Source: Planctomycetaceae bacterium (GTDB lineage Bacteria > Planctomycetota > Planctomycetia > Pirellulales > Pirellulaceae). Taken from it: a DNA stretch of 64,000 bases. Both the position numbers and the translations under genes were made by a program. Of this stretch, positions 1 through 64,000 are shown one piece after another. The stretch spans positions 62,001-126,000 of the forward strand of contig JAIYDN010000050.1 of assembly GCA_027487485.1 (NCBI GenBank), given 5' to 3'. The notes beneath the pieces are model-generated. The model ran no database searches. It was not told where the DNA came from and worked only from the letters and a program-made list of their open reading frames with translations. Position 1 is the stretch's first letter. Each line of letters opens with the position of its first letter.

Positions 1-175
1 CGTTAGCGAGTGTAGACGACGCTGCCGGGCTAGATTGAGGGATGGTACTCATGACTGCCTATTGGTTACCTCCATTGGAATGACAATGCTTTCACGCGTC
101 AGGAGGGTATCAAAAGCGAGTCGTTCGAGTCTACGTCGGAAAAATCCGTGAACGAAGCCCCAACCCGCCCTAATC

Positions 176-188
176 GGTGCCACCCACC
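176..188 (-). repeat. 13-bp motif, left copy beside the RAYT gene
   Basis: The plus strand reads GGTGCCACCCACC, the reverse complement of the GGTGGGTGGCACC found twice downstream at 1860-1872 and 1883-1895. The transposase gene therefore sits between inverted copies of one 13-mer. A related CAATCGGTGCC pair occurs at about 40656-40690. Bases 1-175 show no gene or other feature I can support. Confidence 0.55.
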
Positions 189-242
189 TACTTGCAGTAG
201 TTGGAGTTGTTTGTTATTATCCGAGTATTAGGAGATACACTT

Positions 243-1409
243 ATGCCAAGACCATTACGTTCCGCCATTTATCGTCCTCAAGAGATTGCCATCCTTCATT
301 GCACCCAGAGATGCGTGCGGCGGGCTTATTTGAGCGGCGTTGATGCCGTTTCTGGTGCCGACTATTCCCACCGAAAGGAATGGATTCGGGTGCGGATCGA
401 GAAATTGGCTTCGGTGTTCGGCTTGGATATTTTAAGCTACGCGATTTTATCTAATCACCTACACGTGGTCCTCCGAAGCAGGCCTGATGTGGTTGCCGCT
501 TGGTCTGACCGGCAGGTGGCCCTGCGGTGGTTGCAGATTTTTCCTGGAAAACGGATTGACGAGCAACTAGGGGACCCTACCACACATGACTTGGATATGC
601 TAGTAAACGACTCGGAACGGATGGCCTTAGTTCGTTTGCGTTTATCGGATGTTTCTTGGTTTATGCGTGCTCTTTCGGAACCTATTGCTAGGCTTGCGAA
701 TAGGCAAGATGAATGCACTGGTAGCTTTTGGGAGGGCCGTTTCAAGGCTCAGCGGCTTCTTGATGAGGCAGCGTTGCTGGCTTGTTGCATGTATGTGGAT
801 TTGAATCCCGTTCGGGCTGCTATGGCGCAATCGCCGGCAGATTCTAAGTTCACGTCTGCTTACGATCGCATCCAAGCGGAAGCCGGGGAGACGATCGAGT
901 CGGCAGCAGCACCCATGCAAACCATTAACCGAGAAGACGCTGCGAAGATCCTGAAGAATAACACTCCTGAGCAGTTGGCCAAACGCCGCAAGGAAGTCAG
1001 CAAGCGACGCGGCCCGCGAATCGCGAGGGATGCATGGCTAGCCCCGTTGACTTTGAATCCCAGGGCTACGGGGCCCGTCTTGAACAAAGAAGGGGTTCGA
1101 GCGAGCGATAAGGGCTTTCTGGATATGAGCTTAACTGACTACTTGGCCCTTTTGTACTGGACAGGTAACCAGGGACGGGCGGACAAGAGTGGGACGATCC
1201 AAGCAGATCGTGTTGCGGATTATGCACCCTTATTGGCGAAATTGGGAATTGCCGATGGTATGTGGTGTGACTTGGTGTGGAATTTTAAGAAGTACTTTGG
1301 CAAGAGTCGTGGGCCAGGCTCACCAGATCGCATGCAAGAAGAAGCGATCTTGGGGACTCGCAAGTTCCAGCCCGGGCAGAAAAAAGTTCGTACTTGCTTC
1401 GCGCGTTAG
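243..1409 (+). CDS. REP-associated tyrosine transposase (RAYT), IS200-like Y1/HUH
   Basis: Single-strand DNA transposase-like protein of the IS200/IS605 Y1 superfamily, the group linked to REP/BIME palindromes. The N-terminus (PRPLRSAIYR) leads to the HUH metal-binding motif in SNHLHVVLRSRPD. The probable catalytic tyrosine is in CMYVDLNPVRA, the usual Y-x-x-x-NP-R-A context of RAYTs. I start at the ATG at 243; an in-frame upstream ATG at 201 adds 14 residues that do not look like the family. At 388 residues it is longer than compact RAYTs, with a basic C-terminal extension after residue 250. It stands alone; about 280 bp downstream is a diverged copy of the BIME seen at 26.4 and 26.7 kb, which suggests this family mobilises it. 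Family assignment is firm; the repeat substrate is inferred. Confidence 0.85.
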   Translation: MPRPLRSAIYRPQEIAILHCTQRCVRRAYLSGVDAVSGADYSHRKEWIRVRIEKLASVFGLDILSYAILSNHLHVVLRSRPDVVAAWSDRQVALRWLQIFPGKRIDEQLGDPTTHDLDMLVNDSERMALVRLRLSDVSWFMRALSEPIARLANRQDECTGSFWEGRFKAQRLLDEAALLACCMYVDLNPVRAAMAQSPADSKFTSAYDRIQAEAGETIESAAAPMQTINREDAAKILKNNTPEQLAKRRKEVSKRRGPRIARDAWLAPLTLNPRATGPVLNKEGVRASDKGFLDMSLTDYLALLYWTGNQGRADKSGTIQADRVADYAPLLAKLGIADGMWCDLVWNFKKYFGKSRGPGSPDRMQEEAILGTRKFQPGQKKVRTCFAR

Positions 1410-1694
1410 GACCTGCTTGTGCGTTGCTGCTAGGCCTCTCTCATCGGGGGCCTCAAAAAGTATCCCTCTGTGCGACTCGTAAAAGTCGGCAAGTGACGAC
1501 GTGTGGAATTAATTGCCAATTGGCTCCCGTTGCCAAAGAAAACGCCACTTCATGTTGAGCAAACGGCGCACGAACGGCCGGGGCAGAATACGCGAATCAA
1601 AACCGACGATGAAAGCGAAGGCTGTTGCCCCTTCAAGGGTACTTTTTCAAGTGGGTAGTGTGGCATTCTTCGTGTGTCGGCAGTCGCGGCGGTC
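1410..1694. other. intergenic, no supported gene
   Basis: Between the transposase stop and the repeat-rich stretch, short open frames exist but have no recognisable domain, start context or homology I can name. This may be decayed sequence of the mobile element. Confidence 0.4.
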
Positions 1695-1817
1695 CGCATC
1701 ACTTTGCCTTGGCAGCGGTTGCGGCATTGGCGTCGTTGGTCGGTTTGGCTCGCTCGGTGGGGCAGTTGGGTTCTGAAGGAGCCTGCCGTAACTGCGCTAT
1801 CGCTTGCTACGGCCTAC
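1695..1817 (+). repeat. diverged BIME/REP element, copy a
   Basis: Aligns by eye along its length with the elements at 26436-26570 and 26668-26803. Shared blocks are the CACTTTG/CGCTTTG start, GGCATTGGCG, GGTCGGTTTGG, GGGGCAGTTGGGTTC and the end GCCGTAACTGCGCTATCGC followed by TTGCTACGGCCTAC. The terminal hairpin has GCCGTA(A)C / G(C)TACGGC arms. It lies just downstream of the RAYT gene in the same orientation. Confidence 0.65.
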
Positions 1818-1852
1818 ATTCTTGTTCCGGACTACTTGCTTGATGCAGCATG

Positions 1853-1895
1853 AGCAGACGGTGGGTGGCACCAAAAGCAGACGGTGGGTGGCACC
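1853..1895 (+). repeat. tandem pair of a 20-bp repeat
   Basis: AGCAGACGGTGGGTGGCACC occurs at 1853-1872 and again at 1876-1895, separated by AAA. The last 13 bases of each copy are the inverse of 176-188, so the pair may mark the right side of the mobile segment carrying the RAYT gene. Confidence 0.7.
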
Positions 1896-2082
1896 GAACG
1901 TAGAGTGAAATGGGTAAGGCAGGTAGATAGGGTTGAGTCTGCGGGATTTGGCGAAAGCTCTGGGGGTTCGGACTGTAACGGTTCGATAAACCTTTTCGAG
2001 AAGTTAAGCTGTTCGAACGCGCATTTCTAACGATGCCGCCGAATGGAATCGATTCAACGCATTGCAAAAGGATTTAGCCCCG

Positions 2083-3195
2083 ATGCCTATCGCCATCAAG
2101 CCGTACCAAACCATGAATCGGGCCGCCTTTTCTCGAGTCCTTCTCGGACTGTCTGTCAGTGCAGGCGTCAGTTTTGCCATGATCACTCAAACCGCTGGCC
2201 TCGGGGCACAACCCTGCGACCAGTGCGATGCTAAGATCAGCCGCTCCTCCGAGCCAAGTTGCGGCTGCGAAACAAACACTCACTCACATCCGCAACGAAT
2301 TACGAATGCTTGCAACACTTGTAAGCCAGATTGCGGCCTATCGTTTGCCGAGAAATTTCTGAAGAAACTAGACGAAGCAGGTGATCGTTTTGAAGCTTCT
2401 CGGCGAAAGGTGAAATCTGGCCAGTGCGATGCGTGCTTCCACCAAAGTGAGAGAAATCGCAATTTGCCCATCCGACACGCTGCCCAACCAACCTGCGGCT
2501 GCGAAACCTGCTCGTCCGAGCCTGTCTACATGCCCGCACTCCCACCTTATGTACAAAACCACCCTCCCGTTCAGGTCCGAAACAGCACGCCCGGAACATC
2601 GGGAGCGGTTGGAGATCAACGTCCCAAGGCATTGATCCAAGAGCCGACGAAACCGAGTCTTCAAGAAACCAAGAAACCGATCCAAGAGCCTGCTTTGGTA
2701 CGTGCTCCTTTCGAACCCAGGACACCGCCAACACCACCGCCGACCTTGAGTCAACCAGTGGCGTCCCCTGTCGAAAGCGCAGAACCACCGAAGCTACCTT
2801 CAGCGACGCCTGCCGTACCGACTCTCCCAGACGTCCTTGTCGATCCTTTCAAGGACGATCCAACTGCCTTTAATGATCCGGCTCAACCCAAGTCAGTTCA
2901 GCTAACAAGCGCCCGCCGAACTCAACCCAATGGACTACGCTTGCGTTCACCGCACGTTGCAGAGCCAACGACGATCGACGCGCCCGAACCGTTAACAGCC
3001 ACGCAGCGCGACGCAAACAGGATAGAAATTGGTCATGCTTCTGAGACCAAGGAACTTGATCGCACGGAAGCCGTAGTGCCAATCGCTTATCAGCAGATGC
3101 TTCCTGTCCGCGTTTCTTTACGATCCAGTTCCAACCCTTCCGATCCAGGTGAAGAACCACGCGTAAGTCGAATCACGGTACCTCGCAGTCGTTAG
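2083..3195 (+). CDS. secreted Cys- and Pro-rich hypothetical protein
   Basis: Not recognised. The N-terminus has a basic stretch and a hydrophobic segment (VLLGLSVSAGVSFAM) ending near GAQP, consistent with a signal peptide. The first third is Cys-rich with repeated CDxC and CGCET patterns (CDQCD, CGCETNT, CNTCK, CDACF, CGCETCS), suggesting disulfide or metal-binding clusters. The middle is Pro/Lys/Thr-rich low complexity and the C-terminus is polar. I choose the ATG at 2083 because AAAGGA precedes it by about 10 bases; an ATG at 2113 would also leave a signal peptide. It is flanked by repeats upstream and by bioD, convergent, downstream. Confidence 0.6.
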   Translation: MPIAIKPYQTMNRAAFSRVLLGLSVSAGVSFAMITQTAGLGAQPCDQCDAKISRSSEPSCGCETNTHSHPQRITNACNTCKPDCGLSFAEKFLKKLDEAGDRFEASRRKVKSGQCDACFHQSERNRNLPIRHAAQPTCGCETCSSEPVYMPALPPYVQNHPPVQVRNSTPGTSGAVGDQRPKALIQEPTKPSLQETKKPIQEPALVRAPFEPRTPPTPPPTLSQPVASPVESAEPPKLPSATPAVPTLPDVLVDPFKDDPTAFNDPAQPKSVQLTSARRTQPNGLRLRSPHVAEPTTIDAPEPLTATQRDANRIEIGHASETKELDRTEAVVPIAYQQMLPVRVSLRSSSNPSDPGEEPRVSRITVPRSR

Positions 3196-3294
3196 ACTTT
3201 ATTGAGACCCAGTTTTGTTGCTGTCCCAGGACAGGATTATTCAATCCGATCCGTGGGCTATCGCTGCGGAAATCGTTTTGGATGTAGAACTAGG

Positions 3295-3318
3295 AACGCG
3301 GCTAGCGCCCGCGGCTCA
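3295..3318 (+). repeat. CGCGGCTAGCGC family repeat, copy 1
   Basis: AACGCGGCTAGCGCCCGCGG followed by CTCA. Near-identical copies occur at 15863-15892, 50852-50870 (inverted), 50894-50913 and 56591-56611. The core contains the palindromic GCTAGC. It lies between two convergent genes. Confidence 0.6.
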
Positions 3319-3352
3319 TGCTGAAGACGCGGGGGCGTGCACGCGCGGTATT

Positions 3353-4081
3353 TTAGGTTGGAGCATTGCCAATGAGTTCTTCGATTCGAATTGGAGCATC
3401 CATCTTGGACTGGCCAAAGGCTAAACGAATGATCTTTGGGGGATCAGGCCATTGTTCGTCTAAAAATTTCTTTAGCAAACGATAGTTTGATCCTACCGAA
3501 AAGTCAGCTCCGTAAGGCGAATCCACCGAAGGCTCCAAGGTTGACGAAGCAGCCCTTGATTCGTTTAGGACCACATACTTAATCCGCAACTGTAACGCGC
3601 GTGCAGCAGTCAAAGTTGTCAGGACCTGGCTAACAACCCCTAGTTTGTTGGAAGCCACCAGGATTAACGGGAGCTGTAGTTTCTGAGCTAAACTGGCGTT
3701 TGTCATTTTCCAACTGATGGGTGACATCAGCCCCCCCGCTCCTTCTACGACAAGAAAATCGCATTCACTTTCCCAAGCGACTGCGCCAGCGACGATGCGA
3801 TCGTCGTCTACCTCGCGGCCTTCAAGCTCGGCGGCCATCGGTGGGGCTAACGGCGCCACAAACGATTGAGGATTAACTTGCTTGAGCGTACCGAGCCTTC
3901 CACTGGCGAGCCAAAGCAAGTTTGCGTCGGAGCCCTCTTGCGATAACGCCCCGCTGGCGACCGGCTTGTAAGCACCCACGCGCGCGCACTGACTTACCCA
4001 TTGTTCGATCAATCGGCAGGCAACAAAAGTTTTGCCAACTTCGGTGTCCGTTCCAACCAGCATGACACCCGGGATTCGCAT
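3353..4081 (-). CDS. bioD: ATP-dependent dethiobiotin synthetase
   Basis: Cytoplasmic enzyme closing the ureido ring: 7,8-diaminononanoate + CO2 + ATP to dethiobiotin, the penultimate step of biotin synthesis. The P-loop GTDTEVGKT lies at residues 10-18, the diagnostic BioD form. VEGAGGLMSPI is the switch-like motif and LILVASNKLGVVSQ matches the conserved core. From the ATG at 4081 the protein has 242 residues, about the usual 220-240; a start at 4093 would add four residues. No other bio genes are nearby, so the pathway is split in this genome. It converges with the Cys/Pro-rich gene. Confidence 0.9.
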   Translation of the reverse strand: MRIPGVMLVGTDTEVGKTFVACRLIEQWVSQCARVGAYKPVASGALSQEGSDANLLWLASGRLGTLKQVNPQSFVAPLAPPMAAELEGREVDDDRIVAGAVAWESECDFLVVEGAGGLMSPISWKMTNASLAQKLQLPLILVASNKLGVVSQVLTTLTAARALQLRIKYVVLNESRAASSTLEPSVDSPYGADFSVGSNYRLLKKFLDEQWPDPPKIIRLAFGQSKMDAPIRIEELIGNAPT

Positions 4082-4093
4082 TATTGATTGCAT

Positions 4094-4401
4094 GAAATTC
4101 GCAAGAAACGTATTTGTGTTGATTTTGCCATCGTCATTGGATTTCCTTTCGAGACATCGGTCAACGCTACAACCCGAAGAATCGCCAAGGTCGTTGCGTT
4201 GGAAGCCCTTTGACTTAAAGTTCTGGGCAAAATCTTCGGTCTAGGTTGGCTTTTCACCGAAGAGATGTCAATGCTTGGGCATCACATTTCGCGTCAATAG
4301 TCATCATGGATTGGTGGCACTGGAGGAACCCTTCATGGTTTCGTAACCAGGATGTTAACGGCGCGGTTTACGAAACTTTTTGTTTTTTGGGAGTTAGTGA
4401 A
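4094..4401. other. intergenic region between bioD and the Cys-rich gene
   Basis: Divergent promoter space for bioD (minus) and the Cys-rich repeat gene (plus). A perfect 8-bp hairpin (TCTTCGGT at 4233-4240 with ACCGAAGA at 4256-4263) is present but has no T-run, so it is not a typical terminator. No motif is strong enough to call as a promoter. Confidence 0.35.
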
Positions 4402-5067
4402 ATGCGTCGATTTATCGTTACTTTGTCAGTCGTTGCTTGTGCAGCCGTCTCGTCCACCGCCAATGCTGGCCTGTTCCACAAAAAGGATGCTTGTTGTGAA
4501 CCAGCACCTGTTTGTTGTGAAGCTCCAGCTCCAACATGCTGCGAACCAGCTCCTGCCTGCCGTCCAAAGTTGCAATTGGGCTCGAAGCTCAAGGGTATGC
4601 TTGCAACCATGCACAGCAAGCTACACAGCTCCAAGTGCTGCGAACCAGCACCAACATGCTGCGATGCACCTGTAGCATGCGATGCTCCAGCACCTTGTGC
4701 AGCACCAGCACCAGCTCCTTGTGCAGCTCCTGCACCTTGTGCAGCTCCAGCACCAGTATGCTGCGATGCAGCTCCAACATGCTGCGAAGAGCCAGCACCA
4801 TGCTGCAAACCAGCTCGCAAGCATTGCCTCAAGGACATGATGAGCCGAATCAAGGCTAAGTTCGCTTGCTGCAAGCCAGCTCCAAGCTGCTGCGAACCAG
4901 CTCCAACATGCTGCGAAGAGCCAGCACCAACATGCTGCAAGCCAGCTCGCAAGCATTGCTTCAAAGACATGATCGGTGGCCTAAAGGGCAAGCTAGCTTC
5001 GATGAAGCGATGTGCACCAGCTCCAAGCTGCGGATGCGAAGCTGCTCCAAGCTGCGGATGCAACTAG
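4402..5067 (+). CDS. exported CC-E-P-A-P repeat protein
   Basis: A small exported protein built almost entirely of Cys-Cys/Pro-Ala-Pro repeats; function unknown. The signal peptide is clear: MRRFIVTLSVVACAAVSSTA then NAG. The mature part repeats CCEPAP, CCEAPAP, CDAPAP and CAAPAP. Two copies of a longer unit, ARKHCLKDMMSRIKAKFACC and ARKHCFKDMIGGLKGKLASM, show internal duplication. The start is the ATG at 4402, since it begins a canonical signal peptide; the frame is open back to 4246 but those residues do not fit. A strong terminator follows at 5153. The repetitive base composition keeps the opposite strand open over almost the whole gene. Confidence 0.8.
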   Translation: MRRFIVTLSVVACAAVSSTANAGLFHKKDACCEPAPVCCEAPAPTCCEPAPACRPKLQLGSKLKGMLATMHSKLHSSKCCEPAPTCCDAPVACDAPAPCAAPAPAPCAAPAPCAAPAPVCCDAAPTCCEEPAPCCKPARKHCLKDMMSRIKAKFACCKPAPSCCEPAPTCCEEPAPTCCKPARKHCFKDMIGGLKGKLASMKRCAPAPSCGCEAAPSCGCN

Positions 5068-5152
5068 TTCGAGCTAGCAACTAGTTCGACCTTGCCAAAC
5101 GGCACAAAATAATCAGTGGTGATTCGACGCTTGGTGCGAGAATCCCTCGAAG

Positions 5153-5181
5153 GGCTGCAAAGAAATTTGCAGCCTTTTTTT
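5153..5181 (+). terminator. rho-independent terminator
   Basis: GGCTGCAAA (5153-5161) pairs perfectly with TTTGCAGCC (5166-5174) around a GAAA tetraloop and is followed by seven T. It ends the Cys-rich repeat gene transcript. Confidence 0.9.
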
Positions 5182-5294
5182 ATTGACATTCAGCGTTTTT
5201 CTCGTTCCGATTTGCAGTAGTCGATTCTGCTCTATCTACGTATCCTTAAGCAGACGTGAATCAGTTTTCGAAGTTGGCTCCTATTTGTTTTTCT

Positions 5295-5960
5295 ATGTCC
5301 CGCACCATCGTTTTCGGTGATATCCACGGTTGCCTGGCAGCGTTCAACGCCCTTCTTGATGCTATTCAGCCACAATCGTCCGACACTCTTGTGACCGTAG
5401 GCGATTACGTCGATCGAGGGCCCGATGCCAAAGGTGTACTCGATCGATTGCTGGAGCTTGAGCAGCAACTGAACCTAGTTCCACTGCAGGGCAATCACGA
5501 GGAAATGATGCTTGCCGTCCTGGAGCGAAGAATGGAACCCTACGGCTGGTTGAATCATGGCGGCGTGGAGACCATGGAATCCTATGGCTTTAACGGGGAC
5601 CTCAATTGCGTTCCTAAGTCCCATATCGATCTGATGAAGCGAATGCCGAGCTTCTTTGAGACCGACACCCACTTTGTCGTTCATGCCAATTACGACGCCC
5701 AGCTGCCTCTCGAAGAGCAACCGAAAGAGATGCTTCGCTGGGTGAAGATTACAGAAATCCTTCCTGACCCTCATATCTCAGGCAAACGGGCTGTTGTTGG
5801 CCACACGCACAACCGCCAAGGTGAGATTTTCGAGGTACCTCATTTGATTTGCATCGACACCTATTGCTATGGTGGCTACTGGCTTACCGCCATGGAATTG
5901 GAAACAGGAAAGATCTGGCAAGCGTCCCCCGAAGGAGTTTTGCGGCAGGCCCCGAATTAA
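5295..5960 (+). CDS. PPP-family metallophosphoesterase (serine/threonine phosphatase-like)
   Basis: Bimetal phosphoesterase with every signature of the PPP fold in order: GDIHGC (residues 8-13), GDYVDRGPDAKG, GNHEEMML, a His in VVHANY and GHTHNRQG near the C-terminus. This resembles bacterial PrpA/PrpB or lambda-type phosphatases; the natural substrate (phosphoprotein or small molecule) cannot be told from sequence. The 221-residue length fits. I use the ATG at 5295 because GDIHG then falls near the N-terminus as usual; a GTG at 5256 adds 13 residues. Monocistronic, convergent with the OleA-like gene 30 bp away. Confidence 0.85.
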   Translation: MSRTIVFGDIHGCLAAFNALLDAIQPQSSDTLVTVGDYVDRGPDAKGVLDRLLELEQQLNLVPLQGNHEEMMLAVLERRMEPYGWLNHGGVETMESYGFNGDLNCVPKSHIDLMKRMPSFFETDTHFVVHANYDAQLPLEEQPKEMLRWVKITEILPDPHISGKRAVVGHTHNRQGEIFEVPHLICIDTYCYGGYWLTAMELETGKIWQASPEGVLRQAPN

Positions 5961-5990
5961 CACCTCGAGCACTAGTTAAGACCGTGGGCA

Positions 5991-7070
5991 CTAGCCACGA
6001 ACTGCGACTCGACCGAACTCCAGGCCCATCATGATGGAATTCAAGCCGGACCCAATACCAAGCAATGCGGTCTTGGTGCCTGGTTGAAAATAGTCTTGCT
6101 GTAGCCCTGTCCCCAATGCGGTAGGTAACGCAACCGACCCCGTGTTGCCAAACACTTCAAAAGTCGAAAAATCTTTCTCTACTGGCATCGCAAGCGTTTC
6201 CAGCATTCTTTTTCGATGCGCCGATCCCACTTGATGGCAAACGGTCGAATCGATTTCCTCTCGGTTCCATGCAAGCTCCTTCAGCAACAATTCAAACGCG
6301 GTCGCCCCCGTCGCCACCCCTGCTTCCAGCAACAATTCTGAATCCGTATTCATGATAGGTTGCATGCTGCTTCCTACCGTGTCGGTATCACTTTGGCAAA
6401 GAGCATGGTGCTTGGTTCTTGCGATAGCAACGGCTCCGCGAACGGGCGCCCCTAGTCCATTGCCTCGCCCCCCGAAGACTCGCGAATCGCCGAGAAGCCA
6501 GGCACAGCTCCCTGAACCGATCGTCAAGGAAGCAAATGCAGGCTTGATCGATTGGCGAGTTAGATTCGCATCATGCGTCAATTGATCGATGGTTGCTTCC
6601 AACAAGCCACGGCAATCTTCGGTCCCTACCACGAGCCCGGCTTGAATGACGCCACTTTCAATCAATTGAGCTATCTGCACGGCCCCATTCATCACACCCA
6701 GGCACGCATTGGAAACATCGTAGACCCAGGCATTTTCTGGCAATCCGACCAAATGATGCACTCGGCATGCGGTGGCCGGCTCCAGAAACTCCCTACATAC
6801 ACTTGCATGAATCAAACATTGCACGTCGTCGGCTGCAACAGACGCTGCTTCGAGAGCTCGCTGGCAACTCAATGCGCTCATATCGCTAATGCGTGTTTTT
6901 GGTTCCCACAAACGTCGCTCTCGAATCCCGCTCATACCTTCCAAGCGTCCTTGAGGCAGCTTCAAGCGAGAATAAACTTGCTCCAAGCGATTCTCGATAT
7001 CGGTCGACGTAAGTACCAACGGTGGTAAAACATAGCCAACCGACAAAAGGGAGACGTTTTGAAATAGCAT
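5991..7070 (-). CDS. OleA-like / 3-oxoacyl-ACP synthase III family thiolase
   Basis: A thiolase-fold condensing enzyme of the KASIII superfamily. The start MLFQNVSLLS, the SVCREFLEPATA block and the ending ALLGIGSGLN resemble OleA, which performs head-to-head condensation of two fatty acyl-CoAs in long-chain olefin synthesis. Catalytic residues are present: Cys123 in DVSNACLG, His279 in CHQVGSAH and Asn309 in FGNTGS. Its 359 residues are close to OleA and KASIII lengths. No oleB, oleC or oleD gene is in the window and no fatty acid genes are adjacent, so the product is uncertain. It lies just downstream of hemDE on the same strand (23-bp gap) and may be cotranscribed. Confidence 0.75.
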   Translation of the reverse strand: MLFQNVSLLSVGYVLPPLVLTSTDIENRLEQVYSRLKLPQGRLEGMSGIRERRLWEPKTRISDMSALSCQRALEAASVAADDVQCLIHASVCREFLEPATACRVHHLVGLPENAWVYDVSNACLGVMNGAVQIAQLIESGVIQAGLVVGTEDCRGLLEATIDQLTHDANLTRQSIKPAFASLTIGSGSCAWLLGDSRVFGGRGNGLGAPVRGAVAIARTKHHALCQSDTDTVGSSMQPIMNTDSELLLEAGVATGATAFELLLKELAWNREEIDSTVCHQVGSAHRKRMLETLAMPVEKDFSTFEVFGNTGSVALPTALGTGLQQDYFQPGTKTALLGIGSGLNSIMMGLEFGRVAVRG

Positions 7071-7093
7071 GTTGGACGAAGGCTCGTTCTTTT

Positions 7094-9070
7094 CTAGTTA
7101 CGTCGATCGCTTAACTCGTGAACCATATCGACCAGAGCAATCACATTATCGACGGGAGTGCCGGGCAAAATCCCGTGACCAAGATTGAAGATATGTCCAG
7201 GCTTTCCGGCCGCTTGCGTCAGAACATAGTGCACGGAATCGCGGATCGTATCCAGGTCGGAAAACAAAACGATAGGATCCAAATTACCTTGTACCGCTCG
7301 GTCGCTTCCGGCCATGTCCCAACCCACATCCAAGGGAACTCGCCAATCCAAACCTACGACAGTCCGTTGGTCGCCTCGTAGGAGCGACGTCAGCATCGGG
7401 TTTCCTGTTGCAAAGTTGATGACAGGAACGCCGGGCACAATCGAATCCAGCAGCTGATGCATGTGCGGCAAGATGCGCGTGCGATACTCATTGGGTGACA
7501 AGCAACCGGCCCAAGAATCAAACAACTGCACACATTGTGCCCCCGCTTCAATCTGGGAATTCAAGTACAAGGCGATCGAATCGACGAGCTTATTCATGAG
7601 CTCTTTCCATGCGACCGGATCCGTATACATGAGCGTTTTGGTATGAATAAAATTGCGTGAGCCTCCACCCTCGATCATGTAACTTGCCAGAGTGAATGGC
7701 GAACCGGAAAAGCCGATCACCGGTATCTTGCTTGGCAAGCTAGCTCGGGTCGCGCGCACGGTATCAGGTACAAACTGCAAGGCTTCGATGGAGGTGAGCG
7801 GCATGACTCGATCGATGTCTTTTGGAGATCGAATGGGGTTATGAATCGCGGGGCCATCGCCGGCCGTGAACTCCAGATGGAAACCCATGGGTTCCAAGAT
7901 TGGAAGGATGTCGGAAAAAATGATAGCCGCATCCACTCCAAGCTTTTCGACCGCCGTCACCATCACTTCGGCGCACAAGTTCGGATTTTTGCACAGTTCC
8001 AAGAACGAAACTTTCTCGCGGACTGCTCGATACTCGGCCATATACCGCCCTGCTTGCCGCATCAGCCACACAGGCGTAACGTCCGATGGCTGGCGGTAAC
8101 ATGCCTTTAAGAAGCAACTGTCTCCCAAAGACTTCGCCATCGAATCCTGGGGAGCTTTGTCGTCCGCAGAACGTACGGCCCCCACCGAGTTTATATGAAA
8201 GCGTTTTGCTTTGAGAATTCGATTGCTCTTGTCTGCGGAGGCTTGAACCAAGTGGCCCATTTTGGAGTGCTCCGGTTCCAGGTCGATCGGAAGTTCCAAG
8301 TGGTTCAGCATTTCCGACGTGGTGGGACCGATCGAAGCGACCACCATACTCTTAAGAGCAGATCGCAGCGCTGATTCACAATCCATCTGCTTTGCAATGC
8401 GCAGCATATTCACGGCTTGATGGGCACTGGTGAACAACAAACAGTCCCGTTCGCCCCGCACGATCGCTTGTATGTTCTCTTCCAGAGGTTTCGTATCCTC
8501 GGGCAAATCCCATTGGTAGACCCTAACCGTGGCAACTCTTGCACCGCGAGCCTCCAAGCCACCAACCAGCGAATGATTGGTAACCCCGTACTCTTGCAAA
8601 CCCACCACCACGTTCGAAACGGGCATGTGCAGATCCACGGTCTGAAGCACCTCGCGCCAGGTGTTGGGCTCGGGGGCGCGATGGGTAGGTTGCAATCCCA
8701 CCTCGCGCATCGCAGCCACCGGTTTAGGTCCACGAGCCAACGTAGGAATATCCGAAAGAGCATCCAGAAATCGCTGCTTGTCCATATGCGGTTCAATGGC
8801 CGCAAGCAATTGCTTGAACCCAACACCAGTCAGAAAAATGACCGCACCGATTTCGCCAGTAATCACGCGGTAGGCGAAATCAACGGCATCCTTATTCTTA
8901 TCGATGGGCAATTCGCGCATCGACGGACTCACAAACGCCTGTCCGCCGAATCGTTCTATCAATCGAGCAAAATCGTCGCGGCGCCGGCTTTCCAGCGCGG
9001 CAACACGGAGACCACCGAAAGAAGGGCTTAGGGATTCGTTAGGCGAGTTGGCAGACACATCATCGGACAT
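7094..9070 (-). CDS. hemDE: uroporphyrinogen-III synthase / uroporphyrinogen decarboxylase fusion
   Basis: Two successive steps of heme and siroheme synthesis in one 658-residue cytoplasmic polypeptide. Residues about 20-285 are HemD-like: GLRVAALESRR start, FLTGVGF, YGVTNHSLVGGLEARGA, FTSAHQAVNML and ASIGPTTSEML. After a short linker, residues about 311-658 are a complete HemE: PVWLMRQAGRYMAEYR, the decarboxylase signature, then IIFSDILPILEPMG, QLFDSWAGCL and FNLGHGILPGTP. Both halves look intact, so this is a fusion and not a frame artefact. Fusing consecutive enzymes could help pass hydroxymethylbilane-derived intermediates on. It lies between 6-phosphogluconolactonase (17 bp upstream) and the OleA-like gene. 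Confidence 0.9.
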   Translation of the reverse strand: MSDDVSANSPNESLSPSFGGLRVAALESRRRDDFARLIERFGGQAFVSPSMRELPIDKNKDAVDFAYRVITGEIGAVIFLTGVGFKQLLAAIEPHMDKQRFLDALSDIPTLARGPKPVAAMREVGLQPTHRAPEPNTWREVLQTVDLHMPVSNVVVGLQEYGVTNHSLVGGLEARGARVATVRVYQWDLPEDTKPLEENIQAIVRGERDCLLFTSAHQAVNMLRIAKQMDCESALRSALKSMVVASIGPTTSEMLNHLELPIDLEPEHSKMGHLVQASADKSNRILKAKRFHINSVGAVRSADDKAPQDSMAKSLGDSCFLKACYRQPSDVTPVWLMRQAGRYMAEYRAVREKVSFLELCKNPNLCAEVMVTAVEKLGVDAAIIFSDILPILEPMGFHLEFTAGDGPAIHNPIRSPKDIDRVMPLTSIEALQFVPDTVRATRASLPSKIPVIGFSGSPFTLASYMIEGGGSRNFIHTKTLMYTDPVAWKELMNKLVDSIALYLNSQIEAGAQCVQLFDSWAGCLSPNEYRTRILPHMHQLLDSIVPGVPVINFATGNPMLTSLLRGDQRTVVGLDWRVPLDVGWDMAGSDRAVQGNLDPIVLFSDLDTIRDSVHYVLTQAAGKPGHIFNLGHGILPGTPVDNVIALVDMVHELSDRRN

Positions 9071-9086
9071 AGATAGTTGTTTCTAG

Positions 9087-9848
9087 TTACTTTAGGACTT
9101 CGGCAGCGGCGGCGGAATCAAGGAACCACCATAGCCGTCCAAGTTTAGGTTCGATCAATTGAGCAGGATATTCGTCGGGATGGCGAGGCCCATGCAAGAC
9201 CACATCCACAGCCGGACGTTTCGACGCTCCGCAAACAAGGAACGCAACATTCCGTGCTGCATTGATAATCGGAGCCGTAAGAGTCAGTCGATAGGCGGAA
9301 AACTTGGGAACAAAATTGGCGACAAATAAGTGGTCGCTTTCCTTGAGTGCTTCCGTCTCAGGGAACAGTGAAGCCGTGTGTGCGTCGTCCCCTAAGCCCA
9401 GCAAAACAATATCGATGGTTGGAATATCATCTTTGTCCCCTTCGTTCTCCAAAACCTCTCGAAGCTGCTTCTCGTATTGCAAAGCCGCTCGATCAGGAGC
9501 TTTCAGATCGATCACAACAGGAAATACCTTGGGCATGTTCTGAGCATGATCCTTTGGATCCAATCGATCCAGCCAAGCTTCACGCACCATCCGATAGTTG
9601 CTGTCAACATGGTCATGAGGCACGTTGCGTTCGTCACCCCATACCAAAGTCACCAAGGACCAATCGAGCTTGTTGGTTTCGCTTTCCGCAATCATTTGGT
9701 AGAGACGCTTTGGCGTCGAGCCGCCTGAGAGCGCGATACTGCACTGACCGCGTGCGGCAATGCTCTCGCGTATCGTCTCAATGAGCCACTCCGTCGCGGC
9801 CAAAGCGACCTCTTCAGCATTCGGCTTTACAATGGTTTGATGATACAT
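9087..9848 (-). CDS. pgl: 6-phosphogluconolactonase
   Basis: Hydrolyses 6-phosphogluconolactone to 6-phosphogluconate in the oxidative pentose phosphate pathway; cytoplasmic. The DevB/SOL family motifs are seen: ALSGGSTPKRLYQ near residue 38, VWGDERNVPHDHVDSNYRM, and LLGLGDDAHTASLFP. Its 253 residues are typical. I start at the ATG at 9848; the upstream ATG at 9881 would overlap the preceding gene by 28 bases and adds 11 residues that do not fit. It lies 5 bp behind the DUF2293-like gene, so translational linkage is likely. No zwf or gnd gene is nearby. Confidence 0.88.
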   Translation of the reverse strand: MYHQTIVKPNAEEVALAATEWLIETIRESIAARGQCSIALSGGSTPKRLYQMIAESETNKLDWSLVTLVWGDERNVPHDHVDSNYRMVREAWLDRLDPKDHAQNMPKVFPVVIDLKAPDRAALQYEKQLREVLENEGDKDDIPTIDIVLLGLGDDAHTASLFPETEALKESDHLFVANFVPKFSAYRLTLTAPIINAARNVAFLVCGASKRPAVDVVLHGPRHPDEYPAQLIEPKLGRLWWFLDSAAAAEVLK

Positions 9849-9853
9849 GGATT

Positions 9854-10528
9854 CTATGTTAACGCTTTTCGTAAAGGACAACGGCTTGAGTCCACAGTTT
9901 GTCCGCGGCGATAATCGTTGAGCAATTGCCTGGACTGGTCGGCAAGCATGCGTCGAACTTCACGCCGTTGCCCTTTGATTCGTTCAATTTTCAGATTGTC
10001 GTATGCGGTGGTTTGATGCCGCATCCAAGCAATCACAGCCGCCTCGGCACGTTGCTCGATCGGAATTCGCTCCGTTCTTGCAACCGTTCCGCTTCCTACA
10101 GGCGTAGCATGGTGTGCGACCGCGGCAGCCAGCTTGTGAGCAAGATCGCCATAGATCGGATCGAAATCCAAAAACTGCAAAACAGCTGCACCAAAATCCT
10201 CCACATAGGCCGCTTGCTTTTTCTCACGTCGTCCGGCGTCGGCGACTTTGCGTTTAGCATAAGCCTCTGTGGATCGCTCCACCTCCAACTGTGCACGAAT
10301 TTCCGAGATCGCTAATCCAGAAGCCCATACCCCTCGGGAAAAAACCTTGCGGCCCTTTTTTTCTTGGACAGTCCAAGTTGGCCCGGAGGCTTTGACACGT
10401 CGCGTCAGTCCCGCATCGCCGGGGGGCAATAGTTCCCAACCCTTGGGGACTTGCAGGACGGCACCTTCGATGGTTCGCACGGTTTTCTCGTTTGGCCCGG
10501 GGGAAACTACCCGCGTTTCAATCGTCAT
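9854..10528 (-). CDS. DUF2293-like protein
   Basis: Function unknown. The 224-residue protein is basic, with no signal peptide or membrane segment. The N-terminal 100 residues contain a VPKGWELLPPGDAGLTRRV block and a Trp/Lys-rich turn. The C-terminal part, RAEAAVIAWMRHQTTAYDNL followed by RREVRRMLADQSRQLLNDYR, resembles DUF2293, where an AVxAxIRHxxTxYD helix is characteristic. That assignment comes from memory of the motif and is moderate. It heads the short cluster with pgl and hemDE and is separated from trmB by 86 bp. Confidence 0.6.
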   Translation of the reverse strand: MTIETRVVSPGPNEKTVRTIEGAVLQVPKGWELLPPGDAGLTRRVKASGPTWTVQEKKGRKVFSRGVWASGLAISEIRAQLEVERSTEAYAKRKVADAGRREKKQAAYVEDFGAAVLQFLDFDPIYGDLAHKLAAAVAHHATPVGSGTVARTERIPIEQRAEAAVIAWMRHQTTAYDNLKIERIKGQRREVRRMLADQSRQLLNDYRRGQTVDSSRCPLRKALT

Positions 10529-10614
10529 GTTGATCTGAGAGTGGAATTCGTACGATGGGGCGACCTATCGCTCCTGTCGGAAGTCCGAGATTTTAGCATG
10601 AAAACCAAAACTCA

Positions 10615-11469
10615 TTAGCCCATTTTGGGATTCGGCGGCTTCGGCTTGCGTTTAGCGTGCCGGTGGGGCCGCTTGCGCAAAGGGCGCTTGCTGCGAGAAT
10701 CCCGATGCTCGAGTTCGAACTTGGGTTCTGGCAATTCCTTCAAAATGGCTTGGAGCTGATCTTCGGACAGGTCCGGTCGCTTCTTGCCGACGCCACGAAA
10801 AATCGTTAAACCTTGCTCAACCGATAACACTTCCCGCCGCGATCGACCGAATTCATCGTCCGGCCAAGGTCCTTCAATTTCGGTCCAAGCGAATACTGCC
10901 CCCATGATCGAACGAATGTAATCCCAATATTCCTTGCGATCTGTCTGCACGAAAACGCAGCCTTCGGGCTTCAGTCGAGCATGCAACAACGCCAAGAATC
11001 CAGGGGTCATCATTCGCTTGCTAGAGAAGTTGGGATCGGAGAAAGGTTGCGGATGGTAGATATGAATCTCATCACACGCCTCAGCCGGCAGATAATTGGC
11101 TAGAAAACGCCATCCATCACACACGGCAAAACGGAGGTTGGACAACCCTCGCTGATTGCCTCGTCGAGTCCCATAACGAATCACAGCAGGCAAAATGTCG
11201 ATCGCAAGATGGTCCCAATCTTGTCGACGCACTGCGGACGAAAGAGCAAACCGACCGTTTCCGCAGCCGATATCCAATGCCAAAGGAGCAGACCTGCCAA
11301 ATACAGCAGCCAGATCCAGTTGCCCATCCTCCGGCAAGCGTTTGATTGCGGTTTGAACCCACTTTTCCTTTTCCAGGATCACACCAGGGATCGGAGTACC
11401 CATTTCGTACTCGACGTCGCCGGGCAAAAGTTCGGTGGGTGAAGAATTATTGTCGTATCGCTTGCTCAT
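10615..11469 (-). CDS. trmB: tRNA (guanine-N7)-methyltransferase
   Basis: SAM-dependent enzyme that forms m7G46 in tRNA variable loops. The class I SAM motif is LALDIGCGNGRF and the following acidic residue is in HLAIDILP. The TrmB-type motif IYHPQPFSDPNFSSKRM stands in for the canonical FPDPWxKxRH, and FVQTDRKEYWDYI lies after it. At 284 residues it is longer than usual because of a strongly basic C-terminal tail (SKRPLRKRPHRHAKRKPKPP) that may add RNA affinity. I start at the ATG at 11469, 23 bases after the ntrC-like stop; a more upstream start would overlap that gene. It is probably cotranscribed with the regulator. Confidence 0.85.
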   Translation of the reverse strand: MSKRYDNNSSPTELLPGDVEYEMGTPIPGVILEKEKWVQTAIKRLPEDGQLDLAAVFGRSAPLALDIGCGNGRFALSSAVRRQDWDHLAIDILPAVIRYGTRRGNQRGLSNLRFAVCDGWRFLANYLPAEACDEIHIYHPQPFSDPNFSSKRMMTPGFLALLHARLKPEGCVFVQTDRKEYWDYIRSIMGAVFAWTEIEGPWPDDEFGRSRREVLSVEQGLTIFRGVGKKRPDLSEDQLQAILKELPEPKFELEHRDSRSKRPLRKRPHRHAKRKPKPPNPKMG

Positions 11470-11492
11470 GCGAACCAGTGTAACCGAAGTCC

Positions 11493-12860
11493 TCAATCCG
11501 AAGCATTCATTTTATCAAGAATACGGTAGAGGCTCCGTCGGGCGATCCCTAGTTCTCGAGCGGCTTTTGCTTTGTTTCCTTGATTGCGCTTCAAGACTTC
11601 TTTGATATGAAGTTGCGAGATCGAAGCCATCGGAACCGCGTCGCCGATGTTAGGACTGGAATCTTGCAACGAATCGCCTGGAGGAATAGAAACCTGCCTC
11701 AAATCGGGCGGCAAATTCTGAAGGTCAATCGTATCACCATCCGCGAGGATCTTGGCTCGCTCCAGTGCATTTACCAATTGGCGAATGTTCCCAGGCCAAT
11801 TGCAGCGTTGAAAAAGCTCTGCCACCCCTTCCCCAATCTTCCACGCATCGCCCAGGACATGTTTTACCAGGAGCGGTATATCTTGGATTCGTTCACGCAG
11901 GGGCGGGATCGTAATCGACAGAACATTCACACGATAATAGAGATCCTCTCGAAAACGGCCCGCAGCCACCTCGCTCACAAGATCTCGATTGGTGGCCGCG
12001 ATCAATCGCACCTTGACTCGTCGCTCCTTCACCGACCCAATCCGACGCATCGAACCATCCTCGAGCACACGGAGCAGTTTCGCTTGAAGCCCGCCCGCCA
12101 GTTCGCCAAACTCGTCGATAAAAAGTGTTCCACCGTCCGCGATTTCAAACAAACCAGGCTTTGCTTCCGAGGCACCTGTAAACGCCCCTTTTTCATGACC
12201 AAACAGTTCACTCTCCAACAGAGCTTCGGGCAATGCAGCGCAATTGATCACCACCAAGGGACGGTCCGCTACCAAGCTTTGGGCGTGGATCGCTCGAGCG
12301 ACAAGTTCTTTCCCTGTGCCACTTTCGCCCAAGATAAGTACAGGTTTATCGCATGGAGCAATCCGGTCAATCAATCTTTTCACTTCCGTGATCCCAGGAG
12401 ATTGCCCGACAATGGGCTTCAGAGAATTAGTTTGGGCGAGCTGCTTTTTTAAGTGACGATTTTCTCTTTCCAGCGATTCGTTGCGTGCCGTCTTGCGGAT
12501 TAACGCATCAAGCTCGTCCAAACCAAAGGGCTTGGCAATGTAGTCCACTGCCCCGCGCTTCATGGCCTCGACCGCCGAGCCGACGTTGCCGTTGCCCGTC
12601 AGCACAATCACCTTCAGCTCCTCGTCTTCTTGACGCAGCCGAACCAACAAATCTAAGCCATTCATCCCAGGCATGTTCTGGTCGATCACGGCTAAGTGAA
12701 AATGTTGCTTGGCCTGGACCGAAATCGCCTGTTCCGCATTGGCAGCCGCCACCACTCGATATCCCTGCCGTTGGAAGAAACGACAAGCCGGTTCTAGAAA
12801 ATCCGGCTCATCATCTACCAAAAGGAGATCAAGTGGTTCGGTCAAGGGAATGGCGATCAT
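11493..12860 (-). CDS. sigma-54-dependent response regulator, NtrC family
   Basis: A transcription activator of RNA polymerase-sigma-54 with three domains. Residues 10-125 form a receiver with acidic pair D16/D17, phospho-acceptor D60 ([12 protein letters not shown]) and K110. Residues about 150-385 form the AAA+ domain: Walker A GESGTGKE (178-185), the sigma-54 contact loop GAFTGA (225-230), [12 protein letters not shown] and a [12 protein letters not shown] block. The C-terminus has a Fis-type HTH ([20 protein letters not shown]). I start at the ATG at 12860, directly ahead of the receiver. It is divergent from the cbb3 operon, which has a sigma-54 promoter, and the FixL-like kinase at the far end of that operon is the only sensor in the window. 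The pairing is inferred. Confidence 0.92.
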
Positions 12861-13177
12861 GGCACGTGCGTCTCTCAAGTCTTTTGGCTTAATCAATTCG
12901 AGTCCACTGAAATGCATGCTGCGTGCCAAGACGAGATGGCTCGCCAAGAAGTCCCAAAAGAGTTGCAATCACGCTGGCGCGTTTCAAGAAAAACAAAAGG
13001 GCCGCAAAATGAAATGGTGACCATGGTTGTAAGGCCCCCCATTCGTACGTTCCCGCGTGAGCCATTCAGGCACACTGTCGCGCTTTTGTCTCACCTCGCT
13101 CGCTTTTGCAACGCACCATTATAAACAAGGATCCCAGCTGCGACAAACTGACTCGTTTTTGCACGAAAAAACGCCTC

Positions 13178-13193
13178 TCCGGAGAAATCCGGA
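13178..13193. promoter_or_regulatory. candidate enhancer site, TCCGGA dyad
   Basis: TCCGGAGAAATCCGGA is both a direct and an inverted repeat because TCCGGA is self-complementary; the half-sites are 10 bp apart centre to centre, one helical turn. It lies about 110 bp upstream of the -24/-12 element, a usual distance for NtrC-type activators. Binding is inferred. Confidence 0.4.
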
Positions 13194-13298
13194 CCCGAGC
13201 AAACTGGCGATTGGTTAGAAAATCCCCACGCCCACCTAAAGTTCATCAATGCGGAACTGCTCGATCAACTGGTTTGGTCTTGCAGTTTCTGACTGACG

Positions 13299-13316
13299 TT
13301 GGCACAACTGTTGCGA
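13299..13316 (+). promoter_or_regulatory. sigma-54 (-24/-12) promoter of the cbb3 operon
   Basis: TTGGCAC, five bases (AACTG), then TTGC. The invariant GG is at 13301-13302 and GC at 13313-13314, the exact 12-bp register of sigma-54 promoters. Transcription would start near 13325, about 100 bases before the ccoN ATG. No FNR/FixK-type TTGAT-N4-ATCAA site was seen in 12861-13425. Confidence 0.75.
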
Positions 13317-13425
13317 AGTAAGACGAGCGAGAAGGGATTGGATCTGTAAGATTGGATTCGACTCCCCTTCCCAAGGTTTTTTATCCCCGAACCCTTCCTT
13401 ATTGAAACCACAAGATTGCATCAAG

Positions 13426-15825
13426 ATGAGTGATCTGTCTCTTGACCGTTTGCCGACGCACGACTCGAAAAACCCTGCCCCCAACTCGGAAACCATGGAG
13501 TCGTTTAGTTATGACGATGGGATAGTTCGGTTGTTTATGATTGCGACGATCGCTTGGGGTTTGATTGCGACAATCGCTGGCTTGCTGGTTGCCTTTCTGT
13601 TGGTGATGCCGGGACTGGTGGGTGGACTGGAAAGCCAAGTGGCTTCGATGCTCAGCTTCGCGCGACTTCGGCCGCTTCACACCAACGCCGCCATTTTCGC
13701 CTTCGGCGGGAACGCGATCTTCGCGGCGGTGTATTACAGCACGCAGCGTCTTTGCAAATGTCGCATGTGGAGCGACCTGCTTGGGCGTCTTCACTTCTGG
13801 GGTTGGCAGCTGATCATTGTTGCGGCCGCGGTAACTTTGCCGTTAGGTATCACTCAAAGCAAAGAGTATGCAGAACTGGAATGGCCTATCGACCTTGCGA
13901 TCGCCGTCGTGTGGCTTGGGTTCTTCGGTGGCAACTTCTTGATGACGCTATGGAACCGTCGTGAACGACATATGTATGTCGCACTTTGGTTTTACATTGC
14001 CACCATCGTGACTGTTACCGTACTGCACGTATTCAACAATCTTGTCGTACCGATTGGGTTAGGAAAAAGCTATTCAATCTATGCTGGTGTCCAAGATGCT
14101 CTAATGCAATGGTGGTACGGCCACAACGCTGTCGCGTTTTTCTTAACAACTCCTTTCCTTGGACTGATGTATTACTTCTTGCCCAAGGCGGCCGAGCGTC
14201 CAGTATTCAGCTACAAGCTTAGCATCATTCACTTTTGGTCGTTGGTGTTCATTTACATTTGGGCCGGCCCGCACCATTTGCACTACACGGCACTCCCTGA
14301 ATGGGCCAGCACGTTTGGTATGCTATTCAGCGTCATGCTGTGGATGCCCTCTTGGGGCGGGATGATCAATGGACTATTGACCCTGCGAGGCGCCTGGAAC
14401 AAGGTCACCTCCGAACCCGTCCTTAAGTTTTACGTGGTAGGACTAACCTTCTACGGGATGTCTACCTTTGAAGGACCTTTGTTATCAGTCAAGAGCATCA
14501 ACGCCTTGTCTCACTATACCGACTGGACCATCGCCCACGTTCACTCCGGCGCTTTGGGCTGGAACTGCTTTATGACGTTCGGAATGATCTACTGGTTGTT
14601 GCCTAGACTTTTTCAAACCAAGCTCTGGAGCAAGAAACTAGCAGAATGGCATTTCTGGATCGGCACGATTGGAATCCTGCTGTACATCGTTCCGATTTAC
14701 ATGGCGGGCATCACTCAAGGGCTCATGTGGCGGGCCATGGACGACCTTGGCCGATTGCAGTACCCAGAATTCATTGAATCCGTCCAGTCGAGCGTTCCAT
14801 TTTGGTGGGCCCGGATACTAGGTGGAACATTGTATGTGGCTGGCATTTTGATGCTGGCACTGAATGCTACCATGACTTGGTTGGGTCGACCCAGCAAGTA
14901 TGACGAACCTGTGTACACCGCGCCCCGGTTGAGCCGGTTCTACGAAGATTCGCCGATTCCCCAAAGCCCGTTGGCGGGCACTCCAGTACTCGATACTGCA
15001 GTACGATTAGATAAAGTCTCGGCCATGGATTGGCACCGCCGCTGGGAACGATTTCCTCTTCGATTTACTTTGCTAACGACCTTAGCGGTCATCGTGGCAA
15101 GTCTGTTCGAGATCATTCCGATGTTCTTGATCCGAAGCAACATTCCGACAATTGCCAGCGTCAAACCTTACACGCCCTTGGAGCTTGCTGGTCGAGACAT
15201 CTATGTTTCGGAAGGATGCTACAACTGCCATTCCCAGATGATTCGCCCCATGATTGCGGAGACTCAGCGATATGGTGAGTACAGCAAGGCCGGTGAATTC
15301 ATTTACGATCGGCCATTCCAGTGGGGATCGCGACGAATCGGACCCGATCTCGCTCGAGAAGGTGTCAAGAAGCAAAGTAGCTTCTGGCATTGGACTCACT
15401 TTGAGAACCCGTCCAAGTTCGTAACAGGATCGGTGATGCCAAGCTACAAGCACCTGCTAGAACAGAAGCTCAATTTTAAGGAGATCCAAAAGCGGGTGGA
15501 TGCAGCCGCATTCTTAGGTGCCCCCTATGACAAGGAGCTCACGGATGCTGAATCGATGGCTCAAAAGCAAGCCGAAGTTTTTGCAGCAGAGATCATCGCC
15601 CAAGGGGGACCTGTCTCGTACAACGGGCATTTGATCAAAGACTCGACGGCCATCGCACTCATAGCTTATGTGCAAAGGCTCGGGATCGATTTGTTTGCAG
15701 TTCCTCCGACAGCGACGCCTGCGGAAAAACCAGCCGAAGCTCCAGCGACGGAAACGCCGCCCACCGAAGCGGTTCCAGCGGCAGACGCAGTCCCGGAAAC
15801 TAAACCCACAGTGGCCAGTCGTTAA
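13426..15825 (+). CDS. ccoNO: cbb3-type cytochrome c oxidase, fused subunits I and II
   Basis: Catalytic and first cytochrome subunits of the high-affinity proton-pumping terminal oxidase in one 799-residue membrane protein. Residues 1 to about 510 are CcoN with many membrane helices and the metal ligands H85 (RPLHTNAA, low-spin heme), H233 (YGHNAVAFF, CuB), H283/H284 (GPHHLHY, CuB) and H371/H373 (IAHVHSG, hemes). From about residue 534 there is a membrane anchor and CcoO, with the c-heme site CYNCH at 598-602, SQMIRPM, and the axial Met candidate in GSVMPSYKHLL. A Pro/Ala/Glu/Thr-rich tail closes it. I choose the ATG at 13426; the TTG at 13402 is less likely. First gene of the operon. Confidence 0.93.
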   Translation: MSDLSLDRLPTHDSKNPAPNSETMESFSYDDGIVRLFMIATIAWGLIATIAGLLVAFLLVMPGLVGGLESQVASMLSFARLRPLHTNAAIFAFGGNAIFAAVYYSTQRLCKCRMWSDLLGRLHFWGWQLIIVAAAVTLPLGITQSKEYAELEWPIDLAIAVVWLGFFGGNFLMTLWNRRERHMYVALWFYIATIVTVTVLHVFNNLVVPIGLGKSYSIYAGVQDALMQWWYGHNAVAFFLTTPFLGLMYYFLPKAAERPVFSYKLSIIHFWSLVFIYIWAGPHHLHYTALPEWASTFGMLFSVMLWMPSWGGMINGLLTLRGAWNKVTSEPVLKFYVVGLTFYGMSTFEGPLLSVKSINALSHYTDWTIAHVHSGALGWNCFMTFGMIYWLLPRLFQTKLWSKKLAEWHFWIGTIGILLYIVPIYMAGITQGLMWRAMDDLGRLQYPEFIESVQSSVPFWWARILGGTLYVAGILMLALNATMTWLGRPSKYDEPVYTAPRLSRFYEDSPIPQSPLAGTPVLDTAVRLDKVSAMDWHRRWERFPLRFTLLTTLAVIVASLFEIIPMFLIRSNIPTIASVKPYTPLELAGRDIYVSEGCYNCHSQMIRPMIAETQRYGEYSKAGEFIYDRPFQWGSRRIGPDLAREGVKKQSSFWHWTHFENPSKFVTGSVMPSYKHLLEQKLNFKEIQKRVDAAAFLGAPYDKELTDAESMAQKQAEVFAAEIIAQGGPVSYNGHLIKDSTAIALIAYVQRLGIDLFAVPPTATPAEKPAEAPATETPPTEAVPAADAVPETKPTVASR

Positions 15826-15862
15826 GACTGCCGATGCGACACACAGATTTTGCCAGGAAGCC

Positions 15863-15892
15863 GAAACGCGGCTAGCGCCTGCGGCTCAATGA
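15863..15892 (+). repeat. CGCGGCTAGCGC family repeat inside the cbb3 operon, copy 2
   Basis: GAAACGCGGCTAGCGCCTGC then GGCTCAATGA fills most of the 98-bp gap between ccoNO and ccoQ. It matches 3295-3318 with one base change in the core. A palindromic GCTAGC lies at its centre, so it could fold in the mRNA. Confidence 0.6.
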
Positions 15893-15923
15893 AACAATAC
15901 TGCGGCTCACTTAGGGAAAACCC

Positions 15924-16166
15924 ATGTTAAAAGAAATCATCAGTAAACTAGATTATTCGGATTACGACGAAATAGCCTTGGTCCTCTTTGGAATGAGTTT
16001 CCTTGCCATTTGTATCGGTGCGTTCATGCTTCGCAAAGATGCGTCGCGATCCTTTGGACGCATTCCACTTGACGACCTCATTCCTGTTCCTCGAACGGCA
16101 AATTCTCAGAAAACCAACATCGAACACACAGAATCAAACCTATACGGTAACGGAGATAGACAGTAA
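15924..16166 (+). CDS. ccoQ: CcoQ/FixQ-like small subunit of cbb3 oxidase
   Basis: An 80-residue protein with one membrane helix (IALVLFGMSFLAICIGAFM) followed by a polar tail with SRSFGRIPLDD, resembling CcoQ, which stabilises the cbb3 complex. The assignment rests on length, topology and position between ccoNO and ccoP. AGGG lies about 9 bases before the ATG. Its stop overlaps the ccoP start by one base (TAATG). Confidence 0.75.
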   Translation: MLKEIISKLDYSDYDEIALVLFGMSFLAICIGAFMLRKDASRSFGRIPLDDLIPVPRTANSQKTNIEHTESNLYGNGDRQ

Positions 16167-16750
16167 TGGATCAGGGTAATTCAACGGAAGTTAAGGTTCT
16201 GCACAGCTACGACGGCATCCAAGAATATGACAATCCACTGCCCAGTTGGTGGAAGTGGGTTTTTGTCATCACCATGGCCGTGGCGCCATTTTACTTGTTG
16301 TACTTCCACATTGGTGCCCCGGGACGATCCGTGGACGAAATGTACCAAGCAAGCCTGACGGAAAATACGAAGAAGCAATATGCGGAAATCGGTGACTTGG
16401 CGGCCGATCAAGCCACCATGATCAAGTACTTGAAAGATCCGAAATGGGTTGGCGTCGGCCAATCTATTTTCAAAGCCAATTGCGTCTCTTGTCACGGCTC
16501 GGACGGCGGCGGTAACGTCGGGCCCAATCTATGCGATGACAATTACAAGCATATCAAAGCCTTGCCGGACATCATTAAGGTTCTCAACGAAGGTGTTGGA
16601 GCGGGCGCGATGCCAGCCTGGGCTACCCGCTTTTCCCACAAGAACGACATTATTTTGGTTTCCGTTTACGTCGCAAGCTTGCGAGGTTCGAAACCTGCCT
16701 CCCCCAAAGCGCCCGATGGTAGCCCCATTGCTGCGTGGCCAATCGAGTAA
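16166..16750 (+). CDS. ccoP: cbb3 oxidase subunit III, single-heme CcoP
   Basis: Membrane-anchored c-type cytochrome of the oxidase. The N-terminal CcoP signature YDGIQEYDNPLPSWW precedes one membrane helix (about residues 30-50). Only one heme site is present, CVSCH at 106-110, with downstream AMPAW as the axial Met candidate. Classical CcoP/FixP has two CxxCH sites and about 290 residues; this one has 194 residues and one site, so one cytochrome domain is missing. There is no sign of a frameshift: the frame is clean and the terminus coherent. Start codon overlaps the ccoQ stop. Confidence 0.9.
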   Translation: MDQGNSTEVKVLHSYDGIQEYDNPLPSWWKWVFVITMAVAPFYLLYFHIGAPGRSVDEMYQASLTENTKKQYAEIGDLAADQATMIKYLKDPKWVGVGQSIFKANCVSCHGSDGGGNVGPNLCDDNYKHIKALPDIIKVLNEGVGAGAMPAWATRFSHKNDIILVSVYVASLRGSKPASPKAPDGSPIAAWPIE

Positions 16751-16765
16751 GGTATAGCTACAACT

Positions 16766-18274
16766 ATGAAAGACACGCTGCCAGTTGTTTCAAACGAAAA
16801 GAAGTCCTGCGGTCGCTGTCAAGCAAATGGTGGATGTTGCAAGGAACTGCAGGATCCACAATCGCCCAAGCATGAAAGCTCCATTCTTAACGCCCCCGAA
16901 CAAGTGTTGCCGACCTTGCGGCGCGATGGCAGCCGCAATTGGCTCAGTCCGTCGCTAGCCAAGGGATTTTATTGGCAACGTCGGCGATGGTTAGCCTACG
17001 GCTTGATCGCGTTCTTTGTGACCTTACCTCATTTGCGACTGAACGGCAAACCTTACGTTTTAATCGATATTGCAAGTCGCCAGTTTACTTTTCTTGGTTA
17101 CACGTTCTACCCAACCGATACTCCTCTGGTCGCTTGCTTGGCCTTGATGGCCTTCTTTTCGATCATGTTGGTGACAGCTCTCGCGGGACGCGTTTGGTGT
17201 GGCTGGGCGTGCCCCCAGACGGTTTATCTTGAGTTCCTATTTCGTCCTATCGATCGCTTTTTTGATGGCACGCTTGGCAAGGGTGGCAAATCTCGAAGTC
17301 AGTTAGGGGGCATCCGTTCGGTGGCAAAGTTTTTAGCCTACCTGGGCTGTTCCTTGTTTCTTGCCCACACCTTCCTAAGTTACTTCGTTGGAACCGACCG
17401 ATTAGCTCAGTGGATGCAATCGTCGCCAACTCAACACCCTGTCGCCTTTTTGGTCATGGGGGGAGCGACGATCGGGCTTCTATTCAATTTCATGTATTTT
17501 CGAGAGCAATTCTGCATGATTGCTTGTCCCTATGGACGCTTCCAGTCGGTCATGCTGGACCGCAAATCCGTTATCGTCACCTACGATATCCAACGCGGAG
17601 AACCACGAAAACGCGGCAAGCGAGACAACCAACTTACGCTAGATACGCTTGGGGTGAAAACAGGAGACTGCATTGAATGTGGGCGATGTACGGCCGTTTG
17701 TCCGACGGGCATCGACATTCGCGATGGCCTTCAGCTTGAATGCATTCACTGCACTCAGTGCATCGACGCTTGCGATGATATCATGGTCAAAATCGGAAAG
17801 CCCACGGGGTTGATTCGCTACTCGAGCCAAGATGCCATGGCGGGCGTTCCTTCCAAGTGGATCCGAGCGAGAACTCTGATTTATCCGACCATTATCGGTA
17901 TCGCTTTCTTGCTGTTCTTGTTCGTGTTGTCGTACAAGTTTGCTTTCGACGCGCGCGTTGTACGAATGCCAGGTGCACCGTTTACGGTCTTCCAAGATCA
18001 GCATGTGCAAAACAACTTCCGCATTCGTTTGGTGAACCGAAGCCAAACCGACCAACAGTACTCCATCAAAACCAAGGACGAAGCGGTTGTCGCTCGTTGG
18101 AGCAATGAAGCACCGCTGACGCTAAAACCAGGCGAATCAGTCCTGGTACCTGTGGATGTTCAGTTCCCGCTTCAAGTCACCAAGGGCTCAGGTCTTTACG
18201 ACACACGAATTGAAATTGCCGACACGGCAGGAGCCGCTCGCGATATCCAAGTTCGATTACTAGGCCCCCAGTAG
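16766..18274 (+). CDS. ccoG: cbb3 oxidase assembly protein CcoG (FixG/RdxA)
   Basis: A membrane iron-sulfur protein needed for cbb3 assembly, probably as a cupric reductase. After about 70 residues there are several membrane helices, then a bis-[4Fe-4S] ferredoxin region with C302, C305, C308, C312 (CIECGRCTAVCP) and C326, C329, C332, C336 (CIHCTQCIDAC). The C-terminal 110 residues form an Ig-like periplasmic domain. The NxxFxWCGWACPQ-like motif appears as VWCGWACPQTVY. An unusual extra cluster, CGRCQANGGCC at residues 15-25, lies before the first helix and may bind metal. It is 15 bp after ccoP. Confidence 0.93.
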   Translation: MKDTLPVVSNEKKSCGRCQANGGCCKELQDPQSPKHESSILNAPEQVLPTLRRDGSRNWLSPSLAKGFYWQRRRWLAYGLIAFFVTLPHLRLNGKPYVLIDIASRQFTFLGYTFYPTDTPLVACLALMAFFSIMLVTALAGRVWCGWACPQTVYLEFLFRPIDRFFDGTLGKGGKSRSQLGGIRSVAKFLAYLGCSLFLAHTFLSYFVGTDRLAQWMQSSPTQHPVAFLVMGGATIGLLFNFMYFREQFCMIACPYGRFQSVMLDRKSVIVTYDIQRGEPRKRGKRDNQLTLDTLGVKTGDCIECGRCTAVCPTGIDIRDGLQLECIHCTQCIDACDDIMVKIGKPTGLIRYSSQDAMAGVPSKWIRARTLIYPTIIGIAFLLFLFVLSYKFAFDARVVRMPGAPFTVFQDQHVQNNFRIRLVNRSQTDQQYSIKTKDEAVVARWSNEAPLTLKPGESVLVPVDVQFPLQVTKGSGLYDTRIEIADTAGAARDIQVRLLGPQ

Positions 18275-18290
18275 TGATCAAAGTGTACCC

Positions 18291-18800
18291 ATGAACACGA
18301 CGAATTCCGTAAAACAAGAACGCAAATCTAGACGCTTTTGGGTGCTCTTGATCGTTGGCTTTTTCTCTCTCGATATCGCAATTGCTGCCATCGCCATATC
18401 AATGGCGGCGGGGGACCCATCCTTTCGATCGATTCCTGGATTTGGCGAGCGAGCGGTGGCGTGGGATCAACGCCAATCGTTGAAGGAAGCTTGGAACAAG
18501 CAAGGTTGGGCGATCGAAATCGCTCGCGCTCAGCCAAGTAAGGATGTAGTCGAAATCGTCCTGAAAGACGCTGCCGGAAATCCCGTCTCGGGCTGCACAG
18601 GCTCGGTAACCCTGTTTCACTACACCCGAGTTGCCACGCAATGGACAGCACCGCTTGAGGAAACCCAACCTGGTCTTTACCTAGCGAAAGTTGACGTTTC
18701 CAAGCCAGGCATGTGGAATTTGGAGATCGACATGCTGACTGCGAATCAAGAAAAATGCTGGTTCGAAAAGTCGTTCGATTGGCAAGGAGATTCCGAGTGA
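18291..18800 (+). CDS. fixH: FixH/CcoH family protein
   Basis: Small membrane protein of cbb3 biogenesis, thought to act with CcoI in copper delivery. One N-terminal membrane helix (FWVLLIVGFFSLDIAIAAIA) precedes a soluble beta-rich domain with the FixH features DPSF, KEAWNKQGWAIE, GSVTLFHYTR, and a C-terminal PGLYLAKVDVSKPGMWNLEI. Its length of 169 residues is normal. It sits 16 bp after ccoG, and its stop overlaps the start of the SafE-like gene. Confidence 0.85.
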   Translation: MNTTNSVKQERKSRRFWVLLIVGFFSLDIAIAAIAISMAAGDPSFRSIPGFGERAVAWDQRQSLKEAWNKQGWAIEIARAQPSKDVVEIVLKDAAGNPVSGCTGSVTLFHYTRVATQWTAPLEETQPGLYLAKVDVSKPGMWNLEIDMLTANQEKCWFEKSFDWQGDSE

Positions 18801-19696
18801 ACGCATTGGAGTTGCTGGCCGCAACACTTTTCTCATCGCTGGTTGGATCTTTGCATTGCGTCGGCATGTGCAGTCCCTTTGCCATGCTGGCGATGGGCCA
18901 AACCAGTGGTGAACGCCCTGCCGTACAACGGGCGGTTCGTCTGTCCGCCTATCACTTGGGACGATTGTCCACCTACCTGTTGATGGGAATGCTTGTCGCC
19001 GCCTTCACCTTCACCTTTCAGTTAGCAGTCGGCGATTTCGCTCGATCGCATTGGATCGGATGGGGTGTCGGAATCATCTTGATTGTGATGGGAATGGTGC
19101 GATTGTTCGAATCGATTGGCAACGCAACGAAACCGGTGACCCATTCCGCTTGGGTGTTGAGTTGGACGCGATCCATCGTGTCGCTCCGCAAACGGTACGC
19201 GTCAGGACCTGCTTGGCTTTCGTCTTTCTTGTGGGGCTTCTCCAGCACGTTCTTGCCATGTGGCTGGCTATACATTTTTGTTTTAGCCTCCGCAGCAGCT
19301 CCTTCACCGACCATGACTGTTGCCATGATGGTTGCCTTTTGGGTGGGGACTTTGCCGCTGCTGACCGCCGCAGCTTGGAGCTGGAGCCTGGTGGGACCTC
19401 AGTGGCGGTTTCTGATTCAGCCACTTGCCGCGATATGCATAATAGCTTTTGGATTTTACACTTTGATGCACCGAAGTCAGATTGATCTAAGCTCCATCGC
19501 AACGACTCCCAGCAAGCCCTCGATCCAGCAGATTCGAGATGCGATGAATGCGGGGCTACCTTGCTGTGTGGGAACTCCGTCACGCGGTTCACTGATGCCG
19601 AGAGCACCGAGTGTTGTACCTGTTACTGCTGGGGCCGGTGTTGACCCGTACGGGACTGTTGGGTACCTGGGAGGCAATGATGCAGGAAACCCTTGA
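18797..19696 (+). CDS. SafE/TauE (UreH-like) membrane protein of the cco cluster
   Basis: A 299-residue membrane protein with about six helices. The start LLAATLFSSLVGSLHCVGMC and the SFLWGFSSTFLPCGWLYIF block, a Cys-containing repeat of the same motif, identify the UreH-like branch of the sulfite exporter TauE/SafE family, which is regularly found between fixH and ccoI and probably handles copper or another metal. I start at the GTG at 18797, which overlaps the fixH stop as GTGA; upstream frame sequence lies inside fixH. The last 15-20 bases overlap ccoI. Confidence 0.8.
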   Translation: MNALELLAATLFSSLVGSLHCVGMCSPFAMLAMGQTSGERPAVQRAVRLSAYHLGRLSTYLLMGMLVAAFTFTFQLAVGDFARSHWIGWGVGIILIVMGMVRLFESIGNATKPVTHSAWVLSWTRSIVSLRKRYASGPAWLSSFLWGFSSTFLPCGWLYIFVLASAAAPSPTMTVAMMVAFWVGTLPLLTAAAWSWSLVGPQWRFLIQPLAAICIIAFGFYTLMHRSQIDLSSIATTPSKPSIQQIRDAMNAGLPCCVGTPSRGSLMPRAPSVVPVTAGAGVDPYGTVGYLGGNDAGNP

Positions 19697-22193
19697 TAAC
19701 GAGAACGTAGCCAAGCTGGGACTTCGTCCTTGTGCGCATTGTGGGCAACCGACTTTTGCAGCCGACAATGAGTCTCGCGTATTCTGTTGCAACGGGTGCA
19801 TGGGCGCCTATGCAATGATTCATGAGCTTGGGCTAGAGGACTTCTATGCACTGCGGAGGGACGCGAAGCCTTCTTTGTCGGTAGCCAGAAACGACCGCAT
19901 TGCGATCTTGAACAATTTGGAAGCGGCTGGCGTAGCGATCCATCATTACCCCGATGGCTTATGCTCAGTTCGCCTTGCGATCGACGGAGTTCATTGCGGC
20001 GCCTGCACTTGGCTGATCGAACGAGTTCAACCTACCATTCACGGGCTCAAAAGTGCCCAGGTACGAATGAGCGATTCCACCATCGAACTCATCTACGACC
20101 CAAGCCAAACAAACCCAGCATCTGTTTCACATCGCTTATCTCGAATCGGTTATGCGCTTTCGCCTTGGATCGCGAACGAAGAGGATGAGCGAGGGTTTTT
20201 AGAGAAACAGCGTTGGCATTGGACAGGTATCGCGACCGCTGCGTTTCTTGCAGCCAACGCCATGTGGATCGGGGTCGCACTGTATGCCGGTGAGTCCACG
20301 GGCATGACTTCCACTCAAGCAACTTTTCTTCGTTGGATCGGGACATCCTTAGCCATCCTGGCAACGGTTTTTCCTGGGCGCATTTTTTTCCAAACCGCAT
20401 GGCAATCGATTCGAACCCGAACGCCTCACGTGGATGTCCCCATCGCGTTATCCTTGGTGATGGGGGCAGTAGGTTCGTTGGTTGGTACCATTTCTGGGCA
20501 GGGACACGTTTATTTTGATTCCCTTGCCTCACTGATACTGCTGCTTCGTGTTGGACGTTTTATCCAATTTCGGGCAACGTATCAGTCCAGTTTATCCGTA
20601 GCAAAGCTTCTGAGATTGAATTCCGTGGTCGCGAACCGGATCGAACCCGACGGTAGCTGGACAACTCTACCATCCAGTCGGCTGAAAGTGGGTGATCGAA
20701 TCTATATCCAACCAGGGGAGCCGATTCCCGCAGATGGTTTGGTCCGGGGAATGGCAGAAGATGACCAAACGCAACTGAGCTCCATCGACATGTCCTCGCT
20801 CAATGGCGAAAGCAAGCCGATGCCAGTCCGAGCCGGAGACGTCGTTCTCAACGGAACGACCAATCTCAGCAGCCCACTCACCGTTCAGGTGACTGCGGTC
20901 GGGGACGCAACTCGCATGGGCCGGTTAATGGAACTGGTAAGGGACGCAACGACCCATCGCACCCCATGGATTATGGCCGCGGATCGAGTTGGGCAATGGT
21001 TTGTCCTGGTCGTGATTGGTCTTGCTGTTTGCACTTGGCTCTTTTGGTTTACGGTGGCCGGAAGCAACACGGCAACTCAGCACACGATGGCACTGCTGAC
21101 AATCGCTTGCCCTTGTGCGCTTGCGTTGGCCGCACCGTTGGTCCTGACGGTATCGCTGGGTCGCGCTGCGAAGAGACAGATTTGGATTCGGGATGGGAAT
21201 TGTTTGGAGAAACTTGCAACACCCGGCAAAATGTGGCTCGATAAAACAGGGACCTTAACGCACGGTCGCATGACGGTACTCGAGTGGCATGGAGACCGCG
21301 AAAACTTGGCTCATGCAGCGCGATTGGAAAGTGCATTGCGGCATCCAGTGGCTTTAGCGATCGTTGACTTTGCCACGCGTCAGAACGCAGCAAATGCAAT
21401 CGGGCTTCCAACAGAAACTGCGGCAGAAACCAAGGTTGTTGATGTGCATGTAGCCATGGGACGAGGAATACGTGGCACCATTGCTGGGCATACCCTGTGC
21501 ATCGGCTCACAGAGATGGATACTAGAAAACGGTATCGAGGTTGCTGAACCATGGCGCGGCTTGGAATCCGAGATACTCTCTCGTGGCCGAAACAGCGTTT
21601 GGTTGGCAGTGGATGGTTCGGTAGTTGGAATGTTTGGTCTGGGCGATCCCCTCCGGGCAGACACCGTCTCCACCTTGCGTTCCATTTCAAAACGAGGATG
21701 GAAACTAGCTATCCTTTCTGGTGATCGGCAAGAAATGGTCGATCGCATGGCGAAGGAACTGCAATCGGAAGGAGTTCTCTTAGAAACCGCCCTAGGGGAG
21801 CAAACGCCTGAACAAAAAATGAAAGCCATAGTCGATTGCAAAGAGCAGACCACGGGGCCTTGTGTCATGGTGGGAGATGGCGTGAACGACGCGGCCGCAC
21901 TGGCAGTTGCCGATGTTGGAATCGCAATTCGAGGGGGCAGCGAGCAGTCGCTGCATGCTGCACCCATTTACCTTGCGAACCAAAGGTTATCGTCGGTCGT
22001 TGGCCTCTTAGACACATCGAAAAGCGTTGTGCTCGGAATCAAACGCTGCTTCATCGCTTCCTTGATTTACAATTCCATCACCATCACTTTGGCAATCACT
22101 GGCCTGATACACCCGCTGATTGCGGCAATATTGATGCCTATCAGCGGGCTCACGGTACTGGCAATGGCCATGATGGTGCGCAGCAAGTATTGA
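19677..22193 (+). CDS. ccoI: copper-translocating P-type ATPase CcoI (FixI)
   Basis: P1B-type ATPase exporting copper for insertion into cbb3 oxidase. Order of features: N-terminal Cys cluster CAHCG (19-23) and CCNGC (37-41); an HMA domain with CGAC at 107-110; membrane helices; the actuator region with SLNGESKPM; the ion-binding CPC at 478-480; phosphorylation D522 in DKTGTLT; HPVALAI; and GDGVNDAAAL. The extra zinc-ribbon-like Cys cluster is typical for CcoI/FixI. The start is one of the paired ATGs at 19677/19680, overlapping the SafE-like gene by about 20 bases; the open frame further upstream lies in that gene. Confidence 0.93.
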   Translation: MMQETLDNENVAKLGLRPCAHCGQPTFAADNESRVFCCNGCMGAYAMIHELGLEDFYALRRDAKPSLSVARNDRIAILNNLEAAGVAIHHYPDGLCSVRLAIDGVHCGACTWLIERVQPTIHGLKSAQVRMSDSTIELIYDPSQTNPASVSHRLSRIGYALSPWIANEEDERGFLEKQRWHWTGIATAAFLAANAMWIGVALYAGESTGMTSTQATFLRWIGTSLAILATVFPGRIFFQTAWQSIRTRTPHVDVPIALSLVMGAVGSLVGTISGQGHVYFDSLASLILLLRVGRFIQFRATYQSSLSVAKLLRLNSVVANRIEPDGSWTTLPSSRLKVGDRIYIQPGEPIPADGLVRGMAEDDQTQLSSIDMSSLNGESKPMPVRAGDVVLNGTTNLSSPLTVQVTAVGDATRMGRLMELVRDATTHRTPWIMAADRVGQWFVLVVIGLAVCTWLFWFTVAGSNTATQHTMALLTIACPCALALAAPLVLTVSLGRAAKRQIWIRDGNCLEKLATPGKMWLDKTGTLTHGRMTVLEWHGDRENLAHAARLESALRHPVALAIVDFATRQNAANAIGLPTETAAETKVVDVHVAMGRGIRGTIAGHTLCIGSQRWILENGIEVAEPWRGLESEILSRGRNSVWLAVDGSVVGMFGLGDPLRADTVSTLRSISKRGWKLAILSGDRQEMVDRMAKELQSEGVLLETALGEQTPEQKMKAIVDCKEQTTGPCVMVGDGVNDAAALAVADVGIAIRGGSEQSLHAAPIYLANQRLSSVVGLLDTSKSVVLGIKRCFIASLIYNSITITLAITGLIHPLIAAILMPISGLTVLAMAMMVRSKY

Positions 22194-22235
22194 AATAACA
22201 TCAACATTCACTTTCCCCAAGAAACTTGGCTCACC

Positions 22236-22382
22236 ATGAGTGTACTTTACGTAGCTTTGCCCGTCGCGTTGCTTCTCGGCGGATCTGCGCTCATTGCTTG
22301 TTTGCTGTGTATACGCAATGGTCAATACGACGACCTGGAAAGTCCTGCAATGCGAATGCTGAATGATGAGGTCAAAAAGTGA
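22236..22382 (+). CDS. ccoS: cbb3 oxidase maturation protein CcoS
   Basis: A 48-residue membrane peptide beginning MSVLYVALPVALLLGGSALI and continuing with CxRNGQYDDLESPAMRM. The Gly-Gln-Tyr-Asp-Asp-Leu-Glu-x-Pro motif after a single helix is diagnostic of CcoS, required for insertion of heme b and CuB. It sits in its standard place right after ccoI. The stop TGA overlaps the GTG start of the next gene by four bases. Confidence 0.92.
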   Translation: MSVLYVALPVALLLGGSALIACLLCIRNGQYDDLESPAMRMLNDEVKK

Positions 22383-23725
22383 CTGCACCATTCTCTCACG
22401 CTCTTGGTTTCTTGGCCCGCACACTGGCTTGTGTGCTGTGGTTCGCAGGCTGGGTAAATACGGCTTGGTCCGAGGATGAATTTGAGAATGCACCGATATC
22501 TTATTACGATTCCCAGTCCTATGACCCTGTTGCCAAGCTGCTTCAGCAGATGAACTCGGGCGAAAAGGTGTTGGTCGCCGATTCCAAAGGAGACTATCTT
22601 CCGTCGGTTTTGCAAGCGTTAGACATCCCTGTCTCGTCGCAATGCTTGGTCTTTTCCAAAACCAGCTTGCAACTTTCGCATATTGGACCAAGCACTCCGC
22701 GAGCAATTTACTTCAATGATTCGGTTTACTTGGGAGTTGTCCAGGGCAGCAACGTCGTGGAACTAACAGCCATCGATTCTCTGTTGGGATGCGTGTTTTA
22801 CACCTTGGAGCGCGAGCGAGAAACGTTCCAAATCATACGCGACCGAGGCCAATGCCTGTCGTGTCATGCGACTTCGCGTACGGAACGGGTGCCAGGCGTT
22901 TTAGTGCGTTCCATTTACTCGGACAAATCAGGTCGGCCTCGTTCGGGCTCGACTTCCTACGTCACGGATTACCGAAGTCCTTTTCAACAACGCTGGGGAG
23001 GCTGGTATGTCACGGGGACACACGGCAATATGACGCATTTGGGCAATGCATTTGCCCTCGATCGCCAAGACCCTCAAAAAGTGGATACAGAATTCAGTCT
23101 CAATTCGGAAAAGCTACCCGCAAATGTTCAAAGCGATGCTTACTTGCAAGAGTCCAGCGACATCGTCGCCTTGATGGTGCTGGAGCATCAGACTCGATTG
23201 CATAATCTGATCACTCGGGCCAATTACGAAACTCGCCAAGCCATCTACCTTGATCAAGCCATGAACGAGGCGCTTGGCCGCGACAAGACTTTTCGCACGG
23301 AGTCCACAGGGCGTCGGATCGCGAGCGTCGGCGAGGCGCTCGTAGCAGGGTTGCTGTTTGCAGACGAGTTTGCTTTAGAATCCGAAGTGAAAGGTACTTC
23401 TACCTTCACCCAGGAATTTAGCCAGCGCGGACCGATCGACTCCCAAGGTCGCTCTTTTTACCAGCTCGACCTGAAGAAGCGCCTGATGCGATACCCTTGC
23501 AGCTACTTGATTTTGTCGTCGCATTTCGATGGATTGCCAGAAGCAGTCATGGTCTACATCCAAAACCGAATGCATGGGATTTTGACGGCGAACGGCGAGC
23601 TCCCAAAAGGGGTCCGAATTGAACCGGACGAGCGAACGATCATTCGTGAAATGCTGGACGAAATGAAGCCCGGTTGGTTATTACCCCTCGATCACGAGAA
23701 TCACCATGTTGAACCAAGAAAATGA
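22379..23725 (+). CDS. exported monoheme protein of unknown function in the cbb3 operon
   Basis: A 448-residue secreted protein with one c-heme site. The signal peptide runs to about residue 30 (AWSEDE). CLSCH is at 159-163, followed by an unusual conserved-looking block: VPGVLVRSIYSDKSGRP, then WGGWYVTGTHGNMTHLGN. The rest is soluble and helical, with LEHQTRLHNLITRANYE. I recall similar unannotated proteins in planctomycetes but cannot name a family. GTG start overlapping ccoS (GTGA), and the 3' end overlaps the FixL-like kinase by about 20 bases, so it is translationally coupled in an oxygen-respiration operon; a periplasmic electron-transfer or redox-sensing role is possible but unproven. 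Confidence 0.75.
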   Translation: MTAPFSHALGFLARTLACVLWFAGWVNTAWSEDEFENAPISYYDSQSYDPVAKLLQQMNSGEKVLVADSKGDYLPSVLQALDIPVSSQCLVFSKTSLQLSHIGPSTPRAIYFNDSVYLGVVQGSNVVELTAIDSLLGCVFYTLERERETFQIIRDRGQCLSCHATSRTERVPGVLVRSIYSDKSGRPRSGSTSYVTDYRSPFQQRWGGWYVTGTHGNMTHLGNAFALDRQDPQKVDTEFSLNSEKLPANVQSDAYLQESSDIVALMVLEHQTRLHNLITRANYETRQAIYLDQAMNEALGRDKTFRTESTGRRIASVGEALVAGLLFADEFALESEVKGTSTFTQEFSQRGPIDSQGRSFYQLDLKKRLMRYPCSYLILSSHFDGLPEAVMVYIQNRMHGILTANGELPKGVRIEPDERTIIREMLDEMKPGWLLPLDHENHHVEPRK

Positions 23726-24848
23726 GTTTGACGACCATTCGCGGGGACTTCAAGATTCAGCTATTTTGGCTGCGATCTTGGATACGGCTGTCGATGCGAT
23801 TGTGACCATCAACTCCCAAGGGGTGGTGCTGCACGTGAATCATGCATTTCAAAAAATGTTCGGCTTTCTTCCCGCGGAAGTGATCGGCCAAAACGTTTCG
23901 ATGCTGATGCCCGAGCCAGATCGATCCGCACACGATGGTTACCTTCATCGATACCATTCCACGCGAGAGGCAAGCATTATCGGAATCGGTCGCCAAGTGA
24001 TGGGCAAACGTAAAAACGGTTCGATGATTCCTGTGGATCTTGCGGTTAGCGAAGTCAAAATCGGAGCCCAAGTTCTATACACGGGCATCCTTCGTGACAT
24101 GACCGAACGCCGACAAGTCGAAGATGACTTACGCCAGGCCCAGATGCAGCTGATTCAAAGCGAGCGACTAGCTGCGATTGGCCAAATGATGACTGGCATC
24201 GCTCACGAAAGCCGAAACGCCTTGCAAAGATCCCGAGCGTGCTTGGACATGTTGGACCTGGATTTAGAATCAGCTCCAGAACAACAAGATTTGGTGCGGC
24301 GTTCCCGATCGGCACTGGTAGAACTGCAGACTCTACACGAAGAAGTTCGAAACTACGCGGCGCCCATTCAGCTGGATCGGTCATATCAAAGCATCTACAA
24401 ATTGTGCTTGGAAGCTTGGAACCACTTGGAGCCGATTTGGCGAGAAACGAACGTCAAAATCGCAATGCATTTTGAGTCGGTCGCCGAGGTCTTTTGCGAT
24501 CCAAATCGACTGGTTCAAGTATTCAGAAACATCTTCGAAAACTCGCTCGCCGTGGCACCTAATGACAGCCAAATCGTGGTGGCTACCAGACAGGTGCAAA
24601 GAACGTCAGGACTGTATGTTCAAGTGAACGTCACCGACCAAGGGCCAGGACTTAATGAAGAACAATGCACTCACATCTTTGACCCGTTTTATACGACAAA
24701 GACCAAAGGAACAGGCTTGGGGATGGCAATATGCCAGCGCATCATCACTGCCCACCACGGCACGATCGCGGTTGGGAATTCGGATAGAAGTGACTTAGTT
24801 CCAACCGGGGCTACGATTACGATTGAACTTCCCAGCAAAACTGCCTAA
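23706..24848 (+). CDS. FixL-like heme-PAS sensor histidine kinase with NtrB-type H-box
   Basis: Candidate oxygen sensor. Residues about 18-135 form one PAS domain closely resembling the FixL heme domain: GQNVSMLMPEPDRSAHDGYL and SIIGIGRQVMGKRKNGSMIP. The residue matching the heme ligand His200 of Bradyrhizobium FixL is H76 and the distal Arg220 is R96; the position matching His214 is S90. The kinase core follows: phospho-His H167 in GIAHESRNALQ, an N box (VFRNIFENSL) and G boxes (DQGPGL, GTGLGMAI). The H-box His-Glu-x-Arg-Asn form is that of NtrB-type kinases, unlike HELNQPL of FixL. No membrane segments, so cytoplasmic. Last gene of the cbb3 operon. Confidence 0.88.
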   Translation: MLNQENEFDDHSRGLQDSAILAAILDTAVDAIVTINSQGVVLHVNHAFQKMFGFLPAEVIGQNVSMLMPEPDRSAHDGYLHRYHSTREASIIGIGRQVMGKRKNGSMIPVDLAVSEVKIGAQVLYTGILRDMTERRQVEDDLRQAQMQLIQSERLAAIGQMMTGIAHESRNALQRSRACLDMLDLDLESAPEQQDLVRRSRSALVELQTLHEEVRNYAAPIQLDRSYQSIYKLCLEAWNHLEPIWRETNVKIAMHFESVAEVFCDPNRLVQVFRNIFENSLAVAPNDSQIVVATRQVQRTSGLYVQVNVTDQGPGLNEEQCTHIFDPFYTTKTKGTGLGMAICQRIITAHHGTIAVGNSDRSDLVPTGATITIELPSKTA

Positions 24849-24864
24849 GCGGGCACCGTTTCCC

Positions 24865-26325
24865 TTAAAGAGTTTTCAAATACTCCAAAAGATCGTCACG
24901 CTCTGCCTCCGTGAGATCATTGGGAAAGTCGTGCCCCTGAGAGGACTTTCCAAACTGCTTGGTGTCAAAGTACCATCGACGCTCCGCAGGTTTCAAACGC
25001 CTGGGAATTGAATCCACCGACTTAACTTCGAGCCCCATACGTTCCGTATCCAAACGCAGAGCTATTCGACGCCAGATTTCGGGTCTTTGCTGAGGCCGAA
25101 GTAAGTGCCAAAGTGTTGGCACGCTGCCGTTGTGGAGATAAGGGGCGGATGCCCAGATACCATCCAGCGGCGGTGCAACGTATCCGTCTACTTCCGTCAC
25201 AGTATCTTGGGTGCCGCTGTTGGCGAACCAACTTTGTCCATAAGCGTCGCGATGTTGGGCAGTAAGCGAGTCTAGCCGTACGCGATCGGTCCCGATTTCC
25301 TCGATAGGGATACGCAATTCAGGATACTGCGAATCCGATCCATACGAACCATGACAGGATGCACAGTTTGCTGAGAACACTGCTTTACCTCGCAGGGCCG
25401 TTTCTTGGTCGATAGGGAGTGGATACTTTGGCGGCCGGAGTTCGGACAGAAATGCGTAAACTTGCCGGAAGTCGTTTTCCCATTGCTTGAACTGCTCGGG
25501 ACCATTTTCGCGAACCAACATGAATTGCATCAAGCCGCGATGCCCTTTTTCTGCAAAGCCATCAATGTAAATATGGTGCTTACGATGAAAGTTCCACCAA
25601 GGCGGAGCATCCATGTCATGATGAATCATGGCAGCCGGGGAGCGATTGGCGTGAACGTTGAGGTCCGCGTCACGGTAATTCATCAAAGCCACCCCAAACA
25701 TCACTGCGTTGCTCGAACCAACAGTCTTGCCTAAAGGCATGAACAGCGACCCAATATCCATATGAGTCATCGGCTTGTTGATGGCGATCTTCACTTTCCG
25801 GACTTGTTCCGTCAGCGATTCTAACGCGTAGATAGTGTTGGGCGCACCTGGATAGGTCGTTCCGTGCAGGTTGCCGCCATGGCACGCAAAGCAGTTCATC
25901 GCGTACTGCTGAGCGGCGTTCTTGACATACTGTAACGGAAGATCCGGATTGTCGGGCCTTGGCGCCAATCCGTAAGCGGTCCAGGTATCGCCTCGCGAGC
26001 CAGGATCGCGAGGAACGTCTGCCAAGCCCCATGCATGCTCTGCACGATCGAGACCGTTCAGAACATCTTCGTCAAAATCAGCGGGTAGATAGACGTTCTC
26101 CACCAAGTGACGATATCCAGCACGAGCGTCGTCCGACATGCCATTCCACAGGGATTCGTACTGGGCCTGAAGGCTTTTGCGAATGATCGCGGCCTCGTCC
26201 TCGGAATTTGCCGCCCCAGTACGCGCGAGTTCAGTCGGCTCGCCCGCCGAAAGCCGGGCTACGGTGAGGCAAGCGTACAAAAACGCGGTTAGCCAGAGGC
26301 GAAATCCAGCAGCGGGAGCAACCAT
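24865..26325 (-). CDS. exported diheme c-type cytochrome
   Basis: A 486-residue protein with a signal peptide (LWLTAFLYACLTVARLSAG) and two c-heme sites, CFACH at 145-149 and CASCH at 321-325. The C-terminal stretch DGYVAPPLDGIWASAPYLHN is typical of diheme cytochromes related to cytochrome c peroxidases and RoxA-like proteins. The FHRKHHIYIDGFAEKG block between the hemes may carry axial His ligands. Substrate and activity cannot be decided. It converges with the FixL-like gene (16-bp gap), so it is not in that operon but is transcribed toward it. Confidence 0.8.
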   Translation of the reverse strand: MVAPAAGFRLWLTAFLYACLTVARLSAGEPTELARTGAANSEDEAAIIRKSLQAQYESLWNGMSDDARAGYRHLVENVYLPADFDEDVLNGLDRAEHAWGLADVPRDPGSRGDTWTAYGLAPRPDNPDLPLQYVKNAAQQYAMNCFACHGGNLHGTTYPGAPNTIYALESLTEQVRKVKIAINKPMTHMDIGSLFMPLGKTVGSSNAVMFGVALMNYRDADLNVHANRSPAAMIHHDMDAPPWWNFHRKHHIYIDGFAEKGHRGLMQFMLVRENGPEQFKQWENDFRQVYAFLSELRPPKYPLPIDQETALRGKAVFSANCASCHGSYGSDSQYPELRIPIEEIGTDRVRLDSLTAQHRDAYGQSWFANSGTQDTVTEVDGYVAPPLDGIWASAPYLHNGSVPTLWHLLRPQQRPEIWRRIALRLDTERMGLEVKSVDSIPRRLKPAERRWYFDTKQFGKSSQGHDFPNDLTEAERDDLLEYLKTL

Positions 26326-26435
26326 TTCGTGGGATCGGAGTAGAAATTACGAGAACGCGGGCACTAAAACATGCAACCACACATATTCTACCCGATAGAA
26401 AAGTCCCTGAAGCAACTAGTTCCTTAAAAAGCTCT

Positions 26436-26570
26436 ACCGTAGGCCGTAACAAGTCGCTTTGGACGCCGTTACGGCATGGCGTTCTCGGTAGGTTGGGCTT
26501 GCTTGATTGGGGCAATTCGGTTCGATCGGGGATGCCGTAACTGCGCTAGCGCTTGTTACGGCCTACGGTA
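26436..26570 (+). repeat. BIME/REP element, copy b
   Basis: Outer arms ACCGTAGGCCGTAACAAG and CTTGTTACGGCCTACGGT are perfectly inverted. Inside there are two hairpins, each with GCCGTAAC and GTTACGGC arms: one around AAGTCGCTTTGGACGCC and one around TGCGCTAGCGCTT. The layout of two REP hairpins with a spacer is that of a BIME. It lies between convergent-free intergenic sequence upstream of the HAD gene. Confidence 0.85.
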
Positions 26571-26635
26571 GAAACGGAATCTGGCGTTTAGTGCCTCCAC
26601 ACGGGAACTGGGATGGGACGCCTTTGCAAGCTTCT

Positions 26636-26657
26636 GAACAGTTGAGGACAACTGTTC
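26636..26657. repeat. short hairpin between two BIMEs
   Basis: GAACAGTTG and CAACTGTTC pair perfectly around AGGA. No T-run follows. It lies in the spacer of the tandem BIMEs. Confidence 0.6.
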
Positions 26658-26667
26658 GACATTGTTG

Positions 26668-26803
26668 CCGTAGGCCGTAACAAGTCGCTTTGGACGCCGT
26701 TACGGCTTGGCGTGCTAGGTAGGTTTGACTTGCTCGATTGGGGCAATTCGGTTCGAACGGGGCCTGCCGTAACTGCGCTAGCGCTTGTTACGGCCTACGG
26801 CCT
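26668..26803 (+). repeat. BIME/REP element, copy c
   Basis: Direct repeat of copy b about 98 bp further on, with the same two internal hairpins and outer arms GCCGTAGGCCGTAACAAG / CTTGTTACGGCCTACGGC. Differences are scattered point changes. Together the two copies fill most of the 593-bp gap between the diheme cytochrome and the HAD gene. Confidence 0.85.
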
Positions 26804-26918
26804 ACTGGCTTCTGCAATCCATGGTAAAATCGATGGACGATAGCCTTCTCATCTCAAGCGAATCACATATCGTTCCCTGTCTCAACGCCGAGACGTAAAA
26901 CAAAGGACCAAAAAGAAG

Positions 26919-28310
26919 ATGGACGCTAGAACTTTCTTGAACGCTACAGCAAAATTTTTTGCTTTCACGGCTGCATTCGCGTTGGTGTCTGCTTTCGTTT
27001 CGGCCAACGGAACTCAACCTGCCGATCCACTCCCTTCTTGGAATGAATCTGCGTCGAAGAATGCGATCCTTTCCTTCGTCCAACGAGTCACATCGGAAGA
27101 TTCTGCAGACTTTGTTCCCATTTCAGAACGCATTGCGGTGTTTGATAACGACGGAACTCTATGGCCAGAGAATCCTGTACCCTTCCAATTGGCATATGCT
27201 CTTGATGTCATTAAGCAACGTTCGGCTGCAGATTCGCAACTTGCTTCGGACCCCATGGTACAAGCGGCGAATCAAGGGGATTTTGCAAAGTTACTGGCAG
27301 GTCCACACCATGATGGCTTGATGAAGATCATGGCGCTGACTCATGCAGGAATGACAACCGATGAATTCAAAGCCAGCGTAGAAGCATGGTTCAAAACGGC
27401 CAAACATCCAAAATTGGGAAGGCCTTACGACCAACTAACTTACAAGCCGATGCAAGAAGTTCTAAGCCACCTCCGAGCCAACGGCTTCAAAACGTTCATC
27501 GTATCTGGCGGCGGTGCCGACTTCATGCGAGTCTGGTCTGAACGAGTCTATGGTATTCCGCCAGAGCATGTGGTTGGCTCGACAGCTCGGACCAAATTCG
27601 AAATGCGTGACGGGCAACCTGTTCTGGTGAAGACTTTGGATCAGTTGTTCGTCGATGATAAAGAAGGCAAGCCGGCAGGGATCCATCAGTTTATTGGCCG
27701 TCGACCTATTTTTTGCTTCGGGAATAGCGATGGCGACAAGGCGATGATGGAGTATACCACGATCAACAATCCACGCCCCAGTTGCGGCTTGATTGTGCAT
27801 CATACCGATGGTGATCGTGAGTATGCCTACGATAAGGCTCCGAAGAGTTCAGGCAAGTTAGTAGAGGCATTGGCAGAGGCTCCAACACGAGGATGGGTGG
27901 TAGTGAATATGAAAGAAGACTGGAAGGAAGTTTGGACGGAGGCAGCAAATGCCCAGGCGGAGGGATCCAAGGAAGAATTGACCGGGAATTGGTTGGTCGA
28001 AGATATCGCTGGTGGCGGCGTGATCGATAACGCCCAGTCAACGCTGGAAGTTGGCAAGGATGGTTCAGTTTCAGGAAGTACCGCCGTCAATCGATACAAC
28101 GGCAAAGCCAAGATCGAGGGAGAGAAGATCGAATTCGGGCCACTCGCGACGACACGCCGAGCGGGCCCACCTGCTCTGATGGATCAAGAATCGAAGTTCA
28201 TCAAGGCACTCGAAAAAGCAACTCGCTATCGAATCGAAGACTCGGGACTTCTTTATCTCATGGACGAAACAGGCAAAGACATTATGCGGCTTTCGAAATT
28301 GTTGAAATAG
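26919..28310 (+). CDS. exported HAD-like hydrolase fused to a META (HslJ-like) domain
   Basis: An N-terminal hydrophobic segment (FFAFTAAFALVSAFVSAN) suggests export. Residues about 40-330 are a HAD phosphatase: motif I FDNDGTLWPE, motif II FIVSGGGADF and motif III FGNSDGDKAMM. These phosphoserine-phosphatase-like exported HADs act on unknown phosphoesters. After about residue 355 comes a META/HslJ-like domain (LTGNWLVEDIAGGG ... INRYNG-type core VNRYNGKAKIEG ... FGPLATTRRAGP). The combination of HAD with META in one polypeptide is unusual to me. A GGACCAAAAAGAAG stretch before the ATG offers a modest ribosome site. Monocistronic. Confidence 0.8.
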   Translation: MDARTFLNATAKFFAFTAAFALVSAFVSANGTQPADPLPSWNESASKNAILSFVQRVTSEDSADFVPISERIAVFDNDGTLWPENPVPFQLAYALDVIKQRSAADSQLASDPMVQAANQGDFAKLLAGPHHDGLMKIMALTHAGMTTDEFKASVEAWFKTAKHPKLGRPYDQLTYKPMQEVLSHLRANGFKTFIVSGGGADFMRVWSERVYGIPPEHVVGSTARTKFEMRDGQPVLVKTLDQLFVDDKEGKPAGIHQFIGRRPIFCFGNSDGDKAMMEYTTINNPRPSCGLIVHHTDGDREYAYDKAPKSSGKLVEALAEAPTRGWVVVNMKEDWKEVWTEAANAQAEGSKEELTGNWLVEDIAGGGVIDNAQSTLEVGKDGSVSGSTAVNRYNGKAKIEGEKIEFGPLATTRRAGPPALMDQESKFIKALEKATRYRIEDSGLLYLMDETGKDIMRLSKLLK

Positions 28311-28496
28311 AGAAAACTCACGTTCCTTCAGTCGATCTCCAGCAAGGCTAACGGCTATGGAGATCGCGTCGTCGCTGATCGAGATGGCACAAATGTTCAG
28401 GAATTCAAGTTCAGCCAATATTCAAATCAAGTGCTCGGTCCAGATAAAAAATTGGGGTTAGCAATGGTAGCCGGACTCGCCAGAGTTCGGTCTTTA

Positions 28497-28636
28497 CCCA
28501 CATTTTTTGATTTTGCTCCCCTCGCCCCTCTTAGGGGAGAGGGGCTGGGGGTGAGGGGTTTGAGCCGTGATTTCATTGGGATTTCAAATGCAGTCGGCAT
28601 ACTTTGCATTGCTGAAATGAACGAAACAAGTCGCTG
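28497..28636 (+). repeat. dispersed repeat with C4/G4 palindrome, copy 1
   Basis: This 140-bp stretch aligns with 56617-56758. Both hold CCCCTCGCCCCT(C/T)TTAG then GGGAGAGGGG and GGGGGTGAGGGGTTT, with similar flanks ending in GAAACAAGTC. The arms CCCCTCGCCCCT and AGGGGAGAGGGG form a stem with one mismatch. The remainder of 28311-28823 holds a second hairpin at 28696 upstream region (GCTCT...AGAGC around CCCC/GGGG) and no supported gene. Confidence 0.7.
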
Positions 28637-28823
28637 GATCGGAGAGTTTCATGTTTCGAATCAGCCCCTCATTCCCCGTCCCGCTCTCCCCGAAGCGGGG
28701 CAGAGCGCTGGTGAGTTTTGACTACTCAATCGATCTGCGAATCAACTCCGAACAGTCCTATCATTGAACCGTAAATCCTCATCTCGACCAATTTCCAAAT
28801 TGCGCGTCTTGATCTCCAATTCG

Positions 28824-29333
28824 TCACACCGGCAACTTAGAAAATATTTGATACGCGACGTAGTAGAGCAAGCAATAGATTACCAAATTAATCAAATTGC
28901 ACACAAGAAAAAACACAGCCAGCGGGCGTCTCCTCTTGTTCAGCAAAACTGCTAGAAAAGAGCACGGAACACCCAGAATTAAAAATGCGTATGTCAATTC
29001 GACAACACCTAACCAAAACGAATCGCCACGTATTTGCGAAGGCTTTGATCCTCGCAATGCATCTGCTACACAAAATACAACAACACTGAATACGAACCTA
29101 CCGCAAGTATTCAAAGCCTGCCCTAATGCACAGACGCACGAAATCCACGTGAAAATTTCGAGAGAGCTTTTTCTAGATGGCCTATTGTCTGCAACGGCAC
29201 CGACTTTAGCTTCATAGGGATTGATGGGTAGCGGCACCGGTGGCGGATTTTTTTGCCACGAAAACGTCGTTGTATGCACACCCTGGGTCAGGTACTGTTT
29301 GAAATAGCCGATCATGTGCATTTGAGCAAACAC
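28824..29333 (-). CDS. small multi-pass membrane protein, planctomycete NPYEA type
   Basis: A 169-residue protein, function unknown. After about 50 cytoplasmic residues including PINPYEAKVGA, a motif that often opens small planctomycete membrane proteins, there are three or four hydrophobic segments: FTWISCVCALGQAL, FVFSVVVFCVADAL, LTYAFLILGVPCSFLAVLL and FFLVCNLINLVIYCLLYYV. A start nearer the NPYEA motif is possible; ATGs lie at residues 1, 5 and 7. Base use is AT-richer than its neighbours, perhaps reflecting relaxed selection. It stands alone. Confidence 0.6.
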   Translation of the reverse strand: MFAQMHMIGYFKQYLTQGVHTTTFSWQKNPPPVPLPINPYEAKVGAVADNRPSRKSSLEIFTWISCVCALGQALNTCGRFVFSVVVFCVADALRGSKPSQIRGDSFWLGVVELTYAFLILGVPCSFLAVLLNKRRRPLAVFFLVCNLINLVIYCLLYYVAYQIFSKLPV

Positions 29334-29595
29334 TTCAGCGGCTTGATGGAAAAGAGGGAACCCGTGCGTTCGTATCGTCTGTATTGTGTTGAGTACGATA
29401 TCTGGCCCCAGTTCCGTTTTCCATCAACTTACTGAGGATTTTTGCTGAATCTTCATTTGTCGTTTTTTGCTTCCAACATAGAAATTCTCCTCCGCTCAAC
29501 GTTCGGATTGGGCTTACTTGCCAAAGGCCCGCGGATGTTCCACACTAGTAGGCGATCGCTTGATGAACGCAAAGACACTTGAAGGGAGCCATAGC

Positions 29596-29835
29596 ATGCC
29601 AATCTACGAATACGAATGCAAGGACTGCAACCAGAACGTTGAAGTCCTTGTCGCCCGCCCCGATTCCAAGCCGGATTGTCCTGAGTGCGGTTCCAAGAAG
29701 CTCTCTAAGTTGCTAAGCGTGATTGGTTCGCCCGTCATTAACGGTGGCGGCCGGCCTAAGGCGATCGAAAGGGATCCAGGCAATTGTGGAAGGTCACAAT
29801 GTGCGACTGGCGGTTGCATGTTTGGCAACAACTAA
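29596..29835 (+). CDS. FmdB-type zinc-ribbon protein
   Basis: A 79-residue cytoplasmic protein starting MPIYEYECKDCNQNVEVLV with paired CxxC motifs (CKDC, CPEC), the FmdB/CxxC_CxxC_SSSS putative regulatory family whose function is still unsettled. The tail has extra Cys (NCGRSQCATGGCMFG). The ATG at 29596 is fixed by the family start and a GAAGGGAG ribosome site just upstream; the open frame extends further back but does not fit. The downstream lipoprotein starts 55 bp later. Confidence 0.85.
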   Translation: MPIYEYECKDCNQNVEVLVARPDSKPDCPECGSKKLSKLLSVIGSPVINGGGRPKAIERDPGNCGRSQCATGGCMFGNN

Positions 29836-29890
29836 GTTCGGCTCGATCTAAAACACGATCTAACAACAGAAAACAGCTCCGGTGATTTTC

Positions 29891-32419
29891 ATGCGCAACG
29901 TGACCAAATGCTTGCTGCTGCTTGTGCTTCTGATGCAGTTGGTGGGTTGTCGAGGGTGTTCGCAGACTTCGGCTCCGAAGACTCAAGCGGAGCTGGACAA
30001 GGAAAAAGAAGAAGCCAAGAAAAAGCAACGAATCCTTGCTCAAGAGCTGCAGGCGATGCCGGCAGGTGCTGCAATCGCGGGGGATACGGACCAAGCGAAC
30101 TTCGTGAAACCGGGGCATTGGTATCAGGCCAACGTCAAACTGCGGGCGAATCTGGAAGACGAATCTCTGACCGCTAGCTTGATGATACAAAATCGAGAGG
30201 GGGGAGCGGCTCCGTTCGCACCGGGTCAGCCACCCGTTGAATTCAACCGAAATCTCTCGCTGGCAAAAAAACAAGACAAGAACATTCGCATGATGTTCTT
30301 GCAGCCCGAAGTGGCAACCACAGGCCAATCGCAAGAAGACTCGACCGCCACCTCCAAAGCGATGCTCAGGCTCACTCAGCGAACGGTCGGCACGACGCTC
30401 AACGAACGATTGTCGTCAGGGAAAACGCTCGACGGATACCAATACAACTTGGTCCTTTTAAGTCGGGATCCTGCGCGGTATGCATTTTGGAAGAATCTGG
30501 ATTGTATTGTCTGGAGCTCCCGAACCAGGTTTTCGAATGAGCGAATTGCGCCGCACTTGGTCATCGATATGAATGAAGATCAAGTTGCCTCGCAATTTCC
30601 GGATCGCTTGTATGCGATGACCTCCATTTCGCATTTGGTCATCAACGATTCCAGCCTTTCGATTATGACTCCGGAACAGCAGTCGGCGGTCATGGATTGG
30701 CTGTACTTTGGCGGAACCATCATCTTGAATGGCCCGGATTGTATTGCTGGCGTAGAGACCAGTTTCTTGAAACCGCTGGCACCGGTCATCAATACGTCCA
30801 GCAGCCCGCTTTCCGACGAAGAAATCGGGAGTTTGAATGAAGGCTGGAGCATTCCGCAAACGACGGGCAAGCGAGTCCTGTTTGAGCCGGCTGGGCCGAT
30901 TGCGATTTTGCGAGGCGAGCTCAACGAAGGAGCGGATTGGGTTCCATTCCAAACCGATGGCGAGCAACGATGGTTCAAGGGATTGATTGCGGAAAAAATG
31001 GTGGGTCGAGGAAGGATCGTGATGACCACGTTCCCCATGTCGGATGCTGCTTTCACCAGATGGCCCTCGTATAGCTCCTTGATTCACAACGCGATTTTAA
31101 GGAAGCCGTATCGGGATGTCACTTCGGGTGAGGAAGCAGACACACAATATGCAGGGAAGATGCAAAACACAGAGCAGAACCCAGTCCATTCCACACGACT
31201 GCGTTTATGGGCTCGCGATTTGGACGCAACCACTGCTGAACAGAAACCAAAGAAAAACACATCGCAGTCCGCGGACGCAGTTGCTACGGAGGATACGTCA
31301 GACGAACGCAAGGCTACGGAAACGAAACGCTCTAGCTTAGGGGCATGGAACCCGGAGGCGTTGGTGCTGAAATCGTCCCGAATGGTTCTTCAAGAATCTT
31401 CGGGGATTCAAGTACCAAAGATCAGCACGATCATTCGATTGTTGGCGGGGTATTTGTTTGTCCTGGTGCCCTTAAACTGGCTGGTGTTTCGATTGTTTGG
31501 ACGAGTCGAGTTGGCTTGGGTGGCCGCACCGGTGATCGCCTTGGTCGGCGCGTTTGTGGTTGCTAGATCCGTGCAACTAGACGTTGGATTTTCGCGAAGC
31601 CAGACTTCGCAGGGTTTTTTGGAGTGCCATGCAGGGCATTCGCGAGGTGTTTTGTCCAAATTTACCGCGTTGTACACGTCCCTTTCCACCAGCTACAGCG
31701 CTACGTTTGAAGACGAAACTGGAGTCGTATTGCCTTTAGCATCCAGTTCCGGCGCCTCACGCTCGCGAAGGCCGCAAGGATCGGCGAACAAGATCGAGTA
31801 TTGGTTTTCGGGCGAAACGGGATCAGGCATGCCTGGCTTTTCCATTTTGTCCAACACGACGGGTTTGCTTCAGTCGGAAGAAATGCTGGACATGAAAGGG
31901 AGCGTGGATGCTGTGTTTTCGCCGGATTTTTCCCAGGCGACCTTGAAAAACAATATGGGTTTCGCGATTCGGAACGTGGGTTTGATTGGACGCGACGGAG
32001 AGGGAAGATTGGTAACCGGTTGGCTAGGAACTTGCGATGCGAGCGGACCGAGCGAAACAAAACTGGAGATAAGCGCTGATGGGAAAAAATGGAGGCAAGA
32101 ATGGGATCGCGACCCAATTTTTGCGGCACCGAATGTTTTACGAGCCGACGACTCCATGTGGACCGACCAAAAATTGGGGGACGAATTGTACTTGGGAGGT
32201 GTTTTTAGCAGCGTTTTGCAAGCATATCCGCTGGAAAAAGGGGAGATGATTGCCATCGGCTCGACGGATCAACCCCTGGGAGGACTGCGGATTATGCCGG
32301 AAGCCCGGCAGAAAAAGGAGAAAAACGTGGTTCTGCTGCATCTTCGAGCTGGAGAGCTGGAATCCACCCGTCCGGATGTGAAGATATTCCAAGAGGACAA
32401 GATATCCAGCCAAGAATAG
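29891..32419 (+). CDS. large lipoprotein with C-terminal membrane segments
   Basis: Not recognised. A lipobox LVGC puts the lipidated Cys at residue 20, followed by a charged Glu/Lys linker. The middle holds a ThuA/glutamine-amidotransferase-like stretch by topology only (YNLVLLSRDPARYAFWKNLD, YFGGTIILNGPDCIAG, GRGRIVMTTFPMSDAAF). Two membrane segments follow around residues 515-560 (LLAGYLFVLVPLNWLVFRLF, WVAAPVIALVGAFVVA), then a soluble domain of about 270 residues. The arrangement resembles envelope proteins that accompany BatA/DUF58 or von Willebrand clusters, but no such genes are present. The GTG at 29882 is an alternative start. Confidence 0.65.
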   Translation: MRNVTKCLLLLVLLMQLVGCRGCSQTSAPKTQAELDKEKEEAKKKQRILAQELQAMPAGAAIAGDTDQANFVKPGHWYQANVKLRANLEDESLTASLMIQNREGGAAPFAPGQPPVEFNRNLSLAKKQDKNIRMMFLQPEVATTGQSQEDSTATSKAMLRLTQRTVGTTLNERLSSGKTLDGYQYNLVLLSRDPARYAFWKNLDCIVWSSRTRFSNERIAPHLVIDMNEDQVASQFPDRLYAMTSISHLVINDSSLSIMTPEQQSAVMDWLYFGGTIILNGPDCIAGVETSFLKPLAPVINTSSSPLSDEEIGSLNEGWSIPQTTGKRVLFEPAGPIAILRGELNEGADWVPFQTDGEQRWFKGLIAEKMVGRGRIVMTTFPMSDAAFTRWPSYSSLIHNAILRKPYRDVTSGEEADTQYAGKMQNTEQNPVHSTRLRLWARDLDATTAEQKPKKNTSQSADAVATEDTSDERKATETKRSSLGAWNPEALVLKSSRMVLQESSGIQVPKISTIIRLLAGYLFVLVPLNWLVFRLFGRVELAWVAAPVIALVGAFVVARSVQLDVGFSRSQTSQGFLECHAGHSRGVLSKFTALYTSLSTSYSATFEDETGVVLPLASSSGASRSRRPQGSANKIEYWFSGETGSGMPGFSILSNTTGLLQSEEMLDMKGSVDAVFSPDFSQATLKNNMGFAIRNVGLIGRDGEGRLVTGWLGTCDASGPSETKLEISADGKKWRQEWDRDPIFAAPNVLRADDSMWTDQKLGDELYLGGVFSSVLQAYPLEKGEMIAIGSTDQPLGGLRIMPEARQKKEKNVVLLHLRAGELESTRPDVKIFQEDKISSQE

Positions 32420-32495
32420 GGGGTTTGGCAGGTTCCGAACCACTGACAAAGGGTTTGCGTCACTGAATCTATTGCGAAACGCTTCGAAAGTCGTC

Positions 32496-32523
32496 TTGCA
32501 GTGGAATGGTCCATCTGTACACT
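32496..32523 (+). promoter_or_regulatory. possible sigma-70 promoter of the tRNA-tuf block
   Basis: TTGCAG, 16 bases, TACACT, about 70 bases before the first tRNA. The spacing is acceptable, the boxes imperfect. Confidence 0.35.
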
Positions 32524-32595
32524 AGTGCGACTCTTGGTCAGACGACGTGGAAAACAGTCCTAGTTGTTTGGTTGGAGGAAGTGCTTCGGTACTTT

Positions 32596-32667
32596 GCCGG
32601 TGTAGCTCAGTGGTAGAGCAGCTGATTTGTAATCAGCTGGTCGGGGGTTCAAGTCCCTTCGCCGGCT
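32596..32667 (+). tRNA. tRNA-Thr (TGT)
   Basis: Full cloverleaf: acceptor GCCGGTG with CGCCGGC, D arm GCTC...GAGC, anticodon stem GCTGA/TCAGC with anticodon TGT, and T loop TTCAAGT. CCA is not encoded. First of four tRNAs ahead of tuf. Confidence 0.97.
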
Positions 32668-32696
32668 CTCATAATTTGATCGTTAGCAGCAAAAAA

Positions 32697-32779
32697 GGGA
32701 GGTTGCCCGAGTGGCTAAAGGGGACGGACTGTAAATCCGTTGGCTTACGCCTACGTAGGTTCGAATCCTACACCTCCCA
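32697..32779 (+). tRNA. tRNA-Tyr (GTA)
   Basis: Class II tRNA with a long variable arm. Acceptor GGGAGGT pairs with ACCTCCC; the anticodon loop is CTGTAAA; T loop TTCGAAT. CCA is not encoded. Confidence 0.97.
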
Positions 32780-32806
32780 TTATTTTTTTGTTGGTACCGA
32801 CCGTCC

Positions 32807-32877
32807 GCGGGTGTAGCTCAATGGTAGAGCAGCAGCCTTCCAAGCTGAATACGAGGGTTCGATTCCCTTCACCCGCT
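32807..32877 (+). tRNA. tRNA-Gly (TCC)
   Basis: Acceptor GCGGGTG with CACCCGC, anticodon loop CTTCCAA (TCC), T loop TTCGATT. The outermost anticodon-stem pair appears to be G-A. CCA is not encoded. Confidence 0.96.
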
Positions 32878-32888
32878 TTCCCTCGCAC

Positions 32889-32961
<73 letters not shown>

Positions 32962-33143
32962 CTATCGTCTGCCTTTCCTCGAAAGAGGTTAGGTGACGAA
33001 GGCGGATACAAAGCAGTTGACATGGATCGTCGGCGGTGATGTGGTCGTATGAGGGATCGTCGGTTTATCCTTTGTTTGCTCGTGGGCAAAGACCTCACGG
33101 CGTAGTTTCAAGTTTTCTATTTGTTTAGGTGTTGTGAGCAAAA

Positions 33144-34340
33144 ATGGCCAAAGAGGTATTTGAACGCAAGAAACCCCACTGCAACGTAGGCACCATCGGT
33201 CACATTGACCACGGTAAGACGACAACAACCGGTGCGTTGTTGGCAGTTCAAGCTGCAAAGGGTTTGGCAAAGCCAAAGTCCTACGCAGATATTGCGAAGG
33301 GTGGTACAGTTCGGGATGCTACGAAGACGGTAACGATCGCGGCATCGCACGTAGAGTATGAGTCGGAAACACGGCACTATGCTCACATCGACTGCCCAGG
33401 TCACGCCGACTTTATTAAGAACATGATCACCGGAGCCGCTCAAATGGACGGTGCGATCCTTGTTGTTAGTGCAGCTGACGGCCCAATGCCTCAGACCAAG
33501 GAACACGTTCTACTAGCTCGCCAAGTTGGTGTGCCAGCGATCGTTGTTTTCTTGAACAAGTGCGATTTGGTGGACGACGAAGAGTTGTTGGAATTGGTCG
33601 AGTTGGAAATCCGTGAGCTATTGAGCAAGTACGGCTTCCCAGGCGAAGAAACCCCAATCGTTCGTGGCAATGCAAAGAATGCTTATGACAAGCCTGCAGA
33701 CCCAACAGCAAGTGCTTGCATCACCAATCTGATTGCAGCTATCGATGCATTCATTCCACAACCTACCCGCGAAGAAGACAAGCCGTTCTTGATGGCTGTT
33801 GAAGACGTGTTCTCGATCGAAGGTCGCGGAACTGTTGCAACAGGTCGAATCGAGCGTGGTGTTATCAAGGTCGGTGAAGAAGTCGAAATCATCGGTTTGA
33901 TGGAAGAAAAGAAGAAGACCACCGTTACGGGTGTTGAGCAGTTCCGTCGCGAAATGAAGGAAGGCAAGGCTGGCGATAACGTTGGTTGCCTACTTCGTGG
34001 TGTTCGACGTGAAGACATCGAGCGAGGTCAAGTTTTGGCCAAGCCAAACTCGATCACGCCTCACAAGAAGTTTGACGCTGAAGTATATTGCTTGAGCAAA
34101 GACGAAGGCGGACGCCACACACCATTCTTCTCCGGCTATCGCCCTCAGTTCTACTTCCGAACCACGGACGTTACTGGTACAGCCAACCTGTCCGATGCAG
34201 AAATGTGCATGCCTGGCGACAACGTTCGCTTGGTTGTTGAACTGCAAAAGACCGTTGCAATTGACGAAGGCGTTCGTTTTGCTATCCGTGAAGGTGGCAA
34301 GACGGTTGGTTCCGGCGTTGTTGTTAAGATCATCGAGTAG
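33144..34340 (+). CDS. tuf: elongation factor Tu
   Basis: GTPase that delivers aminoacyl-tRNA to the ribosome. G-domain motifs: [10 protein letters not shown] (G1), DCPGH (G3), NKCD (G4) and a short effector loop carrying the conserved Thr in [13 protein letters not shown]. Length 398 residues, as expected. The effector region reads [20 protein letters not shown] instead of the usual DxAPEEKARGITI, a divergence I associate with planctomycete EF-Tu variants but cannot confirm here. It sits in the canonical tRNA-tuf-tRNA-Trp-secE-nusG order. Confidence 0.96.
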
Positions 34341-34440
34341 ATTGTCGGGACCGAACGCATTCGATTGCGTTCTGGTTTTGCGATAAGAATTCGCTGGATA
34401 GCCGTGTGCTTTCCAGCGAAACCCAGGCAAAAAAGCCCAA

Positions 34441-34479
34441 GAAGTGCGTCGCACCAAACGAGTGTGACGCTTCTTTTTT
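34441..34479 (+). terminator. probable terminator between tuf and tRNA-Trp
   Basis: GAAGTGCGTCGCAC pairs with GTGTGACGCTTC, with a 2-base bulge, around CAAACGA and is followed by a T-rich stretch. It ends one base before the tRNA, so it may be partial or also serve as a processing signal. Confidence 0.6.
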
Positions 34480-34552
34480 AGGGATGTAGCTCAATTGGCA
34501 GAGCACCGGTTTCCAAAACCGGGGGTTGCGGGTTCGATTCCCTCCGTCCCTG
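34480..34552 (+). tRNA. tRNA-Trp (CCA)
   Basis: Acceptor AGGGATG with CGTCCCT, anticodon stem CCGGT/ACCGG around TTCCAAA, anticodon CCA, discriminator G, T loop TTCGATT. CCA end not encoded. It lies 39 bp before secE. Confidence 0.97.
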
Positions 34553-34591
34553 TTTTTTATTCCTTTTCGATTTCACATTCACATCAATCGT

Positions 34592-35053
34592 ATGGCAACC
34601 GTATCCGAAGATTCTGGATCTGGCCGATCGCTCCTGAGTGAGCTGTTCGCGGGTTCGCTTTACAAGTCAAGGCAAGGGCGAATCGTTCGTCAGTTGACCT
34701 GCTTGGCCATTTGGCTAGCGTTTTGGCTAGGTGGATGGCAATTGTATGAAGTGATCGGGTCGGGCGTATACGGCGTGAATACTTGGGCATCCTTCCGAAC
34801 GGTCCAGATTCTGGTACCTGCTGGGATGATCGCTTTGGGAATGTGGTTTGGGTTTCGAGTGGTAAACTGGCCTAAATTTGCAGACTTTTTGATCAGCGTC
34901 GAAGCTGAAATGACAAAGGTTTCATGGCCTTCGAAAACAGAGCTTTACAGAGCGTCGATGGTGTGTATATTCACGATGGCCTTTTTGGCAATCTTGTTGT
35001 TTGCATACGATTTGATCTGGCAAGCGATTTTTGATTTCATTGGGGTTAGTTGA
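34592..35053 (+). CDS. secE: preprotein translocase subunit SecE
   Basis: Essential clamp of the SecYEG channel. The SecE signature FLISVEAEMTKVSWPSKTEL precedes the C-terminal helix (MVCIFTMAFLAILLFAYDLI). At 153 residues it is longer than minimal SecE, with two extra N-terminal helices (TCLAIWLAFWLGGWQLYEV, ILVPAGMIALGMWFGFRVV), a three-helix form as in Escherichia coli. I start at the ATG at 34592; the frame runs open back into the tRNA. Confidence 0.93.
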   Translation: MATVSEDSGSGRSLLSELFAGSLYKSRQGRIVRQLTCLAIWLAFWLGGWQLYEVIGSGVYGVNTWASFRTVQILVPAGMIALGMWFGFRVVNWPKFADFLISVEAEMTKVSWPSKTELYRASMVCIFTMAFLAILLFAYDLIWQAIFDFIGVS

Positions 35054-35241
35054 TTTGGCGATACTTGCTTTGCAGGTGTTGCAAGATTGTTATTTTGTTT
35101 TGGTTTCGGAATTACAGATGCTGGCATAATTGCGGTGTCTTAACAAGCCGGGAGAATGGCTAGCAATTCGGTCGGGACTCTTTAAGAAGAGCGAGACGGG
35201 GTTGGTTTGGCTGTTCGACAGGACTGGCGCTAGGTTTTCGA

Positions 35242-35826
35242 GTGAATATTTTCGAACAAGCTACAACTGAATCTGCCGACGCTGGAGACATGCGCTGGTA
35301 TATCTTGAAGGTTCAGTTCAACCGCGAAGATACGATTCGCGAGTCACTGGAAAAGCGAATTCGGCTTTCCAGTTTAGCGTCATCCTTTGGTGAGATTCTG
35401 GTGCCGACAGAAGATGTCGTGGAATTCACGCGGGCTGGTAAACGACGGGTTGTAAAGCGGAAGCTTTACCCAGGTTATCTGGTGATTCGAATGATCATCA
35501 ACGATGATACTTGGTTCTTGGTACGTGAAACCGGTGGCGTGGGCGATTTTACGGGTTCGGGTGGTAAGCCGACGCCGATGTCTGATGCAGATGTCGAGCG
35601 GATTTTGAAGATGGCTTACCCGGATGCGGATGAAGAGCAAGTTCCAAAGACAACGATACCGTTCCGTCCTGGTGATCGTATTCGAGTGAAGGAAGGAAAC
35701 TTCCAGAGTCTCGAAGGCGATGTCGATCGAATTGACGAAGCCAATGGTCGAGTGACGGTGATCATTAGTATCTTTGGTCGCAGCACACCTGTTGAGCTAG
35801 ACCACTGGCAGATTGAATCTCTCTGA
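35242..35826 (+). CDS. nusG: transcription termination/antitermination factor NusG
   Basis: Binds RNA polymerase and links it to Rho or the ribosome. NGN domain: DMRWYILKVQFNREDTI, VKRKLYPGYLVIRMI and VRETGGVGDFTG. KOW domain: FRPGDRIRVKEGNFQSLEG with VTVIISIFGRSTPVELD. Its 194 residues are normal. The start is a GTG at 35242; an internal ATG at residue 17 would remove part of a polar leader. A 188-bp gap after secE could hold its own promoter. Confidence 0.95.
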   Translation: MNIFEQATTESADAGDMRWYILKVQFNREDTIRESLEKRIRLSSLASSFGEILVPTEDVVEFTRAGKRRVVKRKLYPGYLVIRMIINDDTWFLVRETGGVGDFTGSGGKPTPMSDADVERILKMAYPDADEEQVPKTTIPFRPGDRIRVKEGNFQSLEGDVDRIDEANGRVTVIISIFGRSTPVELDHWQIESL

Positions 35827-35981
35827 GATTGCTCAGTCAAGGAAACGGTCAGCGAAATGCTTGTTCGTTTCTTCAACGGGTGTTCTTTGAGGGTTAGAAG
35901 AGTATTCACAAGAGTTCCAATAGGGTTTTGGTTCTCAAACTTTTATATCGGTGACAAAAGCGGACACAAGGTTCACTTACA

Positions 35982-36407
35982 ATGGCCAAGCAAGTCGTAG
36001 GACAAGCGAAGTTTCAAGTACCTGGAGGCAAGGCCACGCCTGCTCCTCCAGTTGGTACTTCGCTAGGTAAATTCGGTATCAACTTGGGACAATTTGTTTC
36101 CCAGTTTAATGATCGCACTAAGGAGTTTAACGGCACCCCAATTCCGGTTGTGGTAACGGTTTATTCCGACCGTAGTTTTGAGTTCGTTACCAAGAGTCCT
36201 CCAGCGTCAGCACTGCTAAAGATGGCTGCTGGAGTTGCGAGTGGATCGGGCGAGCCACACAAGACAAAAGTAGGCAAGGTGACCGCCGCTCAAGTTGAAG
36301 ACATCTGCAAGAAGAAGATGGACGACTTGAACGCTCGCGATCTTGAACATGCTCGTCGCATGATCGAGGGCACCGCTCGCAGTATGGGTATCGAGGTTGT
36401 AGGTTAA
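35982..36407 (+). CDS. rplK: 50S ribosomal protein L11
   Basis: Protein of the GTPase-associated centre that binds 23S rRNA with L10/L12. [20 protein letters not shown] then [14 protein letters not shown] is the L11 N-terminus, and [20 protein letters not shown] the C-terminal rRNA-binding part. 141 residues. First of the rplKAJL group, 22 bp before rplA. Confidence 0.97.
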
Positions 36408-36429
36408 ACGAGGGGAGCAGGCGTTAACG

Positions 36430-37110
36430 ATGGTCAAGCCAACGAAAGCTATGAAAGCAATGCTCGCCAAGGCACCGGGCAAAGACCCGCTGCCCTTGCA
36501 GCAAGCAGTAGAACTTCTGAAGAAGTTCTCGGGTCGCAAGTTCGACCAAACAATTGAAATTCACATGAACCTAGGTATTGATCCAGCTCAAGCGGACCAA
36601 CTGGTCCGAGGCTCGGTGGTTTTGCCTCATGGTATCGGCCGTATTCAACGCGTTGTCGTGTTCGCCCGCGGAGACTTGGCAAAGGCTGCGGAAGAAGCCG
36701 GTGCTGATGTTGTAGGTGCGGACGACTTGTCTAAGAGAATCAAGGACGGGTTTCTGGACTTCGACGTTTGTATTGCCACCCCTGACATGATGGGTATGGT
36801 TGGTCCTCTTGGTAAGGTTCTGGGTCCTCGCGGCTTGATGCCATCACCACGTGCAGGCACCGTAACCACGGATGTTGCTCGTGTTGTCAAGGAGTACAAG
36901 GCTGGTAAAGTCGAATTCCGAAACGACAAGGGTGCGAACATTCATGCCGTGGTTGGCAAGATGAGCTTCGACGCGACCAAGTTGGTTGAAAACACAGCAG
37001 CATTCATTTCGTACGTGCAGGCATTGAAGCCAAACACCGTTCGAGGAACGTATATCAAGTCGATCGCAATTTGTGCGACGATGTCCCCTAGCATTCGCGT
37101 ATCTGCGTAA
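36430..37110 (+). CDS. rplA: 50S ribosomal protein L1
   Basis: L1-stalk protein and usual translational repressor of the L11 operon. [39 protein letters not shown] and the [18 protein letters not shown] block are diagnostic. 226 residues. It is 12 bp ahead of rplJ, with too little room for a classical L10 leader between them. Confidence 0.97.
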
Positions 37111-37122
37111 GGAGAGATTGCT

Positions 37123-37662
37123 ATGAGCAAGTTGGTTAAAAAGCTCGTTTCGCGCGATATCGCGAATCGAATGGAAGGGGTTCAAGACGCCATCGTTGCC
37201 AACATCGTTGGAATGACTGGTGAAGAGAATTACAACATTCGCAAGACGCTTCGGGAAAGCGGCATCAAAGTCATGGTCGTTAAGCGAACCATGGCTGCGA
37301 GAGCAACCGAAGGAACATCGCTACGTCCGGCTTTCGACGATATGTCGGGAAGCATGGCCGTGATCTGGGGCTGCGAAGACTTCGTATCCCTGGTGAAGGC
37401 GATCACCAAATTGATCAACTCTGGGAAATTTCCCAAGCTGGAGATCAAGGGTGGGGTGATGGATGGCGAGGCAATGTCTGCTGACCAAGTGAAGAAGGTT
37501 AGCAAGTGGCCAAGCCGCCAAGAACAGATCTCGATGTTGGTCGGTCAGATTTTGTCGCCGGGTGCTACGCTCTCGGGTCAGTTGGTCGGTCCAGCTCGAA
37601 AGATCGCTGGTCAGGTCAAGAAGATGATCGAAAATCAAGAAGAACCAGAAGCTGCCGAGTAG
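37123..37662 (+). CDS. rplJ: 50S ribosomal protein L10
   Basis: Stalk base protein that holds L12 dimers. MSKLVKKLVSRDIANRM, then NIRKTLRESGIKVMVVKRTM matches the rRNA-binding domain, and the C-terminal helix (GQVKKMIENQEEPE) is the L12 site. 179 residues. AAGGAGAG precedes the start. Confidence 0.95.
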   Translation: MSKLVKKLVSRDIANRMEGVQDAIVANIVGMTGEENYNIRKTLRESGIKVMVVKRTMAARATEGTSLRPAFDDMSGSMAVIWGCEDFVSLVKAITKLINSGKFPKLEIKGGVMDGEAMSADQVKKVSKWPSRQEQISMLVGQILSPGATLSGQLVGPARKIAGQVKKMIENQEEPEAAE

Positions 37663-37799
37663 TTCTCGGTGGTTTTACGAGTTAAAAATTTTGTTTGTTG
37701 ACAAACAGAAGAATTGTACGTGTCGAACAGCCGGTTTTAAAAACTTTCTCGCCGGTCGTTTTTAGTTGTTTCCGTTTTTAAGCATGAGGATGGTAGATT

Positions 37800-38204
37800 A
37801 TGTCCGAGTCAGCAACCGCTTTCGCGGAAGAGATCAAGACCCTAGGCGAGAAGATCGTCGGTTTGACTCTCAAGCAAGCCAAAGAATTGAGTGATTACCT
37901 AAAGGAAGTCCACGGCATCGAAGCCGCTTCGGGCGGAGCAGTTATGATGGCAGCCCCATCTGACGCCGGTCCTGCAGCAGCTGCTGTCGTTCAAACCGAA
38001 TTCGATGTTATCATGACATCGTTCGGCGACAAGAAGCTAGACGTGGTCAAGGTCGTTAAGAACTTGACAGGTCTTTCGCTGATGGACGCCAAGAAGTTGG
38101 TTGAAGGCGTTCCTGCCAAGATCAAAGAAGGCGCTTCGAAGGAAGATGCCGAAAAGATCAAGAAGGAACTCACCGAAGCTGGCGCAACTGCAGAACTCAA
38201 GTAG
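37800..38204 (+). CDS. rplL: 50S ribosomal protein L7/L12
   Basis: Multicopy stalk protein that recruits translation factors. N-terminal dimer helices ([19 protein letters not shown]), an Ala-rich hinge, and the C-terminal domain with [20 protein letters not shown] and [19 protein letters not shown]. 134 residues. The 137-bp gap after rplJ contains a small hairpin (TGTTTG/CAAACA at 37692-37707). A strong terminator follows. Confidence 0.97.
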
Positions 38205-38231
38205 TTCTGGGTGTCTCCAAGATACAAAGAA

Positions 38232-38264
38232 AAGGCATGTTCTTAGAACATGCCTTTTTTTTTT
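38232..38264 (+). terminator. rho-independent terminator after rplL
   Basis: AAGGCATGTTC pairs with GAACATGCCTT around TTA (stem 38232-38256), followed by a run of T. It ends the rplKAJL transcript. Confidence 0.93.
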
Positions 38265-38357
38265 GGCTGACTAGAGACAGAAAAAAATGCCGCGACATCG
38301 AACAACTTCCAGGTCGCGGCGATCACATCAGTGAAATGGAGAATTAAAAACAAACCA

Positions 38358-38825
38358 CTATTTCTCGTCCGAACTTGGTTCAGATCCCATTTTCTTCATT
38401 CCTTCCATAAACTCATCTTTCGAGATGGCACCGTCTTTGTCGGTGTCCAACTCATCCATGCGTCCCTTAAGACGCTCGGAGATTTCATCTCCCTCGATCT
38501 TGTTGTTCATGTCGGTATCCCTTTTCGCGAAGAGTGCCTCTATCCGTGCCTCCATATCTTCTTCTTCGCCCTGGCTACCCTCGCTCGAAGATCCACCACC
38601 GCCACCACTGCTTTCCGCGCCAGCCAGAGTCGGACGCTCTTTTGGAACATCAAAAGAAACACTTCCTTGTGCGACTTTGGATTGCTCTTGAAGGAAGAAC
38701 ACTTGAGTCATCAACCATGGCCCTCCAAAATAACCGCCAATAAGCAAGGCTACTGCAAACAAAAGGAATGGAATGGAAACCAAAGAACGCTTTTTTGCAG
38801 AGGGCTCAGGAGCTTGCTCAGTCAT
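38358..38825 (-). CDS. membrane-anchored EF-hand protein
   Basis: A 155-residue protein with one N-terminal membrane helix (SIPFLLFAVALLIGGYFG), a Gly/Ser linker (SSGGGGGSSSEGS) and two EF-hand calcium loops in the C-terminal domain: DTDMNNKIEGDE and DTDKDGAISKDE. Role unknown; probably a calcium-responsive envelope protein. I start at the ATG at 38825; the frame stays open upstream to 39026 but those 67 residues have no membrane-anchor logic and few plausible features. It converges with rplL. Confidence 0.8.
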   Translation of the reverse strand: MTEQAPEPSAKKRSLVSIPFLLFAVALLIGGYFGGPWLMTQVFFLQEQSKVAQGSVSFDVPKERPTLAGAESSGGGGGSSSEGSQGEEEDMEARIEALFAKRDTDMNNKIEGDEISERLKGRMDELDTDKDGAISKDEFMEGMKKMGSEPSSDEK

Positions 38826-39054
38826 GAAATCAGCCTTTAATAGTGTGTCAGAAGCATAAACTTGATTCGAATTGTAGCTTGGGAGAAGGATACAAAACAG
38901 ACGTCGCCGCAAACAAAGGCTCCTGACGACTTTTTTAACAACAGGCAATAGAGGGAAACAGTCAACTTCCTTAAAAATTGGATGGCCACTTTCCCCCCAA
39001 CCTTCTTCTCCCCGAAAACCGGGCATGAGCCCATCGAGCCTTCAGCGTTGGGCC

Positions 39055-40317
39055 CTAATGGTCTTCCGGGGGAGCTTCCAGATTCGGGTTAGGAGCATGA
39101 GGATAATCAACAGGCTGGTATCTAATGGCGAGCTCGGGAGTTTCCAGCTTGACTTGCTTTTGCGACAAGGAAGTTAAGGCTCGATCCAAGATACCACCGC
39201 TAAGCAAAGTGCGTTCAACGGGGTAACTTGGTCGCCCAGTGTGGCACATGCTTTCAATTCCCTTCAGCAAGTAAGCAAAGTGTGGATAGTAGGGTTCCGT
39301 TCGCTCCTCGAATCGCGTTCCCCTGGGAGTTCGTTCTCCTGCTCGCTTAGTCGCCACAGAGATCCCGTTTGCGATCCCCGGCAACATAAACACGGCCCCC
39401 AGGAGCCCATCGGCATACTGGAATAAAAACAAGGTCGGGTCCTTCGCAGAACGGGCAAGATCTGGATTGTCGCAGACCTGCGCAAGAGCGACATCAAATG
39501 TCTCTTTGGAAATCAACCCGTCATCCAACACCTTCCAAACCGCATCCCCTTGCAGGCATTGTACCCACTTCACCCCGGTCTCGGCCCCACGGCGTCTTTC
39601 AACGAGACATTGGAAGCAATCGAGCGAATGGAAACCGTAGATATCCAAATGCGAATAGCCGATACCGACCGCGGCTTCGATCTCGCAGTGCATGGGCAGT
39701 GTCAAGTCAGGGTCGCGATACGTCATGACCAGCGAAGAACCTGCCATGAAGGGTACCTTCAATTCCATCGCCCGATCGTACATCCACTTGGCATCGACCC
39801 ATTGCGGCCCAAGATGCTTATCATTGAAAACAGGAACGACCCGATCATACTTTTTGAAAGCGTCTGTGATCTCTTCCAAGAAGCGTCGGCGTGGGTACAA
39901 AACTTGCCCAAGATCACTCGTCGGGTAGTTCCCATGCTCCCCAATGCTGATGACACCATCAACCGGAATATGGTCGCTTCCTACAGTTAATGCCTTTTCG
40001 ATGGTATCGAAAACTGGAACGTTGTGCTTTTTTGCTGTGCCAAGACCGATATCTCGATCGCCAACTTGTTCGATATAGATCGAAGCCAATTTCAATGCAG
40101 GCCCTTGGCCACCATCCTGCTTCCACCCTTCAAGGATTTTGCCAAGGAGAACATCGGCGTGCGAACCCTTGAAGTAAGTTGTCACAATGGCCGCAACGGA
40201 TTTGGGTTCTATTGATGGGTTCGATTCGCTTTGAGCGAAGCGGGCAAAACCAGCGCTAGCGGTTGCTGCTGCTGAGCCAATCAACCAGTTGCGACGATCC
40301 AGACAGTTTGGTTCCAT
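39055..40317 (-). CDS. Tat-exported conserved protein, oxidoreductase-like fold uncertain
   Basis: A 420-residue protein opening with a twin-arginine signal (DRRNWLIGSAAATASAGFA). The mature part starts SVAAIVTTYFKGSHADVLLG, and has PVDGVISIGEHGNYPTSDL, VPVFNDKHLGPQWVDAKWMY and VPFMAGSSLVMTYRDPDL. These patterns are familiar from planctomycete proteins annotated as hypothetical; the Rossmann-like opening suggests a Gfo/Idh/MocA relation but the GxGxxG motif is absent, so I do not assign an enzyme. Monocistronic with its own upstream gap of about 480 bp that contains repeats. Confidence 0.65.
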   Translation of the reverse strand: MEPNCLDRRNWLIGSAAATASAGFARFAQSESNPSIEPKSVAAIVTTYFKGSHADVLLGKILEGWKQDGGQGPALKLASIYIEQVGDRDIGLGTAKKHNVPVFDTIEKALTVGSDHIPVDGVISIGEHGNYPTSDLGQVLYPRRRFLEEITDAFKKYDRVVPVFNDKHLGPQWVDAKWMYDRAMELKVPFMAGSSLVMTYRDPDLTLPMHCEIEAAVGIGYSHLDIYGFHSLDCFQCLVERRRGAETGVKWVQCLQGDAVWKVLDDGLISKETFDVALAQVCDNPDLARSAKDPTLFLFQYADGLLGAVFMLPGIANGISVATKRAGERTPRGTRFEERTEPYYPHFAYLLKGIESMCHTGRPSYPVERTLLSGGILDRALTSLSQKQVKLETPELAIRYQPVDYPHAPNPNLEAPPEDH

Positions 40318-40442
40318 ACGGTCACTCTCGATCCTTGCCCTTGGTGCTTGAAAGGCCAGATGTCTTTTAGACAGATTTTACCATTGGAATCAACCTGAAC
40401 CGCAGTCGCCAGTCGCGATATGCGTTTTCATCGTGAATCCGT

Positions 40443-40517
40443 ATGCCGTAGGCCGTAAAAAGCGCTAGCGCAGTTACGGCAAGCCCCGTTCGAATCCCAT
40501 TGCCCCATCGAACATGT
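40443..40517 (-). repeat. BIME half-element, copy d
   Basis: Reads GCCGTAGGCCGTAAAAAGCG and continues CTAGCGCAGTTACGGC, then CCCCGTTCGAATCCCATTGC. Its reverse complement matches the 3' half of copies b and c. It lies just outside the first of two 79-bp palindromic repeats that flank the DUF3592 gene. Confidence 0.75.
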
Positions 40518-40565
40518 TGCAAAGCTCAAAAGTGGTGTGTCCTCAAACTACTTCGCGATTAAAAG

Positions 40566-40644
40566 AGTCTGTCGAAAAATGGGGGGCGAAAAATTTTCGA
40601 AACTTGCTTCCGCTTATCATCTTTCGCACCCCATTTTTCGAAAA
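40566..40644. repeat. 79-bp palindromic repeat, left copy
   Basis: Begins AGTCTGTCGAAAAATGGGGG and ends CACCCCATTTTTCGAAAAC, forming an inverted repeat (TCGAAAAATGGGG / CCCCATTTTTCGA) around ATTTTCGAAACTTGCTTCCG and TTATCATC. The copy at 41772-41850 has the same orientation and few differences. Confidence 0.85.
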
Positions 40645-40655
40645 CAAAGTCCAAT

Positions 40656-40690
40656 CGGTGCCGTCCACGTCCAATCGGTGCCATCCAATG
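40656..40690 (+). repeat. CAATCGGTGCC tandem pair
   Basis: CCAATCGGTGCCGTCCACGT followed by CCAATCGGTGCCATCCAA. The unit resembles TAATCGGTGCCACCCACC at 171-188 beside the RAYT gene. Confidence 0.5.
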
Positions 40691-40797
40691 TGCTACGCTG
40701 ACAGTATCCAGCACATTACCTTTACGGGCTACATATGGTAGTCGCCAACTTATAGTAAAGACGTATTTTGAGCCAATAACCTAGGTGTCATTTGACC

Positions 40798-41613
40798 GTG
40801 AAAGAAATTGTCTCTTGTCCGCATTGCCAGCGCCCTCATCGTGTTGCAAAGTCGACGATTGGAAAGAAAGGAAAATGCTCTGGATGCAAGTCTGTTTTTC
40901 TCATTCAAACAACTTCAAAGTACTCAGAAGCATTTGGACATGCACTCGCTTCGGTTCGACCGGACAAAATCCGAACCGAATCCCAGGCATTGGTTCCTTC
41001 AAATGAAACTGAGGAGGGAAGATCCGCGACCTCGTTGACAAAGCAAAGCGCGCAGAAATCTGCGTCATCAAAATGGCCTAAGTTCGATTTATCTTCGTTT
41101 GACTCGTGGTGGTTTTTGGCTTGCGTGGCAGCGATTGTTTGCGGTCCAATCTTTTTAGTTTCAGGTTTTGGAGAACAAGGCAAAGAAAAGATATGGGCCC
41201 AGGGAACTGGAACAACGCAGGGTGTCGTTACCAATGCCTACTCTGAGAAAACAGGCCGGTCAACAAGTTGGTGGTCACCAGGACGGTGGTCAACAGACCG
41301 GTCGTTTTCAGGCCGAAGGAGGAGGACGTACTACCGTATCGATGTTTCCTATACTGTTGACGGAATAACGTATGAACTGAAAAACCAAAAAGTCGATTTT
41401 TCAGTCTTTAGTAGGTACGAACCAAACAGAGTAGGGTCAGCCGAGAATGGTGTGGAAGTCGAGTATTCAATAGCGGACCCGAGCGTCGCTATGATAGAAG
41501 GCCAACGATTGGACTCATTCGGGACACTTGCTTTAGGAACTTTGCTTTTGGTCGTTGGCATCCTCGGGATGTGTTACTTTTTCGTTCCGAAAAGTCTTTC
41601 CCTGGAGGAATGA
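40798..41613 (+). CDS. zinc-ribbon, membrane DUF3592-like protein
   Basis: A 271-residue protein. The N-terminus is a small zinc ribbon (CPHCQ ... CSGC). A polar linker of about 70 residues leads to a membrane helix (FLACVAAIVCGPIFLVSG), an extracytoplasmic beta domain with RRRTYYRIDVSYTVDGITY and VEVEYSIADPSVA, and a closing helix (LALGTLLLVVGILGMCYFF): the DUF3592 layout. No function is known. I start at the GTG at 40798; a TTG at 40792 is possible. The AT-richer gene is enclosed by matching repeats on both sides, which hints that it moved as cargo or was boxed in by insertions. Confidence 0.65.
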   Translation: MKEIVSCPHCQRPHRVAKSTIGKKGKCSGCKSVFLIQTTSKYSEAFGHALASVRPDKIRTESQALVPSNETEEGRSATSLTKQSAQKSASSKWPKFDLSSFDSWWFLACVAAIVCGPIFLVSGFGEQGKEKIWAQGTGTTQGVVTNAYSEKTGRSTSWWSPGRWSTDRSFSGRRRRTYYRIDVSYTVDGITYELKNQKVDFSVFSRYEPNRVGSAENGVEVEYSIADPSVAMIEGQRLDSFGTLALGTLLLVVGILGMCYFFVPKSLSLEE

Positions 41614-41771
41614 AGTGACCGACAGGAAAACCGAGACAAGGTTTTTGAATTGGCAGATAAACTTCGGAGACAGAAAGCGAGAACCAGTAACTTTTGGGGA
41701 CACTCTACTTTTGTTGTTGGCTCGAACGACGCTTCGAAAACAGGACAGGTCGAACGAAAAATCCAGAAGAT

Positions 41772-41850
41772 AGTCTTTCGAAAAATGAGGGGCGAAAAAT
41801 TTTCGAACCTTGCTTCCGCTTATCATCTTTCGCCCCACATTTTTCGACAG
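41772..41850. repeat. 79-bp palindromic repeat, right copy
   Basis: AGTCTTTCGAAAAATGAGGG ... TTATCATCTTTCGCCCCACA then TTTTTCGACAG. Direct repeat of 40566-40644, with the same internal inverted arms. Together they flank the DUF3592 gene. Confidence 0.85.
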
Positions 41851-41909
41851 CAACGTCTTTTGACAGCGTTCAGTTGTGCGCCCCGCCGAGATAAACTCGA
41901 CGAACAAGT

Positions 41910-42080
41910 CCCGTAGGCCGTAACAAGCGATAGCGAAGTTACGGCAACCCCCGTCCGAATCCCATTGCCCGATCGAACAAATCAATCCCATCTAGCACGC
42001 CATGCCGTAACGGCGTCCAAAGCGACTTGTTACGGCCTACACCGACTTGTTACGGCCTACACCGACTTGGTACGGCCGAC
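41910..42080 (-). repeat. complete BIME element with triplicated arm, copy e
   Basis: Opposite orientation to copies b and c: CCGTAGGCCGTAACAAGCG, GTTACGGCAACCCCCGTCC ... GCCGTAACGGCGTCCAAAGC. The outer arm ACCGACTTGTTACGGCCTAC is repeated three times at its end, the third copy decayed (ACCGACTTGGTACGGCCGAC). It ends about 10 bp before the stop of the AroE-like gene. Confidence 0.8.
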
Positions 42081-42088
42081 AGTCGCGA

Positions 42089-43021
42089 TTACCACTGAAG
42101 ATATTCTTCTAGCGAATCGCGAATCAAGTCGACTGACGGTTCGACACCTGTCCAGAAATGAAAGTCCGCAGCAGCTTGGTAAGCCATCAGCTCCACAGGC
42201 TCGAAAAGTTCGATGGAAGCTTCTGCCAGAAAGCCCTTCAGCAAACGGTTCGGTCGTTCGGCGGTGGGATTCACCATCATGCACTTTGCGTTGGAAGCCC
42301 AGGTGAGGGAAGTAAGTTTTCGTAACTGAAGTTGGGTCGGGGCAGTTTCAAGAATCAGAAATTGGATCGGCCGACCGCTATCGGCAATCAGATCTACTGG
42401 CTGATAGAGGTCATTGACGTGCTCTACCCCTGAGAATGACTCCAAGGACTGTTTGGCAGTCGATTCGCTCGAAGAATCGATCGAGGCGTTTTGCGTTTCC
42501 GTGCAAACCGAAAGCACTCGAGATTTATCGAATTGGTTTGCGAGTTGAATCGCTTTTGCTGTCGCGGTCGAATCAATCACGGCAATGAAACTTTTTGACT
42601 CAGCGTCAGCGTCCGATGGTGCAGAAGAAGCATCCGGGCCGGCTGAGGATGACGTCGTGGGTAAACTGGTTTGGACCAATTTTGAGATGGCAGCCCCTAA
42701 TGTATTGTCCCCCAGCCAAGAATTTCCATCGGACCTAGCGACATTGACCTTACCCAACGCGAGTGCGGATTCGGTAACGCTGTCCAGCAGCGGAATCGCG
42801 GCCGATTGAAACGGATCGAATACAGCGACTCCATCAAGACCAAGAGCTTGAATGCCGCGAAACGCGGTCTCAAACAGATCGGTACTGACTTGCGATGTAA
42901 AAAAACGCCAGTCAACGCCGGCTGCTTGAGCCGCCCGGTACATAACGAACTGCGTTGGATTTCCCGCAACAGGATTTCCGACGCAGCAAACATGAGGTTG
43001 AAGAACGCGGGTAATGGTCAT
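42089..43021 (-). CDS. shikimate dehydrogenase-like pseudoenzyme
   Basis: A 310-residue protein with the AroE fold outline: VGNPVAGNPTQFVMYRAA (15-31 region), GLDGVAVFDPFQSAAIPLLD, SWLGDNTLGAAI and a C-terminal MAYQAAADFHFWTGVEP. The catalytic Lys of the GVNVTxPFK motif is Gln72, and the catalytic Asp of the DNTDG motif is Leu108. The NADP motif GxGGxx reads IDSTATAKA, so cofactor binding is also doubtful. The frame is intact and the termini match, so this is not a pseudogene by sequence. It lies 5 bp after dapL and is probably cotranscribed; a scaffold or regulatory role in amino acid synthesis is one inference. Confidence 0.75.
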   Translation of the reverse strand: MTITRVLQPHVCCVGNPVAGNPTQFVMYRAAQAAGVDWRFFTSQVSTDLFETAFRGIQALGLDGVAVFDPFQSAAIPLLDSVTESALALGKVNVARSDGNSWLGDNTLGAAISKLVQTSLPTTSSSAGPDASSAPSDADAESKSFIAVIDSTATAKAIQLANQFDKSRVLSVCTETQNASIDSSSESTAKQSLESFSGVEHVNDLYQPVDLIADSGRPIQFLILETAPTQLQLRKLTSLTWASNAKCMMVNPTAERPNRLLKGFLAEASIELFEPVELMAYQAAADFHFWTGVEPSVDLIRDSLEEYLQW

Positions 43022-43026
43022 TGCCG

Positions 43027-44298
43027 TTAAAAGGTTAGCGATAAGGAGCCGATTCGCTTTTGCGCTTCGGCCATCATCGCATCTTCCGCTGCTTCATCCT
43101 GTGCTTCGTAAGTAACCGAAAATCGCAAGAAACTGCCCGCATCATCCCAAGGCACCGTCACCATCGAATGCTGAGTGATGAAGTACTGGGAGGCTTCTTC
43201 GGCGTTGGCGAATTGTGGTCCGCCAGGAACTCCCTTGGGTGCTTTCGTGTACAAGAAATAGCTGCCGCCGGGCACTTCACAAGTAAAACCGCAAGCCTTG
43301 AGGCAAGTTACTAACTTCTGCAACCTTCTTCGGTACTTTGCGTTGATTCGCTTGGGAATGTCAGGTGAATCGAGTGCGGTTATCGCCGACTTTTGAATTG
43401 CTCCAAACTGTCCGCTGTCGCAATTGTCTTTGACATCCGCAAAGGCTTGCACGATTTTGGCGTTCCCGCAAACCCAGCCAATTCGCCAACCGATCATGTC
43501 GAAACCTTTGCTCATCGAATGCACTTCCACCCCAACGTCCATCGCACCTGGCACTTGAAGGAAGCTGAGCGGCTGATCACGGAAACTGAGCAAGATATGA
43601 GCCGCATCTTGAACGATGATGAACTGATGCTGATGGGCAAGTTCAATCATACGGGAATAAAAATCCCGGGTAGCGACCTGTCCCGTTGGACTGTTTGGAT
43701 AGTTCAGGACCAGCATTTTGGTTTTGGCCCAAATGTCTGCGGTGATTTTGCTGAAATCGGGGAAGAAATTGTTCTCGGCCAGCAAAGGCAAGCGATGCAC
43801 CGTTCCGCCATAGTACTTGGTATGAGTACCAGCGACGGGGTATCCGGGAACAGTCATCATCGTGATGTCCCCTGGGTTGATAAAGCAGGCTGGAAGCATC
43901 GACAAAGCCGTTTTGCTGCCGATGCAATGGTTGATTTCTGTCAACGGATCCAGCTTGACTTGGAATTCACGATCCATGAAGCGGCTGACGGCCTGTTTGT
44001 ATTCGGCCGGGCCATTGTCCATGTAGCCACGATTTTCTGGCTTGTTGACCTCCAAGGACATTTGATTCCGCACTTTTTCGTCGGCCATCGAATCATTTTC
44101 GCCGATGCCGAAGTCCAACAAGCTTCGGTTAGGATAGTCGGCCAGTGCCTTCCGTTTGGCTCGCTTGATCTTCTCGAACTTGTAGATTTCGTTCACCTTG
44201 CCGTACTGGATACCGCCAATACGCTCAGCAAACAGGCTTTGAAAGTAGGGGTCTTGAACTTCAGCAGCAGGCTTGGACAGGGCAGGTGCAGTCGACAT
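43027..44298 (-). CDS. dapL: LL-diaminopimelate aminotransferase
   Basis: PLP enzyme converting tetrahydrodipicolinate and glutamate directly to LL-2,6-diaminopimelate, bypassing DapD/DapC/DapE in lysine and peptidoglycan precursor synthesis. Class I fold: LLDFGIGENDSMADEKVR, NGPAEYKQAV, NYPNSPTGQVA, and the Schiff-base Lys in SMSKGFDMIGWRIGW. FLRFSVTY is the substrate-binding Arg region. Its 423 residues fit. A 1.5-kb antisense open frame on the plus strand is a shadow. Followed by the AroE-like gene. Confidence 0.92.
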   Translation of the reverse strand: MSTAPALSKPAAEVQDPYFQSLFAERIGGIQYGKVNEIYKFEKIKRAKRKALADYPNRSLLDFGIGENDSMADEKVRNQMSLEVNKPENRGYMDNGPAEYKQAVSRFMDREFQVKLDPLTEINHCIGSKTALSMLPACFINPGDITMMTVPGYPVAGTHTKYYGGTVHRLPLLAENNFFPDFSKITADIWAKTKMLVLNYPNSPTGQVATRDFYSRMIELAHQHQFIIVQDAAHILLSFRDQPLSFLQVPGAMDVGVEVHSMSKGFDMIGWRIGWVCGNAKIVQAFADVKDNCDSGQFGAIQKSAITALDSPDIPKRINAKYRRRLQKLVTCLKACGFTCEVPGGSYFLYTKAPKGVPGGPQFANAEEASQYFITQHSMVTVPWDDAGSFLRFSVTYEAQDEAAEDAMMAEAQKRIGSLSLTF

Positions 44299-44451
44299 GT
44301 TGGTGTTGCGTTAGATGGGTTGGAAGGGTCAAAAAGAACCGAGCGAATGGAAGCGTGGTGGCGAGCACAAGATCTTTTCCGTACCCGCCAAAGCTTCAAC
44401 CTTCAAACAACCCATCATACGATTGAAACGAATTTTGATCTACCACCGACA

Positions 44452-45816
44452 TTACTTCGTCAGCGTCGAGCTCAACCAATTGGCGATTGCATCGATCACC
44501 ACCCCCGAAACGGGCGGAGGTGCGGTTGGCGTCCCGGCATCGGATGCACTCCGCAAATTATGGTCGACCCCATTGAGGACCTGAAATTCCCCCAGTCCAG
44601 GTTTCTTGGAGTTTGCGATCTCCGCGACAAGTTTATGGTCCGCTTCCAGGGTAACGACATCTTGGTCCCCCCAAAGCGAAAGCACTGGGCCATTGAACTT
44701 TTTCCAGGCATCCAACACGTTGGCTTTGCCAAGTTGCTGAAAGAACTTGTAAGAAACGCCCGAAAACGATTTGCCCTCCGCAAAGGTTTGTTCCGTCCAA
44801 GCGGCAAGGTCCGGATACTCGTTGGCAATATCATCGGGACTGAGCCCTTCCTCGATCAAGTATTTCCATCCCTCGGTTTGACCAGCTAATGCCTCTTCGA
44901 TCTGGGCCGCATTCGCACCGCCCTTCTCCATTTGGCGTTGGGTGGTGGCCTTCAAGAACTCCTGCCAATCGCTGGACATGGCTCCAAAGATTCCGATGGA
45001 ATGAACTGGCTCTTGAGCCGCCACCAAAGGCGCTTGCACGCCCCCCATACTCATGCCAAACAAAGCGATTCGATCTTTTGCCAAGCGAGGGTGTTGCTTC
45101 AGCAGTTTAACGCCAGCTACATACCCATCCACCACGGAGTTAAAATCTGCATCGGACGATGGCCCACCTTGGCTGTCGCCACACCCTGGTTTATCCACGC
45201 GAAGAACCGCAAAGCCTTTTTTGGTCAGCTCATGTGCGATGGCCTTCATGCCCGTTGGATCCGCCAAAGGGTGCTCAACAAACGCGTTTCCTAACCCGGA
45301 AAGCAACACGACCGAAGGTAAGTCTTGACCCGCTTTAGGAAGGGTCAGAACCGTCCGCAGTCTACCTACAGGCGTCGTCACGGATCCATATTCGATTTCA
45401 AAATCGGGCGAGGTTTCGAATGCTAAAGGCTTGGGTAATACCTTCAACGTTTGCTCTTTACCATCGCGATTCAAACGAATCTCAATTTCGGTCCCTGAAC
45501 GTAGAGCTCCCACCTGAGCCATAAACTGTGGCAAGCCAGCAAAGCTCTTGTTGTCAAACGCCAACAAAACATCTCCGCTCTTTACCCCAGCAGCCTCCGC
45601 CGTCGAATTAGGAATGACCGCCATGATTTCGACTCCGCGTTTGGTTCGAAGTTCCAATCGCTTCTGGGCTTCATCCGTTACCCCCTGAGCTTGAACGCCC
45701 AGCGAGATGCGACGCGCGAGCTCATCGGCTTCCAGCTTAGAGCTTACGGCGCCCATAAAACCAAACGTCAGCAGTGCATTTGTAGTCAATAACCACGGCG
45801 ACCAGTTTCTCGTCAT
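44452..45816 (-). CDS. exported PDZ / alpha-beta hydrolase fusion
   Basis: A 454-residue protein with an N-terminal hydrophobic segment (LLTTNALLTFGFMGAVSS). Residues about 55-130 form a PDZ domain (KRGVEIMAVIPNSTAEAAGV then KSGDVLLAFDNKSFAGL). The rest is an alpha/beta hydrolase: VVLLSGLGNAFVEHP, nucleophile elbow GMSMGG with the Ser, acid candidate in LSLWGDQDVVT and His in NGVDHNLR. Likely an extracytoplasmic esterase or peptidase-like hydrolase whose PDZ domain selects a partner; substrate unknown. Monocistronic, with a 153-bp gap to dapL. Confidence 0.82.
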   Translation of the reverse strand: MTRNWSPWLLTTNALLTFGFMGAVSSKLEADELARRISLGVQAQGVTDEAQKRLELRTKRGVEIMAVIPNSTAEAAGVKSGDVLLAFDNKSFAGLPQFMAQVGALRSGTEIEIRLNRDGKEQTLKVLPKPLAFETSPDFEIEYGSVTTPVGRLRTVLTLPKAGQDLPSVVLLSGLGNAFVEHPLADPTGMKAIAHELTKKGFAVLRVDKPGCGDSQGGPSSDADFNSVVDGYVAGVKLLKQHPRLAKDRIALFGMSMGGVQAPLVAAQEPVHSIGIFGAMSSDWQEFLKATTQRQMEKGGANAAQIEEALAGQTEGWKYLIEEGLSPDDIANEYPDLAAWTEQTFAEGKSFSGVSYKFFQQLGKANVLDAWKKFNGPVLSLWGDQDVVTLEADHKLVAEIANSKKPGLGEFQVLNGVDHNLRSASDAGTPTAPPPVSGVVIDAIANWLSSTLTK

Positions 45817-45997
45817 GATGTCCTATCTGTCTTTCAAGGGAAAAATCCAAGGGAAATGAAATAAGGAAGCTTTGATGCCATCTTTCCATGAGCTCAGAAT
45901 GTCGCTTTCAATCTAAGGCTCCCTGAGTTCTTTTTCCCAGCCGCCAATGATTTCAAGGAATTCTAGCGAGCCCGACGATTTGCTTTCGTTGAAATAT

Positions 45998-46059
45998 GTG
46001 GCATAGGCTTCCAGCCTGTGGATAGTTCTCTTTTTTCACAGGCTGGAAGCCTATGCCAC
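45998..46059. repeat. perfect 23-bp inverted repeat
   Basis: GTGGCATAGGCTTCCAGCCT plus GTG (45998-46020) pairs without mismatch with CACAGGCTGGAAGCCTATGC plus CAC (46037-46059) around a 16-base loop containing six T. No T-run lies after the second arm. Rest of 45817-46202: no other feature. Confidence 0.9.
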
Positions 46060-46202
46060 TCTCCCGCATGATTTAACGCTTGAGCGGAGGCATTCCCTTC
46101 CGAAAAACTAACCGTACTTCCATCCTGGGGACTTGTTCCAACGTAGATTGAGCTATAATTTTGAGGTTCTTGGTGTTTTATTCGTGTCGACAGGAAATCG
46201 GG

Positions 46203-46577
46203 ATGCGATCCGTCGCGTGTTGTTTTTTGGCCTTGGTCTGGACCGTGCTCTCGACGAATTGCGTCTGGGGAAGCTGCGGAGATCATCTTGCGCACCAACA
46301 CAAACTATCCTCCCATTTCGAGATAGCCTCGGACCTGGGTGACCTTCCGCAACCAAGTCCCCTTTCACCTTGCTCTTTCGGACAGTGCAAAGGGAATCTT
46401 CCTCTATCGCCTACGGCCCCATTCTTGCCGAGCAACATGGATCAGTTCGGTTGTTTGCAAGGAACTGGCTATGTACTCAAGATCGGTCCTTTCAGTCGAT
46501 TTTCTTCGGGGGATCTCTATCCTCCAATCGCTCCGCAGATTGATCTTGTACTGCCACCTCCGCGCGACATAGCGTAA
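46203..46577 (+). CDS. small exported Cys/Pro-containing hypothetical protein
   Basis: A 124-residue protein not recognised. MRSVACCFLALVWTVLSTNC is a signal-like start, followed by GSCGDHLAHQH, a Pro/Ser-rich middle (PQPSPLSPCSFGQCKG) and a short C-terminal domain. The ATG at 46203 fits the signal peptide; an ATG at 46161 is in frame upstream. No partner genes; coding status is moderate. Confidence 0.5.
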   Translation: MRSVACCFLALVWTVLSTNCVWGSCGDHLAHQHKLSSHFEIASDLGDLPQPSPLSPCSFGQCKGNLPLSPTAPFLPSNMDQFGCLQGTGYVLKIGPFSRFSSGDLYPPIAPQIDLVLPPPRDIA

Positions 46578-47058
46578 ATGCCGGTGTCGTAAAACTCCGA
46601 TTGAGCCAACGAGCGTCTAGCTACACGAAATGCTCAAGGTGATCGTTATCAACAGCAACGCCCTTGCATGAATTTCGATCTTGGAATCAGTCTCTTGTGC
46701 AGACATTCCCTGTCTGTTTATCTCCGGTGAATCGTCTTTATTTTTGTTGGCACGTCTCTGTTTAGAAACTCTTGAATCATGCGCAAGAAAAATTATCGAA
46801 ATGGAATTAGGCCACGGCGAGCTTTCACTCTCGTTAAGCTCCAAATGGTCATTGCGATATTGGATTCTAGATGGTCTTTTGCTTCCGGCGGTCAAGCAGC
46901 CTGCCAGGCTGCAGAGAATACACAATCTCTGAGTGAGTAACTTGAAAAAAGTGTACCATTAGGGCTTCCAAGCCCCCCATGACCAATGCTCTGCGGGAAA
47001 GAGACAGCAAGTGCAGACTCCAAACAACTCAATTCATCCGAAGACAACCAAAAACGAT
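46578..47058. other. intergenic, no supported feature
   Basis: The 480-bp leader of the FG-GAP lipoprotein operon. A short GC hairpin (CAGCCTGCCAGGCTG at about 46899) is visible. A minus-strand open frame of about 100 codons has no domain or plausible start context. The promoter could not be located by eye. Confidence 0.35.
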
Positions 47059-50000
47059 ATGGAAGATCACTCTGTTTTCAGCTTGCCTTCACGAAAGGTC
47101 CTAACATGGATGGTTTGCTGGATCGTCGTTTGGAGCCTGACCATCAGCTCAGGGTGCACTCCCAAAACCTCCACCATCACTCAAGAGCAGATAGCACTGA
47201 AAGATCGTTCGATCGCATTGCTTGAAAACAAGGGTGGCGAGGACAAGGACACTAAGGAACTTGTGGAAGCTTCCGAAGGTTTTGCAAAGCTGTCCAAGGC
47301 CTTTCCTAACGATACGCTTGGGCCAAGAAACTTACTGGTCACTCTGTTGCTGCGTCTTAAAAAGACGCAGCAAGTGGAGAACCCAGACACCTATGAATCA
47401 ATTTGCAAAGAAATCGAAGCAACCATCGCGAAACTCCGCCGACTAACCCCTAACTTACCCGATGCAGATGAATTGGAGGCTAGGTATTACGCGGTCCGAT
47501 CCGAACGTGAATTGACGTTCCAACGTGAATTGGCAATCCAATCATGGCGTAAAGCTGCGAAGAATGACAATGCGACGGACGCCATCCTCTATCAAACGTA
47601 TGATGCGCTTTCAATGGACTATCAGACGGACTCCAAGCAAGAAGTTCGGTCCTTACTGGAGAAAGCGACAAGCAAGTACCCCAATAGCATCGTTTTTTCA
47701 GTCGCTTATGTCGAATCATTGGCGCAAAACGAAGACAAAAAAGTTTTAGCAGAAATGAGTCGGCTAAAAGAACTGCTTCAACCGATCATCGCTCGCACTA
47801 ACAGCGAGCTACCTGCTTTGATCGAAAAAGTCATTGCCGATGCAGAAAATGCAAATTGGCCGGGTGTGAAGAGGGGAGCTCGAGGGCTCTTCCACACAGT
47901 CAATCCCGATCCTTCTTTCGCAAATGATCGGCAATTGCTAAAGCCTCACGAGCTCGAGTATGTCCAATTGAACTTCCAGCAAGGCGTGCTCCCATTGACA
48001 GCTCGTCCGATTGCGAAAACAGAGCAGAAATTGGAAGAAACGAAGAGATTCAACATCGAAAACTTGAATGCCAAAATAACCGCCATTGCCTCGGAGGATT
48101 TTGATCTCGACAGTCGATTTGATCTGTTCACCGCGACCAACAAACAGCTTACCGTATGGAGTTGGTCGAACACTGCGTCGGTGGATTCCGAAAAATCACT
48201 CTCGAACAAGCAACTCGCAAAGTTCGAGCTCGACATCGAATGCAATGGATTAGTGCTAGTGGATTTGGACAGGGACTTTCAGTTACGCAAAGATCAATTT
48301 CCAGTATCGGCATTGCCCACGACGGCAGCTCCCGATGCAGTCACGAATCCCAATGCCATGCTGGTGGATACCGATGTCGATGTAGTTGCCTACGGTGCAG
48401 AAGGAGTTCGATTGTTGCGAAACGATCTGGACAAAGAGACAGGAGCTCGAAGCCTGACCCTTGTTCCGTTGTCAGACGGCATGGCGGCCTTGCGTGGCGT
48501 GCGGGCCCTTGCCTCGATTGACTTCGACCATGATTCGGATCTCGATCTTGTCATTTCATGTGATTCCGGATTGTCCCTTTGGTCGAATCGGGGCGATTGG
48601 ACTTTCGCAGACTTTACTTCCTTTTCGAGTCTTCCGCCCGCAACAACGCTTGTCGATTCGATACTTGCTTTGGACCTGGATCGAAACGTTCTTAATGATT
48701 TTTTGCTAGGAACAGAATCAATCGACCATCCCGTACTTCTAACGAACAATTTGCACGGACGCTATCAAGTTCGCGATCAAAACTGGCAAGGAAAACTGGC
48801 TGGGGCTTGCCGCGCGACGGAAGTCATCGATGTCAATCATGACGCTTGCTGGGATATTGTTGCGTGCGGCAAACAAGGTACTCGCATCACCACGATGAAA
48901 TCTATCGGACGTCGCAGTTGGCTTCCTGATTCGACCGTCGAACTTTCGAAGCAACCGGCCACGGGACTTCTCGTTACCGACATCGATAACGATGGCTATT
49001 CCGATACCGTTGTTTGGGGACCAGCCGGCCTAGAGCTATTTCGCGGCGGAGAAGATGGAAAGCTAGTTCAAGACACCAAGGCAGTTCAGCTGGGCCAAGC
49101 TATTGTTTCCACCATCGCCGTGGATGCTGACGACGATGGCGATGACGATCTCATTTGCCTCGGGAAAGACGGGAAGCTGCATGGCCTCGAAAATCGGGAC
49201 GGCAACAGCAACCAACATCTCGAGCTAGTTTTACGAGCCGATGAAGATGGCCAACAAAATCTTCGTGCGCGCTGCAACATGTATGGTGTTGGCAGCTTGA
49301 TTGAATTGAAATCCAACGGTTTGTATCAAGCAAAAATCGTTCGCAATACACGAACACGGTTCGGTATCGGGAAAAAAACCGGTGCGGAAATCTTGAGAGT
49401 TTTGTGGACCAACGGAATTCCGAACAACGTGCTGAACCCGAGCAATCGATCGACGATCTTTGATCAACAAAACTTAGGTGGATCCTGCCCTTATTTGTAT
49501 GCTTGGAACGGAAAAGAGTTCGAGTTCTGCACAGACTGCCTTTGGGCTGCACCCATCGGACTGCAATTTGCCCAAGGTGTCGCGGCTCCGACGCGCGAGT
49601 GGGAATACCTGAAGTTGGATGGCAAAAACATTGTGCCTCAAGACGGCCGCTATCGTCTTCAGTTGACCGAAGAACTTTGGGAAGCGGCCTACTTTGATTC
49701 CATTGAATTGATGGCGATCGACCATCCTAAAGAAGTCGATGTTTTCACTAATGAGAAAGTGGGCCCAGCAGAGTTGGCCGAATTCCGAGTTCACACCGTC
49801 GAGGATCGAATCAAGCCCGCGAAAGTGATTGATCAAACCGGCAAGGATGTCACTCAGACGGTACTGGTTCGTGATCAGAAATACACAAAGAGCTGGAACG
49901 AGGGGTTTAATCAAGGGCTCGTGGAGGACCATTGGCTGGAGCTTGATCTGAACGAGAAGAAAGAACAAGGAGAATCGGTAACTTTGTTCATGACCGGCTG

Positions 50001-50820
50001 GGTTTTTCCAACGTGCACTTCGCTCAATTTGTCGATGTCCGAAAACAGCTTGAAGCCAAAATTGCATCCACCGTCCATTCAAGTACCCGACTCCGAAGGC
50101 AAGTGGACCGAAGTCATTCCCTATGCTGGCTTCCCAGGCGGCAAGACCAAAACAATCGCTATCGACTTGACTGGCAAGTTTTTGTCCGAAGACCATCGCG
50201 TTCGTGTTGTCACCAACATGGAACTCTGTTGGGACGAGGTGTTTTGGACACGCGGGCCCGCAGGTTCGCTAAGTCATACCGCGATGGAAGTTCCAAATCG
50301 GTATCGAATCACAAAGCTTCCAGTGCTTTCGGCAGACTTGGCATACCGTGGTTTTTCAGAGCTTGTGCCGCAACCAGGGAACGCACCGAAACGCTACGAA
50401 CATAACCGTGTCACAACGGAGTCGATTTGGCCACCCATGCTGGGCAATTTCACTCGCTTTGGCGACGTGAAGGATCTGATTACGGACCAGGATGATATTC
50501 AAGTGGTGATGGGAGCCGGGGACGCGTTAACCTTGGAGTTTTCGTCAGAAACGGAACCAATTCCGGATGGTTGGGTCAGGGACTTTATTATCTACAACGT
50601 TGGATGGGACAAAGATGCGGACTTGAATACAATCCATGGACAGACCGTAGAACCGCTGCCGTTTCGCGCGATGTCGCAATACCCGTACGCACCGAACGAA
50701 TCTTTCCCGTCCTCCCCCAAGCATTCCGAGTTCCTAGAGAAGTACCAAACAAGAAACCTGGAGTTTGGCACCTTCTGGAACCAAATTCGTGACTCGCAAG
50801 GGACTGCAAACACTGAATAG
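47059..50820 (+). CDS. large FG-GAP/VCBS-repeat lipoprotein with helical N-domain
   Basis: A 1253-residue outer-envelope protein. Lipobox ISSGC puts the lipid-modified Cys at 33. Residues about 40-270 are helical and TPR-like. Then come calcium-binding FG-GAP/VCBS repeats with the D-x-D-x-D-x pattern (DFDLDSRFDLF, DFDHDSDLDLVIS, DIDNDGYSDTVVW, DADDDGDDDLICL), likely one beta-propeller, and a C-terminal beta-rich domain (LYAWNGKEFEFCTDCLWAAP, GWVFPTCTSLNLSMS). Domain order resembles CRTAC1/ASPIC relatives in planctomycetes. I start at the ATG at 47059, close to the signal peptide. First of the four-gene set to 56522. Confidence 0.8.
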   Translation: MEDHSVFSLPSRKVLTWMVCWIVVWSLTISSGCTPKTSTITQEQIALKDRSIALLENKGGEDKDTKELVEASEGFAKLSKAFPNDTLGPRNLLVTLLLRLKKTQQVENPDTYESICKEIEATIAKLRRLTPNLPDADELEARYYAVRSERELTFQRELAIQSWRKAAKNDNATDAILYQTYDALSMDYQTDSKQEVRSLLEKATSKYPNSIVFSVAYVESLAQNEDKKVLAEMSRLKELLQPIIARTNSELPALIEKVIADAENANWPGVKRGARGLFHTVNPDPSFANDRQLLKPHELEYVQLNFQQGVLPLTARPIAKTEQKLEETKRFNIENLNAKITAIASEDFDLDSRFDLFTATNKQLTVWSWSNTASVDSEKSLSNKQLAKFELDIECNGLVLVDLDRDFQLRKDQFPVSALPTTAAPDAVTNPNAMLVDTDVDVVAYGAEGVRLLRNDLDKETGARSLTLVPLSDGMAALRGVRALASIDFDHDSDLDLVISCDSGLSLWSNRGDWTFADFTSFSSLPPATTLVDSILALDLDRNVLNDFLLGTESIDHPVLLTNNLHGRYQVRDQNWQGKLAGACRATEVIDVNHDACWDIVACGKQGTRITTMKSIGRRSWLPDSTVELSKQPATGLLVTDIDNDGYSDTVVWGPAGLELFRGGEDGKLVQDTKAVQLGQAIVSTIAVDADDDGDDDLICLGKDGKLHGLENRDGNSNQHLELVLRADEDGQQNLRARCNMYGVGSLIELKSNGLYQAKIVRNTRTRFGIGKKTGAEILRVLWTNGIPNNVLNPSNRSTIFDQQNLGGSCPYLYAWNGKEFEFCTDCLWAAPIGLQFAQGVAAPTREWEYLKLDGKNIVPQDGRYRLQLTEELWEAAYFDSIELMAIDHPKEVDVFTNEKVGPAELAEFRVHTVEDRIKPAKVIDQTGKDVTQTVLVRDQKYTKSWNEGFNQGLVEDHWLELDLNEKKEQGESVTLFMTGWVFPTCTSLNLSMSENSLKPKLHPPSIQVPDSEGKWTEVIPYAGFPGGKTKTIAIDLTGKFLSEDHRVRVVTNMELCWDEVFWTRGPAGSLSHTAMEVPNRYRITKLPVLSADLAYRGFSELVPQPGNAPKRYEHNRVTTESIWPPMLGNFTRFGDVKDLITDQDDIQVVMGAGDALTLEFSSETEPIPDGWVRDFIIYNVGWDKDADLNTIHGQTVEPLPFRAMSQYPYAPNESFPSSPKHSEFLEKYQTRNLEFGTFWNQIRDSQGTANTE

Positions 50821-50851
50821 AACCCGAGACAAGAACCATGATCAGACTGAC

Positions 50852-50913
50852 CCGCGGGCGCTAGCCGCGAAACCCATTTTGGAAGCATTTCATTCCGCGG
50901 CTAGCGTCCACGG
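50852..50913. repeat. inverted pair of CGCGGCTAGCG repeats
   Basis: CCGCGGGCGCTAGCCGCGA at 50852-50870 and CCGCGGCTAGCGTCCACGG at 50895-50913 are inverted copies of the family seen at 3295 and 15863, separated by 24 bases. The hairpin would fall between two genes of the operon. Confidence 0.65.
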
Positions 50914-50981
50914 TCCAAATGAACAGCCAACATCATTTCCAACAAACTTCAATTGAAACCATAAGCAGATCGACGAAGAAC

Positions 50982-51821
50982 ATGAATCGCACAGGCATAG
51001 TCAACGCACTGATCGGACTGTTATTGACGCTCGCTCTTCAGCGCTGCGCAAGCTCCCAAAACATGGAATATCCGCTGGCTGTTGCAGCAGCTACGGATGG
51101 CTCCATGTATGTTGCGGATCGAAATCTGCCTGGAATTTGGAAAATCCAAGACGGAGTTCCCTCGGTCTACTTCCAGGCCTCCAAAAACTTTCGCACCCCG
51201 CTGAATGCCGTGCGATGCGTTGCGGTGGATGCCAACGGAACCTTGTACGCTGGCGATTCCTCGACTCGCGAAGTTTACCGCTTCGACGACTCGGGCAAAC
51301 CACAACCACTCACGACCGGTGGTATCGGCATCCCCATGGCGATCGCCTTCAATTCCAAAGGAAACTTGCTGGTCGCCGATCTGGAGCAACATAAGATTTT
51401 TGAAGTCCCCTCGGCTGGGGGCAAGGCAACTGAATTTGCGAAGGTCCAAGCCCCTCGAGGTCTAGCAATCGATGGGAAGGACCGCGTTTGGGTCCTATCC
51501 AATTCCAAGCAACCGTTGGTCCGAATTGACGAAAACCGCAAAGCCGAAGTGCTCGTAGAAGAAGCCATGTTCGAGTTCACACATCAATTGGTCCTTGATA
51601 GCGAAGAGACCGCGTACTTTTGCGACGGCTATGCCAAGACGCTTTGGAAAATGAAGGCTGGCGGAAAGCCTGAGAAAATGTTTGTTGGCGAACCGCTCAA
51701 AAATCCGGTTGGATTGTGGCTGGCAGGCGACCAACTTTTGGTTGCCGATCCACATCAGAAAACAATCTATGCCCTGCCCAAGAGCGGTGCGACAACCCTT
51801 GTTGACACGGTGAAAAAGTGA
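50982..51821 (+). CDS. exported NHL/SMP-30-like beta-propeller protein
   Basis: A 279-residue secreted protein with a signal peptide (MNRTGIVNALIGLLLTLALQ then RCASSQ). At least six repeats show the NHL pattern of VAVDANGTLYAGDSSTREVY, AIAFNSKGNLLVADLEQHKI and GLAIDGKDRVWVLSNSKQPL, consistent with a six-blade propeller as in NHL or SMP-30/gluconolactonase proteins. Metal ligands of gluconolactonase are not obvious, so a binding role is more likely than catalysis. The ATG at 50982 has a purine-rich lead (GACGAAGAAC). Its stop overlaps the GTG of the pentaheme gene. Confidence 0.8.
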   Translation: MNRTGIVNALIGLLLTLALQRCASSQNMEYPLAVAAATDGSMYVADRNLPGIWKIQDGVPSVYFQASKNFRTPLNAVRCVAVDANGTLYAGDSSTREVYRFDDSGKPQPLTTGGIGIPMAIAFNSKGNLLVADLEQHKIFEVPSAGGKATEFAKVQAPRGLAIDGKDRVWVLSNSKQPLVRIDENRKAEVLVEEAMFEFTHQLVLDSEETAYFCDGYAKTLWKMKAGGKPEKMFVGEPLKNPVGLWLAGDQLLVADPHQKTIYALPKSGATTLVDTVKK

Positions 51822-54676
51822 ACGAAAACTACGTCCCAGACAAACCAGCACGAAAGAAGTATGTACCGGCCATCGGTCCAAAACTGAAAAAGCTGCTGTA
51901 TGTGCTGTTCGCCTTGCTGTCGGTCCTTGGGGCGAATTCGTTGTACTTAGCGACGATCACTTTCTTGGAATGGCAACGTGGTGATTCGTACCAGAATCAG
52001 TTTTATATGGCCATGTTCCTGGGGCACATCGCCATCGGCTTGGTCTTTCTAGTTCCATTCCTAGTGTTCGGCTTCATCCACCTTTTTGCTTCTCGCAAAC
52101 GGAAGAACAAGCGTGCGATTCGGGTGGGCTATGCATTGTTCGCCATCAGCTTGATTGTTCTGGGCACCGGCCTGCTTTTGGTTCGTGTCGGCGATGTCTT
52201 CGACCTGAAGCATGCGATGACGCGTTCAACGATCTATTGGCTGCACGTATTAAGCCCAATCGTTGCGATTTGGCTTTACTGGTTGCATCGATTGGTGGGC
52301 CAAAAGATCAAGTGGCGGCTGGGTATTGCCTACGGAGCATTTGCAATCGCTTCGGTTGCCATTATGGTGTCGCTGCACGTTTCCGACCCCCGCGAATGGA
52401 ACAAAGTCGGCTCCGTGGATGGTCTTAAGTATTTCGAACCATCGCTTGCACGGACCTCGAACGGTGGCTTTATTTCCGCCAAGGTTTTGGACAATGACGA
52501 GTACTGCCTGAAATGCCATCCGGATGCCTACAAGAGCTGGTTTCACAGCGCCCACCATTTCAGCTCGTTCAACAATCCCGCCTACTTGGCAAGTGTCCGC
52601 GAAACCCGCGAGGTTTCGCTCAAACGGGACGGTAACGTCAAGGCTTCTCGCTGGTGTGCTGGATGCCACGACCCTGTTCCGTTCTTCAGTGGTGCTTTCG
52701 ACGACCCGCATTTTGATGACGTCAAACATCCAACATCGCAAGCGGGTATCACCTGCACGGTCTGCCATGCGATTACCAACGTTAACTCGACCAAAGGAAA
52801 TGCCGACTTTACTATCGAAGAACCGCTGCATTATCCATTTGCCTTTAGCGACAATCCAGCCTTGCAATGGGTGAATCAACAACTGATCAAGGCCAAGCCT
52901 GAATTTCATAAGAAGACGTTCCTCAAAGACTTCCACAAGTCTTCCGAATTCTGTTCAACTTGCCACAAGGTGCATCTACCTTTCGCTCTAAATCATTACA
53001 AAGACTTTCTCCGGGGGCAAAACCACTATGACTCTTGGTTGCTAAGCGGAGTTTCTGGCCATGGCTCGCGTAGCTTCTACTATCCGGACAAAGCACAAAA
53101 AGCGTGCGCAGGGTGCCACATGCAACTGGAAGAATCCAACGACTTCGGGGCAAAGCCCTACGAAGCAACCAACGGCAAATTTGCGATCCATGACCACATG
53201 TTCGCCGCTGGCAACGTTGGACTTCCTTACTTGCGTGGGTTTCTTTCCGAAGTCGAAGAGAAGCACAAAAAGTTCCTTGAAGGAACCATGCGAGTGGATA
53301 TCTTCGGCGTGAAAGAAGGCGGGGGGGTCGACGACAAACTGTTAGGACCAATTCGCCCCGAAGTTCCCGCCTTGAAACGAGGCGAAAGCTACTTGCTCGA
53401 GTCGGTCGTTCGTACCTTGAAGGTTGGACACGAATTCACTCAGGGCACTGTCGATTCCAATGAAGTATGGTTAGAAGTGACTCTTCAAAGCGGCGATCGA
53501 ACGATCGGAAAAAGCGGTTCGATGGACGCCAAGGGAGAAGTCGATCGTCGATCTCACTTCATCAATGTGTTCATGTTGGACAAAGAAGGAAACCGCATCA
53601 ATCGACGTAACCCTCAAGATATCTTCACACCCCTTTACAACCATCAGATTCCGCCCGGTTCGGGACAAGTGGTGCACTACGGATTCGTCGTTCCCGATGA
53701 CGTGACCGAATCGATTACGGCAACCGTCAAATTGCAGTACCGCAAGTTCGATCACGAGTACATGGAGATCGTGCACAAGCAACGCCGACAAGGGGACAAC
53801 GATTTCCCCGGAACAACCATCGAAACTGCCGATGGGGCGAAAGTCTACAAGAATGAACTACCCATTTTGACCTTAGCCATGGACTCCGTCACCTTCCCGG
53901 TAGAGGGCCTTGCAACCGAGCTTGCAAAGCAAGAATCGAAGATACCTGCTTGGCAACGCTGGAATGATTACGGAATCGGTCTTTTCTTAGAGGGCAAAGC
54001 GGAACTCAAACAAGCCGAACAAGCGTTCTTGGAAGTCGAAAAGCTGAACCGATTCGACGGGCCACTCAACTTGGCTCGCGTCTTCTTACGGGAAGGAAGA
54101 ATCGATGAAGCCGTGGAAGCCGTGCAAAGAGCAGCCAACTTCAAGGAACCTGCCGCACCAGAATGGTCGATGGCTTGGTTCAGCGGACTGGCCAATCGCG
54201 AACAAGGTCGTCTCGTGGAAGCCGAAGCAAACTTCCGTTCGATCGTGGATGATACCACCAGCGAACGACTTGCGCGTGGCTTTGACTTCAGCCGCGACTT
54301 GGAAGTCTTGAACACCCTGGGGCGAACGTTGTTTGACCGAGCCGAACAATTGCGATTGGACTCGCAAAAGGAACAGCGTGACACCTTGCTTCGCGATGCT
54401 GCCAAGCAATTCTTGCGAACGTTGGATATCGATTCCGAAAATGCCACCTCGCACTACAACCTGGGTCTGATCTACGCCGCTCTTGGTGAATCCGAACTGG
54501 AGAAGAAGCACAAAACACTTCACCTTCGTTACAAGCAGGATGACAATGCACAGGGCTTGGCCGTAGGTGCAGGGCGCAAGAAGTATCCTTGGGCCAATAG
54601 TGCCGCCGAACAACTCGTCATCTATCCTTTGCAACACACTCCTGAATTCCTAGCCGATGTCAAACCAAACGAATAA
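51818..54676 (+). CDS. membrane-anchored pentaheme cytochrome with TPR tail
   Basis: A 952-residue protein. The N-terminus has about five membrane helices between residues 25 and 190. A periplasmic cytochrome domain follows with five c-heme motifs: CLKCH 230, CAGCH 280, CTVCH 313, CSTCH 379 and CAGCH 430, in a cytochrome c554-like layout, with the SAHHFSSF segment as a possible axial-ligand region. A beta domain occupies 470-690, and C-terminal TPR-like helices about 710-900 (FLEGKAELKQAEQAFLEVEK). The combination suggests electron transfer from a membrane quinol pool to an extracytoplasmic partner; this is inference. GTG start overlaps the preceding stop (GTGA). Confidence 0.85.
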   Translation: MNENYVPDKPARKKYVPAIGPKLKKLLYVLFALLSVLGANSLYLATITFLEWQRGDSYQNQFYMAMFLGHIAIGLVFLVPFLVFGFIHLFASRKRKNKRAIRVGYALFAISLIVLGTGLLLVRVGDVFDLKHAMTRSTIYWLHVLSPIVAIWLYWLHRLVGQKIKWRLGIAYGAFAIASVAIMVSLHVSDPREWNKVGSVDGLKYFEPSLARTSNGGFISAKVLDNDEYCLKCHPDAYKSWFHSAHHFSSFNNPAYLASVRETREVSLKRDGNVKASRWCAGCHDPVPFFSGAFDDPHFDDVKHPTSQAGITCTVCHAITNVNSTKGNADFTIEEPLHYPFAFSDNPALQWVNQQLIKAKPEFHKKTFLKDFHKSSEFCSTCHKVHLPFALNHYKDFLRGQNHYDSWLLSGVSGHGSRSFYYPDKAQKACAGCHMQLEESNDFGAKPYEATNGKFAIHDHMFAAGNVGLPYLRGFLSEVEEKHKKFLEGTMRVDIFGVKEGGGVDDKLLGPIRPEVPALKRGESYLLESVVRTLKVGHEFTQGTVDSNEVWLEVTLQSGDRTIGKSGSMDAKGEVDRRSHFINVFMLDKEGNRINRRNPQDIFTPLYNHQIPPGSGQVVHYGFVVPDDVTESITATVKLQYRKFDHEYMEIVHKQRRQGDNDFPGTTIETADGAKVYKNELPILTLAMDSVTFPVEGLATELAKQESKIPAWQRWNDYGIGLFLEGKAELKQAEQAFLEVEKLNRFDGPLNLARVFLREGRIDEAVEAVQRAANFKEPAAPEWSMAWFSGLANREQGRLVEAEANFRSIVDDTTSERLARGFDFSRDLEVLNTLGRTLFDRAEQLRLDSQKEQRDTLLRDAAKQFLRTLDIDSENATSHYNLGLIYAALGESELEKKHKTLHLRYKQDDNAQGLAVGAGRKKYPWANSAAEQLVIYPLQHTPEFLADVKPNE

Positions 54677-56522
54677 AAGCGACGACCCACAATTGGAACG
54701 CGAAGAAGATGATGCCGTCATCGGTAGAGCCTTCTTGGGCTCGACGGCCGTCTTCGCGGTGATCGGTATCCTGGTCTTTGCTGCATACTGGTTCCTTTCT
54801 GGCAAGAAAGAACAGGCCGAAGTGGTGGAGGCTGAAGTATCGGTACCCGGAGTTCGTGTGCTCCCTAAGGTAACCGTCCCTGTCATTTCCTGGTCCGACA
54901 TTACCGAATCGGCGGGTATCCAGTTTCAACACATCAATGGTGCAACGGGTGAAAAGCTACTTCCTGAAACGATGGGCAGCGGCTGCGCCTTTTGGGATTA
55001 CGATTCCGACGGCGATCAAGATATCCTGCTGATCAATTCGTGCCCTTGGCCTCACAACCAACCCGAATCAACGTCCATCAGCACCTTGGGCCTGTTTTCT
55101 AACGACGGAAAGGGGAATTTCACCAACGTCACAAAGGACGTAGGATTGGACGTTTCAGTTTATGGAATGGGCGTGGCCTGCGGGGATTACGACAACGATG
55201 GTCGAGTCGATTTGTTTGTGTCTTGTCTTGGGCCGGACAAGCTATTTCGAAACGTCGATAACAAGTTTGTAGATGTAACGGAGCAGGCAAAAGTCGGTGG
55301 GGATGCGAACGCTTGGAGCACTTCCAGTGGCTTCTTTGACTACGATCGTGATGGCGATTTGGACCTGATGGTTTGCCATTATGTGGAATGGTCGCGAGAG
55401 TTAGATGCCGCACAAGAATTTCGACTCGTCGGAGGCAAGGAACGAGCGTACGGACGCCCTCAGCCCTTCGGCGGTACCTTTCCATCCTTGTTTCGCAACG
55501 AAGGAAACGGAACGTTCACCGATGTCTCCAACGAAGCAGGCATCCAGGTTGCGAATCCTGCAACGAACGTTCCCATGGGTAAATCGCTTGGGCTTGTTTT
55601 CGAAGACTACGATGGCGATGGATTCCTGGATTGTGCGGTCGCGAACGATACCGTCCAAAACTTTCTTTTCAGAAATCTTGGCAATGGGAAGTTCGAAGAA
55701 ACCGGTACAACCGCTGGTATTGCGTTTGATGCAACCGGGTCGGCTCGTGGCGCGATGGGTATCGATTCGGCTGCATTCCGGAATGACAGTTCGGTCGGAA
55801 TCGCGATCGGCAACTTTGCTAACGAGATGTCTGCGCTGTACGTAGCGAGATCTCGGAATCTACAGTTTTATGACGACGCGATTGCGAACGGCTTTGGCCC
55901 CGCGACACGCTTAGAACTGACCTTTGGCGTTTTGTTCTTGGACTTCGATCTGGATGGCCGACTGGACATCTTCCAAGTCAACGGGCACCTGGAAGAAGAC
56001 ATTGCCAAGGTTCAAGCCAGTCAAAAGTATGAGCAAGCACCGCAATTGTTTTGGAACGCAGGGGCCGAATTCAACACCGAATTCATCAAATGCCGCGAGG
56101 TAGAAACTGGGCCCGAATTCCAGAAGCCGATGGTCGGACGTGGTTCATCGTACGGTGACATCGATGGCGATGGCGACTTGGATTTGCTGCTGGTGGGATG
56201 CGGCCAGAAACCTCGATTACTACGCAATGACCAAACGATTGGGCACCATTGGTTACGAGTGAAGCTTGTAGGAAAGAGCTCCAATCGCGACGCGATCGGT
56301 GCCACCGTGGAAGTTCTTTCTCGCGATATCGTCCAAACACGGCGGGTCAGTCCGACGCGTGGCTACTTATCGCAAACGGAACTTCCAGTTACCTTCGGCT
56401 TAGGAGTAGCCGACACAATAGATCGCATGACCGTCACATGGCCGAATGGAAAGACGCAAATCATCCTGAGACCCAAGCTCGATCAACTTCTAGTCGTAGA
56501 AGAAGCCGAAGGCCACGAATAA
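54657..56522 (+). CDS. CRTAC1/ASPIC-UnbV FG-GAP protein with membrane anchor
   Basis: A 621-residue protein with one N-terminal membrane helix (STAVFAVIGILVFAAYWFL). FG-GAP calcium sites lie in sequence: WDYDSDGDQDILLIN, GDYDNDGRVDLFVSC, FDYDRDGDLDLMVCH, EDYDGDGFLDCAVAN, LDFDLDGRLDIFQVN and GDIDGDGDLDLLLVG, forming a propeller. The C-terminal ASPIC/UnbV domain reads NRDAIGATVEVLSRD and SPTRGYLSQTELPVTFGLG then MTVTWPNGKTQ. Role unknown; such proteins frequently pair with multiheme cytochromes in planctomycetes. It overlaps the pentaheme gene by 20 bases, so translation is coupled. Confidence 0.88.
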   Translation: MSNQTNKSDDPQLEREEDDAVIGRAFLGSTAVFAVIGILVFAAYWFLSGKKEQAEVVEAEVSVPGVRVLPKVTVPVISWSDITESAGIQFQHINGATGEKLLPETMGSGCAFWDYDSDGDQDILLINSCPWPHNQPESTSISTLGLFSNDGKGNFTNVTKDVGLDVSVYGMGVACGDYDNDGRVDLFVSCLGPDKLFRNVDNKFVDVTEQAKVGGDANAWSTSSGFFDYDRDGDLDLMVCHYVEWSRELDAAQEFRLVGGKERAYGRPQPFGGTFPSLFRNEGNGTFTDVSNEAGIQVANPATNVPMGKSLGLVFEDYDGDGFLDCAVANDTVQNFLFRNLGNGKFEETGTTAGIAFDATGSARGAMGIDSAAFRNDSSVGIAIGNFANEMSALYVARSRNLQFYDDAIANGFGPATRLELTFGVLFLDFDLDGRLDIFQVNGHLEEDIAKVQASQKYEQAPQLFWNAGAEFNTEFIKCREVETGPEFQKPMVGRGSSYGDIDGDGDLDLLLVGCGQKPRLLRNDQTIGHHWLRVKLVGKSSNRDAIGATVEVLSRDIVQTRRVSPTRGYLSQTELPVTFGLGVADTIDRMTVTWPNGKTQIILRPKLDQLLVVEEAEGHE

Positions 56523-56590
56523 ATTGGCTGAAAACGTCAATAACACGTAAGGTATGCTGGTCGCGAAACAGCATTTTTTTGCTGGTAATT

Positions 56591-56611
56591 CGAAACGCGG
56601 CTATCGCCCTT
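56591..56611 (+). repeat. CGCGGCTAGCGC family, degenerate copy
   Basis: CGAAACGCGGCTATCGCCCT then T, with the central GCTAGC changed to GCTATC. It lies just downstream of the ASPIC operon. Confidence 0.5.
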
Positions 56612-56616
56612 GAAGT

Positions 56617-56758
56617 CACCCACTTCTTTTGGCTTTGCTCCCCTCGCCCCTTTTAGGGGAGAGGGGTTGGGGGTGAGGGGTTTTGCACTGTGTTTTGATT
56701 GGAATCTTGGTTTCGGTAGCCATCCCATGCCTTGCTTAAAAGGGCGAAACAAGTCATT
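56617..56758 (+). repeat. dispersed repeat with C4/G4 palindrome, copy 2
   Basis: Aligns with 28497-28636 from ACCCACTTCTTTTGGCTTTG through CCCCTCGCCCCTTTTAG, GGGAGAGGGGTTGGGGGTG to CGAAACAAGTCATTG. The rest of 56523-56961 holds a CGCCCCG/CGGGGCG hairpin at 56802-56818 and no gene. Confidence 0.7.
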
Positions 56759-56961
56759 GAACCGGAGGCTTGTTATTGACAATTCTGCACCTATGCCCCA
56801 ACGCCCCGAAACGGGGCGAAACACAGAACATCATATCGTTCTCTTTCAACAGAAGGGAATTTGATCCCTCGATTGAGTCGAGAGATGAGCAATATCGAAA
56901 CGAGCGTCTGCAGCTCAAAGGGAACAAGTCTCGGCCATATTCGCCACACGCATCTTTTGCA

Positions 56962-59367
56962 TCAAGGTTCACCAAACCGCGCAACGAGCGGAGCGCGTAC
57001 TATGTAGGTGATATAGTTTTTATAGAGTGCACTATTGATTTGTAGGACTCTGTCTAGTTCTAATGCCAGTTCGCGCTCAGCAAACCAACGCAGCGGCGGG
57101 TAGAGATTGACGATATTCCATTGCGGATAGTTCACTGTAGTTCCATCTTGGTTCGTGTATCCCCACACGACCAATCGTTGCATGGAAACGGTCGAACGTG
57201 TTTCGGAAATGGTTGCCGCCCGTTCATCACACTCCGATGGTATTAGGCTGGCCACAACTTCGCGACCACCGAGTTTCTCTACTTCTGAATCACTTAGTTG
57301 ATTTAGCAAGAACATCGAAACACTTCTCGACGCATAGGTGCGAAGTAAGCTGGTATCAGTCGCTCCTGCTGCCATTTCCTGGAATTCTCGATTCGACTTC
57401 CATAAGGCGAGCGACAACTCAGGCTCGTTCCCTCGCAAGGCTAAGGTTGCCATCGCAGCAACTCGCGCTATCTTGTTATCTAACAAAGGATCGAAATATT
57501 GCGAGCTTTGAGACTTGCTAATGGCTTCGTCAATGTCCGGTACTCTGGACTTGAGCACATCCATGGCCAATTGACTGGAATCCGCACCTGCAAGCTCAAG
57601 TTCCTCTTGGATTTCATTTACGACGCCAGTCGAAGTTTGAGCAATCTGCTCGAACGTACCATTTCTGGCATAGGCCAAATTTCTAAGATTACCAATCGAA
57701 CTGCTAAGCCACGGTTTGCTCAAATCGAGCCAGGGCGGGTTCATTTCTATTGGGACAAACGCCTCTGCGGACGATGCTGGTTTTGTATCCGCATTCCTCA
57801 TCTGTCGGTACGCATCCTGGTAGACGGACCTGTCCGTCTTATCGCCTTGCCATTTCACGACAGGAACCGTCAAGAAACCGAAGGTGCTTGCGATCGTGAC
57901 GGGCAACAGCAGTGCAACAGGTACTATCCAAGCGAAATGCCTGGCAAGCTTGACTGACTCCAACACAATCCATTGTCTGCACAGCAATAAGATGGAGACT
58001 ACCAAAACCAGCACGGAGAAAGGAACTCCTAGCACCAATAGTTTCGATAGTTTCATAGTAAGCTGAGGCACCGCATAGCTCATAGATGATTCTATGGCAG
58101 CAAAGAACAAAACGGTTGCGGCTACGGCCACGATGCTCCCGACCATAGCGACGGTGATCGCCACCACCGATTTGCGAAAGCAAAGTGACGCTAACGCACC
58201 CACCAAGAATGCCAATGTTCCTGTAGAGGCTACCACAAGCAATCCCCAAACTAATTCTTGTACGCTCCCTTTCAATATGTTCGGCAAATTCGGCGCGATC
58301 ATGCCAAACAGCATGACCAAAATTACCCACGGCAACACCATAATCATTCGACTTACAGCTAGCTTCCAAGGTGTAATGCCGCGATCGGCGAGAAACCGAA
58401 ACCGATTCAGAGTTTGATCCCCGTCGAAGACGCTGACCCCCAAGATCAAAATCGCAATTACACCAGCAAGCGATGCAGATCCATCATTAGTCATCAATGT
58501 CACCAATACGCACCCGACAAGACAACATCCACGAAGCCAAAAGGAATTCGCAAATGAATGGGACAGCATGACTCGCCATTCGCTTGGAGCCGGCTGGGCA
58601 AAAACCAGGAACGCCATCTTGCTCGGCGGGCCAATTGCAATGGATCCCCTTGGAGAGAAAAACGTTGCTTGCTGCCCTATTCGCCAACGCCAGGCAAAAG
58701 TGGCCACCATGACGATCGTTCCAACTACCAAGTTGATGATCAAAGCGTAAACGAAACTGAACTCGACCCGCCAAAGGTCCCCTATATCTGTTAGCCCCAA
58801 AATCAAATGGAGAGCCAACAGCCCCATTCCTGCTGCTGCGAGTGCCGTAAGAGTTTCACGCATCAGAAGCGTTGTCAAATAGCAAAACACCGTCACTTCC
58901 AGAAATACCAAGAACGAGAGCCCAAAGCTATAAACGGTGGCGATAGAATCCACCTTTGGCGTAAACTGGCCTCCGTACCAAAGCGCTAATGGAACGATGG
59001 TCAGCGGAATGGTCGCGACCAAGGTGCCGAGAAGCGATATCGACAACTTACTGAGCAAGGCCGTTTGCCATGCAACAGGCAGGCTGCTGGACCAAGCCCA
59101 TGTTCCCGACTGCCGTTCTTGACCCACCAGCATGCCGCTGCAACCAATCGCTAAAAGAATGGGTGCAATCGAAGCACAGATGATTGTACCTTGAAGAAAT
59201 CCCTGCTTGGTAAACTCCTCGACCGTGCCGTTCGCCGCCACCATCAAAACCAGTTGGGCAAAGAAAAGCCCAATCAACACGGCAGCAAAGGTCTGCTTGA
59301 CCTGCTGAAAGTCCTTCCAAACTAGGGCTCCCCAAAGAGAAGGCTTGGTGATTTGCGAGAATTCCAT
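56962..59367 (-). CDS. ABC transporter permease, large two-part membrane protein
   Basis: An 801-residue integral membrane protein. The first half has six or so helices (TFAAVLIGLFFAQLVLMVAA, IAPILLAIGCSGMLVGQERQ, LSISLLGTLVATIPLTIVPL), the GQERQSGTWAWSSSLPVA motif of ABC-2 type permeases, and a second helical block around residues 270-480. The C-terminal 300 residues are mostly soluble with a helical pattern and probably extracytoplasmic. It is probably the partner of the ATPase it overlaps by one base (TAATG). Export substrate unknown. Confidence 0.82.
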   Translation of the reverse strand: MEFSQITKPSLWGALVWKDFQQVKQTFAAVLIGLFFAQLVLMVAANGTVEEFTKQGFLQGTIICASIAPILLAIGCSGMLVGQERQSGTWAWSSSLPVAWQTALLSKLSISLLGTLVATIPLTIVPLALWYGGQFTPKVDSIATVYSFGLSFLVFLEVTVFCYLTTLLMRETLTALAAAGMGLLALHLILGLTDIGDLWRVEFSFVYALIINLVVGTIVMVATFAWRWRIGQQATFFSPRGSIAIGPPSKMAFLVFAQPAPSEWRVMLSHSFANSFWLRGCCLVGCVLVTLMTNDGSASLAGVIAILILGVSVFDGDQTLNRFRFLADRGITPWKLAVSRMIMVLPWVILVMLFGMIAPNLPNILKGSVQELVWGLLVVASTGTLAFLVGALASLCFRKSVVAITVAMVGSIVAVAATVLFFAAIESSMSYAVPQLTMKLSKLLVLGVPFSVLVLVVSILLLCRQWIVLESVKLARHFAWIVPVALLLPVTIASTFGFLTVPVVKWQGDKTDRSVYQDAYRQMRNADTKPASSAEAFVPIEMNPPWLDLSKPWLSSSIGNLRNLAYARNGTFEQIAQTSTGVVNEIQEELELAGADSSQLAMDVLKSRVPDIDEAISKSQSSQYFDPLLDNKIARVAAMATLALRGNEPELSLALWKSNREFQEMAAGATDTSLLRTYASRSVSMFLLNQLSDSEVEKLGGREVVASLIPSECDERAATISETRSTVSMQRLVVWGYTNQDGTTVNYPQWNIVNLYPPLRWFAERELALELDRVLQINSALYKNYITYIVRAPLVARFGEP

Positions 59368-60323
59368 TATGCCACCTCCGAGTTCTTCGCGTTCTTCGAT
59401 AGTTGGCCCAGACCGTCGTCGCTCAACCGCGGTTCAAAAGGTTGTGTGAAGCCCAGATAGAGTTCTTCGAGATTGGGTCGGATCGATTTGACTTCAAACA
59501 GGTTTGCATTCTGCGATAGGGAAGAAACAATTTCCGGCGTCAGCCCTCGAACCATCAAGTGAAAGCTTCGGCCAACCTGCAACTTGTGCAATACTTCGAC
59601 CTGATCGAGTTCGGCAGGCATTGCCAGCAGCGGATCGCGTTGGGAAAAGTCCAAGATCGAAATGCTGCTCTTGAGTTCTTCGAGCGGCGCAACAATTTGT
59701 AATGATCCTTGGTGCAGAATCGCTACCCAGTCGGCAACGCGTTCCACCTCCTGAATCTGATGCGAGCTCAAAAACACCGTTTGGCCAGCGGCCGCCCGAT
59801 CGATCATGCTTTCTAAGAAGGAGCGGCGGACCAACGGGTCCAGGCCCGACGTCGGCTCGTCCAAAATCAACAACTCCGGATCGAAGGCCATGGCTAGGGA
59901 GAGGGCAACCTTGGCTCGCATCCCTTTCGAAAGGTCACGAATCTTGGCATCGTGCGGCAACTGAAAGTCGCTGATGCGTTCACCGTATGTCTTCAAAAAC
60001 CCTTGTGGGTAAAAACCGGATGCATACCAGCCAGCCTGTGCGACCGTCATCCATTCGTAAAGACCTGGCGCATCGGATACGTACCCGACCTTGCGGCGTA
60101 TCTCCAAAGGTTGATTGACGGGATCGAGTCCGCAGACGGCGATGTTGCCGCTGTCAAGCTTGTTATAGCCCAGCATGCTCTTGATCAAGGTTGATTTGCC
60201 AGCTCCGTTTTCGCCAAGCAAGGCGAACACAACTCCCGAGGGAACTTGGAACGAGACGTTCTTCAAAACCGTTCGTTTTCCAAATCGTTTGCAAACGTTA
60301 TTGACACGTATCATTTCGCTCAT
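59367..60323 (-). CDS. ABC transporter ATP-binding protein
   Basis: A 318-residue ATPase. Walker A GENGAGKST, Q-loop region, signature LSKGMRAKVALSLAMA, Walker B LLILDEPTSGLDPL and the switch His in FLSSHQIQEVERVADW are all intact. The C-terminal domain of about 90 residues (LDFSQRDPLLAMPAELDQVE) resembles that of YtrB/CcmA-type exporters. It overlaps the regulator by four bases and the permease by one, a tight GntR-ABC operon. Confidence 0.92.
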   Translation of the reverse strand: MSEMIRVNNVCKRFGKRTVLKNVSFQVPSGVVFALLGENGAGKSTLIKSMLGYNKLDSGNIAVCGLDPVNQPLEIRRKVGYVSDAPGLYEWMTVAQAGWYASGFYPQGFLKTYGERISDFQLPHDAKIRDLSKGMRAKVALSLAMAFDPELLILDEPTSGLDPLVRRSFLESMIDRAAAGQTVFLSSHQIQEVERVADWVAILHQGSLQIVAPLEELKSSISILDFSQRDPLLAMPAELDQVEVLHKLQVGRSFHLMVRGLTPEIVSSLSQNANLFEVKSIRPNLEELYLGFTQPFEPRLSDDGLGQLSKNAKNSEVA

Positions 60324-60718
60324 GATTGCTTTTCTCCTGATCGGATGGCGTTTTTGAGTGCTTTTTCAAACATGGTTCGCAAGCGATCTTCATCCAGACC
60401 GCCACGGATAGCTTCGTCAAGAACCGCAGAAAGTCGCTCCGCAAGAATCTGCTGGCGATCTACAACACATTGCTTTTTCGCTCCCTCACAGACCGCGACA
60501 CCGCGTCCGCGAAGCGACTGAAGGATCTCTTCGCTTTGAAGTTGGAAGTAAGCCCGTTGGACCGTGTTGGGATTGACCGTAAGCTGCTTCGCCATATCCC
60601 GTACGCTGGGAATCACCTGTCCCGGCATCAAAATCCCTTCCGCAACGGCATACTTGATCTGCCGTATCAGCTGTTCGTAAATAGGGATGCCGTTATCCGG
60701 ATCGATCGAAAGCTGCAT
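60320..60718 (-). CDS. GntR-family repressor, YtrA type
   Basis: A 132-residue regulator with a winged helix N-domain (GIPIYEQLIRQIKYAVAEGI, then MAKQLTVNPNTVQRAYFQLQ) and a short C-terminal helical dimerisation part, the YtrA subfamily that represses its own ABC exporter operon. The ATGA overlap with the ATPase supports cotranscription. Its promoter lies just upstream and is preceded by GTGT/ACAC repeats that could be the operator. Confidence 0.88.
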   Translation of the reverse strand: MQLSIDPDNGIPIYEQLIRQIKYAVAEGILMPGQVIPSVRDMAKQLTVNPNTVQRAYFQLQSEEILQSLRGRGVAVCEGAKKQCVVDRQQILAERLSAVLDEAIRGGLDEDRLRTMFEKALKNAIRSGEKQS

Positions 60719-60804
60719 CGCATTGGCTCCTTTCTGTGCACCGCATCAGGATTGCACTCAAAACCACCAAGATCTTCCCCCGACAGTGTCGGTGTGTTGG
60801 CGTG

Positions 60805-60833
60805 ATAATACACTCACCCAAATTCGAGGTCAA
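60805..60833 (-). promoter_or_regulatory. sigma-70 promoter of the GntR-ABC operon
   Basis: On the minus strand TTGACC (60833-60828), exactly 17 bases, then TATTAT (60810-60805). The downstream GTGTTGGCGTGATAATACAC region overlaps the -10 and start and forms a loose inverted GTGT/ACAC pair that may bind the GntR protein. Confidence 0.65.
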
Positions 60834-60995
60834 GGAAGATGCAAGAAGATTTTTGGGTAGCCCATTTTCTGATCGCCAGTTTTTCTGACTGCCATGCGGG
60901 TGGCAGCAAATGGATTCCGCCTTGCTGCTCGCGTTACAATGGGGTTTCACAAACAACCGACACAGCAATTTAGGACGCATAACGGAATCAAGCCG

Positions 60996-61589
60996 ATGCT
61001 CGAATTTACGATTACAGGCGAAGCACTTTGGGACAGAATGGAGCGAGCCGTGGAGCGAGTGAACGAGCGATTACGGAAGATAGTACGCATTTTGGAGGAC
61101 GCCAAGATCCCCTACGCCATTGTTGGCGGTCACGCAGTCCGCGCCTGGGTCGCTCAAATCGATGAGGGGGCGGTCCGAACTACCAAGGACGTGGATGTAC
61201 TGCTTCGCCGTGAAAATCTTCCCGACATGATTCAAGCCATGACGCTGAACGGCTTCTGCCATCGCGAAACGACGGGCGGCGATATCTTTATTGAAAGACC
61301 TGAAGAGTCGGCTCGTGAAGCCGTGCATGTGGTGATTGCCAAAGAAATGGTCAAGCCAGGGGAATTCGATCCGAACCCCGATTTGGAACCGCAAACGCGG
61401 GCCAATGAGTTCAATACCGTCTTGTTCGAGACCCTGGTTCGAATGAAGCTCAATTCGTTTCGCGATAAAGATCGCGTCCACATTCGCGACATGATCGACG
61501 TTGGGTTGATCGAACGAAGCTGGTTGGATCGATTTCCTACTGTGCTCAGCGATCGCCTGAAAATTATTCTCGACGACCCGCTAGGGTAG
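60996..61589 (+). CDS. nucleotidyltransferase-like protein
   Basis: A 197-residue protein of the DNA polymerase beta-like nucleotidyltransferase fold. IPYAIVGGHAVRAWV is the GG-containing helix and TTKDVDVLLRR carries the metal-binding Asp-x-Asp, close to the AbiEii/MNT group; ANEFNTVLFETLVRMKLNSF is the following helical part. No HEPN or antitoxin gene is adjacent, so a toxin role is not supported. I start at the ATG at 60996, the first in a plausible position; 34 further codons are open upstream. It is divergent from the GntR operon. Confidence 0.7.
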   Translation: MLEFTITGEALWDRMERAVERVNERLRKIVRILEDAKIPYAIVGGHAVRAWVAQIDEGAVRTTKDVDVLLRRENLPDMIQAMTLNGFCHRETTGGDIFIERPEESAREAVHVVIAKEMVKPGEFDPNPDLEPQTRANEFNTVLFETLVRMKLNSFRDKDRVHIRDMIDVGLIERSWLDRFPTVLSDRLKIILDDPLG

Positions 61590-61592
61590 CTG

Positions 61593-62840
61593 CTAATTGG
61601 AAATTCGCCAAAGGTGCTTCTCACTGCGAACATACACGCTGTTGTCCGCAATTGCCGGCGTGGTTTGCACTAGCTCCTCGAGCGAATTCTTTGCCAACAC
61701 CTCAAAGTTCGGACCATTCGCAATCACAGTGCAAAGCCCTGTATCATCAAACAGATAAATGCGATCCGACGTTCCCACGGGTGAACTGTAAGTGTTACCT
61801 CCCTTGCGGATCGTTTTCAGCGATTTACCGGTCAATGGATTGAGGCAAGTATAGATTCCCATGTCATCGATGATGTGCAAGTATTCTTTGTTCAGTAGAG
61901 GTGTTGGAACATAGGGCATACCACGCTCAATGGTCCAAACGATGTTGGTATTGGTCAGGTCCCCAGCTCCTCCTTGCTTGATCGCGATCGCACGCACATC
62001 GGGAGAACCGCCGAACGAGAATATATGGCCTAGGCCTATCGATGGGGTGCATACCACTTTCTCGGTCGGGCCATCAACCCACCAAATCTTGGTTCCCGTC
62101 TTTGGATCTAGCCCCAATGTCTGCTTCGCTCCCGTGAGAATGATCTGCCTAGTGCCGTCGATTTCCGTAACCACAGGTGTCGAAAACGACCGCAAATCAA
62201 CGTCCGGCTTGTATCGCCATATCTCCTCACCTTGGGTTGGGTCCAACAATACGACAAAAGCCTGACCGTCTTGATGGCCATTCACAAGCAATCCCTCATC
62301 GCAAATTACCGGCGATGCGGCAAAGCCATGCTTAGACATAAAGCTACCGGGACTGGTTTTCCAGACAACATCGCCATGCCAATCGACCGCAGCTACAATC
62401 ATGTTTTCGTTGTCGACGAAGGTGCAGTAGACTCTCATTCCGTCTGTAGCGGGCGTGCTCGAAGCACTAGTATTGAACTTATGCTGCTGCTCCGTTGGTC
62501 CAACGTGGATCTCAACATTCCAATCCACCTTGCCTGATTCACGATCGATGCGAAGCAGCCTTCGGCTCTGAGTTTCGGCGATCGAAGTCGTAAGAAAAAC
62601 ACTGTCCCCAGCCACGATCGGCGACGAACGACCATCACCGGGTATCTCGGTCTTCCACGCTATGTTCTTGGTAGATGACCATTCGAGTGGTGGCACTGAC
62701 TCCAGACTCAAGCCATCGCTGCGAGGCCCTCGCCACATTGGCCAATCCAGCGGAGCAGCTATGGGATCAACGGCCCAAACATCAACGCTCCCAAAAACAA
62801 AAATACTCAGAAGCAAACAACACCTAACGAAACTTCTCAT
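61593..62840 (-). CDS. exported PQQ-like beta-propeller protein
   Basis: A 415-residue secreted protein (signal SFVRCCLLLSIFVFGSVDVW) with repeated PQQ/BamB-type blades: WPMWRGPRSDG opening, then LDPTQGEEIWRYKPDVDLRS, LDPKTGTKIWWVDGPTEKVV and LNPLTGKSLKTIRKGGNTYS. Planctomycetes carry many such proteins next to other propellers and their role is mostly unknown. I use the ATG at 62840; a GTG at 62849 is in frame. It is three bases from the stop of the convergent nucleotidyltransferase. Confidence 0.85.
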   Translation of the reverse strand: MRSFVRCCLLLSIFVFGSVDVWAVDPIAAPLDWPMWRGPRSDGLSLESVPPLEWSSTKNIAWKTEIPGDGRSSPIVAGDSVFLTTSIAETQSRRLLRIDRESGKVDWNVEIHVGPTEQQHKFNTSASSTPATDGMRVYCTFVDNENMIVAAVDWHGDVVWKTSPGSFMSKHGFAASPVICDEGLLVNGHQDGQAFVVLLDPTQGEEIWRYKPDVDLRSFSTPVVTEIDGTRQIILTGAKQTLGLDPKTGTKIWWVDGPTEKVVCTPSIGLGHIFSFGGSPDVRAIAIKQGGAGDLTNTNIVWTIERGMPYVPTPLLNKEYLHIIDDMGIYTCLNPLTGKSLKTIRKGGNTYSSPVGTSDRIYLFDDTGLCTVIANGPNFEVLAKNSLEELVQTTPAIADNSVYVRSEKHLWRISN

Positions 62841-62873
62841 CGAAATCACTTCTCTCTTGCCAATGCGGGCGTT

Positions 62874-64000
62874 TTACTGCTTACTTCTCAACTCTTCTTG
62901 CTTGATTCTTGCTTCCTGCAAGATGACCAACTGCTTGAGCCTTGCTAAAGATTCCTCCAGACTTGCTGCCGTTTTGTAAGTCTCTTTTAAAGAGGCTTCG
63001 AGACTCGCAACGGCACGTTTGGTTTCTTCCAAATCCGATTCCCTATCCCCATGGTCTTTTGGCCCGCTGGAGCTTGCTTTCAGTTCGTCACTGGCGATCT
63101 TTTGAACAACATCGCTGGAACTTTTTGCGAGCTCTGATGCTTCTACCGCCCCTTTTCGCAGCGATGCCATCAACACACGCTCGGGAGCCTTCGGTGCAAT
63201 GTCAGCGAAACGCCGCGGTTGCGACTGCATGGGCAGCGAAAAACTTCGTACGGCCATATCGTTCGTACCTTTTTCCATCGCTGTCATCCTGTGAATGTTT
63301 CCGGTGGAATCCGAGGCTAAACCGATCTCGTTCAATCCGAAACTCGAGCTTACCAATGTCAATGGATCAGTGTCGGTCTTGAATTCCCAAACGGGCTTGG
63401 AACTATCACTTCCCCATTGGCGTATCGTTCGATCGCGTCCCCCCGTCAACATCAGGCCGTTGCGGTCTTTCACCAAAGCGAGAACGCCCTCCTTGTGAGC
63501 GACCCAGTTCTCTTTTGTCTCAAAGCTGTGCATGTCCCACACACGAACGGTTCCATCCAAACTGCCGGACGTAAGCTGGTTACCATCCTGAGACCAAGCC
63601 ATTCCAGTGACGCCACCGGTATGACCCCGAAGGGTCGCAAACTCTGCGCCCGTTTCCGATTCCCAAATCTGGATTCCTCCGAACCGATCCCCCGTCGCCA
63701 GCAACAGACCATCGGGGCTGTAGGAAACCGAAAGAACCCAATCCGTATGCTTCTTTTGAGTATGAAGCAGTTGATTGGAATCCACATCAAAAGTCTTAAC
63801 CGTCTTTAAGGGTGTTCCAATTGCCAGCCTTTTCCCATCGCTTGAAAGATCCATCGCAAGGATCGTATCTTGCTCGCTGCCCAAAGAGGGCAACCATGCC
63901 TTCTTTTCCCAATCCCATCTGCGTATTTCGCCGGACTCGCCCGGAACTCCAGCGGCGATCCAAAGCACCTTTCCATCGGAAGAGAATTTTAAGACGGTGA
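62874..64000 (-). CDS. WD40-repeat protein, 5' end beyond the window
   Basis: At least 375 residues with WD40 blades (SYSPDGLLLATGDRFGGIQI, AWSQDGNQLTSGSLDGTVRV, VKDRNGLMLTGGRDRTIRQW) followed by a C-terminal coiled coil (ESDLEETKRAVASLEASLKE). The frame stays open to the right edge and reads FSSDGK before the GTG at 63968, a repeat sequence, so the real start lies outside. Longer planctomycete WD40 proteins often carry cytochrome or c-type domains upstream, which cannot be seen here. Confidence 0.85.
   Translation of the reverse strand, partial: TVLKFSSDGKVLWIAAGVPGESGEIRRWDWEKKAWLPSLGSEQDTILAMDLSSDGKRLAIGTPLKTVKTFDVDSNQLLHTQKKHTDWVLSVSYSPDGLLLATGDRFGGIQIWESETGAEFATLRGHTGGVTGMAWSQDGNQLTSGSLDGTVRVWDMHSFETKENWVAHKEGVLALVKDRNGLMLTGGRDRTIRQWGSDSSKPVWEFKTDTDPLTLVSSSFGLNEIGLASDSTGNIHRMTAMEKGTNDMAVRSFSLPMQSQPRRFADIAPKAPERVLMASLRKGAVEASELAKSSSDVVQKIASDELKASSSGPKDHGDRESDLEETKRAVASLEASLKETYKTAASLEESLARLKQLVILQEARIKQEELRSKQ

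Follow-up and report, generated by a model that had tools for sequence, protein, structure and literature searches.

Control of a cbb3 oxidase by an oxygen-sensing kinase through a sigma-54/NtrC regulator has already been described for NmpRSTU of Myxococcus xanthus (PMC11841059), and homologues of NmpRSTU have been noted in Planctomycetes (PMC6211767). The principle discussed here is thus not new, NmpRSTU being its precedent, from which the Pirellula circuit differs as a variant. As in NmpRSTU (PMC6211767, PMC11841059), an NtrC-like sigma-54 regulator would take its input from a heme-based, presumably oxygen-reading sensor, the putative regulon takes in a cbb3 oxidase and P-type ATPase operon, the regulator would control its own system, and a palindromic operator, here a candidate dyad, lies upstream of the sigma-54 site. 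The likeness between the regulator studied here (REG) and NmpR is drawn from the description of NmpR and not from its sequence. NmpRSTU comprises a protoglobin kinase, a receiver-bearing hybrid kinase, a likely phosphosink and an inverted relay, whereas one heme-PAS kinase (KIN) is seen here, and its operator GCGCA-N5-TGCGC differs from the TGTGC-N6/7-GCACA found here.

The route of cbb3 control known from proteobacteria is FNR/FixK. With the FixL-FixJ-FixK system of Bradyrhizobium and other rhizobia, the locus shares a FixL-type heme-PAS that sits with the cbb3 operon, but the regulator is an NtrC-type AAA+ protein instead of the LuxR-type FixJ, and neither a FixK/FNR site nor a CRP/FNR member above cut-off accompanies it. 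Globin-coupled histidine kinases (AfGcHK) offer another comparison, as protoglobin kinases adjoin REG orthologues in other families, whereas the input of KIN is a PAS and not a globin. In some Pirellula-type planctomycetes, the cbb3 genes appear to be switched by a heme-type kinase via a sigma-54 activator, not by FNR/FixK.

The cbb3 locus, its regulator and its kinase

The locus occupies positions 11493..24848 of the window (the whole 64,000-nucleotide stretch analysed) from a Pirellula-like planctomycete, where REG and a complete cbb3 operon are divergently oriented and KIN closes the operon. REG (11493..12860, minus strand) contains a receiver, a Sigma54_activat domain including GAFTGA and a Fis-type HTH in Pfam, the domain set of the NtrC family. 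Comparison with relatives places its start probably at the ATG at 12860, while the TTG at 12968 probably lies beyond the true start, the alignments with most genus relatives beginning only around residue 31-37. A genome search also identified RpoN, with one Sigma54_DBD match (E 6e-61).

All operon genes lie on the plus strand. Fused ccoNO, encoding subunits I and II (13426..15825; PRK14485 above cut-off), is followed by a small ORF assigned to the ccoQ position by place alone, with no family match (15924..16166), ccoP with a single CxxCH (16166..16750; FixP_N and Cytochrome_CBB3, below the TIGR00782 cut-off), ccoG (16766..18274; TIGR02745 above cut-off) and ccoH (18291..18800; FixH, PF05751). 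A DsbD_2-type membrane protein (18713..19696; PF13386) and ccoI, a copper-type P-type ATPase by family profiles (19611..22193), both of uncertain start, come next, then ccoS (22236..22382; FixS PF03597 and TIGR00847 above cut-off), which was too short for the ORF list. A protein with one CxxCH and no Pfam or NCBIfam match (22379..23725) precedes KIN (23706..24848), as it does in the genus loci that were read to this point.

The PAS of KIN matches solved BjFixL PAS structures (E ~1e-31) and is ~44% identical to 1dp6. Its H76 and R96 align with H200 and R220 in BjFixL numbering; this proximal His and FG-loop Arg are invariant in 9/9 aligned genus kinases (out of 12), and the FixL loop IIG(I/V)GR is conserved as well. 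On the strength of the His and Arg residues, the domain is predicted to be a heme-PAS. The DHp/ATPase core, with its AHESRNALQR motif, tells a different story: it shares just 28-29% identity with three Bradyrhizobium FixL cores, as against 41-45% with the cores of planctomycete kinases that have protoglobin, GAF-PAS or receiver-PAS inputs, the 45% being reached with a protoglobin kinase. KIN as a rewired FixL was ruled out on this comparison. Most of these planctomycete kinases adjoin REG orthologues. KIN scored 218.8 bits against the NCBIfam FixL equivalog cut-off of 850, and no LuxR-type FixJ gene was found among its neighbours scanned in the window; the neighbour of KIN-like kinases in loci L166 and L167 and in other families is an NtrC-type regulator. 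The domain scan detected no globin and no receiver in KIN, which sets it apart from the protoglobin kinase NmpU and the receiver-HisKA hybrid NmpS, though receiver-PAS kinases with a KIN-like core occur at L139 and L242.

The preliminary description had placed four parts in this one stretch, and all are present: the Pfam domains bear out a divergent NtrC-type regulator with GAFTGA and receiver, the cco operon is full in that ccoN, ccoO, ccoP, ccoG, ccoH, ccoI and ccoS were all recovered, and a -24/-12 promoter facing ccoN is an exact match kept in relatives (see below). The fourth part, a FixL-like heme-PAS kinase as the last gene, stands as to its PAS and its position and falls as to its kinase core.

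A circuit as proposed but tuned to NO, CO or redox rather than O2 is unlikely. Heme-PAS domains are able to bind several gases, sequence is all there is to go on, and a PAS of KIN's sequence could answer to NO or CO, which counts against O2 tuning; against this stand the conserved H76, R96 and FixL loop, the nature of the target, an oxidase, and the protoglobin kinases adjoining 11 of the 18 REG orthologues listed outside the genus, with one such kinase matching 5ohe, a solved domain of a globin-coupled kinase.

Promoters and a candidate operator

The -24/-12 site facing ccoNO, TTGGCACAACTGTTGC (13299..13314, plus strand), is an exact match to the sigma-54 pattern (GG-N10-GC with TGGCAC/TTGC) and lies ~110 bp ahead of the ccoNO ATG at 13426. 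Genome-wide, 25 exact matches compare with 26 in a reversed control, which is chance level, so the site alone proves little, and judging it from its own genome was rejected. Across relatives the promoter is beyond chance. With at most one mismatch allowed before ccoNO, it was found in 12/12 REG genomes whose upstream DNA could be read (an exact match in 9, one mismatch in 3) and in 0/14 genomes whose ccoNO has no adjoining REG, figures that do not amount to 26 independent observations, because two changes on the ccoNO tree suffice to explain them. The count omits G002, G007 and G033 (upstream too short) and G001 and G025 (not fetched), and leaves G004 uncounted (275 bp upstream, no site). Within 300 bp, the same threshold gave a site on the coding strand in all 12 genomes with REG beside ccoNO and on the opposite strand in none, and Markov shuffles of these upstreams (n=100) gave a mean of 0.01 (maximum 1) of 12.

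A second site, TTGGCACGCAGCATGCAT (12912..12929, minus strand, one mismatch), faces REG and is conserved upstream of its orthologues. With up to two mismatches, it was found in all ten genus loci read (out of 13 REG genomes; four with at most one mismatch) and on the other strand in one, and within 210 bp in 12/18 outside loci listed (10 with at most one mismatch), with 1/18 on the other strand.

Between the two promoters lies a candidate REG operator, the dyad GTGAGC-N7-GCACAC (13057..13075), whose half-site recurs de novo in other families. The dyad was first spotted by eye in the REG genomes, and 10/12 positions were matched in only 8 of 12. The pattern GTGNGC-N7-GCACAC had a single match in its own genome (control 1) and no further target there; this match being the site that the pattern came from, the scan provides no independent evidence. 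Outside the genus, REG upstreams match the N7 form weakly and the spacing differs: TGTGC-N6-GCACA (half-site TGTGC/GCACA) emerged de novo in 10 of the 18 upstreams listed, as against peaks of 5-6 in six shuffles. Another, GCGACA-type dyad (13140..13154) shares positions with a sigma-70-like hexamer pair that points towards REG (13146-13118).

No FNR/FixK box was found in 12861-13425 (TTGATN4ATCAA with at most two mismatches, TTGAN6TCAA with at most one), in line with the FNR-like site reported missing in the preliminary description, and a crude scan of the same interval gave no sigma-70-like pair facing ccoNO. Genome-wide, the CRP/FNR-family HTH PF00325 had no match and PF13545 two weak ones, both below the curated cut-off. 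FNR/FixK control is unlikely for want of a family member above cut-off and, with no site either, was rejected.

Co-occurrence within the genus and the proposed circuit

A REG orthologue is present in 13 of 27 genus genomes and a KIN orthologue in 12 of those 13; in the remaining one (G026) the contig ends ~2.2 kb beyond ccoNO. Just two changes explain REG presence and absence on the ccoNO tree, which comprises 28 of 30 fetched loci (the partial G002 and G033 being omitted) plus L166 and L167. Nested among REG genomes in this tree (100/99), G021 retains an almost full-length ccoNO frame, while its REG is reduced to residues 198-255 and its KIN to residues 281-376, and its ccoNO site reads TGGCAC-N5-TTGT with the -12 GC lost. 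In two genomes found later (L166, L167), KIN directly adjoins REG at the cco locus; their ccoNO sites carry two mismatches and miss the threshold, and L166 REG reads GSFTGA.

That the cbb3 operon is driven from a housekeeping or other non-sigma-54 promoter, with the sigma-54 parts controlling something else, is quite unlikely. All 14 genus genomes devoid of a REG orthologue retain ccoNO matches, so that ccoNO can persist without REG, and many genomes, with or without REG, have the GCGACA-type dyad ahead of ccoNO. In addition, four outside genomes (G032, G036, G042 and G059, among the 14 genomes whose ccoNO has no adjoining REG) have a REG orthologue elsewhere and no -24/-12 site before ccoNO, so the link between REG and this cbb3 operon does not hold throughout; in three of them a heme-PAS kinase stands beside a REG copy. 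Such a promoter is, however, hard to square with 12861-13425, which is free of FNR boxes and ccoNO-facing sigma-70-like pairs by crude scan, with the lack of a CRP/FNR member above cut-off, and with promoter, REG and KIN co-occurring and having decayed jointly in G021. Even less probable, and very unlikely, is that the circuit consists of REG and the promoter while another kinase partners REG and KIN signals elsewhere. In the window ~11 kb separates KIN from REG, and a first look gave 63 kinase candidates genome-wide; yet KIN adjoins REG in L166 and L167, KIN-like kinases adjoin REG orthologues in other families, and both genes persist as remnants in G021.

Co-inheritance, the conserved promoter and KIN-REG adjacency make a dedicated hypoxia-activated sigma-54 circuit, with KIN acting on REG and positive feedback, the most likely reading, and we consider it probable. 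KIN is predicted to bind heme and O2, and at low O2 its deoxy heme-PAS would permit autophosphorylation, a direction assumed because FixL is active when deoxy. KIN would then pass its phosphate to REG, which may bind the TGTGC-N6/7-GCACA dyad between the two divergent -24/-12 promoters and drive sigma-54 RNA polymerase towards ccoNOQPGHIS and KIN one way and towards REG the other, placing KIN and REG both in their own output. Sequence and comparison support the presence of the parts and their co-inheritance, conservation of the promoters, the KIN-REG pairing and the candidate operator. The preliminary description had proposed oxygen control through sigma-54, which gains support from relatives in which kinase, regulator and promoter occur together (KIN 12/13, promoter 12/12), from RpoN and from the absence of CRP/FNR members above cut-off; its idea of sensor-oxidase feedback is strengthened, because a -24/-12 site also faces REG itself and is conserved across families. 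The circuit provides a concrete, testable scheme of oxygen control for high-affinity respiration in a genome with no CRP/FNR member above cut-off, and its predictions, one operator and two promoters, are open to checking in Pirellula.

Sensor kinases beside REG in other families

Among the matches listed outside the genus, a kinase adjoins 16 of 18 REG orthologues; it is of the protoglobin type in 11 cases, heme-PAS in 3 and of another type in 2. Further to these 18, G036 carries L143, with an adjacent GAF-PAS kinase, and additional REG copies in G032 and G036 comprise L145, with an adjacent heme-PAS kinase, and L246-L248, with no kinase seen. In the phylum draw, a KIN-like kinase lay within 5 kb of REG in at least 9 of 17 REG genomes; absences in these searches mean little, since the best four candidates per genome were scored. 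Eight of the 11 protoglobin kinases have a core unlike that of KIN (20-37% identity over 52-236 residues by BLAST), so a shared core holds for three; these eight and the three Bradyrhizobium FixL were left out of the kinase-core tree, as the H-box pattern used did not match them.

One regulator lineage thus adjoins two unrelated kinds of heme sensor, protoglobin and FixL-type PAS, so that sensor exchange in two-component systems can be put directly to the test. We tentatively propose, at somewhat less than even chances, a class-wide planctomycete sigma-54 hypoxia regulator whose O2 sensor was exchanged more than once between protoglobin and FixL-type PAS, partly by domain swaps on one kinase core and partly by whole-kinase swaps, with an Nmp-kind globin-kinase relay giving way in Pirellula to a single heme-PAS kinase inside its target oxidase operon. 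Deep branches of the REG tree are poorly resolved, and the tree puts L238 and L239, both long-branch paralogues, within the family; from it we took no more than the tip groups and the minimum of two sensor-type changes. Five outside loci combine a globin kinase, REG and a cbb3 operon; L148, L149 and L244 have no -24/-12 site near the presumed first gene, and L147 (one mismatch) and L150 (exact) carry one.

The cbb3 locus and the predicted promoter before ccoNO

In the genome containing the window (7.49 Mb, completeness 99.98%), the NtrC-type response regulator gene REG (11493-12860, minus strand) is divergent from ccoNO, whose ATG lies at 13426 on the plus strand. The plus-strand operon runs through ccoNO, an ORF in the ccoQ position, ccoP, ccoG, ccoH, a DsbD_2 protein, ccoI, ccoS, a CxxCH protein and finally KIN, a histidine kinase with one PAS, a HisKA and a HATPase domain; the start of KIN overlaps the preceding gene, and the gene after it is convergent. 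The best KIN match among named records is 97% identical (uncultured Pirellula sp. Loclat_bin-07264), and the closest such matches belong to Pirellula, Planctomycetaceae or unclassified Planctomycetota, which assigns the window to a Pirellula-like planctomycete. The protein between ccoS and KIN (22379-23725) carries one CxxCH and had no match in Pfam and NCBIfam searches; it also precedes KIN in every genus locus read that far. CcoP (16166-16750) carries a single CxxCH, while the usual CcoP is a di-heme protein.

A predicted -24/-12 site faces ccoNO at 13299 (TTGGCACAACTGTTGC); its GG and GC are set at the canonical spacing of ten bases. Since exact TGGCAC-N5-TTGC matches number 25 in this genome against 26 for the reversed pattern, the single site says little, and comparison is the test. 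Requiring that GG and GC be kept with at most one other mismatch, we found a site upstream of ccoNO in all 12 REG genomes having upstream DNA (nine exact), versus none of the 14 genomes without REG adjoining ccoNO. The latter comprise ten genus genomes without a REG orthologue and four outside genomes (G032, G036, G042 and G059) in which REG orthologues are present, but away from ccoNO; even two-mismatch sites were absent within 400 bp of ccoNO in all 14. The expectation per 400 bp was 0.009 from shuffles and 0.03 when taken as the density over all fetched loci with the true sites included. On the opposite strand of the same 300 bp before ccoNO no REG genome (0/12) had a site, and 100 Markov shuffles of these 300 bp gave a mean of 0.01 of 12.

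Co-inheritance of regulator, kinase and promoter

The 60 relatives compared include 27 genomes of the genus, 13 of which carry REG orthologues (≥74% identity). KIN orthologues (≥58% identity) occur in 12 of these 13, the exception being G026, where the contig stops about 2.2 kb past ccoNO. The co-occurrence of kinase, regulator and promoter expected in the preliminary description is thus borne out in relatives, although the REG label requires two changes on the ccoNO tree, not 26 independent events.

One lineage shows a natural loss. G021 sits among the REG genomes on the ccoNO tree as sister of G020 and G023 (support 100/99). Its ccoNO match covers residues 8-792 of 807 and is free of stops until the final ten residues. 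At the expected places in its locus L131, REG is reduced to residues 198-255 (6213-6386) and KIN to residues 281-376 (16124-16408); ccoG and the CxxCH protein are damaged as well, and the site upstream of ccoNO (TTGGCACGAACGTTGT) has lost the -12 GC. In this one lineage, sensor, regulator and promoter have undergone joint decay.

Two further loci, L166 and L167, came from a scan of named genomes and played no part in forming the hypothesis. In both, KIN (plus) directly adjoins REG (minus), followed by ccoNO (plus), and an exact TGGCAC-N5-TTGC precedes REG. Before ccoNO stands TGGTAT-N5-TTGC, about 75 bp from the open frame, whose two mismatches place it outside the one-mismatch threshold. The L166 regulator has GSFTGA, versus GAFTGA in L167.

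Four genus loci without REG and KIN (in G018, G010, G006 and G013) have ccoNO-Q-P alone, with no match to ccoGHIS, the CxxCH protein or KIN adjoining ccoNO. G023 and G020 carry second ccoNO-ccoP copies, approximately 48-50% identical to the window ccoNO, with no REG or KIN match within the stretch read.

The kinase and its probable pairing with REG

KIN had been described as a FixL-like kinase, which holds for its input domain but not for its core. The PAS domain shares ~44% identity with the solved PAS of BjFixL; in nine aligned genus kinases H76 and R96 do not vary. The core, carrying the motif AHESRNALQR, is only 28-29% identical to three Bradyrhizobium FixL cores, versus 41-45% to cores on protoglobin (L140, L142, L146), GAF-PAS (L143, L144) and receiver-PAS (L139, L242) inputs; in the scanned loci only planctomycete kinases carried this motif. 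Judged by sequence, the description that fits KIN best is therefore not FixL but a REG-partner core carrying a FixL-type input.

Other arrangements were seen elsewhere. In the Bradyrhizobium loci listed, a short response regulator comes after the FixL-like kinase, and cbb3 genes usually lie close by. In G037 (L152, 11293-13141), a heme-PAS kinase that resembles FixL but has a HisKA_3 core precedes a LuxR-type regulator near a ccoN/cbb3 operon; kinase and regulator make up a FixLJ-like pair in a planctomycete. In the Acidobacteriota loci L177 and L205, a FixL-like kinase with a different core converges with an NtrC-type regulator. A FixL-like kinase/NtrC pair closely akin to Acidobacteriota ones occurs in L202, a MAG titled Cyanobacteria that is possibly mislabelled or contaminated.

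Among the matches listed, 18 outside genomes have REG loci, and 16 of these have a kinase beside REG: 11 protoglobin kinases (three of the globin domains assigned by local profile alone), three heme-PAS kinases with IIGxGR, one receiver-PAS and one GAF-PAS. The other two had no adjacent kinase in the stretch read, and in five of the 18 a cbb3 operon of another type lies close by. A separate draw on 392 genomes of the phylum (REG match at E 1e-130, best four candidates per genome; G048 common to both sets) gave 17 genomes besides our own with a REG match, at least 14 of them with a KIN-like kinase, lying within 5 kb of REG in at least nine and within 10 kb in at least 11. We judge it very likely that KIN is the partner of REG.

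In Myxococcus xanthus a protoglobin kinase, NmpU, together with NmpS and NmpT, feeds the NtrC-like NmpR; NmpR binds GCGCA-N5-TGCGC, a cbb3 operon and its P-type ATPase belong to the NmpR regulon, and one target, mxan_4236, is up in hypoxia (PMC11841059). Homologues of nmpSTU are noted in Planctomyces sp. SH-PL14, with synteny shared in Planctomycetes, in an earlier paper (PMC6211767). Whereas the Nmp input is a protoglobin kinase, that of KIN is a FixL-type PAS. Protoglobin and FixL-type PAS sensors may have been exchanged on planctomycete REG more than once, with an Nmp-like relay collapsed in Pirellula; we give this somewhat less than an even chance, slightly lowered because a KIN-type core occurs in only three of the 11 protoglobin kinases. 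The remaining eight adjoining REG have cores unlike that of KIN, so that at those loci another kinase or a partner in a relay is involved.

Predicted autoregulation, candidate operator and proposed circuit

A -24/-12 site with at most two mismatches also precedes REG in all ten genus loci read (four with at most one), and lies within 210 bp of REG in 12 of 18 outside loci (ten with at most one). The other strand gave 1/10 and 1/18, and shuffle means were 0.5 of 10 and 1.0 of 18, respectively. Between the two promoters lies a candidate operator dyad, GTGAGC-N7-GCACAC (13057-13075), the sole occurrence of this N7 pattern in the genome. It was first spotted in REG genomes, and at least 10 of its 12 bases match in 8/12 of them and in 0/14 others. 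To check this independently, the 18 REG upstreams outside the genus were searched de novo for 5-base palindromes. TGTGC-N6-GCACA and its inner form GTGCG-N4-CGCAC ranked equal first, at 10/18 each (maxima 5-6 in six shuffles); the half-site is identical to that of the window dyad, with a one-base difference in spacing.

These comparisons support the parts, the way they are inherited together and their pairing, and the arrangement of a FixL-type sensor and sigma-54 at the cbb3 operon, as originally proposed, is real and well backed by comparison. Low oxygen would keep the heme in its deoxy form, and KIN, by analogy with FixL, would then autophosphorylate; REG, phosphorylated in turn, would oligomerise, bind the dyad and open sigma-54 polymerase at both promoters, with oxidase, assembly factors, sensor and regulator all increasing together. 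Control of the operon by sigma-54 and REG is very likely and heme binding by KIN highly probable; we infer the chemistry and the direction of response, and consider it probable that oxygen is the signal, with activation when it is low. Such a circuit falls within a known kind of control and opens no new category. In a literature search with most subscription papers outside it, we found no paper in which a FixL-type sensor is joined to a sigma-54 regulator of cbb3 and no description of this system in Pirellula; one metagenome study mentions a fixL annotation alongside a cbb3 oxidase in a bin, within its section on Ignavibacteria and Phycisphaerae (PMC9083452).

Another dyad, of GCGACA/TGTCGC type, lies at 13140-13154 and recurs before ccoNO in many genus genomes, with or without REG; TTGCTTCAATCTGTCGCGG is found in seven genomes without REG, its last base changed in one. 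This distribution suggests another shared regulator or element. Before ccoNO in G042 and G059 we saw, judging by eye, the apparent end of an Rrf2-type regulator gene, whose product possibly provides another control of ccoNO there.
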